This document shows positions 1 to 64,000 of a DNA stretch of 64,000 nt, in pieces (positions within the stretch are counted from its first letter, which is position 1; every line of letters starts with the position of its first letter). Under the pieces are notes generated by a model. That model was not told where the DNA came from. It was given only the letters and a program-made list of their open reading frames with translations, and ran no database searches. This DNA is from Aphrocallistes beatrix. Lineage: Eukaryota > Porifera > Hexactinellida > Sceptrulophora > Aphrocallistidae. A program made the translations under genes and the position numbers. The stretch lies in contig OY725497.1 in NCBI GenBank assembly GCA_963281255.1, forward strand, positions 2,914,001-2,978,000, read 5' to 3'.

Positions 1-44
1 TGGTCCAGGATCTGGCCAGGCTCTGACCAAGTCAACCGGTAATA

Positions 45-88
45 TCCTTACTATTAAAACTCGATTAATGTTTGTTTGTTTGTTTGTT

Positions 89-119
<31 letters not shown>

Positions 120-535
120 CTGTAACGAATTGATTGAAGAAACTGACGAGCACAGAAAGCTGATTTTTGGCTATGGCTCCACTAAGTTCTGAGCTCAGAC
201 GAAAATGTCGACTCATCATGGAATTATGACGTCATTGTCACATTTTTTAAAAAAAAAAGTTAAGCAATACAGTTATTCGAGCATAACTCAGCCATTATAG
301 GAGATATCATATAAGGCTGAAATTTTAATAGATTATGTATATTAATATATCTCACATATGACGCAACTATCATCAAAAAATGATGACTCATCACTCTGTT
401 ATAACGTCATCATTACGCATCAAAAATTTTAAAAATTGACAAATTTGGTGATTTTTCGTGCGATATAGATTATAACAGTAGTACAGGCGTGTTTAGGGAT
501 GTTATCACCCTTATAATTAATCAATGTGACCCAAG
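45..535 (+). mobile_element. Helitron-like non-autonomous element, copy 1 (3' end missing)
   Basis: The 5' end TCCTTACTATTAAAACTCG follows an A, as in the copy at 33875. A (TTTG)n/(TG)n/(TA)n simple-repeat stretch comes next, then the same body as the other copies (for example AACGAATTGATTGAAGAAACTG and GGAATTATGACGTCATTG). Similarity stops near GTGACCCAAG, and the GC-rich hairpin end of the 33.9 and 39 kb copies is absent. No coding capacity. The Helitron assignment rests on the terminal features of the full copies. Confidence 0.65.
62..118. repeat. Simple repeat (TTTG)n-(TG)n-(TA)n inside Helitron-like copy 1
   Basis: A run of TTTG units followed by TG and TA dinucleotides. The same position in the other copies carries shorter TA/TC-rich runs, so this is a variable microsatellite built into the element. 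Confidence 0.9.
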
Positions 536-678
536 TCATGACTCAGGGGAGCACTGATGCTCTATAATTAGGTTTGACCTGAGCAGATAAAAACAGGCTC
601 GCACGGCCCTGTAATGGCATATCTGTTTCCCCCCACCGCCCCTGACTTTGCAGATATTTTTTGTGATATCTCCTTCAG

Positions 679-3129
679 ATGGCGGATCGAGTTAGTTCGA
701 AGGATCTCCAAGAAAAGAGCTCGCTGCTCTTGAAATCTCTTGACCCTTGCCCAGATGAGAATGCAATAATGAGTCTGCCTAGATCCCTCCATGAAGCTTA
801 CAAACTGCACTTATCCCAAACAGGGCACCCCGCCGTGAAGATGCTCGGCAGCAGTATCCAAGCCCACCGCTCCTGTAACGAAGCCATCCTCTTCCTCTAC
901 GGAATGAGCGGAGCCGGAAAATCTTCGACTCTCAACCATCTGTTCGGAAGATATCTGGTCCCCACTTCCGATAGGGACTCTTGTACGGACTCGGTGACTG
1001 AGTGGGTGAGCAGCTTAACCAGCGAAGAGTGGCAGGTGTCAAATCTGGAGGTGGGCTTTGTCGACATGCCTGGCTGGGGGGATTCACAAGGGAAGGACGC
1101 AGCTAACTTTGCTCTCATCCAACATTTTCTTACCATTCACCCGATTCTAGGTTCCAAAATTCGCAAATTCTACCCCAACATTGTACTGCTGGTATTTAAC
1201 TCGAATGACAATCGAATGCTTGGCAGTGATGCGAATGCAATGAAAATGCTCCAAGCTCTCTCCAAGCTGAGCATCGTAGATAGGAAGCATCCGAATGTAG
1301 TGATCGTACTAACTCATGTGTGTTCGCATCCAGCTTCTGATTTCGTGGCTAAGCTCCAAGAGCTGAGTGGCATCTACCAGACCCTGTCCCGCTCGTGTCT
1401 GGGTGTGAACCCTCCTGTCGTGTGGCTAGAGAACCACTCAGGCTACCCGTTGCAAAGAAGCGGAGATTGGACACTCTTGCATGATGGGACAGCTCAGCCT
1501 GTGAACTTGTACGAGGCGATGAGGACTCTGATGGTAGATTCAAGAGACGAACTAGGGAAAGAAGCTCTCCGCCTCTACTTCCAAAATCGAGCAAGTAATC
1601 CTCCCAAGGAAAAACTCAGGGTCAACTCGAACAATTTAACTTCCAGATTGCATTCAAACTTAGTGAAACAGTGGCTTGAGGAAATGCAGAAAGGAATCAA
1701 ACACATCACGATGAACGAAGTAAACTCACTTCTGTTTAGATTCGTCCAGGAGAATAAATCATTCAGACTAGACAAGGATGACATTTCAGGATTGTTGATC
1801 GCTCTGCAGGATGCGGGGATTCAAGAATGTTCAGACCTAAACTCTCTTTCGATGCTCGAGATTGAGAATCTCCTCAAACCATTTCTCCTCTCACCGATTG
1901 AGATGATTCTATTAATGGAATGCTTCGAAATTAAAAGTCCCGATCTCTCAAAATCTCTGTTTGCAATTGGAAGAGGCTACAACACAGAGAAAGGAGAAAT
2001 TTCTCCTCGATCCATTTTTGATTGGACCCATAATTCAGTATTTGATCCATTCTTTTGTCAGCACTTGTCTCAAGCTGTTAGTGTTATTCCACTGAATGGG
2101 AAGCAACTTACATTTGGTGCGATTGAGGACTACTCCGCCATTCAGCAATTACAAGTTGCTATCGATCACATCAGTAACTGTTTGTTTCACAACACTCTGC
2201 AGGAGTCACGACTTTTGACAGTTGAAATGCTTGAACGGAAACTTAAAGAATTGTCTCAATATTTGTTTAGAATTGAGATTAGCATTGTTTCAGTTAAGTT
2301 AAACTTTGAGTTTGTCAGATTTTCCTCTGAATTTTGTGCAGCTGTCAGATCTCTCGCCGTGGACTCAATCAGTGATGAGACACAGATTTCTCCTGACTTC
2401 TCTCGATTTTTCAGAGAGTTCGGGCACTTTGTACTGCTGCAAGCTAATGGCGGGGGATTGATAGAAGGTCGGCACACCCTTACTAAAGAGGAAATCGCAG
2501 ACATACACAAGATTCGCGCAATTAACATGGCAGTAGAGTTATACTTCGATCTGATTCAAGAAGGATATAAGTGGAGAGACTTGACAGAAGATTTGAAGAC
2601 AGAAGACATTTCTTTGCTACAGAAGGTAGACGCATCCCCTCTCACCTGGTTAGCAGGCGACCCCAGGTGCACATGCCAATATATGTCAGAGCTGAGTGAG
2701 GAAATGTATTCTAAGTGGATGTCCTCTCTCAAGAATTCCTTCATTCTATTTGAGTCCACTTCCTGTTTCGCACCCATCTACCTGCTAGCACAGCGCATTG
2801 ATCCGGCTGTAGGCGATGCAGTCAAGAGAGCATTCGAACTCTTGTTTCCAAACGGACAGAAAATGTTCAATGAACACTTGCTGCCAATGGATTGTATAGG
2901 TACTGGATTCGAGCAGAAAGAGAAGTGCAAGCTTGGAAGTCCGTCTATCTCCCGGCCTGTCCCAGAATCCTTGAGGAGATTTAAGCTAAGGAGTCACAAC
3001 AAGCATGAAACGAGTTATTCGTCCGATTTGCCAGCAGAAACAGCAGCAGCAGGCACCTGCAATGAGGTCCACTCAGAATTTGACACAAGAGAGAAGATTA
3101 CACTTCGTGATATGCCTTCTTTTAATTAA
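679..3129 (+). CDS. AIG1/septin-like P-loop GTPase with a long uncharacterised C-terminus
   Basis: Single-exon protein of 816 residues. The G1 P-loop GMSGAGKSS lies at about residues 75-83, the G3 motif DMPG at 129-132 followed by GWGDSQGKD, and a G4-like strand ending in LTHV near 211-214, where the usual TKxD aspartate is not obvious. This order and the DxPG motif fit the TRAFAC GTPases related to AIG1/GIMAP, Toc34 and septins, which bind GTP and often assemble on membranes. Roughly residues 290-816 match no domain I recognise: they look mostly helical, with no transmembrane segment and a basic, Ser-rich tail. The start is taken at the ATG that sits directly after CTCCTTCAG, a good splice acceptor. 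The GTPase fold is confident; the function is unknown. Confidence 0.8.
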   Translation: MADRVSSKDLQEKSSLLLKSLDPCPDENAIMSLPRSLHEAYKLHLSQTGHPAVKMLGSSIQAHRSCNEAILFLYGMSGAGKSSTLNHLFGRYLVPTSDRDSCTDSVTEWVSSLTSEEWQVSNLEVGFVDMPGWGDSQGKDAANFALIQHFLTIHPILGSKIRKFYPNIVLLVFNSNDNRMLGSDANAMKMLQALSKLSIVDRKHPNVVIVLTHVCSHPASDFVAKLQELSGIYQTLSRSCLGVNPPVVWLENHSGYPLQRSGDWTLLHDGTAQPVNLYEAMRTLMVDSRDELGKEALRLYFQNRASNPPKEKLRVNSNNLTSRLHSNLVKQWLEEMQKGIKHITMNEVNSLLFRFVQENKSFRLDKDDISGLLIALQDAGIQECSDLNSLSMLEIENLLKPFLLSPIEMILLMECFEIKSPDLSKSLFAIGRGYNTEKGEISPRSIFDWTHNSVFDPFFCQHLSQAVSVIPLNGKQLTFGAIEDYSAIQQLQVAIDHISNCLFHNTLQESRLLTVEMLERKLKELSQYLFRIEISIVSVKLNFEFVRFSSEFCAAVRSLAVDSISDETQISPDFSRFFREFGHFVLLQANGGGLIEGRHTLTKEEIADIHKIRAINMAVELYFDLIQEGYKWRDLTEDLKTEDISLLQKVDASPLTWLAGDPRCTCQYMSELSEEMYSKWMSSLKNSFILFESTSCFAPIYLLAQRIDPAVGDAVKRAFELLFPNGQKMFNEHLLPMDCIGTGFEQKEKCKLGSPSISRPVPESLRRFKLRSHNKHETSYSSDLPAETAAAGTCNEVHSEFDTREKITLRDMPSFN

Positions 3130-3586
3130 CGAAATGACCCATCTCTAATGGATAAATATTTTTTCGGCAATCTTCCAATAGGATTTTCGATTTTATTATT
3201 TTTATTTGTTGATGAAATGTTTGCCAAGATACCTAATTTGATCAGGGGCGGTCACATTAGTTATTCACGACATGGGGGCATCATTTACGCACCAAATCAA
3301 GGGTGTAGGCAACAGAAAGTTCATTAAGGAACAATTTATGGTATCCCGTTACTTAATCCAGTCTTTCTCAAACTGTGGTGTGCGAGGTGGAGGCACTGCT
3401 TCTTACGAAATGCGAATTCGCTATTTCAGATTTGACTAGGGTTGTTTTATTCGATCCATCTTGTATGATTCTCGAAAAATAACCAAAATTAGTCACTGCG
3501 GTCGATAATTAATTATTTTATTTACGAATAGGGTGACTGTCATCTCAGACTTGACGTCAGGACAGCTCTACTCATACGCTACTCGA
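3130..3586. other. Intergenic, GTPase to RTCA
   Basis: AT-rich with no coding signal. A splice-acceptor-like GAATAG at about 3528-3533 precedes the RTCA reading frame and could mark a 5'UTR splice or trans-splice site. Confidence 0.5.
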
Positions 3587-4693
3587 ATGGCAGCCAAGAG
3601 TGTAGTGACAGAAATAAACGGAAGTTTGATGGAAGGCGGTGGGCAGATTTTGCGCAATTCTGTCTCCCTCGCTTGCATTTGTGGCATTGCTTTAAGAGTT
3701 GTGAATATTCGCGGTGGGAGAACTCCCCCGGGCCTACAGAGGCAACATCTGACGGGGGTGGAACTAGCCAAGCGCATTTCATCAGGGCGCCTTGAAGGGG
3801 CGGAGTTAAAGTCTCAGGAGATAGTCCTGAGGCCGGGCCCCATCGTGGGCGGGGAATACTCTGCGGACGTGAAGAGTGCCGGGAGCGTGATGCTCCTGCT
3901 GCAGGTGGCGCTCCCGTGTCTGCTCTTCGGAGACACCATCGCACGTCTCAGCCTGAGAGGAGGAACCAATGCGAAGTCCGCCCCCCAGGTCGATCACACC
4001 ATTCTCGTTCTGTGCCCATTGATCCGTCTCTTCGGAGTCCGGTGTGACCTGCAGGTGGTGAGGAGGGGCTACTTCCCCAAGGGGGGCGGAGAGGTGAGGG
4101 TAGAGGTTGAGCCTGTCAAGGCGCTCAATTCCGTCTCACTTCTGGACATGGGGAAGGTGGTGGAGGTGAAAGGGATCGCGTACGTGGCGGGAAGATGTCC
4201 CAAGAAAGTGCTGCATGAAATGGCGGACTCCGCTGAGGCACTAATAAGCCGATCTCTCCCAGGAGTGAAGATGAGCATTGAGCGGTCCCAGAACCCTCAC
4301 GCCCCGGACACAGCCAGCGGCATGGTGCTCTGCGCCATCACGGACATGGGGTGCCACCTGGGGGGGTCCAGTCTGGGGAGCCAGAGCGAGCTGGGCGAGC
4401 TGACAGGGGAGAGGGCCGCTGAGGAGCTGCTCGAGGCCGTGGCGCTAGCCGTCTGCGTGGACAAGTGGGCACAAGACCAGGTCCTGATATTCATGGCGCT
4501 GGCGGGAGGGAAGTCTGTTGTGAGGTGTGGCCCTCTCACTCTGCACTCAGAGACGGCCATGTACATAGCGGACAGGCTCCTGGGAGTGAAGTTCCAGGTC
4601 ACCCCGGTAAACCCTGACAAAAAAGATTGTAAAAAGTATCCTTGTTTCATCCAGTGTGAAGGGATCGGGAAGAAGAATCCACATTTTAGTTAG
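3587..4693 (+). CDS. RTCA: RNA 3'-terminal phosphate cyclase
   Basis: Converts RNA 3'-phosphate ends to 2',3'-cyclic phosphates through an adenylylated histidine, in the nucleoplasm, and has been linked to RNA repair. The 368-residue product is close to the 366-residue vertebrate protein. It starts with the family hallmark NGSLMEGGGQILRNS, then GGRTPPGLQRQHLTG, LRGGTNAKSAPQVDHT and RGYFPKGGGEV. The catalytic histidine is in GPLTLHSET, about residue 320 from this start. The open frame extends 18 codons upstream to 3533, but family alignment favours the ATG at 3587. It is RTCA rather than the RCL1 paralogue because that histidine motif is kept. Single exon, unlike most animal orthologues. GC content is higher than in the flanks. 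Confidence 0.93.
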   Translation: MAAKSVVTEINGSLMEGGGQILRNSVSLACICGIALRVVNIRGGRTPPGLQRQHLTGVELAKRISSGRLEGAELKSQEIVLRPGPIVGGEYSADVKSAGSVMLLLQVALPCLLFGDTIARLSLRGGTNAKSAPQVDHTILVLCPLIRLFGVRCDLQVVRRGYFPKGGGEVRVEVEPVKALNSVSLLDMGKVVEVKGIAYVAGRCPKKVLHEMADSAEALISRSLPGVKMSIERSQNPHAPDTASGMVLCAITDMGCHLGGSSLGSQSELGELTGERAAEELLEAVALAVCVDKWAQDQVLIFMALAGGKSVVRCGPLTLHSETAMYIADRLLGVKFQVTPVNPDKKDCKKYPCFIQCEGIGKKNPHFS

Positions 4694-5174
4694 GCCTTTC
4701 ATTTATTCTTTTATTAGCAGTGACAATTATATAATTGTAGATATTTGTTTTCAAATTCAATGAACTAATTTTCGACTTCATTTTAATTAATTTAGGATAT
4801 TTGAACTTTGCACCGCTTATCGCTGCTATTAGCACAATATTCATATACCCTGGATACAGACAAATTCATAACTTACATTTCGTGACATTACAATTCAAAA
4901 CTGGTATGAATTCCTTACAATATAAATTTGTAAGAGGTCCCATTCCACTGTATTACTCTACATCGCTAGCGATTTCGGGTTCCTGGGTCTCCAAAATGCT
5001 AGCATTTTAGGAACGGGAGACCCAAACATACTCACACCGAGATCTGTCATGGCTTCCCTCACAGTAATGACACGGAATTATGATTGCAGTTTATCTGTAC
5101 TCCGCTCCATTGAGACTGTCCATATTTAATATTATCCCAACCCAATCTTGTAACAATTCTATCTTATAAACCAG
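4694..5174. other. Intergenic, RTCA to WDR12
   Basis: Short AT-rich spacer with no supported gene. The sequence immediately before the WDR12 ATG, ending TTATAAACCAG, looks like a 3' splice site. Confidence 0.5.
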
Positions 5175-6401
5175 ATGTCCGAACAAGTTCAGATCTTGCT
5201 AAAGAACAAGAATGGAGACTACCCAATCCCTCCAACCTCCCTCTCAACCTCTGTTTCCATATCCAGAGATAAACTCAGCCAGACAATCCTCGCTCTCTTC
5301 GGAGAACATAACGTATCTCCCCAACCACTCTTAGAATTTGATTTTCTGATTAATGAGCGGCTGCTAGATTCCAGTTTACAGGATCTAATCGAGTCATCTG
5401 GGATCAGCACAGAGCAGCAAATAACTGTCGAATATTTCGAACGGAAACCACCTCCTTCCAAGCCTCACATTCTACCACATCCCGACTGGGTGTCCTCCGT
5501 TCGGATAGCTGATTCGCTCGTTCTGTCCGGTTCGTATGACGGGACCGCGAGAGCATGGGACCTCTCTACCTACTCTCTCCTCTCCGAGCACGCCTGTCAC
5601 AAGGAGCCAGTGAGTAGCGTGCTATGGCTGCCACAGTCTGACGGCACCAACCTCGTAGCAACGGCGTCACACGATGGGAGTGTCCGCTTTTGGGAAGAGT
5701 TCAGAGCGGAAAGACCATCCCGCTGCCTGGCGAGAGGATTCCATTCCCAACCGGTCACCTGCTTGGCTGCTAATCCCGCCAACACACGCGTGTGCTCTGG
5801 CTCCTGGGACCGTTCAGTTAAGGTGTGGCCGGTGGGGCCGGGAGTAGGTAGCGGGGATGATGCTACGTCAGGCGGCAATTCTGAACCACCGCCTCTCTCT
5901 CCGCTGGCCTCACTGGAAGGACACAGTGACTGCGTGTCCTCGTGCGCCTGGAGTGGGCAGGAGAAAGTTCTCTCTTGCTCCTGGGACCACAGCATCTCGA
6001 TCTGGGATGTGGACACCTGTCAGTGCATCCGGACTCTGTCCGGGAACAGAGCCATGCTAGCTGTTTCTGAGAACGCACACAGCGGACTGATAGCGACGGG
6101 CGGCAGTGATAATCACATCCGAGTTTGGAACACCAGCGACGAAGAGCCGACGCTCATTCGATTGGTGCTGAGAGGCCACTCGGGCTGGGTCTGCTCCGTA
6201 GCTTGGTCTCAGGAGACTGAGCACCATCTGGTCTCCGGGTCCTACGATGGGAGTATAAAACACTGGGACACCCGCAACCCCAAGGCCCCGCTCTACACGG
6301 TCGGAGCGCACAAGAAGAAGCTGCTGTGTCTGGACTGGAGGGACGGAGAGAGAGTGGTTAGTGGCGGGGAGGATGGCAACCTCGTTGTTTCTCAGTTATA
6401 G
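5175..6401 (+). CDS. WDR12: Ribosome biogenesis protein WDR12 (Ytm1 family)
   Basis: WDR12 is the WD-repeat member of the PeBoW complex (PES1-BOP1-WDR12) that matures 28S/5.8S rRNA and the 60S subunit in the nucleolus. The 408-residue product (human 423) has an N-terminal NLE/ubiquitin-like region (about 5-95) with EFDFLINERLL, which contacts the Rea1/Midasin ATPase in yeast. Seven WD repeats follow from about residue 100; clear blades include SGSYDGTARAWDLS, SGSWDRSVKVWPVG, SCSWDHSISIWDVD, TGGSDNHIRVWNTS and SGSYDGSIKHWDTRNP. The insert between blades 3 and 4 is Gly/Ser/Asp-rich, as in other WDR12 proteins. Notchless (NLE1) also has an NLE domain but has eight blades and a different linker. 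Single exon. The ATG directly abuts an acceptor-like CAG. Confidence 0.93.
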   Translation: MSEQVQILLKNKNGDYPIPPTSLSTSVSISRDKLSQTILALFGEHNVSPQPLLEFDFLINERLLDSSLQDLIESSGISTEQQITVEYFERKPPPSKPHILPHPDWVSSVRIADSLVLSGSYDGTARAWDLSTYSLLSEHACHKEPVSSVLWLPQSDGTNLVATASHDGSVRFWEEFRAERPSRCLARGFHSQPVTCLAANPANTRVCSGSWDRSVKVWPVGPGVGSGDDATSGGNSEPPPLSPLASLEGHSDCVSSCAWSGQEKVLSCSWDHSISIWDVDTCQCIRTLSGNRAMLAVSENAHSGLIATGGSDNHIRVWNTSDEEPTLIRLVLRGHSGWVCSVAWSQETEHHLVSGSYDGSIKHWDTRNPKAPLYTVGAHKKKLLCLDWRDGERVVSGGEDGNLVVSQL

Positions 6402-7380
6402 CTCTGTCTTACTAGTTCCATTCAATATTAGAGGAAATTAAATAATATCTCAAGCAGATTAAGTTGAAGTTGGGACACTAAGTATCAAATTGTGTTGAAT
6501 TCAGATTTACCAATTCACTAAACGTACGTAGTGGCACATTACTCAGGTCATTCTCTGACTTGTTGAAGTGGCACGATTACGACAGGTTATTTAGGTGCGA
6601 AACTGAAGCCACGCCACTCCATAGGACAGGTCCAGCATAAGGTTAGGTTTTGAATACATTTGAGGGAAAGAATGCAACGATTGCAAAACTGGTCTGCCCG
6701 TAATTTTGCATTAATTATCATTATAAACTTAATGAGGTATACTTTCTATTTTTAGTCTATATTCCAAATTTAGATTATTTAGTAATGATAAATAGCATAA
6801 TTTGCTTTATTTGGTCTGTCTTTGTATGATTAATGAGTAAGTTAAGTTGTAATTTCTTTGTTTTTTTCTGAATTTCTTTTTTTATGTGAAAATGAGGACT
6901 AGTCAACTCCATTAATGTTTGAAGTAGTTAGCTCGCTGTAACAAACTTTTTTCTAATGAACAGTTGAGAAGGAATATATTGGCGACATTATGAGCAGTTT
7001 GCTAAAGCCTCCATACGCGATGCGACTTTGTTGCCAACCGCTGCATTCAATCTTGCATGTTGGAATGTTGCATTTGTTACATTGTTTATGGTGGCCTTTA
7101 TAACTCATCCCAAATGTTTGAGATGAATTCTTCAAGATTTAGGAACCACAAACTAGCTAGAAAATCTCGTTTGCGAATGTGTGTGTCTGCAGGTATGAGT
7201 GATAGCTGCCTTGTTCGTACAGGAGTGCATAGCACCTCTGATACCCATAAAGAAATGCCAGCATGCCACATTCCATCTTATTGTTTTTTGACCGTTTCCC
7301 TCAGTGTGAAATACAATATTAAAATTTCAATGACTATCTCAGATACATATTAGCTATCCTCCCACATAACTCCGTAGCAG
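6402..7380. other. Intergenic, WDR12 to ABCE1
   Basis: About 980 bases of AT-rich DNA. Small open frames here (for example 7057-7353) show no domain, composition or splice context that supports coding. The last bases before the ABCE1 start, CTCCGTAGCAG, again look like a splice acceptor. Confidence 0.5.
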
Positions 7381-9186
7381 ATGGCAGGCAAGGAGAAACT
7401 GACTCGAATAGCAGTGGTCAGTAACGACCGCTGTAAGCCGAAGAGATGTCGTCAGGAATGTCGTAAAGGGTGTCCCGTCAACAAAACTGGTAAGCAGTGC
7501 ATCGATGTGACGGCGGAGAGCAAGATCGCTTACATCTCTGAAATCCTTTGCATCGGCTGTGGAATTTGTCCGAAAAAGTGTCCGTTTGATGCTATCCAGA
7601 TCATCAATCTCCCCTCCAACCTGGAGAAGGACACAACGCACCGCTACAGCGCCAACTCCTTCAAACTCCACCGCTTGCCCATGCCCCGCCCGGGGCAGGT
7701 GTTGGGACTCGTGGGGACGAACGGGATCGGAAAGTCCACAGCCCTCAAGATCCTGGCCGGCAAGCTGAAGCCGAACCTCGGGAAGTGGGACCAGCCGCCG
7801 GATTGGCGCGACATCCTGATCCACTTCCGGGGGTCCGAGCTCCAGAGCTACTTCATGCGCGTGCTGGAGGACAAGGTGAAGGCGGTCATCAAGCCCCAGT
7901 CCGTGGACCAGATCCCCAAGGCCGTGAAGGGCACGGTCCAGCAGCTGCTGGATCGGAAGGACGAGAAGAAGGAGCAGGAGCGCTACGTCCAGATGTTCGA
8001 GCTGGAGAAGATCCGGGACCGGGACATCTCGGTGCTGTCGGGCGGGGAGCTGCAGAGGTTCGCCTGCGCGCTTTCCTGTCTGCATCAGGCGGACGTGTAC
8101 ATGTTCGACGAGCCGTCCTCCTTCCTGGACGTGAAGCAGCGCCTGAACGCCGCCCAGGCCATCCGCAACCTGCTCTGCCCCGAGAACTACGTGGTCGTGG
8201 TGGAGCACGACCTGAGCGTGCTGGACTACCTCTCCGACTACATCTGCTGTCTGTACGGCGTCCCCGGGGTGTACGGGGTGGTGACGCTCCCCTCCGGCGT
8301 GCGAGAGGGGATCAACATCTTCCTAGACGGGTTCATCCCCACGGAGAACCTGCGCTTCAGACCCACCAGCCTCGTGTTCAAGGTCGCGGAGACGGCGGAG
8401 CTGGAAGAGGTGAAGCGAATCCGCCGCTACGCCTACCCCGCCATGGAGAAGCGGATCGAGGACTTCCGTCTGGTGGTGCAGCAGGGCGAGTTCACCGACT
8501 CCGAGATCATCGTCCTGCTCGGGGAGAACGGGACTGGGAAGACCACGTTCATTCGGATCCTGGCCGGCCTGACGCCCCCCGAGGGTGGGATCGAGGTGCC
8601 GCAGCTGAACGTGAGCTACAAACCGCAGAAGATCTCTCCCTCCTACGACGGCAGCGTGCAACAGCTCCTGCACGGCAAGATCCGGGACGCCTACATCCAC
8701 CCGCAGTTCATCAGTGACGTCATCAAGCCGCTGAACCTCGAGTCGCTCTACGACCAGTCAGTGAAGCACCTGTCCGGGGGAGAGCTGCAGCGGCTAGCCA
8801 TCACCCTCTGCCTAGGCAGGCCTGCGGACCTCTACCTCATCGACGAGCCGTCCGCCTACCTGGACTCAGAGCAGCGGCTGGTCGCGTCCAAGGTCATCAA
8901 GCGGTTCATCCTCCACGCGAAGAAGACCGCCTTCGTGGTGGAGCACGACTTCATAATGGCCACCTACCTGGCCGACCGGGTGGTTGTGTTCGGAGGTGTT
9001 CCATCCGTGGACACGGTGGCCACCTGCCCGCAGATCCTACTCACCGGCATCAACCAGTTCCTCAAGTCGCTGCAGATCACATTCCGACGCGACCCCTTCA
9101 ACCACCGCCCTCGCATCAACAAGCTCCACTCGGTGAAGGACGCCGAGCAGAAAGCCAGTGGGAACTACTTCTTCATCGACTCCTAG
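7381..9186 (+). CDS. ABCE1: Ribosome-recycling ATPase ABCE1 (RLI1)
   Basis: Splits terminated or stalled 80S ribosomes in the cytosol with eRF1/Pelota and also works in initiation and 40S export. The 601-residue product (human 599) is complete. The N-terminal iron-sulfur domain has cysteines at about 18, 23, 27, 31, 40, 57, 60, 63 and 67 (including [15 protein letters not shown]). ABC domain 1 has Walker [10 protein letters not shown] (112-120), signature LSGGELQR (219-226) and DEPSSFLD (243-250). ABC domain 2 has GENGTGKTT (381-389), LSGGELQR (464-471) and DEPSAYLD (488-495). All catalytic motifs are intact. The gene is one exon with very GC-rich third codon positions, much higher than its surroundings, which creates a long spurious antisense frame (7354-8208). 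Strong codon bias fits high expression. The ATG directly follows an acceptor-like CAG. Confidence 0.98.
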
Positions 9187-9836
9187 TCTCCTCACACCCA
9201 CAGTGCGCTCTGCGCCCTCAGGGCCGCCCCTAGCAGCCCTGGCTTACCTGCCTAGGCAGAGTTAGTGTAACCGATACGCGGGCAACTGACTGACTGATTG
9301 AGTTATAGGAAATTTTAGGGAATTTTAGCTTAGAATGTTACAAGTTCAATCTCAGTTGAATAGAATAGAATTATGTTTCTTGACTCTTGAATTAGTGTTG
9401 CGTAGTACAGAAGCAAATGATACGTATGATACGTATATATGATACGTATATATGATACGTATGATACGTATATCGATGATACGTATATAGTATGTAGAAT
9501 GATACGTATATCGATGATACGTATATAGTATGTAGAATGATACGTATATAGAATGCTATGGTATATCGTATTCGCTTTTATCGATTAGTAATCACATTTT
9601 TCATTCAAGTATGTATGGCATTTGAGCTAAACCTAATGAGCCATGTTATTTGGTGACCCACAGAATAAGGTCGCCCACCACTCGACCAGCAGGCTGCCAT
9701 GACAATGAGCGAGAAAGCATTGTCATAGCAGAGATAGAGATAATCAGTTGGGTTAGAACACTGTTTGATGATAATTTGCTTCGTGAAGTTTGTAGGTCGA
9801 ACTCTTAGTACTGCATCGCGGTTCTGAGCGGAGTGG
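9187..9836. other. Intergenic, ABCE1 to the EF-hand/TRAPPC12 gene
   Basis: Holds the ATACGTAT tandem repeat (entered separately). Otherwise AT-rich with no gene signal. Confidence 0.6.
9417..9551. repeat. ATGATACGTAT minisatellite downstream of ABCE1
   Basis: About ten tandem, imperfect copies of ATGATACGTAT with TA-rich spacers. A longer unit of about 38 bases (ending in ATAGTATGTAGAATG) is itself repeated twice. Each core TACGTA is self-complementary. Confidence 0.9.
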
Positions 9837-12800
9837 ATGGGTCAGTCAGAGAGTTCAGAAGCTGCCGGGAAAGAGAGCTCCATTTCTGATTTGGTGTCGC
9901 AGCTGTCCACGCTCGAAGTGGCGGCTGTGAGTGAGGCGTTCAAGGAGTTGCACTCCCGTGCCGGCACCGGGGGACACGTTGTGAACTTGGAGGAGTTCAG
10001 CCACTACTTCAAGCTGCCCCTGCTCTTGGGAGAGAGGCTGTTCTTCGCGCTGGACTGGAAGCAGACCGGCTCAATCGACTTCGATGAGTTCATATACGGC
10101 ATTGCCATGCTGTTACACGGCACTTTCCACGATAAGTGCCAGCTCCTCTTCTCCATGTTTAACATATCGGGGGGCGCAGGCATTGATAGACAGGAGCTCA
10201 GCACCATGCTCTCCATCATCCTCTCCTCCACACAGCTCGTGCTCAAAGGCTGCGGACAAGTGCAGGTATTATGGATTTCGAGAAAATCTAAGTCGATAGG
10301 AAAAATCAGAAAAGTGACCGATAGCGACATAGTATATCGCGTATTTTAAAACACATATTTTGATATACTACACCCGATTTATCGATGTCATCCTCTCTGC
10401 TGACTGAGCTGAGGAGTTAACTGTTGCTGTCTCACTCAGGACTCTGGCATTCTGACTGAAGGAGATATCTCGGACATCGTAGCCAGGATCGTGCAGCAGG
10501 CGTTCCTTGATTGCGACGTGAGCAGAACCAACAAGCTGTCTCCGACTGAGTTTGAGATGTGGTTAGATAAGAACCCTGAGCTAGTGGAACACCTCATCAA
10601 GTGGACACTGCCCACTACCCCACAGCTGCTGCTCAAGCTCGGAGGCTGTGAGTGAGGGCCTAGCCTCTGTCTTCCTTACCTCCATTTATTCCGTCCTGTG
10701 TCCAGCTGAAGCCCTGACGGAGGACGAACGAGCCGTGGTGGCTTCGCAGGCCTCAGGCTTCAGGGACGAATCCCTACTCCCGGCGTCCGACAGCAGCAGC
10801 AGCAGCGTCTCAGACTCCCCTCACAAGACGGCCCCCACCCTCCCTCCTCCGGATGCTCCAGTGTCTTCCCTGACGCCACACCGCAGAGAGACCACTTCGG
10901 AGCTAGAGGAGTTGGACGCGATGGACACAATCCCCGACTCAATCCCGGACAGCTCAGCTCAGGGGGCGGACTCTCTCTCTCCTCACGGCTCCTGCTCCGA
11001 CGACGACAGCTCTCAGACCGGCATCCGCTTGATGAAGCACCTGTGTCCTCACTTCCTCCTATCCCCGGATGAGGGCAGCATCTACTCCACTCTGTGGATA
11101 CCAGGTGTCGTCACCAGGGAGGCCATGCAGCAGGTACACTTATGTATGCGCTTATGAGTCAGTGGCGGTTAGGAATGGAATAGTCAGCTAGCATCGAACT
11201 CGTCCATCGAGCTAGAGAGTAAGTCCGTACTGCTCTGTAGAAAAAGTACATCAACCAGCACCCCATCCCTCAGGAGCTGACTGCGCACGAGTCGATAGCC
11301 CCGCACAAACTAGAAGCTCGCCTGACTGATTTCGACATTCGAGTCAGCCACCAGCCTCGCCTCTCTCTCTCCGAGGTGGAGATCTCCACAGAGGGCCTGG
11401 ACAAGCTGATGGAGGTGGGGAACTACATTGACGCGCTGCACCTGACTCGAGAGCTCATCCTGCAGACCCGCTCCATCAGCTCGCAGCAGCAGAACGTAGA
11501 GTACTCCCCGCTCATCCTGCAGATCTGGCTGGCTCGCTTCTCCCTCATGCTCAGGATGGGGCTATACAAGGAGATGGAAGAGGAGCTGGAGGGACTCGCT
11601 GGCTCCAACTTTGATAGACCTGACATGTATTTCGAGTTCTATCCAGACAGGTATTATTACCTCCGAGTAGTAAGTCCATATTTCCTTGTGAACTTTTATT
11701 GATCCAAATATGGACTTAAGTATATTATTTTTGTGATATTATCAGCACAATATATTATTCTGATTTAAAAACTGAATTGCATCAGCTTATTTCCACTATA
11801 TAAATACGCAATGTGAATTGATCTAGAAATGTTGCTAACTCGTTTTCCATACAAATACGGGGTATTTACCTTAAATATAATTTAACTAGTGCTAATTCAG
11901 GTTAAATAAGACAGTCACCCTCTCTTTTCTTCCACTCATGCTTGGGACTATGTGATGGCATCTACATCCTAATACAATACAGCTGACTCTGCTTAATCGG
12001 GACACTTTGGTCCCGGATATTTTGTCCCGATTAAGCGGAGTTCCTAATTAACCAATGAAATTTAGTATTAGTTTATATGTATGTATGGGAATCATTCAGT
12101 TCCTGGAGACTTGTCCCGATTAAGCGGAGTTGACTGTATAAGAATATAATGTGATTATCTGTTAGGTATTCTGGAAAATGCGGTTGGATGGTCCCATTCG
12201 GCTTAGTCCTGCTGCACGCCTCGTTGCCTCAGATGATGGGGCAGTGCCGGCGCTCTCTCGACAGGCTGTACTACCTGCGGTACACTGCTCAGAGGGTGAA
12301 GCAGCACATTCTCAGTTTGGAGGTGTCACAGCTTGCGAAGTCTCAAGGCACTCGTCTCTGGTGCAAGCGGATCAACAGGATCATGCTGTCCATCGGCAAT
12401 ACGTTCATGGCGATGAAAGATTTCTACAACGCACGACTCATTTTCACAAACATGGCTAAAGAGCAGCCCGAAATGAAAGGAGACTGTGCACTGCTACTCT
12501 GCAAGGTATGTAGGAATGATCCATTTATATCGTAACGCAGTGGACTTAAGAGTCTAGAAAGCAGCCTTCGAGAACTCCCGACCTAGCTAGGGACACAACT
12601 AGGTCCATTAAAGAGAGAATGTTCCCACCCTGGTTTAGTGACCACCCAGATTGATCAGCTTGTGATACAAAAATATAAGGCGCCCACCTGTCTAGGATAT
12701 ATCCACCAGCCTTTCAGAACCTAGTTGTGCCATGACATAGAATATTAACCACGAACACTAACTGAGAGAAAAGGAGTGATTGAGGTTAAGGAGAGTCCAC

Positions 12801-13553
12801 AACGGTAGGAGCACGTCACGTGTATTGGAGAGTTTGTAATCCACAGCAGAGGTAATGTGTAGTCAGGGTGTCAAATTTTGTTTATTGTTTTTCTTATGGG
12901 TAAATGTGAAAATTGTCTTAGTTATTCAAACTTAATTACTTGACTTTATTTACTTAATTTTACTACCTACCACACTGCCTATTTCTGCAGAAATATGGCT
13001 ATTCTAGTGTATAATATTCCTAATTATTTCCCTTTTGAATTCTAAATGTGGATATAATTATGCATTTCATAGATGCTCACATGCTTAGCTACGAACCCAT
13101 CCTTGATAATGAGATACGGATCTCTCCTGCTAGGTGCACATCCTGACCGGAAGCAACGCTGCTGCCAGGAAGGAGATCGAGGTCGCAGGCGCCGCTTTAG
13201 AATGCGCAGACCAACTCCCCCGCTTCCTTCAAGTGCGGGGCCTCCTGGAGGTGGCGGAGAAAAAGTACTCTCAGGCGGAGCAGACGTTCAAGAGAGTTTT
13301 GGAGATACACCCCTCCCCCACTGCGATAAACAACATCGGCTTCTGCCTCTACTACCAGACGCATGTGGACGAAGCCTTGGAGTGGTGGCAGACACGCCTC
13401 TACTCGGACGCCCCGGAGTCCATCCATCCATCTCACCTTGCTAACATTCGCAGCATCCTAGGTGCGCTCCCTGGCTCTGGCAGACAAGTCAAGACCAACA
13501 TTCTTGATGTCCTTGCCAAGCGGTCCCCTGAGTTAATTCAGCACATAGTTTGA
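9837..13553 (+). CDS. TRAPPC12: EF-hand domain joined to TRAPPC12 (TPR protein of TRAPP III), six exons
   Basis: Exons by eye: 9837-10265, 10440-10647, 10706-11133, 11241-11650, 12166-12505, 13134-13553. All introns are GT-AG and phases agree, giving 744 residues (human TRAPPC12 735). Exons 3-6 are TRAPPC12: IPGVVTREAMQQ, then the TPR region from about residue 400 with DRPDMYFEFYPDR, WMVPFGLVLLHA and AINNIGFCLYY. The family tethers vesicles in ER-Golgi and autophagy traffic (TRAPP III). Exons 1-2 instead encode an EF-hand-like module: MGQSES at the N-terminus resembles an N-myristoylation signal, and degenerate loops lie at about 73-84, 109-120 and 169-180. An acidic Ser/Pro/Asp stretch (about 215-330) links the halves. 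If exon 2 is read through its donor, the first half stops as a separate 217-residue or so protein (LKLGGCE then TGA). Intron 4 contains a pogo-like MITE. TRAPPC12 identity is confident; the fusion is inferred. Confidence 0.85.
11978..12138. mobile_element. pogo/Tigger-like MITE in TRAPPC12 intron 4
   Basis: Terminal inverted repeats CAGCTGACTCTGCTTAATCG and, reversed, CAGTCAACTCCGCTTAATCG, flanked by TA on both sides (the TA target duplication of Tc1/mariner/pogo elements). No coding capacity. The element at 49014-49214 has similar ends. Confidence 0.75.
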
Positions 13554-14186
13554 TTTATTTGTGTTTGAATAAATTAGTTTTAATCGACCGATTCACAGGT
13601 TTTGTTATATTTCATTCTCATTAGTTTTACTGTACATATTCATGCTATGTTATGATCATATCACTCCATACGTGTGTGTAGTAATTAATGAGATTGTGAA
13701 TTGATTAAGAATCTTAATGAGTTGAGTGCATTCTTAAACCTATTGCATTCCTCAGCCAATTATTTGGAAACAATGATCAGTATTTGCACTTTTGTGCCGA
13801 TGAGTAAAGTAGATCTAAAGTGAATTTATCCTAAGTATTTATGATGATACAAAGGTTGTTTCATAGTTATTAGGACCTCCCAAATACTTTAAAACTTACA
13901 TCTCAAATGCTCATTCTGCTGTCATAGATATCCTTGTAGCTATACAAATGTGAAATAGTTATTCTCATGTCATTGAAAAGATATTTTGTAATTAAATCCT
14001 CAAAGAACTGGGATAATTGAGGCCTGTTTACTACATGTACCTATATTTATTCCATATTTAAAACAATATTTGTTATTAATAAATTGCTTGTATCCTTTGT
14101 CACTAGTTATATCCAATCTACAGTCAATATTCTGTTTTAAGAGCTCAATACGAGACAAGTACGAACTTATTTAAGTTTTCCTCGAG
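13554..14186. other. Intergenic, TRAPPC12 to PDZ-PH gene
   Basis: AT-rich. Apart from the poly(A) signal I see nothing supported. Confidence 0.5.
13568..13573 (+). terminator. Poly(A) signal AATAAA after TRAPPC12
   Basis: Canonical AATAAA 15 bases past the TGA stop, within T-rich sequence. Confidence 0.6.
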
Positions 14187-17100
14187 ATGACTCACGCACA
14201 TACAGCTCATCATACTATTGCAGAATTCATACAGCCTCTCACCTCTCAACCAATATCCCTTCTAGACAGACCGAGTTTGGAGCCTTCGGGGGACATCAAC
14301 ACTCCCAGCCCTGTACTACCCCCTTACAGAACTGCACACAACACGAAATCAGACTACCCCAAATCTTCTGTGATCGGAGAGAAGAGTGCTTGTCATAGGA
14401 CAACTTCCCAGGTTTGTTAAACTTTACCATAAAACCGTGTCTATCATTCGTCACGATTGCAATCTTGGAATTCATCATTTCTTATCTCATTCACCACTTT
14501 CACTTGTATGGTAATTTGCTCAATGGAATGTCGGAATGTATGCTGATTACATATTTAGAGAAATTACTTTAAATGAATTTATTATGTGAGTGAGGCTCAT
14601 TATATAGCGTATTTTTTGTCTTTATTCCCCTTCGTCATCAAACTAAGTTCATTTCTTAATATGGAATCATGCGTACAAGCGATAGAACATTCCAGCTTGA
14701 TAGAGATTCCTTTGCTATTCACCTTATGGCTCTACCAGATATTCACATCATCTCAATTAAAATTATCCCACTGACTAACAGACTGGTTATGCCCTGTCTT
14801 AGAAACTAGCAATGGAAACCCTCCCTCTCTCTTTTATCATTTCTTGTACCCGCCCACAGGACTCGGGGCTAAGCACCCAGAGGTCTACCGCCAGCTCCAA
14901 CTCGAGTACTGGACAGCGGCCAGATAGGTTGAGCTTCTGCAGGAACGACTCAGGGCTGGGACTGGACTCCAAACTCTCTCCACAGATTCACATCATTCCT
15001 GACGTCGGCCAGTTGTGCAAACAGATGGAGAACTCTTCAGTGTCGAAGCAGCACCGACTCCCGGACCCTGACCGCATCCCCTCAGCCTCCACGGGCTCCT
15101 CCCTGTCAGGGTTGCAGTTCAGGTAATTAGCAACTCTTCCGATGGTGCAAACACGTAATTCTAGCCCAGTGTTCCCCAACCTGGATCTATACTATAGGCT
15201 GGGAGGGGTGCAAAGCGGGGCCCCAGCCTAATACCCCTCTCAATTGCTGGAATTAGCTAATAATCCCAAATTTCGGCGTTATTAATTAATGAGTAAATTC
15301 TTATTTTTGAATAAAATAGTTCTATAACTTCATTGTTCAACTATTTTGACAGAAATACTGGTCACTTGAGATTCATCGCTAAAGCTCCCTTTCACCTCCT
15401 CCATTTATTTTCTTATTCGTCAATCTATATTGATTGATATTAAAATGTGTGTAAAAATAAGCAGAGTATTATAATTCATTTTGGGGCCAGGAAACTCTGA
15501 TCCAACTTTAGTAAACAAAATCCAGCAATTTAATTACATTAATCGTGCTTTCTAACTCTGTTTAATTATGTTCTTCTTTAGACGTGCAGCCTCAGCTGCT
15601 GTTACTCACACACACTTGATTCCGAACATTTCCTCCTACGACTACCCAGAAGAACGAAAACTTTCTCTCGCCGAGCACCCATCTACCCTCGATGATTCCT
15701 ATCCTTCAGCTTACCGGTTGGTAGTTACTCTAGAGTCGCAGTGTTCTATCTGGAATGTTTTTATTCTTATCCTTAGTTTGGGTCTGACTAATCCTTAGCA
15801 CTACTGCAATGTAATTTTGTTCCTTTGTAATCCTATACTGCACTCCGCTGTAGCTCCAATCATGGATTCATTGCATACGACACAAATGATCTGCTAGACT
15901 ATGAATACTCGCCACGCAAGCACAAATACACTGAACCGAGCTCCTCGGAAGGTTCTAAGTCCCCGATACGTAAGAAGATCGACAGCAACCTCACGCACCT
16001 CCCACTCCCTGGCTCCTCTCCAAGCGACAACATACACCCGCGCCAACCAAGCTATCAGTCCGAAATATCCACTCAGGACTCCGAAGATTATGACAGCAGC
16101 GGGAGTCTGGACCTGGGCTCTGGCTGGGACACACTTTACCAAATGCGCAGTAGTTTCAGATCCAAACTGAAGGAGAAGGAAGCGTTGTCCAAATCTGTAG
16201 AACCCAGATGCTCACCCAAAGAGATAGTCAGAGAGGTCAGCTGATTTATCCTAGTTAACGCTATTTGAACTTATATACTCGAATAGTAGCCTGCCCTCGA
16301 AAAATCGCCCCCAAAGAGAGGGTGCTAATATTTTTACTACCCCTTAGAATAAAGTTTTAATGAAAACTCATCCCTTCAACAATTTATCCAATCGTTCATG
16401 CAGTTATATTCATTGAAAGGATCTTATATCTGAAATACTTTTTTTTTCAAGTGGTAAATGTGGAAAATTAATAATTGTTGCTCGGTTACTATTCGAGGAT
16501 ATAAGGTACTCATACTTTCCAGTTCCTTATTCAAAAAAATCTAGGGTATACTATATGATACGTATTATAGACATCGGATGGGTGAATTCAGATGAGCATT
16601 TGTATTGGATGAACAATAGTGATAATCTCCCTGGAATAATCACTTTTCCAACCTCATTTTATTTTTTAAATGATTTATAAATTGACTAGGCTCGTTATTG
16701 AAAAGCTATCACTCAACAATCTCCTCAGTAACCGAAGAGAAGAAAAACATCCTTGAATGGAGTCAAATTGCATATTTATTTCCCATAACATGAGTTGTAG
16801 ACTTAGTTGACATTCTATATCTCCCGAAGTGGGAATCGACAAGTATTGCGATATCTCAAATATTTGAATATTTTGTGTATTCTGTGAACTTGGGGGCTTT
16901 ATTTTAGTTTCTAGTTTGACCTTATAATCCTAACATTAATTATTTTCAAATATTGTTCTACACCCCGCATCATAAACGTGAGCTTTTTTTACAGTCACTT
17001 ACAATGCTAATTAGAATAATTAATCCATTATTATTAATAGCAAATCCCCAAAAGCACATATGACCAGCAATTGTTGCCATTCACTCTTTTGATCTCAGAA

Positions 17101-20100
17101 TGATTTGCTCTGTTCAATTTGTGTTGTAATCCTGCAGGTGTCCATATTGAGAAGAGAAACTCAGTATGGCTTTACTCTCTCTCGGATGTCTGGAGTCGGG
17201 GACACTGTAGTGGAATTGGAAGATAACTCGATAGCTTCAACTGCCGGACTGATGGCTGGGGACATTATCCTTATGATTAATGACCAAGAAGTTGTCAACC
17301 TTACACATCGACAGGTATTTGAAATTCTGAAACTTTCAATTAAAAGATTTTTATAAATTGACCAGTAATATATCAAAAAGTTACCGTACTCCTCGAAGTA
17401 GCCGGGGCGATTATTAATTTGTACCACCTGATGAAAAATTAATATTTTAAACAAGTGACTTTTCAATAAATATACCACATGGGTGGTCAGATAAATGGAA
17501 AGAGGGAATAATTTTGTATAAAACTTTATTCTAACAGCAGCAAATATTTTAGTTTCGATACTTACTCGCCATGGGGTCATATCAACCAAAAATAATGTAT
17601 ACTACTAATCTCTTTGGATGCTAATTGTCAATTGTGTTTACTAAAAATTAGGTTAAATTTTGGAATTGAAAAAAAATGCTAAAATTTAGTTCTCTACCGA
17701 ACCCCACCCCTCCTTTCGCCTTTGAAGTACCTAAACTCCTAAATATGTCATCACATCAAAATTTTGAAACAGCCATCTGAAAGAGGAGATAGCATTACGT
17801 CGATTAAGCGAAAACACACTCAATAATTGCCAGTAAATTTGCATTATAGTGGGTCTGAAAGCAGTTTGCTTAAAAATTCGAGTTCGAAAATGTCCGACCA
17901 AATGGATATTTTTTGTAAACAAAAAGCCTACCCAGGAGCTTTTTAGGTGTTTTAAATACAAAATTAGACTGAATAAGGCCGATATGCAAGACTGGAATAA
18001 GGAAATGACTAACAAATTAGATTTACGCATTTCTTAAAATATGCCTCAATTGGCTAATTTTTAAAATATTCCGAATCAAAACCCCTTGAATCTCCCTTGT
18101 TTCTCACAAACCCAAACCAATACCTCCAACCGACTTCTCCTCTTTACTTCACGACCATTTGACGAAATGTCCATCGGCAAAGTGTCCGATACCCAGGCGC
18201 TCCCCGGGCGCCTACCATTTCTACCTTGTCTTAACCATGGATAAATAAGTTAAATTCAGAACAAAAAAGGTCACCATGCCATCATCATTATCATCATCAT
18301 TCTCGTATAGTAATGATGTAGAGCTTGTTATTAATATTAATATTTGTTTTGCCAATAATGACCACATAAGTCCTTTTAGTCAATGTTTGATTTGTCATGA
18401 TGATGATCATGATCATGATGGAATAATAATTAACAACAAGCCCGCTTCGCGGACTTGCGTAGCGCGGCTAGCGAACACTTCATATTCACAGAGTTCGCAG
18501 AATCTAAAATATCAACAGTTGGAAGCTAGTTTCTTGCATCTTTTGAGATTTGTTTACTTTTGATGAATGTTATTATACACTCGTGAAACTGAAGTTCTAA
18601 TTGTGATAAGGGTGGCAATGACGGCATAATTATGTGCTGAATTTTGCATTTTCGAGCGAGAGTCGCTAAATACTCCGGTATGCCATAATTGTAAAACCCG
18701 CAACACTTTTGTTCGATTTTTTCCATTTTAATATTTCAATAGAGAATAGTTTTAACAACTACCGTATATACTCGAATAATCGCCTCTCTCGAACAACCAT
18801 CCTCCAGTTTTGTTGTAAATTCTTCTCTCTTACCATTTATGCATACATCCGTGCGTTATTTTAATTGAAAAGTCTCTTTTATCTGAAATATAAATTTCTC
18901 ATCAGGTAGTAAATAAGGCTAAAAATTAATAATCACCCAGGCTGCTATTCGAGGATATAGTCTCCTTTCTTCAACGCAATTCTATCTCGTTACACAATTG
19001 TGTAACTCCTGATCGTGGCCAGGATAATTATAGAATTTAATTTCATGGTTATTCAGCAGTCAATAACATTGCTAATGATAATTAAATATTTCTAAGATGT
19101 GCTCATTAGCAGATGTTCCATGCACAGTAAGTTTACAAGGCCTCATTCATCATTCTGTCCTCAAATTTGTAAAAGTATGACCATCCATTGCTCATTATCA
19201 GGCTAGACTTTGATCTCTATATGGTTTGGTGTACTTCCTTATTCCGTAAGGACTTTAATGAGAAACTAATTGTTGCCTTCCCCTCTTGTCTAATTTTGAA
19301 ATATCACCAAGATCGAATTTCCTCGAACTCAATCATCTGGGGTATTTGTGTATGTACGTATTACACATTTTTCCTGTTTGTTCGCACAGCCAGGTTTCAT
19401 GTGTTTTGAGTTTTGTGGCGAATTATCCAGAAGGACTCAGTAGGATAATGGCATCTACAACTTTCATAGTGAGCCAGATCCCTTGGGGACTATTGGATAT
19501 CAGACAGACTTTTTGTTTACTGAGTGAGCTACTGTTAAAGTGGAGGAACCTTCGAATGTATAGAAAATGACTCAGTTCTATAACTAAGTTAACAAGCTCT
19601 CTTGCTTGCTTATTACTTAAAGTTATCTTGTAATTGAATTGGGAATCCAAGATTTTTCAAAACAATATTAGAAAATAATTTGAATAAAAGACTAATAGAG
19701 CCTCTATTGCTGATATGTGTGGTGTAGTATTGTTCATTCTTGCACTTACTAATACGTACATAATTATCTGTATTTGAAGATATTATTGAGACGAGAATCA
19801 ACAGGTACTATTTTACCCTTCGAAAACTTTAAAATGCAGGGTGGGGTAGAAGATGATTTTAGATGGGGGCACCATTGGGACTCTGTTTATATATAATTGC
19901 GCAATCGGGATCTCTGAATAAAGTGGGGGGAGGGAGGTGGCGCTCCCCCCGCCCCCTACCCCCTGACATGGATGTTTCATATTAAATTGCACAAATTACG
20001 GGTTTAAGTATATTTTAATTGCAATCTATGCATACCTCATTTGCAGAGGTGGTAAAAATGCTGTTTCTGTTTTGCTGTTGGCTGGTGGAACTAGATATGA

Positions 20101-22640
20101 TATCTCAATTGATGTTAACGGCTAAATTTCCTCCCCCAAGAAGCCAATATACATCACAGTCTTTCCAGTTCCAATTTTATACACGCTGTTGACTCAATTG
20201 TTGTTTCCTTTCCTGTTTATTAATTAGTTAGTTAGCTTTAGTTAGCTGTAGGTACGTAATATCAATGGTGCAGTCCAAATGCTTTTCGACGCCAAACGCG
20301 TTTGGATTGCAACATGAATACGTAATTCTAAAACTTTCTATATCGGCTCTATAGAACATGTCGCGATGAGGAGTATGCATTCATATAACAACTAGTTTTG
20401 ACTAATTCAACATCATGAAGGGTGCATTTTTGCAAATTAGTCATATCCAACATCAAAATTTTAAGAGAACGGAATAATATACGTGAAGCTAATGTCGAAT
20501 TTTGTATGAAAGGGTATTAAGTTTGAAACAATTGTTGTTAACTGTAGAATGCCCAGCATTTATATGGCTTCAGTGCCATAGAAAATGGCTGGGAGACATC
20601 CGCGATATCGGGGACACTGTGTCCCCTCTGGGCATTCTACGGTTAATAGTTTTAAGTTGACTGTTTTCAGCAATGCTGTCCTGTTTACGGGTATACTATA
20701 CAACAATGTAAAATTAAATATGAAACTTATACGATTTATTCTAGAGCTTTTTAAGTAGTATGATCAAGGTGCTTGCTAGGTGGTAGAGCTACTTCTCTCA
20801 GTTCCTGTCGACTATACGTTGAGGCTAAGAGTGAAATCTGGAGTTAACATCACCAAGTCCCCTAGCATGCCTCTCCAGCTGGGGTCCCCCTCCAATCAAC
20901 CCATCCTGCAGGGCTACCTCTACCTGTTCAACGGAAGAAGGGCCTGGAAGAGGAGATGGTACGCGTGCATAATCAGTATTTTCCAATTTATCCTTTGCTG
21001 CTTTACATTTTATTGTAAACAAACACGCTTTGGTTGCTTGCGCCGAGGCTTTTGTGTCTGTCTAGGTCGCCTGTTAAGCACCTCTCTACTGTGACTTGTT
21101 CTGCCGAAAATTATTCCAGGCAAATATTACCATTGGCGTTCAAATATTTATTTTGAATCCACGCTATTCAAAATCCGAGATAGATTATTGTTGAAAGCTG
21201 CTTTCTAACATTTCACTTTGATTAGGTTCATGCTTAGAGAAGACCGCATTCTCTACTATTACAAGAGCAAGGGAGATAGCCGCGCGTTAGGAGCGATTAT
21301 TTTGGATGGCTATGTCATAACCAAAGCATTCGACGCCAAACGTCCCTACTCCTTCAACGTTAAGAAAGGAGGTGGGCGTCCTTACTGCTTCAGCACTGAC
21401 AACGAGTCCCAAATGATCAACTGGGCTCAGGCGATGGCTGACGCAGCGGAGTACCAAGACGAGAACAGAGATAACATCATCGCCCCATGTATGGCGAACG
21501 TAGCCTACAGCGCTCTCTCCATCAAGAAGCCAGACATACACGGGTCCCTCTACAGGAATAGCGGACTCTGGTCTTGGAAGAGAAGGTAGGTTGGAAACTA
21601 TGTTTTACTCAAGTAGATATTATTTAATATACCTCGGCAATATATTTTAAGTATTCTGCTTAAAAATATTATTCAAGCTTTTAAATTTAGAGGAAATGCT
21701 CATTGCTGCAAAACCTGACAATTTTATGCTTTGAACATTTCCTTTTTCCTCACCTAGTTAACATTTTGTGGATGCTTTTTCATTGCTAGCTCATTCTTTC
21801 AAGATTTGATCTAATCTTTAGTTGAATGATTGGATTTGCATGATGGTAAGCAGTACTGTGCATCCTTCTTCCTACTTGCGGTGAATTAGTGAAGTGCATG
21901 TAGTTCCACTTCAGCGTTTTTTTTTCTATTTTTCTAAAGAAAATTGATAATGAACAGAACATATCGTTGTGTATCATTGTAGCATTACAGTTATCGGAAT
22001 TCTCATACATCCAAGTTCCAATGCATTTACTTTGTCCTGAACTTTTGGTGTCATATTTGAGATATTTTTGGTATGGACGGTGAATATAAATTCGCCGGTT
22101 ACCAGTAAGTCGTTCCAGACAGTTGGTACACTAATGGTAATTCAATGCCGGGTGATGGTGTAGAATTAGCCAAAGTGAGGCGTCTTCCGTCCATCTGAAT
22201 GGACCTAGCTCTGGTTGCTAGAGCCATAAAGTGGAGCGAGGGCTCCTGACTAGACTCGTAAATTAATTTCTGTTGCGTAATTAATAAACCAACGATGCCT
22301 ATGCAATCACAGGGCAGATTTGAGTTTAGTTTACTCTGATAACAATATTAACTGTGCATTCTTTAGATATTGTGTATTGAAGAATGCTCAGCTCTTCGTG
22401 TACACCAAAATGGCAGACACAATTGCAGAAGATGTAATCCATCTCTTCGGGTATCGGGTGCAAGAAGGCGATACAACTGGACCAAAGAACTTTTTTCATT
22501 TATTCGCGCCTGCAGATTCTCCCGGAAAGGACCATACCTTATACGTTGAATCCGAGAGCGAGAGAACTCGGTGGTTAAAGGCCCTCATTAGCTCTATTAA
22601 AAATGCTTTCATTCCTAACGCAAGCCATAGCCATTCTTAG
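14187..22640 (+). CDS. PDZ plus tandem PH-domain adaptor, nine exons
   Basis: Exons by eye: 14187-14411, 14860-15122, 15582-15716, 15854-16235, 17138-17314, 20780-20958, 21226-21585, 22367-22640. These eight joins are phase-consistent and give about 664 residues; a further 5' exon cannot be excluded. Residues 1-335 are Ser/Pro-rich and disordered. The PDZ domain (about 336-415) carries the binding loop YGFTLSR and GLMAGDIILMINDQEV, and is split by a 3.4 kb intron. PH1 (about 436-535) has GYLYLFNGRRAWKRRW and FMLREDRILYYYKSKGD. PH2 (about 557-655) has GSLYRNSGLWSWKRRYCVLK. Both PH domains keep the C-terminal tryptophan (MINWAQAM, RTRWLKAL). Such proteins usually link membrane phosphoinositides to PDZ-binding receptors. 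I do not recognise an orthologue with exactly this order; CNK, AFAP and ARHGAP21-like proteins are partial matches. Confidence 0.82.
15166..15240. repeat. hAT-like terminus in intron of the PDZ-PH gene
   Basis: CAGTGTTCCCCAACCTGGAT closely resembles the classic hAT (Charlie-type) end CAGTGGTTCCCAACCTGG. The other end of the element is not clear. A reverse-orientation relative ends near 58616 (CTGGGAACCACTG). Confidence 0.45.
16273..16506. mobile_element. TIR element of the ACTCGAATAGTAGCC family, copy a (intronic)
   Basis: Inverted ends TATACTCGAATAGTAGCC and, at the right, GGTTACTATTCGAGGATA. It lies in the intron before the PDZ exon. Related copies are at 17382-17575 (degenerate), 18766-18958 and 60260-60493. 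Confidence 0.7.
17382..17575. mobile_element. ACTCGAATAGTAGCC family, degenerate copy d (intronic)
   Basis: Starts TTACCGTACTCCTCGAAGTAGCC and shares the inner GGCGATTATTAATTTG segment with the copy at 60260. The right end is eroded, so its limit is approximate. Confidence 0.5.
18437..18480 (-). mobile_element. Helitron-like 3' end remnant
   Basis: On the minus strand this reads as the GC-rich hairpin terminus shared by the 34 and 39 kb copies (GCTAGCCGCGCTACGCAAG then GCGAAGCGGGCTTG). The rest of the element is missing. It lies in the long PDZ intron. Confidence 0.55.
18766..18958. mobile_element. ACTCGAATAGTAGCC family, copy b (intronic)
   Basis: Left end TATACTCGAATAATCGCC, right end GCTGCTATTCGAGGATATAG, in inverted orientation. 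No open frame. Confidence 0.65.
20538..20646. mobile_element. piggyBac-type MITE (TTAA-flanked)
   Basis: A 109-base unit beginning TTAACTGTAGAATGCCCAG and ending CTGGGCATTCTACGGTTAA: terminal inverted repeats with one mismatch, bounded by TTAA on both sides, the piggyBac target site. It lies in the PDZ intron just upstream of the exon at 20780. Confidence 0.75.
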
Positions 22641-23247
22641 TTAAGTCAATATTATTACTAGAAGGTGCTCAACCTCCTCTCAGCAGCCCCGAACCATTCC
22701 AACTTATATGGATTTCTAACTTTCTACTCATTGTTTATTTCTCCGTTTTACTTCATTGCTTCAGGCGATGGGAGAGGTGTGTAATATTCTTCACCTGACT
22801 TTTACTTTTGTAATTATGTGTATGTATTTATGTATTGTCAATGAGAGTCATCTTCACTCCACTTTGCACTTTTAGCGGATCACACTATTAACTCAACTTT
22901 ATATCTTTTGGGAGATTTTGGAGTGATGAACTCATTATTTACAACTTGTGTCACAACATTTTAATAATAAGATGAACAGCCTAACCTAGCATTGTATGTG
23001 TTTGTGTGTGTGAGGGAATGTACTAAATTAGAATTGGGATATTTGGGCAATAGAATGGTACACTGAATAGTCATCATTGTGACTGACTCATTATCAGATT
23101 GGAATGGGTTCGGGCTCAGGCTCAGGTTGGGCATACAGTGAATATAGCATACATCCAATATGTCTGGTTTACAGAGCCAGATTCGGGTTCGGGTTTGTAT
23201 TGTCGGTTCTGGAAAGTGGCCCAATTCCAACTCTGAGCTATATTGGT

Positions 23248-23425
23248 ATATATGTTACAGTCAACGTGTGTAATCAGTTATTTCATGAAAAGCCTAGTGA
23301 TTTCACGAAATTACTAGGCTTTTCGTGAAAAAACCCACACTCATTTTACGAAATGCCTAGTAATTTCGTGAAATCACTAGGCATTTCATGAAATCCCTAA
23401 TTTCACAATCTGACTGTAACATATA
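23248..23425. mobile_element. Foldback-like nested palindrome element
   Basis: Outer inverted repeats TATATGTTACAGTCA (23248-23263) and TGACTGTAACATATA (23411-23425). Inside are four alternating copies of a GCCTAGTGATTTCACGAAAT-type unit, so each half forms its own hairpin and the two halves also pair with each other. Confidence 0.8.
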
Positions 23426-25581
23426 CATCAGGAATCAACATAAGCTCGTATCTAAATTCTGATCAAAATAAGTTATCAGTATATAGAACATTACACTTTT
23501 TTGGTCAACTAGCGAACACTTAGTTTAAGCAGATTTTTTTCATAAATCTCATGGGTAGTTCCTTAAGGGTTTCTTAATTTTGGGCATATTTCAGGCTGGA
23601 GCTCCTTATACATAACGTGAATTCAATTTGGGACAAACCCAAGCCTCCAGACCGAAGCTCTCATTTGACGCTGACAGTAAATATATTTTAACAACAATCA
23701 ATTATCTATTACTCGTATATAAGTAAGTAAGCACTGTGCAGCCAGTATGCGTGCCTACTGGCTTAGAGATGATAACGACTACTAACTATATCAGATGTCC
23801 ATGTATGCATTTGACAATGAATAGGCGTACTACATCTAAAGGGCATCGAATTAACTACATATACGTATGTGCAACGACATATCACATGAAAAGTTATAAA
23901 CACCAAAGCAATGGTCACTTCAGTGCTTTCCCCAGCACTGCCCCCAATATTCACATTTCTAGCTGTATCAAAAATATTACTTTATTTTGCCTTTGTTAAA
24001 ATGCAAACATTCAGAATTCTAATAAATAAACACACATTATCTGCTCTACTTAATGTTCATTCAAATCCGAAGCACACTCATTTTACATCCACGTATTTCC
24101 TGGAGAATTGAGGTGTGCAAACAATTATGAAACGGCGTTATTATATTGAATCGAGTCGTTCGACAAACGACAAATCCTGAAGATAAGCAGGACACTTGCT
24201 CAACTAATGCGGCAACCTAAAATTGGAATATAAAGAAGAGAACTATTGCTGGAAAGAGAATACGAGCTTCAGGTGTCAGAAATTTATAAACTGATAATAC
24301 ATAGATTTTAGGTTTTATACGTGTTCATGTCGATAAAGGGAAACTTTGAGAATATCGAGTGAATAAGCCCAGTGCTGGATCCCCGCAGATGCTAGGTGAG
24401 TTGTATTTAGTCAATAGAACGAGTCACAGAGCCTACTCGCCGCTCCGCATGTGTCATGAGGCCAGGCTATTGTCTCATAACATGGCGAAACTCTCAAATT
24501 TGACATTCCAAAATCAGGATTTTAGACAATGAAGCCATTATCGTTAATAATACTCCCCAAAAGTGAATTTGTAGCAAATCATTTTAAAAGTTTGGAAGAA
24601 TATTATTGTGTATCGGGTGTAGGTACATTATATGGGTTAAAAAAGTGATCTTCAATCGTTTATTAGCATAGTTAGGAGCTGACAGGTTCTCTCCATGAGA
24701 AGACTTCTAGTAAAAAAAATTAAGAATTCGACCTGAATTGTTTCAATTTTGGTTAAAGCAAATTTAAATGTATCAACTCACCACAATTTCGCTAACTATA
24801 CTACCTTGTTAATTAAGAATTGATCCAAGAATTGTAAGGCGCATATATAACCCGAATGTTATACATATATCTTATTACTAGCCTTCTTTTGCTAATTTAA
24901 TCGTCCTCTCGATTTATTTTCTAGGATATTCAGGTTGATGGTGGATACCGAAACCCGAAGAAGTACAAAAGTTATTTTGTTTTGAAAATTTAGGATTACA
25001 GGAAATAATATTTTCCATCCTGTATTATTCTAGATCCTCAAATTTAAGTTGACTGATTCATTGAAAATGGGTAAAAATTTGAATTATTCAATTTTGTAAT
25101 TATTAATAAGGTTCACTGCTAACTATGCAGAATGCAATCGTGGTAATTGTATGAGAAGGCGGAGGAAAACTGGACCTTGCTCGTTCGCAAAAATACTGCG
25201 TAGTATACTCACCTAATTGCATGTATTTCCAATCTCTTACCAACCAACGCTCCAGGGTTTTTATCGGAGAAAAAGCTCTATGACCCTTATTCGATGTGAA
25301 GGAAGCTTCTAGCACTGACCCTTGAACAATATGTTTTCCTGTTAGATTGCGCAGCTCGTGTCCTAATTCAGTTTACTATATTAAAACATGCACGAGAGAG
25401 GAATTTAAGTATGAGTTATTATTAAAAATACTTTTACTTTAATTGATGGGTTTAAATTGTTGGCAAATAACTGTTTCATTGTTCTTTTTCTTTTAATGTT
25501 CAGCTTACTTTGTGCACATCAACTGACTTAATCATTGCCTTCGGAAGCTCATAAAAAGTATTGCGTCCAGGGATTTCCTAG

Positions 25582-25739
25582 CAGTGCTCGACAAATCTGG
25601 TTGTTTACCAAAATGTCGCAATAAGCCACCAAATTTTATCAGGTATTGTTCTATTACGGTACTGATAGAAGTGGTGGTTAGACACCAGAGCAATAAGAAG
25701 ATGGCTAAGATAACCACCACCAAAATTTGTCGAGCACTG
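25582..25739. mobile_element. hAT-like MITE, apparently inside an older inverted repeat
   Basis: Ends CAGTGCTCGACAAATCTGG and, reversed, CAGTGCTCGACAAATTTTGG. Flanks TTTCCTAG and TACCCTAG agree at 6 of 8 positions. Outside them, GCGTCCAGGGATTTCC (about 25564) and GGGAATCCCCGGACGC (about 25756) form a second, outer inverted repeat, suggesting one element inserted in another. Confidence 0.65.
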
Positions 25740-27534
25740 TACCCTAGACGTTCAGGGAATCCCCGGACGCACTTAGAAATAATTGAATAGTGCAATTACA
25801 TGACATTAATAATATAATATCAAACAATAATGTAGCGAGCCATAACAAGAATAGTCTAGGTCCTAGGAGGAGCCAGAAATGATGACTGCACTGATAAAGT
25901 AAAAAACTATGTAATGCGATTATGATTTAACATCCTATGGCCTTTCTGGATAAATTATTATAACAAAAAGTAATGAATTTATAAGTAAGTCCAGGAACTC
26001 CTTGGATGTATCAATAAACGAAGTAAACATCGGACTGTAGGATTAATTAAGGAACATATATCAATGAGTGAGAGTATGTGAAGTATAATGAAGCTGATAC
26101 ATAGTATAATCGCTCCAACCAAAAGATCTCGACACCCGGACAAGCGACAAAATCCCTGGACGGTAAAGGGAATCCCCGACGGTTGAGGGCATAGAAACTT
26201 ATATCAAAATTGGCATGTTATGTTAAATTAGGTCTATGAATAAGTTCAAATTTTACTTGTTAGTACAATTAAGAGTGATCAAAATATATCGAAAATATCG
26301 AGACCCGATGTGTACCATGAAGCGGAGTCGACTATTTGATAAATGCTGAATTCTACATATAATATTCATTTCCTGTTGAATGAGGTGTCTCGTTGATGCA
26401 ATAAGATTACTTATTATCAGTCAGATTTGATTTCTATCGGCCAATAAAATTCCTGGCATCACCCCATAAGATAAGTATTGTCGGCGGCCGGAAATTCAAG
26501 TAAATCCTATGTAATTACAGTACAAAGTCTAAAAAGTTGGAAGAAAGAACCAATTCGGATTCGACTAGATTCAATCTGTCTACGTATTGAAGTACGTAGC
26601 TACAACGGCGTGCCACTTCAACGTGGCCATATCAAGCAATTGCTGACTTAATTAATCAGCTGGGTTGAAGTCGTTATCTTTCAGCTATCATAAATCGTAG
26701 CGAAACCAAGTAAACTGTCTTGGCTAAGGCATTCCGAGGGTTTATAAATTATTCATTCACGCGTAGCTCTACGTCACTAAGTTTCAGCAGAAAATTTTTT
26801 TAAAATAATCTAGTGTCGAGCAAATTCCAAACCTTATCTCCGTTTCCCTATCCGGATCGATGTAAATTTGGGACTAGAAAGCAAATATGACTAGAATGCT
26901 TCCACTCATCTTCATCGATTCCTTATGGTTCAGGACATTATGTTCCTTGTTAGTTGAAATTTAATGAGATGAATATCTAACTTTAATCTCTTTTTTGAAA
27001 TATGTTAATGCGCCTTTCATCTTTGGTTCAAAGACTTATGGAAAGTGGTGTTTGAAGTTATCACGACTACGTGTGGTGGCAATCATGGGAGAATGATTTA
27101 GCAGATAAATTGTTTGAATTTTTTTGCTAAGAACCTGATATACCTAAATTTCTAGGAACTCCTATTTTGGTCAAATGTTGATTTTGTAAAATCGGCAGAA
27201 AGTACATAACTATAATTTTACAAAATAAACTGATTTATCTGTTGAGCATTGTATTACAATTGTTGTTAACCCCAGGCCCCCTCCTCCATAAAAATATGCT
27301 GACACTGAACTGATTGATGTTTTGGCAAACTAGAAAAGTCGGTTTTTGTCGATAAAATCATTAAAACCCATGGGAAATTGGTTCTTGTTATTATACGTAC
27401 ATACGAACATATATATTTATTTATTTCAAGACATAATCCAGTTATTTACAACTATAAAACAGCTAAATTTCGAGCCCTCCCCTTTATTAGCTATCCCATT
27501 CTACCTATTTATTATTAATATTTTCCAATTCAGA

Positions 27535-28599
27535 ATGAGTTCTCAAAAGCAACTAGACGCCACCTCAGTTTCCAAAAGAAGGCAAGCCAATAAGCACTCC
27601 ATGATAGAAATAAACAGAATCCGCTGGACTGCGCTGGATGACGTAAGGCTTGTTCAAGGGGTTCAGCAGACGAACAGCCTCATGAGCGTCTATCTGGGAA
27701 CCAAGTTTTCCTGTAGGTTTACCTTGAAGGAGATTGAGGAGCGCTGGGATGCTCTCTTATACAACCCCGCTATTTCTGCTTCCGCCATGGAGGAGACAAG
27801 CCTTCTGAGTGAGCAAGAGCGTTCTTTCGCAGACTCTGCAGTTATATGGAGTCCAGTTGAAGAGGAGATTCTCTCTCAATTCTCTTCAGATCAAGAACCG
27901 AGTATCCAGGAATTTGAAGCCATTCTATCCAATAACCTGACCCTATTCCATCCTTCTCGGACTGCTCGCTCTCTCCACTACCACTGGTCCCTCCTCAAGA
28001 GCTACGACCTGTTATGCAACCAGTCCCCCTCACACATCTACTCCACCCCCACTCAGTTCTCACAGGCTCTGATGGGACTGAAGGACAAAGACCTGACTCA
28101 GGAACAAGGGCAGAAGGAAATGGCTTGCTTGTACGAGATGAGGCTGCAAGACAAGAAGCAGAAGGTAGAGGTCATCACTCTTGAGAGGCAACTCTCCGAT
28201 TGGAGGATGTTATTGGAAGGAAGTCTGCAGGAGACTTTCACTGCGGACACCTTTGCTTGTATAAAAGGGAAGAATTCTCAATTCGCGATAACTTCACACA
28301 AAGTCATCATTGGAAGGAACACTGATGAAGAAATAGTCGATATCGATCTGAGTCAAGAAGGACCAGCTGATAAAATCTCGCGGAAGCAGGCTCTGCTACT
28401 GTTTGACTCAAACACTTTCAGTTTCGCCATTACGAATACCGGCAGGCATCACATAATTGTAAATAACAGACACTTAATGCCTCAGGAGAGCGAGGAGCTC
28501 GAAGATACGAGTTTGCTTGTGTTCGGGGAACTTTCCTTCATTTTCACAATCAATCCATCTCTGCCTAGTGTTGCCACTTCTCTTAATTCTCCCATTTAA
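27535..28599 (+). CDS. MCRS1: Microspherule protein 1 (FHA-domain chromatin factor)
   Basis: MCRS1 is a nuclear subunit of the NSL histone acetyltransferase and INO80 remodelling complexes, also tied to spindle assembly. The 354-residue product (human 462) has the MCRS N-terminal region (about 25-200) with IRWTALDDVRLVQGVQQ, FTLKEIEERWDALLYNP and FHPSRTARSLHYHWSLLKSY. A coiled-coil segment follows, then a C-terminal FHA domain (about 237-350) with GRNTDEE, DIDLSQEGPADKISRKQA and IIVNNRHLM. In human MCRS1 the matching piece also reads DLSLEGPAxKISRKQ. The frame is open back to 27346, but the ATG at 27535 follows CCAATTCAGA, an acceptor-like site, and starts the conserved protein. The long disordered N-terminus of vertebrate MCRS1 is absent. 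Single exon. Confidence 0.9.
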   Translation: MSSQKQLDATSVSKRRQANKHSMIEINRIRWTALDDVRLVQGVQQTNSLMSVYLGTKFSCRFTLKEIEERWDALLYNPAISASAMEETSLLSEQERSFADSAVIWSPVEEEILSQFSSDQEPSIQEFEAILSNNLTLFHPSRTARSLHYHWSLLKSYDLLCNQSPSHIYSTPTQFSQALMGLKDKDLTQEQGQKEMACLYEMRLQDKKQKVEVITLERQLSDWRMLLEGSLQETFTADTFACIKGKNSQFAITSHKVIIGRNTDEEIVDIDLSQEGPADKISRKQALLLFDSNTFSFAITNTGRHHIIVNNRHLMPQESEELEDTSLLVFGELSFIFTINPSLPSVATSLNSPI

Positions 28600-29718
28600 T
28601 CTGTCTTCTGCAATACCCTATATGCCATTCATTAAACGTGTAGGATGCACTTCTAATTGATAATTATTAGCTCTGCCACATTCGAACTTGGTAATGCATT
28701 CATATCGACTTCCGTAATGACTATTAATTGAAAGAATCAGTTGGACAGGGTTAATTAAGCTGCCAGCACCTGGCCGCAGTTCCTAGCCACCTGATCTCAC
28801 TTTAGATTAATCTGTTCGTCAGCCACACTACCATTCCGTAAGTTAATTTAATTAATAAATTACATATAGCTCTTGAGAAACATTTTTCATTCTTGAAATA
28901 ATGGAAGTATTATAGAGATTCAATTTGGTGCCCACGTAATAGATTAAAATGTGGTATGCGAACTCTCTATTTTTGAATTTTACTTGTTAAATGATGTTTA
29001 ATAGTATAATATGGCTATAAGCCACAGAAAAGCGTCATTTTCGGTGTTTCATGCAGGAGGGTCATTCTGCGGTATCAAAATTAACGGAGGGTGGCAAATA
29101 TTAATAGGACTAATTATTTATCTGAATAAGAATTAAGGCTACATTGTCTCCCATGTTCGTTTTCTAGGAGACAATTAATGAGAAACACATGCCTGACCCT
29201 GAATTTCGTGTTACTGGGCAGCCTGTCTAGTTATATTCCCTCAGCCTACTTCTCGATTGTCACTGAATGCATATGGTCTCTCAACCTCAGGGTAAGACCC
29301 AGCCCTGAATCTCAGAGGGGGCTAAGAAGGTATAACATATTTTCAGAGGGGTGGCTACTGCAAGGCTGGATTGACCTCTGAACCTCATCAGAGGGGTAAA
29401 GGAGGTCTAAAATAATTTCAGAAGGGGATAGATGCAACCCTTGCGAGTCAACCTGTTTAACTAAATCGTGTGATGGCATGTAGGAAATAGTGAGATATGG
29501 TGAAATAGTATTACGAACTGTGTGCTAGTGAGATAATAATTAGTAATGGTCTCGAGATCGTGAGAGTTGAGGGCTGCCAATGAAAACACACACTTATAAT
29601 TAACCTTCTAAGATTTTAACATTACTCAAATAATATTATTCTCTCTAAAAAATAAATAAACAAAAAGAAAGTCTTAGCTAGTCCGCAAAAACACTCTATC
29701 TAACTAAGGGGATGCAGA
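28600..29718. other. Intergenic, MCRS1 to PLD3-like gene
   Basis: AT-rich. A GTAAGA donor-like site at about 29293 ends a short signal-peptide-like frame (29178-29292) that I could not connect to other exons. 29290-29440 has a loosely repeated TCAGAGGGG-type patch. Confidence 0.45.
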
Positions 29719-31032
29719 TCATAAAAAGACGCTTTTCTTGCAATCGATGGGAGATGCATAATCAGAATTCCAGTCTCGCAAGAAGATTTCGCGGAGTTGC
29801 TGTGGCAGTGAGTTTTCTCCGTCCTGCTCGATGGTAGCACTCACCCCTGCGGTCCCATTGAAGTAGTCTCCTGTCCAGTTAGAGGTTCCGATGTACCCTT
29901 TCTTGTCTGTCACCATGTACTTATTATGGTTCACACGTGCGAAGGGAATACGCGATTGCTCTGGCGTGAATGAAGGTACATTAAATAACTTTACTTGGAT
30001 TGCCGCTCCCTCAGACTTGTACCGCTCAATTTTGCTGTCTGCTGCCAGACTGCAGAGGTACTGCAACATGGCGCTGGGAGTGTGTTTCCAAAAACTTCCC
30101 ATTATCCGCACCTCCACCCCTCGCTCTATCGCGGCTCTTCTCAGCTCGTCGTCAATCACTGGCCAGAAACGGTAGTGCGGACTGTAGATGATAGCCGGGA
30201 GATAATCCATTACTGCAACATGTACGAACTGTTCTGCGGTTCTTATCACGTCTATGAGCGCATCCAAATCCCTGGTACGCCCCGGAGGACACAGCATAGC
30301 TGGAGAAGAAGATAAGAAGATTGATGGGTTCTCCTCTCCTTCACCGATGTCTAACTTCAGAGGGTTAGCCAGGTCGAATGTGGTACCGAGCGATGGAGGC
30401 CACTGCTGTGGGACTTTTGCGCCAGGAACACTTATTAGCCAGTAGACATAGAATAATTTCGCCGCGTCTCTGACTAGCTCTGGACAATCAGTAGCTAGTA
30501 ACCCCAGCTCTTTCACCTGAGTGAGAGATCTCCAGTCCATGTTCGCACTTCCTACGTACATGTGCTTGCCGTCTACGAGAATAAGCTTTGTATGCAGGAT
30601 CCCCGAATCATCGAATTGACTCAGATTCAAATATTGAACTTTTGCTAGTCCCAATTTCTCTAGCGCTTGTGCATCAGATTCATTTCGAGTTGTTATCTCC
30701 TGGACGATACGTATGTCCACTCCATTCTTGCCCAGATTCTTCAGAGTATCTAGAATTTTCTCACCTTCGTTCGAACTGGGATCCTTTGTATTGGTGTCCG
30801 ATCCATTTAGTGTCATGTAAAAAGAAGAGATGTTAACGTAGTTCTTGGCAAGTTGTAGAATATCCAACCACCCTTCAAAAGTTGACTCATGTAAGGGACT
30901 TCCACTAGGATATGTCAAGTTCTCAGGAATGCTCTCTACGATACTCAATTTGCATGTCGTAGACGCTACTACCAGCTGCTGGAGTACCGCAGTAATGAGC
31001 AGCAAGCATATCACTTGTGGATTTGTGGACAT
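29719..31032 (-). CDS. PLD3/PLD4-like phospholipase D family protein, secreted or lysosomal
   Basis: Single-exon 437-residue protein (human PLD3 490). Both HKD motifs are intact: HTKLILVD (H147, K149, D154) followed by GSANMDWRS, and HNKYMVTD (H369, K371, D376) followed by GTSNWTGDYF. The pattern GSANMDWRSLTQVKELG and the order of the two half-domains are those of PLD3/PLD4, which act as 5' exonucleases on single-stranded nucleic acid in endolysosomes. The N-terminus is a short hydrophobic segment (about 7-24, ending VVAS) that fits a cleaved signal peptide better than the type II anchor of vertebrate PLD3, whose cytosolic tail is missing. Several N-glycosylation sequons (for example near 38, 67, 117, 136 and 385) agree with a lumenal protein. 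It runs opposite to MCRS1. Vaccinia-K4-like PLDs share the fold but the animal context favours PLD3. Confidence 0.9.
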   Translation of the reverse strand: MSTNPQVICLLLITAVLQQLVVASTTCKLSIVESIPENLTYPSGSPLHESTFEGWLDILQLAKNYVNISSFYMTLNGSDTNTKDPSSNEGEKILDTLKNLGKNGVDIRIVQEITTRNESDAQALEKLGLAKVQYLNLSQFDDSGILHTKLILVDGKHMYVGSANMDWRSLTQVKELGLLATDCPELVRDAAKLFYVYWLISVPGAKVPQQWPPSLGTTFDLANPLKLDIGEGEENPSIFLSSSPAMLCPPGRTRDLDALIDVIRTAEQFVHVAVMDYLPAIIYSPHYRFWPVIDDELRRAAIERGVEVRIMGSFWKHTPSAMLQYLCSLAADSKIERYKSEGAAIQVKLFNVPSFTPEQSRIPFARVNHNKYMVTDKKGYIGTSNWTGDYFNGTAGVSATIEQDGENSLPQQLREIFLRDWNSDYASPIDCKKSVFL

Positions 31033-33874
31033 CTCTAAAATTGCGAAAGAATTTTATTATCCGTGAAATATTGATTGATATATATAATTTAATTAAATTA
31101 TGAATGCTAGGCCAACTATTGAAAAAATGCGAGACGAAAAGTCTCAGTAATTCTCAGTAATTTATTCCTGAAATGTTTAATTGAACCATATTTGGAACAG
31201 AGAAAATCGAGATGTGTTGTATAAGACTAGTTTGGTAAACGGCCCTGCCTGATAAACGAATGCAGAGTATAAATAATTTATTAATTAACTTATCCAGGCA
31301 GTACCTTCCGGAAGGTGCCCGTAACTCGGAATTTGTCCGGATCTCAGAAATACCATTATTCACATGAAAATATTAAAGTTTTTCTTTTCTAAAATTTCCA
31401 ACTTTTTCCTAATGAGCTACTTACAGTGGTTAATAAATAAGTTTTGGCATACCTTTTCAATTTCATTTTGGGTAATTGTACACTACTAAGTAAAAATGAG
31501 ATGATCAGGAGGTTATGTGCTTGTTTCGATGCACGTACTCGTACCTGAACCTCCGTATCTCTGAGAAGTCCGGATCTCGGAAGTGCCCGTTACTCCGAAA
31601 AGAAAGCAGGTTGGTAATTTATAATAGTAAAATTAGAAATACCAATTATAGGCAGATTTAAATGTTTTTGGTTGCTCGTAATATGGGGGTTGAGAACAAA
31701 GAGGTGCCCGTAACTCAGAAACGAAATTTTTAGAAATAATAATTGGGATAATAATATTAGGAGAGTTCATTATGAGAAAATATTAATTGGGCTACTTAGG
31801 GCGGTCCTGGAAATTTCCTGAGAGCCCACCGCCCCCATCGGGCCACTGGGCTACCAGCCCACCTGCTCATTGACCCACCGGCCCTGGAGATGCCCGTAGC
31901 TCGGAGGTCCGGATCTGAGAGGTTCTATTGTATTTCCAATCAATTTTTATCTCGTTCGCTTTCTAACTAAGCTATTAATGAATAATGAAAACACATCCTA
32001 ATTTAAGAAAATAATCTGTGGTCATCATCCATGTATAAATAATTGTTTTGATTATAATCCATCTCTCTCTATTTATTAATAGGTTTGTATAACCTTTAAG
32101 TAACTTAACGAATTTTATTCCAGGAATTTCACATACATTTATAAATTGAGAATTCGTTGTACTCATTTACTATTCAAAATTTTAGTTGTGAAATGAACCA
32201 TATCTCATTACCTAGCCAAACTTACTCGTAAAGAGCAAGTGCTAATCTATTCTCTGACTTTTGTTGGCAAATCCTTTTTTGGGCCATATGTCTATCATGT
32301 GGTAGGGATAATGTGTAAGTAATGAAGAGAGTGATGCAACTGCCTATTTATACTCTGTATCATAATGGTCTCTTATTCCTTAATTCATTATCAGATAAAG
32401 TGAGATCTAATTCCGAAGTAAATAATTAATATTTGCTACCATACTTTATTTAAAAACGTAGGTTTATTCATGCCGGTCTATTTAGTGATTATGCTACAAA
32501 ATGAATGAATCTAATTATTGAAAAATTATTGAATCCTGATGGGAGTACGAACTACTAGATACTAGAAAAAAATACCAGGGGGGATGCGGGGTACGCTCCT
32601 GTCATTCCAAATTTTCACGCTTCTAAACAATTTGGAACTTAAAATCATACGCCTTAGGCAGCATCTCCCGCTCCTAGATGATCCCTTGATTTTGACACAA
32701 TTGGATAAAATTTTTCAGCAAGACCTGCTATGAAAATATCGTCTAAAGATACAAAATAAAATACTGGTACTTTATTTTAGATATATTGAGTACCATATTC
32801 ACTAATTGGATAATTGTTACTAATTAATTGATGACTTATGTTTATTTTGTGTCGGAAGAACAAATTATAACAGATCTGACTACCTCAAATCGTTAATGGT
32901 GGTCTAAATTTAAACAGACAAAGCATTTTTCATGTTTAAATTAGAAGTATAAAATTCAATCGTAGAAATGCTTGACGCAACAAGAAATAATTCTGTGTCA
33001 AACTTGGCGAAATACGTGTTTCGAGAATTTTAACTTCGATTGAAGAGCCTCAAAATAGCACGAAAGTTCGAAACCAGGAAGCAGGTGTTGAAGATTTTAG
33101 AACCATAACATTTCTTTAATCTGACGGATAATGCATTCCTACTACTCGAAAATAATTGATCAAAATAAAATTTGATAAGAGATATAAATTAGTTTACCTA
33201 GATCAATTTGTTCTTAGTTCACACAGGTGCAGCATTTCCTTACATGCCTTTCTATTTGGTTTGCTTTCGCTTACTATTTACACATCTGCAACGAGTGCAG
33301 ATTTCTTATTCTTATCTGATATCTTTTGTTAATTAAGGAAACAAATTTAAGATTCTCCATTATTTATGAAATATGTATATTATTTTTTGATAAATTATTG
33401 GAATGGAGTGTTATTTCCATTTTCTTCGAACTTAAGTTATCGAGAAACTCCATCTGTTAATATTTAGCAGTATGCTACGTCTCTTCACGATTCGAAATAA
33501 ACTTCCAGATAAATTATCCTAATGAGCGAGTATCGCACATACCTAAATATAAGTAGGTATGGCTGTCCATATCTAGTCCAACATGTAAATGGGAAAACCT
33601 TTTAGTTCCTTGGTAAAAAATGATTCTTGAAATTTTAAGATATCAAACAGGATCTAATTATAAACGATATATTTCTTTTGCATTTGTTTCTCTCCTTTAC
33701 TCTCCATCACCTGATTTATTTGTATTTTCAATCTTAGAAATTTACCTAATCCCATAAATATTATGCTTTTATTGAGCTAATTTAGGAAGATGTTCTTGGC
33801 ATTGCCGATGTAGCTAATAACCTTCAAAACAATTTTTTAATACACCGATTTTTTCTTTCTCTCGTTTTAGTTAA
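31033..33874. other. Gene-poor stretch upstream of the PLD3-like gene
   Basis: AT-rich with no supported gene. It contains the GCCCGTAACTCGG repeat cluster at 31292-31933 (entered separately). Confidence 0.55.
31292..31933. repeat. Repeated GTGCCCGTAACTCGG / CCGGATCTCAGA units, pogo-like end
   Basis: The motif GTGCCCGTAACTCGG recurs near 31314, 31590, 31705 and 31887, usually paired with TCCGGATCTCAGA. The right edge reads GGATCTGAGAGGTTCTATTGTA; its complement starts TACAATAGAACCTC, like pogo/Tigger ends. Probably one or more overlapping decayed elements. Confidence 0.55.
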
Positions 33875-34411
33875 TCCTTACTATTAAAACTCGATTAATG
33901 TGTATATATATATATATGTAACGAATTGATTGAAGAAACTGCCGGTCCTAGAAAGCTGATTTTTGGCATGTGGGAGTCTTTTGGCTATGGCTCCAGTAAG
34001 TTCTGAGCTCAGAGCAAAATGTCGACTCATCATGGAATTATGACGTCATTGTCATATTTTTAAAAGTTAAGCAACAGAGTTATTCGAGCATAACTCAGCC
34101 ATTATAGGAGATAGAAGGCTGAAATTTTAATAGAATCTGTATACTAACATACCTCACATATGATACAACTATTATCAAAAAATGATGACTCATCACTTTG
34201 TTATGACGTCATCATTACTCATCAAAATTTTAAAAATTGTCAAATTCGGTGCTTTTTCTTGCGATATCGATTATAATAGTAGGACAGACGTATTTAGAGA
34301 TGTTATCTCCCTTATAATTAATCAATGGTGACCGCAGGCGACCGGAGGGAGCCTACGGCGGACACTTTTGTGTCCGCCAGCCGCGCAGCGCAAGCAAGCG
34401 AAGCGCGCTTG
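33875..34411 (+). mobile_element. Helitron-like non-autonomous element, copy 2 (complete)
   Basis: Begins TCCTTACTATTAAAACTCG after an A and ends AAGCGAAGCGCGCTTG, immediately followed by T. That is the A|TC...CTTG|T pattern expected of Helitron insertion between A and T without a target duplication; the terminal CTTG stands where CTRR is usual. The last bases can fold as CAAGCG-AAGCG-CGCTTG. 537 bases with no coding capacity. The next copy starts at the very next base. Confidence 0.75.
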
Positions 34412-34967
34412 TCCTTACTATTAAAACTCGATTAATGTTTGTGTATATATCTATATCTATATCTATCTCTGTAACGAATTGATTGAAGAAACTGTCAGGC
34501 CCAGAAAGCTGATTTTTGACATGTGGGAGTCTTTTGGCTATGGCTACACTAAGTTCTGAGCTCAGACGAAAATGTTGACTCATCATGGAATTATGACGTC
34601 ATTGTCACATTTTTAAAAGTTAAGCAATACAGTTATTCGAGCATAACTCAGCCATTCATTATAGGAGATAGAAGGCTAAAATTTTAATAAAATCTGCATA
34701 CTAACATACCTTACATATGATGCAACTATCATCAAAAAATGATGACTCATCACTTTTTTTATGACGTCATCATTACTCATCAAAATTTTAAAAATGGATA
34801 ATTTTGGTGATTTTTCGTGCGATATCGATTATAACAGTAGGACAGACGTATTTAGAGATGTTATTTCCCTTATAATTAATCAATGTGACCCCAGGCGTCC
34901 AAAGGACTCCTCCGGCGGACACAAAGTGTCCGCCAGCCGCGCAGCGCAAGCAAGCGAACCGCGCTTG
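34412..34967 (+). mobile_element. Helitron-like element, copy 3 (direct tandem with copy 2)
   Basis: 556 bases starting TCCTTACTATTAAAACTCG and ending GCGCTTG followed by T. It is joined head-to-tail to copy 2 without a single spacer base. The hairpin arm is slightly mutated (CAAGCGAACCGCGCTTG). Confidence 0.75.
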
Positions 34968-36077
34968 TGGTTTGAAAATTGCCATTCAAAAAGCATAAAA
35001 TTAAAATGTAAAAGGAAAATACTGGACTGCGTTGTATCATCTAATTCATTTAAACTCTTGTAAAATGGTAAATTCAGCGAGTGGATCCTGGGTGCACAGT
35101 TAATCTAACTCATACCCTAGCACGGATTTAAAAAAGACCAACACGTTGTACTGAAAAGAAGGGCTCCATTTTATACCCCTGAAATCATATCGTACGGGCC
35201 TGCTATTGATAACTTGTCCTGAACTTCATATCAGTTCTAATAAATTGCATGCACACACGTACATACAATTTACTTAAGCGCATGTAAGCGTATGTAGTAA
35301 TAACTCATGCATGGAAGATGCCTTTGTGCTCAGACCCCCTCTCTCTTACATTTAGTTCTGAATCTATCTATGCCTGTATAGAGAATCTCGAATTGCTGTT
35401 AGACATTGGTTATTTCACTCCTAGTGTGTTTGCTACCGCTTCCCGGCCCTCTAAACAAGGAATGCTAGATGCGCCCTCACCACACCTAAATACAATGTAA
35501 AACCTGATTACATTGAATTGCATATTATTTTGGTAATAAACGTAAGGATCGAAATTTCTATTCTATAATATTTCTAATAATTCTTCTAATCATGTGTATG
35601 TGTACTGTAATTAGATTTATCATGCATGTATTCCTCACATAATTCTTAATATGAATATACTGATTAGGATATCATTGGACACCACACACAATGTTATAGG
35701 CTGAGTATTCGTGATAGTCACCTTTCCTATGGTCCTATCTCTCGAGTTCTTATTATACTGTTATTGATTAAATGTATGTATGCATTCAATTTATACTTAA
35801 TTGTTTAGAAAATGTTAAACTAAAAAAAAATCAAAACAATTTAGGTCATCACAATGAATGTTACAATGTAAACGCATATTTTGCAGTTCTTTTTTTCTAG
35901 TTCCTATTATTCTATACGCACAATAAACCAAATCTCCACTCCATATATTACTTCCAAATTGGGACTACCAATTAGAGTCAATTACAATGCAGAGCAAAAT
36001 TACCGTATAAATAGAGTTTGAATTCTTTATTTCAAAAATATAAAAGGGATAAGCCAAAGACAGTACCAGCGATCCAA
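34968..36077. other. Intergenic before the bZIP exon
   Basis: AT-rich. A 60-codon open frame at 35318-35500 shows no recognisable domain or splice support. An upstream bZIP exon could lie here but I cannot locate it. Confidence 0.4.
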
Positions 36078-36398
36078 ATGGAGGATTATTTCGATAGCAT
36101 TGACATTACTGGAGATGTGTACATGCCTCTGTCACATGACAACATCACAAATTTAGATATTAAAACTTTAAATAAATTTCTGCAAAAGGAAGGATTTACA
36201 AAGGAGGAGACTTCGCACATCAAAGAAACCAGGAGGCGTGCAAAAATGAAGGAATATTCCAGAAAGAGAAGACAGAAGGAGATGGAAGAGATTGAGTATT
36301 TAGAGCAATTCAAAAAAGAATTGACACAGGAGTATAATTCTATCACGAAAGAGATTGTCGATTTAAATAACCTTAAAAAGAAATATCTTGTCCACTGA
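36078..36398 (+). CDS. Divergent Maf/CNC-like bZIP protein, probably the 3' exon
   Basis: From the ATG at 36078 the product is 106 residues. The frame is open a further 20 codons upstream to a TAG, without another ATG, so an upstream exon is possible. NKFLQKEGFTKEETSHIKET resembles the extended homology region that precedes the basic region in Maf and CNC factors. A basic stretch RRRAKMKEYSRKRRQKE comes next, then a heptad-like helix with spaced hydrophobics (about residues 70-100). In animals such proteins bind antioxidant/Maf elements as dimers and control stress and detoxification genes. The nearly invariant Asn and Ala-Ala of the bZIP basic region are not present in this alignment (Met and Tyr-Ser instead), so DNA binding may be altered. 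Family call moderate, function uncertain. Confidence 0.55.
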   Translation: MEDYFDSIDITGDVYMPLSHDNITNLDIKTLNKFLQKEGFTKEETSHIKETRRRAKMKEYSRKRRQKEMEEIEYLEQFKKELTQEYNSITKEIVDLNNLKKKYLVH

Positions 36399-38963
36399 AC
36401 TGATGCTATCAGCAACACTTATCCTTTTACTGTTTTTTCTTCAATTTTAGCTTTGTCTAAATTTTCTCATTCTCAGATACTATTTTTTTTGTTATTTTTA
36501 ATATTTAACCATTGTACATTAAATTTAAAAGAATTACTTTGTCATTTTACGGAATGCTCATTGGAGAGATATAATATATATGGGTCGAGTATAATTTCAT
36601 TATATTATACAGATAATGCAACTAAGATATAAATCAAACCCATCGAACCAGACAGATTCACAAAAAAATCTGCTCTACACACATTGTAATATGTATTTCA
36701 TATTTAAATCTTGCAGTAGATTCGGACTGTTTAAGTTTTTATTCTTGTGTTAATATATGAAAATCATGAATTCAATGTAATTTTTTAAAATAGTAAGTAT
36801 TATACATTTTAAAAACTATCTATTTCTCATTGTATTGATTTTAATATAATAAGTTTGATTGTATATGTTAATTATACTTATTAGAACGAGTACGATATAT
36901 TTCTCTTCAGATAAGAATCAAATTTAGGTCCTTGTAATAGCTGAGTCGATAAATAAGTTTCAATAATTGCCCAGTTTCATTATATATTAAAATTTCAATT
37001 AATATAGGACTTGAAATATCTCGTAAATCATTTGCTGAATATTAGATTGTTTTCTGCTGACTGGTTTCAATCCGCTTGTTATCAATTTGATTGTATTTCA
37101 ATGTTATTTCTCACAAAATGCTAACAAACTCACCAAATCATATTTGTGAATTTTTGGTGCTTTTTCTTATTCCACCATTCAAAAATAATGTTCTGTCATG
37201 TGTCTGCGAATTTTATCTTATGCTACATATGATATATTCTTCTAATATATGAGTGTGAGTTACGTACCACGATTAATTATCATTGGCATCCAAATGTAAA
37301 GTTAAAGGTATTTTGGCAATCTCCTAATTATATTTTTCGTCAGATGATACTATATCATGTACCACAACCTACAAGATCTCTTATCAATTATTTCTAAGTG
37401 CTTTAATGTATCGATTTTACGAGATATTTGGGTTACTCGTAATGTAATACATAATATTCATGGACAATACTGTTTATCGATTCACCTGCATCATTGATTG
37501 ATTGGCTAGCGCAGACATCTTTATGGCAATATTTTCGTATTAAATAATTATAATTCGATCATGCTAGACGATCAGAGAATTTGCTTCTATCGTTAATGTT
37601 ATATGATAGCAACAATGTAATGAACAGTTCGTTCGAGAGAAGTATTTCTTTTCTAGTACAGTCGTAGTTACTGGAGGCAATACGCCCCATTTCATGATAC
37701 TGGTTTTACAAACTTGTACCAATAATGAATTTAGACACGAGCCAGATTAATTATGGCTTTTCGTTTATTCACTTCACCTCATTCACCTCTGTTCCATTGG
37801 CCATTCCACTAATTATAACTGAAAATTGTATTCATCATTAACATGATTCTGTCAGCATATTAAACCGATTTCCCTAGACTCATTTTTCCTCTAACTTAAG
37901 TAATTATGCGGAGTCAGTATGTGCAAATCATTTCAATAGCAAACTAGCAACCCTCATGTCCACCTATGATCCATCTTTGCAATTTATTTTGTGTTTGCAT
38001 TTGCATTCCAGTTAAATAAGTATAGAATACATAATCGGTTGATAGTCTAGTAAAATAGTCATATTTCAAACTTTTTTTGTCAGAGATGAACTAGAACCAA
38101 ACTTAACGAATTGGGGAGATCTTGGCGAGTAGGAGAGAATGAACTGTGGGATTCCTCCCCCCCTCAAATATTGTCTTCTAGACTCACCCATGATTTCAAC
38201 CATATTATATTTATTAATATAAGGTTAATTAGAATCATCTCATATGTGATATGTCCATGTTGCAGGTCATGGAGCTGTCTATTATACTAATTTTCTATAT
38301 CACTAATTAATTTTATTCAAATTAATTGTCTTATATTAGGCCTCTGTTATTTGAAAACATGTTTAGTTTAACCACCTGCATCAATATTTAGCTACCGCAT
38401 ATATTGTCATTATTGGAATATGCACCTCATTGTATTTCAGTTGTAGGGTGTTGATTAGCTTATTAGATTATCCATTTTTGACATAACTAAACTAACATTT
38501 CAATACTTCTTGACAGTTTTTGAGACTTCAATGCGTTAATTAGATGCTTGTAGCTAATTAAAGATAAATTATCAGCTTTGATTTTGTTAGTAAATAATGA
38601 GATAATGAGAATGAAATTGCACCCTCCCGCGTCCTCCCTGAAGGACATTTTAGAACTGAAACAAGTTTTACATCAACAATGTCCAATTATTACCAGCACA
38701 ATATAATGATTGCGAAACTGTACTTACTTTATTTTTAACATCTCTGGGTATTATGTGTAGCATTTTTTTCAAATCATGTAGAATAATTATTCCTAACTTG
38801 GAAGGGCTTACTTGATATCCTTAGCATACGTAGTTGAGCATTCTAACCTCAGTGTTTACTTGTATTAGGATGATCTGATTGTAAAAGGTTTGAAGATATA
38901 TTTTGTATTATGCATGCCAACTTGAGCCGTGATAAAAGCGGGACGGGTGATGAATTTCGCGGG
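36399..38963. other. Gene-poor AT-rich stretch
   Basis: 2.6 kb of very AT-rich sequence with no open frame, splice pair or repeat I can support. Confidence 0.5.
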
Positions 38964-39511
38964 ACTATTAAAACTCGATTAATGTTTGTTTGTGTGATAT
39001 ATATATATCTGTAACGAATTGATTGAAGAAACTGCCAGGCGTAGAAAGCTATTTTTTGGCATGTGGGAGTCTTTTGGATATGGCTCCACTAAGTTCTGAG
39101 CTCAGACGAAAATGTCGGCTCATCATGGAATTATGACGTCATTGTCACGTTTTTAAAAGTTAAGCAATACAGTTATTCGAGCATAACTCAGCCATTATAG
39201 GAGATAGAAGGCTGAAATTTTAATAAATTATGTATATTAATATACCTCACATATGACCCAACTATTATCAAAAAATGATGACTCATCACTCTGTTATGAC
39301 GTCATCATTACGCATCAAAAATTTTAAAAATTGACAAATTTGGTGATTTTTCGTGCGATATCGATTATAGCACTATGACAGACGTATTTAGAGATGTTAT
39401 CTCCCATATAATAATTAATCAATGGTGACCACAGGCGCCTAAAGGGCGCCTCCGGCGGAGTGTCCACCAGTGTCCGCCAGCCGCGCAGCGCAAGCAAGCG
39501 AAGCGCGCTTG
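38964..39511 (+). mobile_element. Helitron-like element, copy 4
   Basis: The 5' edge keeps ACTATTAAAACTCGATTAATG but the first five bases are changed. The 3' end is intact: CAAGCAAGCGAAGCGCGCTTG followed by T. The body matches copies 1-3. Confidence 0.7.
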
Positions 39512-39522
39512 TAGTTAGTATA

Positions 39523-40030
39523 TAGTCAGGGTCACATATTATGAACCACCAATGAACCCAAAAAACGTTTGTTGGGTTCCTTCATACTCACATTGTGCAT
39601 CTTATATCTAAATTTCATTCATCTCACACTTGGAAAAATCCGTTATGATAAAAATTTTTGAAAATTACACCTGTAATCTAGTTCTAAATGCCTTAGGGTT
39701 TTTCGCAGTTCATATTTCGGAATTTTCTGCCGATAATCACGTCCTGAATCTTTATGATAGGATTTGGCAACTAATTAAACGCGATGCCTGAAAAGATAAA
39801 GTAAATCAATTGTTCCATAAGCCAATGTCTGTGGTGGTGTGTCCACAAACGCAAGGACAAATCTGTCCCTGTTCATGCTTCCAAAAGCATCCAAAGCTGG
39901 TTACTGGCAAAAAATCGAATGGCCCCTTCTAGTCCATATTTGAACCCGCTCGATTATAGCATCACAACTAATTTGGGCATGGACTGTGCTGACCATACTA
40001 CGAGAGTTTGGATCTTAGGTGTATCTAAAG
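39523..40030 (+). pseudogene. Tc1/mariner element relic with transposase fragment
   Basis: The left end, TATAGTCAGGGTCACATATTATGAACCACC, shares the terminus of the MITE at 40868-41041. At 39828-39960 broken frames resemble the C-terminal half of a Tc1/mariner transposase: VCGGVSTNARTNLS, then, after a frameshift, APSSPYLNPLDYS, which corresponds to the conserved PPxSPDLNPxDY motif with its third catalytic aspartate region altered (SPY). Frameshifts and stops make it non-functional. No matching right end was found. Confidence 0.65.
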
Positions 40031-40329
40031 CGGGAATGGCATACGTAATATCCCGAAAAATGAGCTGCGATAAACCGTAAAAAAGTATTTGTATACCATT
40101 GATCACCACTCTAAACTGGATATTTTACTATTCTATAATAAATAATCTATAAATGCGGATCTTGACTTGTATGTAAATAGATCAATAGTATGGAAAAGCT
40201 AATAAACTAGATTACATCAAAAGGAAATAATAATAATTGAATCAGAAGGATTAGGGCTGTCGTTAATTTCAATGATTTACTCGATAAAAATTTGGGTTTA
40301 CCGGGGGTGCAGTTCCCTCCCTAATCCCC

Positions 40330-40410
40330 CCTCTCCACACCATGCGCCTAATGCCGGCACAAAGTGTTTATAAGCAGCGCCATGCAAGCAAGATATGCTT
40401 GCATCTTAAA
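40330..40410 (+). repeat. Divergent Helitron-like 3' end
   Basis: GCCGGCACAAAGTG followed by AGCGCCATGCAAGCAAGATATGCTTGC has the same layout as the CCGGCGGACACAAAGTG...hairpin end of copies 2-4, with a different hairpin arm (GCAAGCATATCTTGC). Likely a related but distinct subfamily. Confidence 0.4.
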
Positions 40411-40867
40411 AATCTGTTTTAGTGCAGCTCCTGTAGGGAGATGCCCTCTTATGACATGGATGGTATGTGTGTCCGTACGCGCGTACTGCGAAATCTAACA
40501 GTTCAATTTTTACCAAATTTCGCATGTAGGATATCTTTATGGTGTAGGTGTGCACCGTCAATATTTTTCGCAAAATCTCTTCACTTCTGGTTTCTATAAG
40601 TGTATATCAATATTCTAACACCACTGCAAATCTTTGCTTAAAGATATAAGTAGGATCTCAACGACTAATGTAGGGCATTTTACAATATAGATTCCTATTT
40701 TCGCACTTTGAAAGTAATATTATGAATATTTAATGAATTATTAACATATTAATATATGTATACATATTTTCACACCTTTTGAAATAATTCTTAAGCTAAA
40801 AGCGAAATCTCAACGGCTTATATAGGGTAAGTAATAATATGAGTATTTTATATGGTAACTTACTACA

Positions 40868-41041
40868 TACAGTCAGGGTCGCTTATTGTGAACCACCAGG
40901 GGACCAAAAAATATGTTCATAATAGAGATGCTTCATATTAAGCGAACTTGATTCAATCCAAATCCTATCTAAAAACTGAAATTGGGACCAGGAGGTTAGT
41001 TCATAATAAACGAATGTTCATAATAAGCGACCCTGACTGTA
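40868..41041. mobile_element. Tc1/mariner MITE with long inverted ends
   Basis: TACAGTCAGGGTCGCTTATT...GTGAAC on the left and GTTCATAATAAGCGACCCTGACTGTA on the right, about 26-base terminal inverted repeats with TA on both sides. 174 bases, no coding. The relic starting at 39523 carries the same end and may be its larger relative. Confidence 0.8.
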
Positions 41042-41266
41042 CATAGTATGCACCATATATGCATATTTTCACAATTTAATTAAAAAAATCTTATTGTAAG
41101 CTAAAAGCGAGTTCTCAACGGCGAACTAATATAGGGCATTTCAATGTGTAGAATCCGTTTTTCAACGTCAATTTGAATGTAAGAATGTGAATATATTATT
41201 AGTTTACACAATTTGAGTTGTCCCGACGAGCTAAGTCACTTACTGGAGCTGCACTATCGGTCTGTC

Positions 41267-41562
41267 GACCGACATGCAGTGGTGTTTTGGGGGGCGCTGC
41301 CCCCTCACTTTTTTCGCTTGGGGGGGCGCTCCTTACCTCATGCTGACTACCATTTTAATTTTAGCCTTAGAATGTATTACGTAGCATAACAATTCAAATC
41401 AATTGTTGCCATTTTAAACTAACCATATTCTTTTTCTCTTTCTTATTATCACCATTTCTATACCATCAGGGGATTGAAGTTTCACGAAAAAACATAACCT
41501 TTTTACGGGAAGGAAGCGCCCCCCCCACTTCTATTTTTGGCAAAACACCGCTGCCGACGTTT
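41267..41562. repeat. Inverted-repeat element with GCAGTGGTGTTTTGG ends
   Basis: CCGACATGCAGTGGTGTTTTGG on the left and GGCAAAACACCGCTGCCGAC on the right are imperfect inverted repeats, each next to a G/C-homopolymer-rich patch (GGGGGGCGCTGCCCCC; GCGCCCCCCCC). It ends just upstream of TXNDC17. Confidence 0.6.
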
Positions 41563-41598
41563 AAGTAGTTTCAATTGATTGAATTATAAATTAATAGA

Positions 41599-41997
41599 AT
41601 GGCATCAGCGAATGAGCCCATCACTACACTGACAAAATTAATGGCTCGCTTGGACTCTTTGGATGCGAAAGAGGTTGTGGTTTATTTCTATGGTACTGTC
41701 TCAGAGAATGGAGTTAGCTGGTGCCCGGATTGCGCTGACTCGAAGGACAAGATCCTATCAGCGCGGGACAACCGTAGAAGTGGGCTAGTATTCATTGAGT
41801 GCGAAGTTGGGGACAGAGATGCTTGGAAAGACCCTAACAACGAATTTAGAAAAGGGGAATTCTCACTCAATAGCATCCCCACTCTCATAGCGCTTAAGCT
41901 GGAAGGAGGACATGCCAAACGAATAATACATAAATTCGAAGAGGATCAGTGCCTATTACAGAGCAATCTGTCTAGTGTATTTGAATCGGCGTATTAG
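41599..41997 (+). CDS. TXNDC17: Thioredoxin domain-containing protein 17 (TRP14)
   Basis: TXNDC17/TRP14 is a cytosolic disulfide reductase, fed by thioredoxin reductase 1, that reduces cystine, persulfides and the dynein light chain LC8. The 132-residue product (human 123) has VVVYFYGTVSENGVSWCPDC, with the active-site motif WCPDC (C42, C45) that separates this family from classic thioredoxins (WCGPC). The downstream FRKGEFSLNSIPTLIALK keeps the cis-proline loop SIPT. Single exon; the ATG lies after a short AT-rich 5' region with no obvious acceptor. Family assignment is secure. Confidence 0.93.
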   Translation: MASANEPITTLTKLMARLDSLDAKEVVVYFYGTVSENGVSWCPDCADSKDKILSARDNRRSGLVFIECEVGDRDAWKDPNNEFRKGEFSLNSIPTLIALKLEGGHAKRIIHKFEEDQCLLQSNLSSVFESAY

Positions 41998-42079
41998 TAG
42001 AATTTGGAATCGTTTGTTTGCTTTCAAAATAGAAATTTAGATATTTGTCTGTTTTCCCCTTATGTGTAATTTTCGTTTT

Positions 42080-42085
42080 AATAAA
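42080..42085 (+). terminator. Poly(A) signal AATAAA after TXNDC17
   Basis: AATAAA 83 bases past the TXNDC17 stop. Confidence 0.6.
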
Positions 42086-42439
42086 AGTTCACATAAATCC
42101 TAATACCAGTTTAAATTCCTTAGCAACCTGTTATTGAGGATAAAATGCCTAAAGTTTTCGAGCTAATCACTGTTACCTTATCTGCTCTTTAGCTGCTTTT
42201 TAGTTTTTATGCAAGACTTTCTATCCATTACTTATTTTGTAAGGAATTACATATAGCTTTGACAGCACGTTCTTTTGTCTAGAGGGATTGGATAGAATTC
42301 ATGCGGCCCTAAAATTTAGAGGAAGATCATTCTTGTACATTTCTCAGTGTGTGTGTTGAGCGAACAGGGAGAAATCGAAACCAATTTATTTCGATCGAAC
42401 AAGATTAGCCCCGTGTACTAGTTTTCAAGTTTCTTTTTT

Positions 42440-42680
42440 GGGCATGCCTAATTTCCGGGACGGGACAATCCCGGAAAATCTAGATACCTAATTTCTGAAA
42501 TTAGGTATCTTATCCCGTTCCGTCCCGGAAATTAGGCATCTTAACCCGTCCCGTTCCGGAAATTATGTACCTTTTCTGCCCCGTCCCGGAGATTAGGCAT
42601 CTTGACTCGTCCCGTCCCTGAAATTAGGTATCTAGATTTTCCGGAACGGTCCCGTCCCGTCCCGGAAATTAGGCATGCCC
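42440..42680. mobile_element. Palindromic MITE built from internal repeats
   Basis: Perfect ends GGGCATGCCTAATTTCCGGG and CCCGGAAATTAGGCATGCCC. The interior is four or five copies of a unit like CCGTCCCGGAAATTAGGCAT in both orientations. Flanks are T-rich (TTTCTTTTTT / CTTTTTTTTC), so a target duplication cannot be read. Confidence 0.75.
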
Positions 42681-43618
42681 CTTTTTTTTCAATTTATTCT
42701 CGACATAAAATCATTTGTGTGCGATGTTTCACAGTAATAGGCCTAGTTCTCAACTGGCCATTATGCATCACAATCCAATTTAAATGGCTCATTATGGTAT
42801 GTCATGTTTTCTAAAATTTAGAATATGCTTCCCATACCTATTAGTTTCCAATTATGTTGAGATAACTGTTCTCTTGTGATAAAAGGGCTCCACTATTCTT
42901 TGTGCAATTAGACACAAATCAGCATGTTTGACCTTGTCATATTGTTCTTGCTAATTATTATTACTTTCTACAACTAATATATTTATTGGAAAGTTCAGAA
43001 TAAGAGGTCATCTTAAAAAATTCGATTACTCCAGCATGCAAACTATTCATCGTAGTAGCTGGATGACTTTTAAAAAATTCGGTTTAAGAAATCACCATAA
43101 TGCGAGTGTGTAACATCAGTTAGGTCGCTGTACTTTCTGTCTAGTCTTAATGTACTTTGCGACTAAATTCAACCAAACCAAACACTTAGTACATGCTAAA
43201 CTAATTGGATCCAGTATGCTATGATTTAATTATTAATATGGTATAATTTAATAAGCATAGTGTTGAGAAGAAAAAATTTGTAACAAGAAAAGCTTTTTGA
43301 TCATATCAATTTTCAGAGTAGTGATGATCTAATCTTCATCCAAAATAGTCAAAAAAGCCCCAAGAATAGGATTGTCAGTCAATGTAGTTCAAAATGTTTA
43401 ATGTGGTAGACTAACTAAGCAAGCATCTAGTTTTGTCGAGACTGACTTTTCTGTGTGCAATAATTAAATAATTTTAAAGGTTGATTTGGCTTGCGCTCCT
43501 AGATAAATCATTAGCCGTCAGTACTTTGTAGCGATAGGGATTTTCTCGTTTGATGATTAATTATGACACATTTCTTCCAGATTACTCTTAGTTAAATGCT
43601 GTGAATCCCCCAACTCAG

Positions 43619-44424
43619 GAGATCAGAATGTGTGGAAGATCGGTTGATTAAGAGCCTTGAAGCGGTCTGGGGCAACGACACCAGCTGACCTCCCTAATAA
43701 TTCCCCGAAGGACCAGACCCCAGCGACAGGGGTCGCTCGCTGAGTTCGGAACTGCGAGTATCAAGAGTCGAGTCAACCGCCTCTCTGTGCAGAGCAGCAC
43801 CGACTCAATCAGCACAGCAAGGTACCTCCTGGTGAGTATTGCTATTCTGGTAGACTCGGCTTGTGTGCTGATAAGTAGATTAGCTCTTAATTCATTACAG
43901 GATTTCTCAACATCGAATATGAATTATTCATGATGAAACTGTGAATCACAGATATGGCTATTTCTGAGGGATATTCTTTACCTCTGAATTGATTAAATTC
44001 AGAAGGATATTTCGAAAATAATTTACTATAATTAATGATGAATGATTAGAATGAATAAGAATGAGCGGTGTCTTTTCATTAGTACTTCTTTTCAAGTTGG
44101 TGACAACCCCACAAGCTGATAAGATTAATTCATAATTAATTGATAAAATTAAGTGAATAATTTGCATCAAGTACGTACCACTTACTTAACCCACCACTTC
44201 TCAATTTAACTAAGAATCAGCTCCTAGCCTCCGCCCACACTATCAGCATCAGTGTAGCAAAGCGGCCGGACACGATCCACAGATCGACTAAATGTTTCGT
44301 TATTCGACAGGAACACAGCCATGTTGTATACATTTTAGGGGCTAGGTTTAGTGCGTATCTAGGATTTTCTGGTTTGGAAGACAACTCCCAGCTGGGTCGC
44401 TGTAAGCCTCCCAGTATGGTATAA
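43619..44424 (+). CDS. Unrecognised protein, two terminal exons with a frame break
   Basis: Exon b, 44221-44424, starts after an AATCAG acceptor and ends at TAA (67 codons), with coding-like content such as VAKRPDTIHRSTKCFVIRQE and HVVYILGARFSAYLGFSG. The preceding exon a ends at 43831 with a strong CTG|GTGAGT donor in the same phase, and its last 50 codons (IIPRRTRPQRQGSLAEFGTA, SVQSSTDSISTARYLL) read well. Upstream, from a CAACTCAG acceptor at 43618, the sequence codes in another frame (ECVEDRLIKSLEAVWGNDTS) and hits TGA at 43686. Either a one-base change disrupts the exon, or the 20-base segment 43665-43684 (GT...AG, which would keep frame) is removed, or exon a starts only near 43685. No family recognised. 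The GC content stands out from the AT-rich surroundings. Confidence 0.45.
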
Positions 44425-45305
44425 GGGCTCCTGGAAGCTTGAAACATTTGTTTTATAATATGCCCAGATTCTTCTAAGTTGGCATAAACTTATCTAGCAA
44501 ATGACAAAATAAATGTAATATTTTTGACAAAATTTAGTAAATTGTCAGTTCAGCCATTCTATAAAAGTCATAATCTTTATATCACGATCAAATTTTTAAA
44601 TAGGTTGGGGGAGGATCCCTTGCCCCCTAGTGGCTGCGCCTATGGGTAGGTTATCGTTTATAGTATATGATCGTCTGCCATGTTCGTTTAGTTTCCAGGT
44701 CATGTCACCCATAAAATGTGGCAATAGTAATAATTGTTAACATCTAATGCCACCATTTTGATATTGGAGGAGGGTATCGAGACACGGTACGTACGGCGAG
44801 GGAACTCTGAATTAATCTCTACTAAATAGAGAATTTTCAAATTAGAAAAATCCTGAGATGATTTAGAATTTTAAAATTAGTTGATATAGAATGGTACATG
44901 ATCACTGGGATGTTCAGGATATTTTATTGGTTACTTTTCATGCTGCTTTTCCACTTATTATTTTTACTTGTTGGTTTATTTGATTTCGATTCACGGACAG
45001 TTAGCAAGTGAGGTTGCGCCAGTGCCTGTCTCTAATTCCAGAACATTACCCACTACATAATACGGAATTAGGCTATGCAGTTATAAGTTCCAGAATAAAT
45101 TTATTCAGAATTGAAACGCCTATTCTCCGGAATATTCCGGATAAAAGGTGAATATGTTGTACCAAAAAGGTACGTAATAGGTACAGGTATTATATTTCCT
45201 AGAGGATAATGGCTATCAGTAGCTCTTTTTTGAGATATATGTTTTGCCATTCCTGTGTCTACTGAATTTATTTAATAAATTAAAATAATCTTTAAATCGT
45301 AGCGA

Positions 45306-45422
45306 TTAACCCTGCAATGCCTTTGGGGTCAAAGGTATAAATAGAAATGACCCCATTTTCATTTTCACTTTCAGTTCACTTTCAATTTACTTTCACTTTC
45401 GCTATGGGCATGCAAGTGTTAA
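45306..45422. mobile_element. piggyBac-type MITE with internal GGGGTCA palindrome
   Basis: TTAACCCTGCAATGCCTTTG at the left and ATGGGCATGCAAGTGTTAA at the right: inverted ends bounded by TTAA. Next to the left end, TGGGGTCA and TGACCCCA form a second, inner inverted pair. A (TTTCA/CTTTCA)n stretch fills the middle. End and inner motif resemble piggyBac MITEs of other animals. Confidence 0.7.
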
Positions 45423-48400
45423 CCTCTAGATCTAGTATTGACTGAATCGACTTTAAAAGACCTGAACCTAGCCCTGATTATCTGATTCACGTTCAAAAAT
45501 GTGTATAGGATAGGCGCAACTAGGGTGTTTTAGGATATGTATCCACTCAGAATTGATCGGTCTATAATTCAAAAGTATCTGCCACCCATTCTGCTAGGCA
45601 ATATGACCACCCACCGATCAGAACTAACCTGCGCATATGCATGTAGGAGCTGTGCATAAGGTTAGGTGTAGGACGAATTTAACTAAGGATCGAGCTCCTC
45701 CCAGTTAAATTTGAATGGCGGATGTTTCGTCGCTGGATTCTCGTTGAATTTGAATGAAATTATTGATCACAGTTAATAAAATCGTACATTTTATATCACG
45801 TATTGCTCTTGTAAAAAAGATACTATCCAAAATCCTCACTTTCACTCTCCCATTCATTCTAACAAATAATTAATGACAATCACCCACCCCCTCACGAAAT
45901 AAAAATACCACTTTCGCGTGCCATTTGATATTATTTCAAACCGAAAATGCCCACTTTCTCTTTGCTCTTATACATAATACTTTCTAAAATGCTCACTCTC
46001 CTATTAATTAATTCTATTAAGCTTTAGAATGAATCAGGTTTTCCAACAGTTTGTAATCAATAATTCCATTCGAAGAGATATCAGCGACGAAACATCCGTC
46101 AACGTTTTTTTCAGTATCATTTAAACCCTAATTAAATCTGCATTAAGTAGTTAGAGTCTTTTTATTTCTTAATTATCATCAGCTTTTGAGTAGATGATTG
46201 TATAAAGTATCCATCTCCTAAATTTAGGGATCACTGCTATCGTGTGATAATGAGTGTTCTCGTATAATTAGGAAGTTATGAGATAGTTATTAAGTGGTGG
46301 GTGGACTTAAGTAGTGTAGACTCTTGCCTCGAATATTTTTGCTCCTAATCTCCCACCAATCGCTTCTCAACTCCTTTGTTCTGGGCAGACACTCCATATC
46401 TGTTTCAACGTAACCTAATTCACTTCTCTAATGTCCGGGAATATCAGCGATAAGCATCTTAGAATTATGCTGTTTGCGTTAAGCTTGATGATAAATTCAT
46501 GCTGAGTATTCTTCATTGAATAATTTCTCAAACAATTTCTCTGGATTTTTTCATCCTTGAAAAAGGTATGCTCACTACAAATGGAAACATGGTTATCATA
46601 TGTCCCTGAATGGGAGTAAATATGAATATTTGTTCCAATCATCTCTCTGATAAAAATATTATGCATTTATACAGGATAAACTTTTCAAAAATGTACTCAT
46701 GCGAGCGATTTTTTTAATGGAATGAGGAAATAGTTTGCTATAAACCATGATTCTAACAGGTAACACTAAATGTTCGCGCTCTAGAGTGAGGTTAGGTGGG
46801 GAGATTATTCGAGGCTACTTCCGACTATATACGGTATTCCAGTGTATGATTTGATAATTATTATTTCGCATCACTACAACTATTATTAATATTTTACTAG
46901 TTAGCAATTAGTATCCTTTTTTCACGAAATGATTTAGCCTAACAATTGTTATTTGATGATTATAAGCAGATAAATTGACAATGACTAAATTAGCTTTGGG
47001 TTGAGTTTCAATTACAGCTATTCTTTGGTCTTAGTACAGTTCGAATAACCGGAAATTATACCATTGTACTTTTAAACTCTGCTTCACTCATCTTCTCGTT
47101 AATTAGTTAGATTTTCGTTTAATGCACTCTAATACAGTGATTTTTGCCTGATCTGTTAATTTCTTACTGCAATCCGTAGCCTGAGTATTCCAACTTTTAA
47201 AATATGCAATTAACGGAACACTCTTACTTTCTTTAATCTATTGAATCTGAACATAATTCACAACATTTCGAATAATCCTCATTAATAATGATATTTCCGT
47301 GTAACTTTCATATTTTAATAATTAGCGACTAGTTCACAAAGTACCACTCTTTTATCGCCGTCCTATCTCCTGGTGTATTGGATTATGAATAGAAATTAGT
47401 TTCTCTTTTTAGATAAAGTTGTGCTGATTATACACTTTATCGGAGAACTCTGGAAGTGTCATTGTGTGCTCGCGAACGGATCAGAGGACAGTCATCATAC
47501 TGCCACAGCAGTTAGGAGAATTGAAACATTTCTCCTAATAGCTGTGCACCAAAATCGTGCTTTTTGTGGTAAAAACACAAAATTGCCACACATGTATATT
47601 AATGTATTATGAACATTTTTGGATTTGGGCCACCTGAACTGGTGCCTATGTCAGCCATGACAGCTCTCCCAAATCTGCAAGAGTCCCTTGGTATTCTTGT
47701 GACACTTACTTTTGCTACGTTCAGGGATTTTAAGACGAATTAGATATGTTACTTGCCCCTGGAATGTGTCGCGTCATTTCCGGTTTAAGCCATTTTGGGC
47801 GGCGGGGAAGCCATAAAAATTCGGGGTATTTACTATCAATAGAAAAACCCCCAAGCCATCCGGGGTAATTAATATACGTGTGTACCAATGTTGCTGCATC
47901 TATGAAAAAATACACAATATTCGATATTTTCTCGCTGTGCTACACCGCTATTAGGAAATTTTATTTTTGAAACAATTTAACTATAAGAATGTCCAAAAAA
48001 AGCATTTCCACACAATTTTTGCTTAACTTCACATTGGAATTAGAATTAACAAAGTCAATTCAAAGTGTGTATGCGTATATACGTATGTATTTAATCACTA
48101 CTACATTACTGTCCTCAAAAGTTTAGAAAAGTCTGACGAAAATCCTTTAGTTTGATTTGAGAATTCCAATACGATATGCACATCTTATAGACAATGAGAC
48201 AAACTTCCTGCACTTTTAATACAATCCTGACCCAGAAGGGTCTCAAGACGCTCTCCTTACTTCAATCTTCTGAATTTAATTTAATGAATGCAATTAATCA
48301 GAATTAATTACAGAGCGAAGGCTTAGTAAGTTTCAAGATCTGACTCCACAATGTCCTTACCAACTTTTAATGATGGATACACTCTAGCTCTTGTTGACGT

Positions 48401-49013
48401 CAGTCCGATGTTAGCATATCGTTTAGTAAGACTCCTGAGATACGATCTTCACAGCATTGCGCATTCTAACCATATATAATTGATTATTAATCTAATTTAT
48501 CCGCAGATAACTGTTATCATTAAATTTCTCAGAATTCTCATGACTATTATGTATTAATTGCATACATAAATTCCAATTGGATTGCGATGGGATAATTGAT
48601 GAATACTTGTAGTTGATCCTTTAGAGATGAGCAAGAGACGGAAAAAATTATAGTTCAACTGACATATTTATGATATTGTAATATTGGACACTAGTCCTAT
48701 CATATTGAATAACTCAAAATCATGGTTTCTTGGCAATTTTTATCCTTTAGTTGCTGTAAAAACTATTTAATTCTTTTGATACGAGTAGACAGATTCTAAA
48801 GATGACCTCAAGTTCCTCTCTATAGTTTTGGAAAGAAAGATTTGGTTAATCCAATTCACTCTTGTTAATAGCTGAGACTTCACTGAAAAGGAGGGTTCTA
48901 TTTCTTTTTCTACGGTAGGACCGCACACATCCTCTAGAATGCTCTTATTGTTGCAACATTTTTCTCAGCTTATAGAACAATACCATCAAATTACAAATGG
49001 ACTAGAAGAGAAC

Positions 49014-49214
49014 TACAGAGGAAGCCGCTTAATTAGGACAGCTCAGGAATCAACACTTTGTCCCAATTGAACGGTTTCCCCTTCGCATTATAAGAACATT
49101 GGTTTCCCATATATGCATTTTTAGTCAGATTTAATTGGATGTGATATAATGAGGATTTTATTTTTCCTATCGTTCCTTATAGATTGTCCCGATTAAAAAA
49201 GCGGCTTCCACTTG
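49014..49214. mobile_element. pogo-like MITE related to the TRAPPC12 intron copy
   Basis: Left TACAGAGGAAGCCGCTTAAT and right AAAAGCGGCTTCCACTTG are inverted repeats; inner TTAGGACA / TGTCCCGATTAA match the element at 11978. A shorter relic with CTTAATCGGGACA and TGTCCCGATTAACCAG is at about 55655-55690. Confidence 0.65.
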
Positions 49215-49710
49215 AGTTACTCATTTGTTTAAGGTTTAAGGTTTAAGGATTGAGCGCGTTGTTTATTAAAATTATTGTCACCATATATTTTGATATCCGG
49301 TTGTGTTACGGGAAAATAGCATTTTCTTATTCAGAAATGCACGTAAGTTACTCGATTGTTATATCCAATTTTATCAATTTTATTGCTGTCCTTTCCCACG
49401 CTTTGTTTGAACACAACCATTCTAACCAATTATTGCCTAATGAAATAAGGAATCACATGTGCTCATAATTCAGATTGCTGGGGTATTTTGGCTCTATAGT
49501 CATGACATAGTCTAAGCTAGTCAGATGTTTTCTTTCTTTCATCATTTTGCACATTCCTTTGAATATTTCAATATAAAATCCCAAACAGAATGCCCTTTGT
49601 CTACTTTTTCACATTTCAATGCTATTGGGTTAGATCCCAAGAAATAACGTATCCTGTATTTGAATGGATTTGAGAATGGTGCAAAAATACGCATGTGCTA
49701 CCTGCGATTG

Positions 49711-49853
49711 CAGTAGAACTCGGTTAGTACGTACTCATTTCTCTGAGCCAAAATCCATCTATAATATAGATTTCTATGTTGTAGGAATTCGGCTACATAT
49801 TTACGGACTAATAATTCCTTCCCGAAGGGGTATATCTTATCCGAGTTCTACTG
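49711..49853. mobile_element. pogo/Tigger-like MITE, CAGTAGAACTCGG ends
   Basis: CAGTAGAACTCGGTTAGTACG on the left and TTATCCGAGTTCTACTG on the right, followed by TA. A related copy runs from about 55986 (CAGTAAAACTCGGATAAGA) to about 56142 (AACCGAGTTGGATCCCACTG). Confidence 0.75.
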
Positions 49854-51136
49854 TATATACTATTATCGTTCAGATGTTTAATTATTGTAGGCCTCCATTC
49901 CTATAGAAATATTCTTATTACAAAGACAATGTTCCCTATTTTCATACCTTTGCACGAATTTATATTATATACTACTTGACTACTTGGATCATCATGGAGT
50001 GTGAATCTAGTAGTGAAATGCCCTATATTAGCTGTTGAGATGTTGCTTCTGTTCCTTCCTGGATCAACTCCCTGAAAGCATTCTAAAATGTAATCACTGC
50101 TAATTTGATCTTAAACCGATTGAATTCTATACTTTGACGATGAGATTATAAATCTGTTTTCTAGTATGAATTAATTAGGAGAGCTATTCCACAATGCTTA
50201 AAAATATTAGATTAGAATCCTCCTGGCACAAAATGTTTTTGGGTAGTACGGTGGGTTTGATAATCGATTGTACGTATATTCCATTAACAGAGATTGGCTT
50301 ACATTGCTTTAAATTATAATAATGTACTTTCTTCCACCCCCAACTATGCATTATTCAGGATTTTATTTTCTATCAAGTCTGAGATGAGTGGACTGCACAG
50401 TTTGGAGAAGCGTAACCCATTCTCAATGATAGAAATTTGGATAAAATGTAACTTGGGTTAATATGTACATTTCAAATCGGACGGAGATCCAACCAACCCT
50501 GTTTGAAAACCAAGTGAACAGTATACCTAATGGGATGAAGTTAGATAAGTAATACAAAATAGTGGAGTATATTGGTAAATGAGTATTGACAATACACACT
50601 AATTACTTGTATGTTATTTGTAATATACCATAATACAATTGTATTCGGCCAAGATTTTTTACATTCTGTACATTAATAGCCATCCCCACGTCAGACTACA
50701 AGCTCTTGATAATTCTTCCACTCTACTGCCTACATGAATATTCTAAAGAGAATTTCTGTCCAGTAAGCAATTCCTTTCAAACTCTTAATTTAAATTTTAC
50801 CATCCTATCCCAAAATAGTTTTGTTATCATTGCGAAAGAATCCCAAATCAAATTATGTTATTCTTATCAATAACATGTTGAGAATCTGATATCGTCAGTA
50901 TCTACGCTTTATCCTTTTGAAGCAGAGAGATATATGTTTTGTGGTCCTTCTACTTTGTACAAATAAATTCATGCTGAGACAGTCATCTTGATACGAAATT
51001 TCTTCCCGTCCACGGCTTATTATTAAGTCAACAGTTCCTAGCTGACTAAATTTGTTAATATGCACTTGTTATTTATTCGCTGATTTAATGATTTCCGGTT
51101 CTTATTTGATAAACAGTCAGGATTGTTTGCTCTCAA

Positions 51137-51502
51137 CAGGGCTGGGGTTGGTTAACCGATTTTATGGTTCGGTTATTTTGGTTTCCTCCAGGGCGGTTAA
51201 CCGGTTAACCGATACTAATAGTAATTGGTTGAAGTATGGATTTTAGACTAAGCTTTAATCTGACATTGATAAAATTGATAATTTTCAGTGGTCTCGAAAA
51301 TACTTTGTGGTTAGAAAATAGGAATTCTATTGCATTAAAAAATTTTTAGAAGTAATATTCTTGAATCTCCTTCGAAAAACAAAGAAATTAGTGTGAATAT
51401 TTAGAAAATAAAGCAGATCGGCTAACCGATCTAAAATTTCCTTAACCGTTAACCGAGATTGACGGCGGTTAGCCGGTTAACCGGTTAACCGAATCCAGCC
51501 TT
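51137..51502. mobile_element. hAT-type MITE with 8-base target duplication
   Basis: Ends CAGGGCTGGGGTTGGTTAACC and GGTTAACCGAATCCAGCCTT. The flanks GCTCTCAA (51129-51136) and GCTCTCAA (51503-51510) are identical, the 8-base duplication typical of hAT. GGTTAACC units are repeated several times in both ends. Confidence 0.8.
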
Positions 51503-51913
51503 GCTCTCAACTCGTTAATTAAGCATTCCGTTACCCAGACCTACAGGATATTGATGAATCACGAAAAACCAAGATGTTTATTCATATCCATGACAAACTG
51601 AGTGAAACTATTCTAGAAACATCAAAACACACATTTTTAGATACAAATTCCAATTTGAATTATCCCGTATTAACTGCTGAAATTTCGTTTGTACCTTAAA
51701 GCATGATTTCGTGTAGAGTGAAATTGTATCGTACACCTCGGATAAAACATACTCGAGGGAAATTTGAAAAAGTAAATATCAACCGAAGTACGTCTCATCC
51801 GAGTGTATGTACGTACTATGTCATTTGCAAGTACGCACTTTTCTAATATAAAACAAAAGCATTTAACAAATTTCGCATGTTTTAGCATATACTTAGATAT
51901 CAATACAATCTAA

Positions 51914-54900
51914 ATGAACGATAGTAAGAAAATGATTAGTGTGAGACCTATGATCCTTATTATCATTATTGTTACTTCGCTTTCTTACTTTCTGGGAACC
52001 AGGTAAGTTTATAGTTGATTAATTAAAAGAAAACATATTTTGTCTATTTTTGTTTACAATAGATACATAAAGTAAACAAATCTCAAAAATATGCTAGATG
52101 CTAGCTTTCAAAGGCTGATCTAAAAACTATAAATGCCATCACTAATTTGATTGTAAAGTTGACAATATTTACCTTCAAGTTTTGCATAATGAGTAATATT
52201 TTAATTATCAAATTTCGAAAATATGCCCCCAGGGGCAAGTTATCTCTACTGACACGAAGTGCTCTCTAGCCGCGCAGCGCAAGCAGCCAAGCGCGCTTTT
52301 AAGATATTAAAACGCTAGTTTTAAAAAATTCCAATTGATTGAAGTACTGGCAAGTCGTAGAAATATAAAATTGGCAATCTGCAATCTGGGATCAAGATTG
52401 ACTCATATTCAAATACCCTATATTTTTTAATATTTTGGAGTATAATTAGTATATCTATAGCTTATTAAAACTCGATTTTTGTGTTATATACACATATATT
52501 TCAGGGCTTTTTACAATTCACCAACTCTAATGAGTCGAGACATCGAGTCATCTGACTCATCCCAAATTATAATGACTCGGTGACTCGCGAGTTATATACT
52601 CTTGTATTATTACGAACTAAATCGGCATGTGCCTCTTAAAATGACCCTAGTTGTACCTATTGTCATGAATTGATGACACGCAAGTCCTATTTCGGTGACT
52701 TACAAGTGATGAACCTGTTTGCAACTGATTTATTCGATCTGCGTCTGCAAGCCAAGGTAATTTACAACTAATAAGTAACTTTAGTTAGGTTGTTATGTTA
52801 TTAACCAGATGTCTATACATGGATCCTTATCGGACAAAACATTTGTAGGTATCAGCATACCATACTTTTGAAGGGGAGAAAATTTGATTACAGCTCCTGC
52901 ATAAATGTAACCAATAGTATGTAGCAGCAAAGTCATTTTTACTTTTGGCGATATAAGTACATGCATGTATATTAATGTGATAAGGAGCTTAGAATCCATT
53001 CTCAAGGTTATGATTTTTACATAGTAATTGCCACTCAAAAATGCATGATAGAGTAATGATCACATAATCAATTAAACCATATAGGCATTGAAACTGTGTC
53101 TCATATGGAGGGGATAATTGGTTCAATCAAGCTAGCGAACTTTCTGCCGAGGTTCTAACCAACATCAAATACTATATCCACAAGAATAAATTGATAGCCA
53201 AATATCGATAAAATGTGTCTCAAGACAAGAGCAAGCACTATTTTGGTGTAGTTGACACATTTGTGAGAAACAGTTGCAAATGGGTTATAAGAAGTGGCCC
53301 ATGTAACCCATCATTTGACCCATGTGTCATGGCACATTCTTTATTAACTTACCACTCGGGCTCATATGATATTTCAAGGAGAAAGTAATTTAATGAGAAC
53401 ATGTAAAGATTTATATATTTATTGAATAGTTTGTTTTTATAACCTTCTAACCACAACCGAGTCCGACTCGACAAACTCTGGAAGCGTTGTATTGGGTTCT
53501 ACGAATATAGTAACCATTGTAGTTGGGTCATGGCCCATGACCAATTGACCCATTTGCAGCTCTGATAGGAGAACGTGGATATGTCGCGATGTCCTCAAAG
53601 AATCACACGGCTGATTGTCAGAACACCTACACTTGAATCCGGATCAGAGAAGGTAAAAAATAGGTTCACAGATCCACAAACAGGAGTGGAATTAGCTGAG
53701 ACTGCACGCACTTTTGATAATTCGAATAGATGAATATTATACAGTATATATATATGTCCATATACTTAATGTCTAATTCGCTTTTCTGGCGCCCCTAATC
53801 ACCACTTAATTTGCTTAGTCTGCAAAAATTAACTTTTTGAGCGAAATATTTACAATGCATTTAGGGAAAGATTAAGACTTGGGATTTTGTCTATTTATAG
53901 AACCCCCGAATTACTATGATTTCTCCATCACAAACCGGATATGAGTAGCAACATCTGAAGCATCCTAGGATGTATATTTTGAGTTATTAATAATGATTAA
54001 TAATCTTATATATTATTAATCAGAATCTACACCTTCGAAACCCTTAGAACCTAGATTAGAAAATGCAATTCTTGTATAAAATTAGGATATTGTTTATTTA
54101 AACGTTTGCATACAAGTTTGCAACTTGTAGGAGAAAGGGGAAACAGCAAAATAAATATCTTTGAACCAGGGGCGGCGCTTGTGACTCATGACAGGTTGAG
54201 CATCATTAGTAGTACATTTCTCCAATACTAATTCATAAACTCTTCTGTCTGTTTTATGAATTGAATGCAATTGATTAATGACAATCACGATATTTCAATG
54301 AACATATAGTTCATTAATTTGTCAGGAAATAACAGCTCAAAATATTTGACTACTGTATTTGTTTTGAGGTTAGATTAGATAACATTTTGAGCTTAGGTAT
54401 GTGACTTCATATTTTGAAAGGATTTGAGGTATTATCTAATCGGTCTACTCAGACTTTCATCTACTACATTTCATGATTTTGTGTATACCCTGATGCGGAG
54501 CATAATATATGCACAGTGATCCAAAAAATTGAGCGATTCACGCGGATGAGCGCTTTTGGGCGCGAGTGTGAAACATTAGCAAAACCATGGATCAGTTAAA
54601 TTCGCAATAAATGATATGTAACAATGACGTCATCCATGATGGGCTAATATTTTGATTTCACATAGTATACTAGGAGTAAATAGAGAATATTATTGTGTAT
54701 GTATAGAGTTTAAATTATGGTAATGGGGATTAATAATGTCGCTCAACGCATGTTTAATTAATTATGACATTCTGTGAATTCTATTTATTTTTGTTGTTAG
54801 ATTCCCAAACTGGAATGGTTCGCGAACAATCAAAATACGTTCGGCGATATTCATTGATCACAGGAAGGGTCCCAGCTATGAGGATTTGAAGGAATCGGAG

Positions 54901-55068
54901 GCGGCTCCACAGGCGCAAGGCGGACTTCCAGGAAATGGAATACGTACAATGATGGCAATGACTTGTTCGATAATGACATCTTTCAGCAACGGAGAAAAGG
55001 GGATCGCGCCAGCTGCAGACGGGCGAGCTGCTCTAGCCTCTCTCCCGACCTGTCTAGCCTGTGTCTAA
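51914..55068 (+). CDS. Possible two-exon signal-anchor or secreted small protein
   Basis: Exon 1 (51914-52002) starts with ATG and encodes [12 protein letters not shown] followed by a hydrophobic helix (about 13-27, [15 protein letters not shown]), ending at an ideal AG|GTAAGT donor. Exon 2 (54801-55068) follows a T-rich tract and TTGTTAG acceptor in matching phase (2), giving [20 protein letters not shown] and onwards, 118 residues in all. The topology suggests a type II membrane or secreted protein with one N-glycosylation sequon (NGS). No family recognised. The second half of exon 2 is also open in another frame (reading [19 protein letters not shown]), which looks equally protein-like, so the frame or join may be wrong. 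Treat as tentative. Confidence 0.35.
52250..52502 (+). mobile_element. Decayed Helitron-like pieces in tandem
   Basis: GACACGAAGTGC...AGCCGCGCAGCGCAAG and AAGCGCGCTT (52250-52301) match the 3' end of copies 2-4. TATTAAAACGCTAG plus CAATTGATTGAAGTACTGGC (about 52307-52362) and TTATTAAAACTCGATT (about 52462) match the 5' part. This again suggests head-to-tail copies. It lies in the intron of the tentative 51.9 kb gene. Confidence 0.55.
53271..53564. mobile_element. hAT-like inverted-repeat element, TTGCAAATGGGT ends
   Basis: CAGTTGCAAATGGGTTATAAG on the left and TTGACCCATTTGCAGCTCTG on the right are imperfect inverted repeats starting CAG. Internal GGCCCATG / CATGGCCCATGACC pairs also occur. 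No convincing target duplication. Confidence 0.5.
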
Positions 55069-56608
55069 TGGAATGCCATGTCGTGTTAAGCTAATCGAAG
55101 CCGTACGAAACCTCTGAACTGAAACTCACAACTTAAAATCAGACTTGATTCGTCTGTAGCCATGAAATATCATAATTTTCAATCATGTTTGATAGATTGC
55201 GTGGATTGTTGTATAGTAATTTTTTATATACAGGAATCCCAGAATTACCGCGAACGGCAAAAGTGTCAAAACATTTTTCGCGAATAGTCGAAACCGTGAA
55301 CGCCAAAGGCTGCATGTATTTTGTTTGCAGATTATTATTTCTACTGAAATGCAGCTGAACATTTTATTTAAGGTACCGTATATATAATTTTTGGTCAGCT
55401 ATTTCCAAATGCAGAGTTCTCCCCAGGCCGTTATGGCGATACTCCTTCCTTTTTTGAGGCGTATCGGCTTGATACGCCTTCAAGGAGAGATCAAGCGTAA
55501 CGTGCAGTCTAAACCAATTAACAATTCATGCTGTATATGTTACCGTTAAAACTTCAGTTTTTATGTCAAATACCTGAAAATTTCAAGCATTATGCTTGAT
55601 GTGGAAAATGCCTGGATTTCCAGGTGATAATATTAGTTTATGAAATATAATTTCCTTAATCGGGACATTTTCTGTCCCGATTAACCAGAATTCCTTAAGA
55701 TCTGTCATAAATAAGAAAAGAGTTCCCAATTAACCGGTTTTCCAATAAAGTTGACCTTAATACACCCAATTTGGGTTATTGTGAATAGTGACAGGGTTCT
55801 CCCCACCGCGTTATGGCGTATCGGCCGATACTCCTTCGGGAAGATGAAATTATAGTACGTATCCAGGGAGGGGGCACAGGGGTCTGCACCCCTCAGGATT
55901 CAATGTACGAAATTTTACAATTATTTTGTCATTTTCTGGAGAAATATAATACTAACTTCGTTGAATCTGGGCATATTATATAGTACAGTAAAACTCGGAT
56001 AAGAACTACCCCTCCAGGAATCGTAAAAAAGTACGTACTGTCCGTCAGTACGTACTGAGTTGATATTACATTGGAATCGATATATTAAATGAATTTTGGT
56101 TCAGAGAAATGAGCACATACTAACCGAGTTGGATCCCACTGGGCTTACAGCGCCCCCCACACCCCCAGGTGGATGTTGTGCCCCCCGCATCTGAAAATTC
56201 TGGCTACATCACTGCCGATACGCCTTCAAAAATCCTGGAGGAATCCTGAAATGTTTAATTTGCTCTCGTTTTCCTGTTCTACTAATTATATGGGGGTTCA
56301 GACTGTTAAAATATTGTGCTCCTGTGTGCTAATAATTTATTTCATAATATCCACGAGTTGTACTTTGATTGGATACAAACATCGTCGTTCAAAATGTGGT
56401 ATCATTTTGCTTTCATTAGTTAAATATGGAAATCACAACAATTGAATAATTGAAAAACACAATTGCCGAGCAGTTACCTTGAATAGACTTATGTAAAATT
56501 CAAATATATTAATCCCTGATTTATGTTGCACGTATTTCAAGAATACATACGAGCATATTTTAATATTATTCAAATTGTGAAGAAAAATAAATTAGTTGGT
56601 GGAGCATA
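55069..56608. other. Intergenic before WDR45, repeat debris
   Basis: Contains hAT-like ends (AGAGTTCTCCCCAGGCCGTTATGG near 55415 and AGGGTTCTCCCCACCGCGTTATGG near 55794), a pogo-like relic near 55655 and the copy at about 55986-56142. No supported gene. Confidence 0.5.
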
Positions 56609-57700
56609 ATGACGAGTACAGCAACTAGTCTTGCTTCTAACATATTTTCTTCTAAACCCACGACCAACAACAGTATAGTGGCTCACCACGTCGGTATAAA
56701 CCAAGACCAATCATGCTTTGTGTGCTCCACTGAGACAGGATTCCACGTGTTTAATTTGGACCCATTAAGAGAGAGATGCCACGTAGATCTTAAGATAGCG
56801 AAATCAGTCTATAAAGCAGAAATGCTGCACCGTACCAACTTAGTTGCAGTGATTGGAGGTGGGACTCCGCCTTCTCAAGATAAAGTGATGATATGGGACG
56901 ATTACAAAAAAATTTTTATCCTCGAGTTCAAATGTTCTGGCCCCGTGGCTTCTGTCCGTCTCCGTAGAGATAGAATTGTGATTGTTTTGGCATCGCAACT
57001 GTTCGTATATTCATTCCCTCAGTCAGTTCCAAACCTCCTCTTCTCATCGCACACAGCACACAACCCTGAGGGTGTGTGCGCTTTGAGTAGTAGTGTAGAG
57101 AGAGGATTGCTTGCTTTCCCTTGCAAACTCCCAGGAAAGGTCCAGCTGATTGACATCACACACGTCCCCGCAGGTGTGACCGCTAGTCCCGTGAATCTTG
57201 ACGCGCACAAGCACGACATCGCCTATCTCTCTCTCAATCAGTCCGGGACTCTCCTCGCCACTGCGAGCATCCAAGGAACACTCATCCGGATTTTTAATGT
57301 GGAGAGAATCTCTGATAAACCAAAGCAGATAATGGAGCTGAGGCGAGGCTCTGACATGGCTCGTATATTCTGTATTAACTTCAGTCTGGACTCAAAATGC
57401 CTCTGCGTTTCCAGTGATAAAGGAACTGTGCACATCTTCTCAGTAGACGATCTCCGACTCAATAAGAAGTCTAAACTCGCTCCCGTTATCCAGAGAGGGT
57501 CTTACATCAACTCCCTCTGGGCTCTAGCTCACTTCACACTCCCAACCGAGTCTCCTTGCCAGTGCTGCTTCTCTGGGACGCATAGTGTGACCGCCATCTG
57601 CTTGGATGGGTCCTGTTACAGATATCGCTTTACTATAGATGGCACTTGCACTAGAGAATCCTTCGATAGGTATATCGACCCGGAAGACGAGGAATTTTAA
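56609..57700 (+). CDS. WDR45: WD repeat protein WIPI4, autophagy PI3P effector
   Basis: PROPPIN family: a seven-bladed propeller that binds PI3P and PI(3,5)P2 on phagophores and works with ATG2 in lipid supply to autophagosomes. The 363-residue product (human WDR45 361) carries the lipid-binding motif LRRG at residues 244-247 (ELRRGSD). Choice of WDR45 over WDR45B rests on NQDQSCF, EMLHRTNLVAVIGGG, VYSFPQS, AHKHDIAYLSLNQ, the SSDKGTVHIFSVDDLRLNKK stretch and the acidic C-terminal IDPEDEEF, which follow the WIPI4 pattern. Single exon. The start ATG fits the family N-terminus, although the first 25 residues are longer and Ser/Thr-rich. Confidence 0.93.
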   Translation: MTSTATSLASNIFSSKPTTNNSIVAHHVGINQDQSCFVCSTETGFHVFNLDPLRERCHVDLKIAKSVYKAEMLHRTNLVAVIGGGTPPSQDKVMIWDDYKKIFILEFKCSGPVASVRLRRDRIVIVLASQLFVYSFPQSVPNLLFSSHTAHNPEGVCALSSSVERGLLAFPCKLPGKVQLIDITHVPAGVTASPVNLDAHKHDIAYLSLNQSGTLLATASIQGTLIRIFNVERISDKPKQIMELRRGSDMARIFCINFSLDSKCLCVSSDKGTVHIFSVDDLRLNKKSKLAPVIQRGSYINSLWALAHFTLPTESPCQCCFSGTHSVTAICLDGSCYRYRFTIDGTCTRESFDRYIDPEDEEF

Positions 57701-59281
57701 TTTGACACCTCTTTTATAATTGGACACTATGTTAGTACTGATGTATGTATTAGTTCCCATTCAAAAATGAATAATTAATAATATTTGAACACTGATCAAT
57801 GATTTACTCATATGAGCTCTTCATTAATTTGTTTTATTGTGATTTTTTCTTAAATATTGGTCGACAGACCGGTAATCAATATGCACCTCGAAGAACATCA
57901 ACCGAGGGATGAAACTGCGCATATATTCCATTCCAGTACTGTACATAGATCTTTATGAAAACATACATTCCAGTTTTCTAGCGTAAATACCGGATTCTAG
58001 ACGGTGATACGCAAGGCTTCATCCAGGTTATCAACGCCATACGCCTAGAATACGTGTTATGTATTACGGTATAGGAAACTCTAATTAATTTCGTGCGCCT
58101 AGACAAATATTTAGAAATTCTGATGCGCCTGTAGGCGCGCCGCATACGCCTGAATGAAACCCTGGAGATACGTATACCTATATACTGAATTGTGATGTGA
58201 ACTCCTATCTTACAAAGTACATTCGCACACTTGAGTTCCTATATTATGAAACTAGGAGTCTCTAGTGTCATACTCGCAATGTGGGTATGCCACAAGAGAT
58301 TGAATTATGTGGCTCCCACAAACTTAGATGTCATTTATATCAATACAGTTCAATAGTAAAACGTATTAAATTGTGATTAAAATAAGGAACCGGATATGAT
58401 GGGATTTCGCAAAAATCAGGTATGCAATATAAATTGACATGCCAAATTTTACAAGAATCAGATAGCTATGTACTTACTTACGAGCGTCTCGCACTGTTCG
58501 GCTTAGGCAGCGGTTTTCAGGCTTTTTTTACTGTGGCTATCTATAGCAATTTTAATATATGGACCCCCTCCCATTAACCATAATAAAGTTCGAACCCTGT
58601 GGACCCAGGCTGGGAACCACTGCATTAAGGCGTCTCTCTAAACGAGCTGCACTGAAGTCTATGCGGTAACAACTTACTAGTAACAAGATAAAGAGATCAC
58701 TAAGTCACGACTCACAAGTGTACTTATTATTGTTGAATTTTATCAATTTACCGAATTATTAAAAACTAGTAGAAATCATTTTTAAGTTCCCTTCATTAAC
58801 CATCACTACTTACCACTTATAAATTAATTAAATAGTTGTTCTACGTAACATAGAAAGTAAAAGTAACGATTGTTTACCAGAATCTGATCACGATTCGTTT
58901 TATTTGGTCTATCATGAAATCGATTTGTAATTAGCATCCTTTATTAAATTCGTCTTTTGAAGATTTATCTACAAAAATACTCCTTCGTGATCCCATCTAA
59001 GTGTTTTTTTAAATACTTACACTAATTGAAACTTTTGAAGATAGCCTTTATCTTAGTTTTAACTTTATCATGACTCATTCAAGCTTGTACCTCTCTGTGT
59101 TGGTTATATAATACTAGTTTTAATTCACAATTTTCATCAGTTATAGTAGTATATTGTACGATAGCATATTTACGCCTATTTTCAATGGCAAATATCTGAG
59201 AGTACTACGGTTCTTTTTCTAGTTTCTACTTATTCCTTCTTATTTACTTTAACAACTGATTAGGTTGGCATGTGTACATTG
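57701..59281. other. Intergenic downstream of WDR45
   Basis: AT-rich. hAT-like debris: ATACGCAAGGCTTCATCCAGG near 58010 with GCGCCTGAATGAAACCCTGG-like sequence near 58145, and CCCAGGCTGGGAACCACTG ending near 58621. No supported gene. Confidence 0.5.
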
Positions 59282-60064
59282 CAGGGTTGGCTAATTTAAC
59301 CCACCCCCCGGGTTAAACCCGGGCTGGGTAAAATCCCTTTTGTGGGTTAAACTGGGTTAAAGTGGGTTTTATTCTAATGTATTTGTAAATCAAGTTAATT
59401 TTAGCAATATCAATTGTTTGGATTAAAAATTCTTATTCTGCAAGTATTATATTGAGATTCCGTAATGATGTCTTTAATAAGACCTGATGTACGAACAATG
59501 GAATTTTTTAAAAGTTACAATCTGAGGTGCTTTAAGTAAACAAGGTTATTACTATTATATAGAGCAGTTTGTCTTTTTTACCTACTCTAATCATAGCGGT
59601 TACTACATGTATAATAGCTAGTTTTGTTGGTTGCCCAGTGATGTTCAAAGCTTTTTATCTAAAAGTAGAAGGTTCCAAGGTGAGGCGCATAAATGCTTCA
59701 ATTGAGCGGATATTTTCTAACTTTAGTTTAGTTCAGAACAAACTCGAAATAGATTAGACTTAGAGAACCAGCAAAATTGGTAACATGTTATCGCGAATTG
59801 AGAGGTTCAGTGAAGTTTGACTGGTGATTTGCTTTCATTTGTTTTGGATTTTCAATGGTGTATTAGATTTGATATGCACCTCTTACAATAAATACACATA
59901 AAATTAATTATACGTTTGAAAACAAGGACAAAAACTGGGAAAATCCGTTTCTGGAGAATAAAACCCATTTTAACCCGGGTTAAACTAATTAAACCGGGTT
60001 TTACCCGGATTTAACCCACTGGGCTGGGCAAAACCTATTTAACCCGGGTTAAATTCCAACCCTG
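59282..60064 (+). mobile_element. hAT element with 8-base target duplication and transposase remnant
   Basis: 783 bases with ends CAGGGTTGGCTAATTTAACC and GGGTTAAATTCCAACCCTG. The flanking GTACATTG at 59274-59281 and 60065-60072 is an exact 8-base duplication. A frame ending at 59757 contains INASIERIFSNFSLVQNKL, which resembles the hATC dimerisation motif (SxxSERxFS...) at the C-terminus of hAT transposases. The ends are full of GGGTTTAACCC-type repeats. The remaining transposase is deleted, so this copy is non-autonomous. Confidence 0.85.
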
Positions 60065-60819
60065 GTACATTGATAATTAATGTGGGTGCGATTGATTAGA
60101 TTTCAGTAATGTTCTGAAAATCCAAAAACCTAAAATTCTTGATTATCCACACTAAATTTAAAACAATAACTTGCATTTACCATGGATCCGATTCAAATAA
60201 TTTAATGTAATACGAAGTTTTTTTAATCGACTGAGTACTATTAAAATAGGGTATAGCCCATATCCTCGAATAGTAGCCAGGGAGATTATTAATTTTTAGC
60301 CCCATTTACCCCCGATGGAAAATTATTTTTTTAGAATTATGACTTTTCAATTTACTATAATCACATGCGTGATTTAATAAATGGTAGGAACGAATAATTT
60401 GCTGCAAACTTTATTCAAAAAGGTGGTAACAAAATTTTAGCAGGCTCTTTAAGGGGGGCGATTGTTCGAGAGCCAGCTACTATTCGAGCATATGCGATAT
60501 TTTTGAAAGATAAGACTGAATTTATATTTAATATCATAATTCAAGCAAAATCATAATTCATAATTCAAGTTAATTCAAGTGTGCACTGCGCTTAGGACCT
60601 GAGAGGTACAGAAGGAACTGGGACTTGTGTTACTTAGCAGAATAAGGGATGACCAAAGTCGCTTTCAAGTTACTTTGGTTACCCCTTATTGCGACGATCT
60701 ACAAGAGAATCCAGACCGACAATATTTTTCGGGAATGTGGTAACTACTTGACATTTGTTGCTTGGGTACCAGTTGTTCCTCTCATCCACCAACAGGAGGG
60801 TCTGATCGCAATCACTTTC
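60065..60819. other. Intergenic between hAT and Ty3/gypsy elements
   Basis: Contains copy c of the ACTCGAATAGTAGCC family (60260-60493). The 3' LTR expected for the neighbouring retroelement could lie here but cannot be defined without its partner. Confidence 0.45.
60260..60493. mobile_element. ACTCGAATAGTAGCC family, copy c
   Basis: Left CATATCCTCGAATAGTAGCC and right AGCTACTATTCGAGCATATG, inverted. Interior shares GGAGATTATTAATTTTTAGCC with the intronic copies. Confidence 0.7.
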
Positions 60820-61119
60820 TTACGTCACAGATAAAGTTGATTCATCCAGGAAATTTTCAGGACCAGGTACCTTTCGACAGCGATTTAGTTGTACCGCCTT
60901 TTCTTGATTCAATTCAAGATCCGCCACGATTACGTTGGCTTTCTTCCTTTTCAAGACCTTCCTGGGGCTTTTGTGCAATGGAGATAGAGAATCGCTGCGA
61001 CTTTCATCCTTTACCAGTACCAGGTCCCCTGCTACGATATCCGATTCCTTTGCAGTGCGGTTATAATTGTGTTTCATAGTTTTCTGAGCTTCGCATATAT
61101 TATTGGAACATTTTCCCAT
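60820..61119 (-). pseudogene. Integrase C-terminal tail (GPY/F-like region)
   Basis: GDLVLVKDESRSDSLSPLHK followed by VQLNRCRKVP matches the layout of the GPY/F module after the integrase core (GDxVhh...hHxxRhK). Separated from the core by about 150 bases with stops. Confidence 0.55.
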
Positions 61120-61270
61120 AACGCTTGATTTCGGGTTGCCGCCATTTGGACATAGCTACCAATATCTTCAAACTCTTCCCGGGTTACCGTTGGAATAAGC
61201 AAGTCCAGATCAGATCTAAGTTCTTCTCCATACATTACCTCGCTCGGAGAGTAACCAGTGCTGCTATTAA

Positions 61271-62066
61271 TTAACGCATTACAAGATCACCTCGTTTACT
61301 AAGCTTGGCCAATCTGTCTTTCTGATCTCTCTGCTTGTCCGTCCCCTTCTGGGTGATATGAACTAGACCTGCGCTTTTCAATTCCCAACTCTTCGCATAC
61401 TTCGCGTACCATCGTATCATCCACATTTTGACCTTGGTCAGAGAGGAGAACTTGGGGGTAGCCATGCCGCAATACCCATCCATCCATAAAAGCTTTTACC
61501 ACGCTCTTCGCATCTTGACTCCGCAACGGCGAATAAATCGACCATAATCAGAAAGTAACGAAAGCCCCCCGCCGCCCAAGGTAGAGTAGCAATATCGAAC
61601 GACACCATTGCCCGAGGACGCTGACACTCATTAATAGGGATCAAGGGCTGCTTCCCACTCGAAGATCGCTTATTCCTAAGGCACACTAAACAACTGGAAA
61701 ACCTCTCAACATATTTCACCATCCCTCTCCAAAAGAAACGAGGTTTGAGCAACTCGTATGTCCGATGCACTCCAGGATGAGATTGTCCGTGCACGAGATC
61801 CAAAGTCCTTTCTCTAAGAGAACGAGGGACAAACAGCGCACCGAAACGACACAATAATCTATCTCTCATTATCCAACCATTATGCTTCCTCAATTGCCCT
61901 TCTCCTACTTGACCTTTCTCTCTCAGTTGCCTAATCGCGTCCGACGACTCACAATCTTTGGCCTGTTCCTCTCTAACCCTTTCCCTAAATCCGTCTCTAT
62001 CTCCTGTCAAGGTGTAAACATGCCGTTCAAAATGCTCGGCCTCATCGTTCACTTCAGAATCGAACA
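61271..62066 (-). pseudogene. Ty3/gypsy integrase core, broken
   Basis: The zinc-binding HHCC region reads HPGVHRTYELLKPRFFWRGM...CLVCLRNK. The core follows in overlapping frames: SFDIATLPWA...YFLIMVDLFA, then LSDQGQNVDDTMVREVCEEL and SYHPEGDGQAER with the catalytic glutamate position. At least two frame changes occur between 61440 and 61530. Confidence 0.75.
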
Positions 62067-62640
62067 CTACCGAACTCCTGCTAAGGTAGTCTGCTGCACA
62101 ATTGCTGCTCCCTCGTCTCTATTCAATTCTATAGTGTAATGATTCCAGCTCTGGCAACCACCTTGAGAACTTCCCCGTGGATCTCTTTGTCCACGCATCC
62201 AGAAAAGAGGATTGTGATCCGACAAAAAGACAACATCAACAGCCCATACCAGAACATCTCTTAGGTGTTGTAAATGCTCACCAAAACTTTGCGAATACGT
62301 TAGGGTATCATCGATGTATGCTTGGCTATTACTAGCGCTTCCTAGGGCTTCATCAACCACACGTTGGTACGACGAAGGGGCATTGCACAGACAAAATGCC
62401 ATCACACAAGAACTGTCCTCTCGGGGTAAGAAAGGCTGTTTTCTCTCGATCAATTTCAGCTATGGGGATGCTCCAATATACACTTGCTCCGTCAAGCTTT
62501 AGTGACTCTCTTTTAGTTTGTTCAAGATATCCCTCACTTCTGGAATAGAATAACTGTCCTTCTTCGTGCAGTTATTCAACGCGCGATAATCAATGGCAAA
62601 CCTTTGGTTCCATCTTTCTTGGTCACGAGAATAACTCTAC
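62067..62640 (-). pseudogene. Ty3/gypsy reverse transcriptase and RNase H, frameshifted
   Basis: Pieces in different frames: RFAIDYRALNNCTKKDSYSIP (near 62550-62615), CNAPSSYQRVVDEAL and the catalytic YIDD (normally YxDD) near 62310, then an RNase H-end motif, SDHNPLFWM, near 62210. Most of RNase H between YIDD and SDHNPL appears deleted. Confidence 0.7.
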
Positions 62641-63390
62641 TCACCCAGGGAGAATTCGACGGTCTAACAATCCCGTTTTCGAGCATTTCCTGAATTTGAG
62701 TATTAATCTCCTTTTCAATCTGAGGCGACACCCTATATTCTTAGCCCTCACTGGACTAGTATTACCCGTCACAATCGAAAGTTCTCTTAAGTGAGTTACC
62801 GATGGTTTTTTCGGATTAGGTGCAAAAACGTCCTCGAATTCCGTTAGTAAAGTTCCTAGCTTTTCCTTTTGTTGACAATACAGCTCTGAATTAATATAAT
62901 ATATATCTTCTTTACCATCCTCAGCCATATTCAACACTTGGTTTACTGCTTCGGCTCGTGCTAATGGCAAACCACCCTGAACACTTGCAACTGTTTCTAG
63001 CCAAAATTGACCCATGCGTACCTTCCTTCTCCCCCAATCGATCTCAAAAGAATCGAACCGCAGTAAGAACTCCCTCCCCAAAATCACTGTAGGTTCAGGA
63101 CTATATAGAATCGTAAACGTATGTTCGCGCACTCGCCCATTTCCTAGATCAATTTCCACCTCTACAAAACCTAACGTATCGATTGGACTAGCGCTTACCC
63201 CTCGGATTATTCCAGCAGGTTTGCATCTAAGTCCTAAACTATCGATTGTCTTCTCATCCATAACTGACGGTTGAGCTCCGGTGTCAATCATAGCTCTGAT
63301 AGGCTTTCCATTCACCCAAATAGCAATTACTACCCCTCCTATATTCCCGTCGTTGGTATTAGTAAGGGATGCATTGGAAGGCAGCTCCAC
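62641..63390 (-). pseudogene. Ty3/gypsy protease and start of reverse transcriptase
   Basis: AMIDTGAQPSVMDEKTI carries the aspartic-protease DTG active site, and VILGREFLLRFD is the usual second conserved segment (hhLGxxFL). It is in the same frame as the gag fragment. The frame is lost where the reverse transcriptase begins (about 62750), with more frameshifts after that. Confidence 0.75.
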
Positions 63391-63453
63391 ACTGTTAATT
63401 CGTTTCTCCTTCCTTGCCTGACAGTCTCTGCGACCATGGCCTTTCCTGCCGCA

Positions 63454-63978
63454 CTATTGACAAAACTGATGCTCACATTCTCGCGTAAAGTGTCCAATCC
63501 TCCCACAAATGTAACACCTCAATTCCCGAGGATAACCAGAAAGCTTGCCTCCCCCTCGAGTTCGCTGAGATCGATGTCCGCGGTGAGTGCCATACCCACC
63601 ATCTTCATATTTCACCACGTTAATGCTCTCATCGAGAGATTCTTCTGGATTGCTACCCGACACCGCTGCAACCGTTCCCTTCGCCATTCGATCCGAAAGG
63701 TTATTGTCGGTTTCCTTTTGGTCATAACTTCGTTGAGTGACTTCCCCTACACGCTTGAAGTCTCGATTGCCTTCGTCAAGGCGAATTTCTTTCTCCGTTA
63801 ATATGTTACGTACTCTCTTGATAAATGCGCGACATTCTTTCATGCATACGTCTGTATGACTCTCAACCCATTCTCTCAAAACTCCTTGAGCTGCCGCAGG
63901 TACTAATTGGTTTAGCAGGAGCACACATGGCATATGCAATGGCGCTTTCGCCATTTCGGATGCACTCACCAAGTGCAT
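63454..63978 (-). pseudogene. Ty3/gypsy gag fragment with CCHC zinc knuckle
   Basis: The C-terminal part of a nucleocapsid-type gag. CYICGRIGHFTREC is a full C-x2-C-x4-H-x4-C knuckle preceded by an Arg/Gly-rich basic stretch. The frame then meets TAG at 63454-63456, between the first and second cysteines of a second knuckle (C-Q-stop-C-G-R-K-G-H-G-R-R-D-C). The frame continues open beyond the stop into the protease region. More gag must lie past the window end. Confidence 0.7.
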
Positions 63979-64000
63979 CCGAAATCGTCGATCGGTGTCC

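Follow-up and report, generated by a model that had tools for sequence, protein, structure and literature searches.

A predicted EF-hand–TRAPPC12 fusion gene in the glass sponge Aphrocallistes beatrix

The glass sponge Aphrocallistes beatrix probably encodes a TRAPPC12 protein that carries an EF-hand head at its N-terminus. Within a 64,000-nucleotide stretch of contig OY725497.1 (positions 2,914,001 to 2,978,000; hereafter the window, whose numbering is used throughout), six plus-strand exons (9837–13553), joined from the sequence across five GT–AG introns of 174, 58, 107, 515 and 628 nt in order, form a single frame of 744 residues. We favour the reading that this is one gene, the product of which would consist of TRAPPC12 with an EF-hand head, a linker and a solenoid. 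The preliminary description of this locus had proposed that an EF-hand module is joined to TRAPPC12, and as a gene model, six exons in one 744-aa frame, this proposal was borne out. Exon 1 (9837..10265; 143 aa, codon score 109 bits) starts with MGQSESS and encodes EF-hands 1-3; intron 1 (10266..10439, 174 nt; CAG/gtatta ... ctcactcag) separates it from exon 2 (10440..10647), which encodes EF-hand 4 followed by the C-terminal helix of the EF-hand unit. The disputed junction is formed by intron 2 (10648..10705, 58 nt), and is followed by exon 3 (10706..11133), which encodes a Ser/Asp-rich linker (residues 213-355) with its first in-frame ATG at 10921. An in-frame TGA is found 12 bases 5' of the ATG at 9837, and an AATAAA lies 15 nt 3' of the TGA stop of exon 6. 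Intron 4 harbours a repeat (11977-12126) that is 89% identical to a stretch of another contig (C12; L013 7237-7388) and is likely a mobile element within the gene. A search of the window against Rfam gave no matches, and an NCBIfam search gave nothing useful.

The EF-hand-like N-terminus noted earlier for exons 1 and 2 was recovered by domain search. Residues 1-212 matched Pfam EF-hand_6 (E 7.5e-6, 25.7 bits, cut-off 25), with EF-hand_1 and EF-hand_7 also matching the head below the Pfam cut-off. The best PDB chain was CBL4 (E 5.1e-10), aligned over residues 20-195, and the best 60 of 99 matches also included KChIP1 (E 2.6e-8), NADPH oxidase 5, calsenilin, CBL2 and hippocalcin. Exons 1–2 are therefore predicted to encode a protein of the CBL/KChIP/NCS type with all four of its EF-hands, the unit being complete at the junction because its fourth loop ends at residue 180. 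When the loops were checked against the canonical position rules, none of the four matched at every checked position. The EF1 loop is degenerate; EF2 (DWKQTGSIDFDE) has one miss, a Lys at position 3; EF3 (NISGGAGIDRQE) is degenerate, failing at positions 1, 5 and 6; and EF4 (DVSRTNKLSPTE) has one miss, an Asn at position 6. The Glu at position 12 is kept in all four. Because of these deviations, EF4 may bind Ca2+, binding by EF2 is doubtful and binding by EF1 or EF3 unlikely, and the label of calcium sensor suits the head weakly. The earlier suggestion of a calcium-targeted subunit is likewise weak: EF2 and EF4 are each one position short of the rules, EF1 and EF3 are degenerate, and no loop is fully canonical.

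The same description had called the N-terminus myristoylation-type. N-myristoylation follows the rule MGxxx[S/T], which the MGQSES start fits, and the head is probably N-myristoylated. A second membrane signal is absent from the first 20 residues, which contain neither a basic patch (one basic residue) nor a cysteine, so the hold on the membrane would be weak from this motif alone. We also considered a damaged mEAK7/TLDC gene, of which the head would be the N-terminus. This was rejected, as a separate mEAK7-like gene exists and no significant similarity was found. The genome holds three TLD loci, none of them within the EF-hand–TRAPPC12 gene, and the separate TLD gene elsewhere we take to be mEAK7.

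The body of the protein (residues 213-744) aligned with the core of human TRAPPC12 at 27% identity over 365 aa (125 bits), against a maximum of 19.2 bits in 20 shuffles. On this similarity exons 4–6 are assigned to TRAPPC12. Exon 4 (11241..11650) and exon 5 (12166..12505) would encode the solenoid, the latter containing GWMVPFG, which presumably corresponds to GSMVPFS of human TRAPPC12; exon 6 (13134..13553) encodes a TPR-like C-terminus (Pfam TPR_2, 2.1e-6) and ends at a TGA stop. Pfam matches on the body were chiefly TPR repeats, and a PDB sequence search gave 18 matches, made up of designed TPR chains, IFT88 and one unrelated enzyme, with no TRAPP chain among them; in the fly TRAPPIII structure, TRAPPC12 was left unmodelled (PMC8204870). 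The agreement in length between the fused protein (744) and human TRAPPC12 (735) had been offered as support for the fusion. We do not accept this argument, because Drosophila TRAPPC12 and TRAPPC13 together amount to ~100 kDa (PMC8204870), so that the sponge TRAPPC12 would be of normal size even if it lacked the head. Followed upstream, the TRAPPC12 frame meets no stop until a TAG at 10582; its first in-frame ATG is at 10921, in agreement with the earlier statement that none occurs before about 10918; this ATG is residue 285 of the fusion, and translation from it would yield a 460-aa TRAPPC12.

The evidence for one gene turns on the junction and on exon 3. The donor of exon 2 (GGCT/GTGAGT) and the acceptor of exon 3 (TGTCCAG/CTGAAG) join the TRAPPC12 frame in frame, as had been proposed, and the transcript would be spliced at 10647/10706. 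In the local area the donor ranks first of 16 and the acceptor first of 26, and the pair has the top score among 96 in-frame, stop-free donor/acceptor pairs; since that many pairings occur locally, an in-frame junction is not strong by itself. The donor outscores three of the four other donors of the gene, while a score as high is reached by 4.7% of the window's GT sites, and the exonic AG present at all four other introns is absent from it. A survey of short introns over 301,525 bases returned 17 GT-AG candidates vs 12 to 24 in five dinucleotide controls, and did not recover the 58- and 107-nt introns of the gene itself. One by-eye reading suggests that the TRAPPC8 gene has a 75-nt intron. 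The figures reported for Oopsacas minuta, 1.59 introns per gene with an average of 341 bp, do not decide on an intron of 58 nt.

Exon 3 looks coding upstream of the ATG at 10921, and it is its composition and its codon score against the genome background that carry this evidence. The GC content of this part is 65%; the 215 nt 5' of the start codon range from 0.27 to 0.46 in all six cases examined, namely those of five other genes and ATG 9837, and none of 1757 overlapping non-CDS tiles reaches 0.65 (maximum 0.567). Its codon score vs the genome background is 57.4 bits. Among 1455 non-coding tiles, 123 had an open frame, the best of which scored 40.1 bits, and none reached 57 bits. Against a background of its own composition, the stretch scores -0.06 per codon in the best of six frames, compared with +0.12 to +0.35 for the listed exons and -0.04 for the best frame of intron 3. 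As this is no better than intron 3, most of the codon evidence reflects composition. The open frame alone is weak evidence, because 549 of 2000 dinucleotide shuffles of the 213 nt before the ATG were also stop-free.

Upstream on the same strand lie a GTPase-like gene (679-3129; single frame, 816 aa), with a match to MMR_HSR1 that passes the cut-off and matches to AIG1 and MACPF that fall short of theirs, and three further single open frames: RTCA (3533-4693), a gene with Pfam WD40 repeats (5175-6401), presumably WDR12, and ABCE1 (7381-9186; Pfam ABC_tran and Fer4_RLI). In the GTPase-like, WDR12-like and ABCE1 genes a CAG lies directly 5' of the ATG, resembling a splice acceptor or a spliced-leader site. 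At the far end of the window, retropepsin-like and integrase-like frames recognised by eye (61438-63390, minus strand) are probably a Gypsy-type retroelement. The GC content of the window is 39.5%. Several conserved genes in the genome are single open frames, and Aphrocallistes vastus likewise has many single-exon genes in a genome of 80 Mb (PMC10282587).

The alternative that survives best, although we hold it unlikely, is that of two tandem genes, possibly an operon. The EF-hand gene would end at the TGA at 10655 and TRAPPC12 would have its own mRNA, produced by spliced-leader trans-splicing at 10705/10706 or from an internal promoter, with translation of 460 aa from ATG 10921. The finished 214-aa EF-hand frame together with the trans-splicing of glass sponges makes such an arrangement possible: the EF-hand unit is complete, stops naturally just past the donor and is near the NCS/CBL chains in length, and 4% of the long reads from A. 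vastus, also a glass sponge, are reported to carry a trans-spliced leader (PMC10282587). In addition, the acceptor at 10706 is strong, and ATG 10921 lies in a good start context (GCGATGG, a strong one), but the part of exon 3 preceding that ATG is coding-like vs the genome background and contains an ATG in another frame, at 10853. Of the six start codons examined in the window, three (679, 5175 and 7381) have CAG abutting the ATG, like trans-splice acceptors, with the caveat that among eight other loci one (L009) has CAG/ATG, and its frame is open further upstream. A point against two genes is the spacing, the acceptor lying 50 nt beyond the EF-hand stop. From that stop to the next ATG the spacer would be 265 nt and GC-rich; elsewhere in the window, same-strand neighbours are separated by four gaps of about 400 to 980 nt, AT-rich where measured. 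The nearest AATAAA/ATTAAA is 1,952 nt past the EF-hand stop, which is a weak point against two genes, because two of seven other genes (RTCA and ABCE1) also have no signal within 1 kb. A short TRAPPC12 would be normal, given the combined ~100 kDa for Drosophila TRAPPC12 and TRAPPC13 (PMC8204870), and 332 automatic models in the A. vastus annotation resembled false fusions of neighbours (PMC10282587).

Next in order, and improbable in our judgement, is one locus with two products, a spliced 744-aa fusion and an intron-retaining EF-hand protein. Retention of intron 2, which is short and has a moderate donor, leads to the TGA at 10653-10655 and a 214-aa protein, appending merely C-E-stop to the complete EF-hand protein, but the retained mRNA would have a very long 3' end with more introns, and could be degraded. 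That the halves are not true genomic neighbours and were brought together by an assembly or annotation artefact is very remote, as the locus lies within a 4.87 Mb contig and both GC and third-position GC are alike in the exons of the two halves.

The rest of the genome (100.5 Mb, 28 contigs) was searched for further copies and for partners; only the best candidates were scored and copy counts are lower bounds. No second copy of the EF-hand head was found among eight matches, the next of which has 29% identity and is presumably calaxin-like, and no second intact TRAPPC12 was found among the best candidates. A decayed fragment of TRAPPC12 exon 4 lies on contig C12 near 360300 (L013 4300-4548); it aligns over 268 bp at 77% DNA identity, has internal stops and is apparently a duplication relic. 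The TRAPPC11 domain occurs at one place (E 3.7e-37), the TRAPPC8 domain at one place as two adjacent matches (best E 1.9e-40), and the TRAPPC13 domain as a single weak match (E 6e-6, 32.3 bits, cut-off 25.3) with a TAG inside it. The presence of these domains therefore makes a full TRAPPIII set plausible. Relatives of the fusion were sought in GTDB contigs, where one scan gave 15 pattern matches, none confirmed, and in phage records, where there were no matches; the fusion may be confined to this species or shared across its lineage. The same genome gave eight matches to integrin beta. The Wnt domain was not found in a whole-genome search in which no positive control responded; Oopsacas minuta is described as having no Wnt (PMC10280926), and the pattern of integrin beta with no Wnt match fits a glass sponge.

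In comparison with known systems, the predicted protein resembles TRAPPC12 (TTC15/TRAMM) in its alpha-solenoid/TPR core and in the Ser-rich acidic stretch preceding it, such a stretch also being present in the human N-terminus, and differs from it by the additional MG-starting four-EF-hand head of 212 aa. The head shares the EF-hand layout and the conserved EF2-EF3 core with CBL4, KChIP1, hippocalcin and calaxin of the NCS/CBL group, as well as the MG start typical of that group, whereas its loops are mostly degenerate and it is continuous with another protein. mEAK7 (TLDC1) is a myristoylated EF-hand-type protein with an MG start and an EF-hand-like N-terminus; unlike mEAK7, the sponge fusion has no TLDC domain. 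NCS-1/frequenin, which is myristoylated and has EF-hands, serves a membrane enzyme of the Golgi, PI4K-beta, although there the partners are separate and in the proposed sponge fusion they would be one chain. No such fused protein appeared in the listed titles and abstract openings of papers that mention TRAPPC12 or TRAPP together with EF-hands, calcium, or gene fusion and sponges; the two records in which TRAPPC12 and EF-hand co-occurred were, by title, unrelated: expression data from mouse colon and a study of a seizure drug. In a word search, the main text of a TRAPP review contained none of the terms EF-hand, calcium and myristoyl.

Taking the one-gene reading as preferred, we infer how the fusion arose, is spliced, myristoylated and affected by Ca2+, where it is placed and what it does. 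Most likely, TRAPPC12 became joined to a small EF-hand gene that lay directly upstream of it in the same orientation, so that the 58-nt intron would now excise the old EF-hand stop codon and the former TRAPPC12 start region would be read through. The head (residues 1-212) would lead, through a linker rich in Ser and Asp (about 213-330) that is probably flexible, into the TRAPPC12 solenoid. In Drosophila TRAPPIII, the vertex of the TRAPPC8 and TRAPPC11 arms holds TRAPPC12 and TRAPPC13, and contact of the vertices, these two subunits included, with the membrane is an assumption that its authors term hypothetical (PMC8204870). By extension from the fly, the head would sit at this TRAPPC12/TRAPPC13 vertex and could serve there as a built-in lipid anchor or as a partner-docking module, with a dependence on Ca2+ that would at most be weak, via EF4, and with Rab1 exchange in the TRAPPIII core presumably unchanged. 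A stronger version, in which glass-sponge TRAPPC12 is lipid-anchored and Ca2+-tunable and a fused EF-hand myristoyl switch gates Rab1 activation by TRAPPIII at the membrane, we regard as quite improbable.

If the two units are separate tandem genes, the locus would represent ordinary close packing in a compact genome. If they are fused, the TRAPPC12 machinery could gain a membrane or calcium handle of its own, which bears on how metazoan TRAPPIII is seated on membranes. A myristoylated EF-hand–TRAPPC12 fusion would, if true, be independent evolutionary evidence for a vertex-to-membrane orientation, and this natural fusion would be a ready-made tool for testing the orientation of TRAPPIII.
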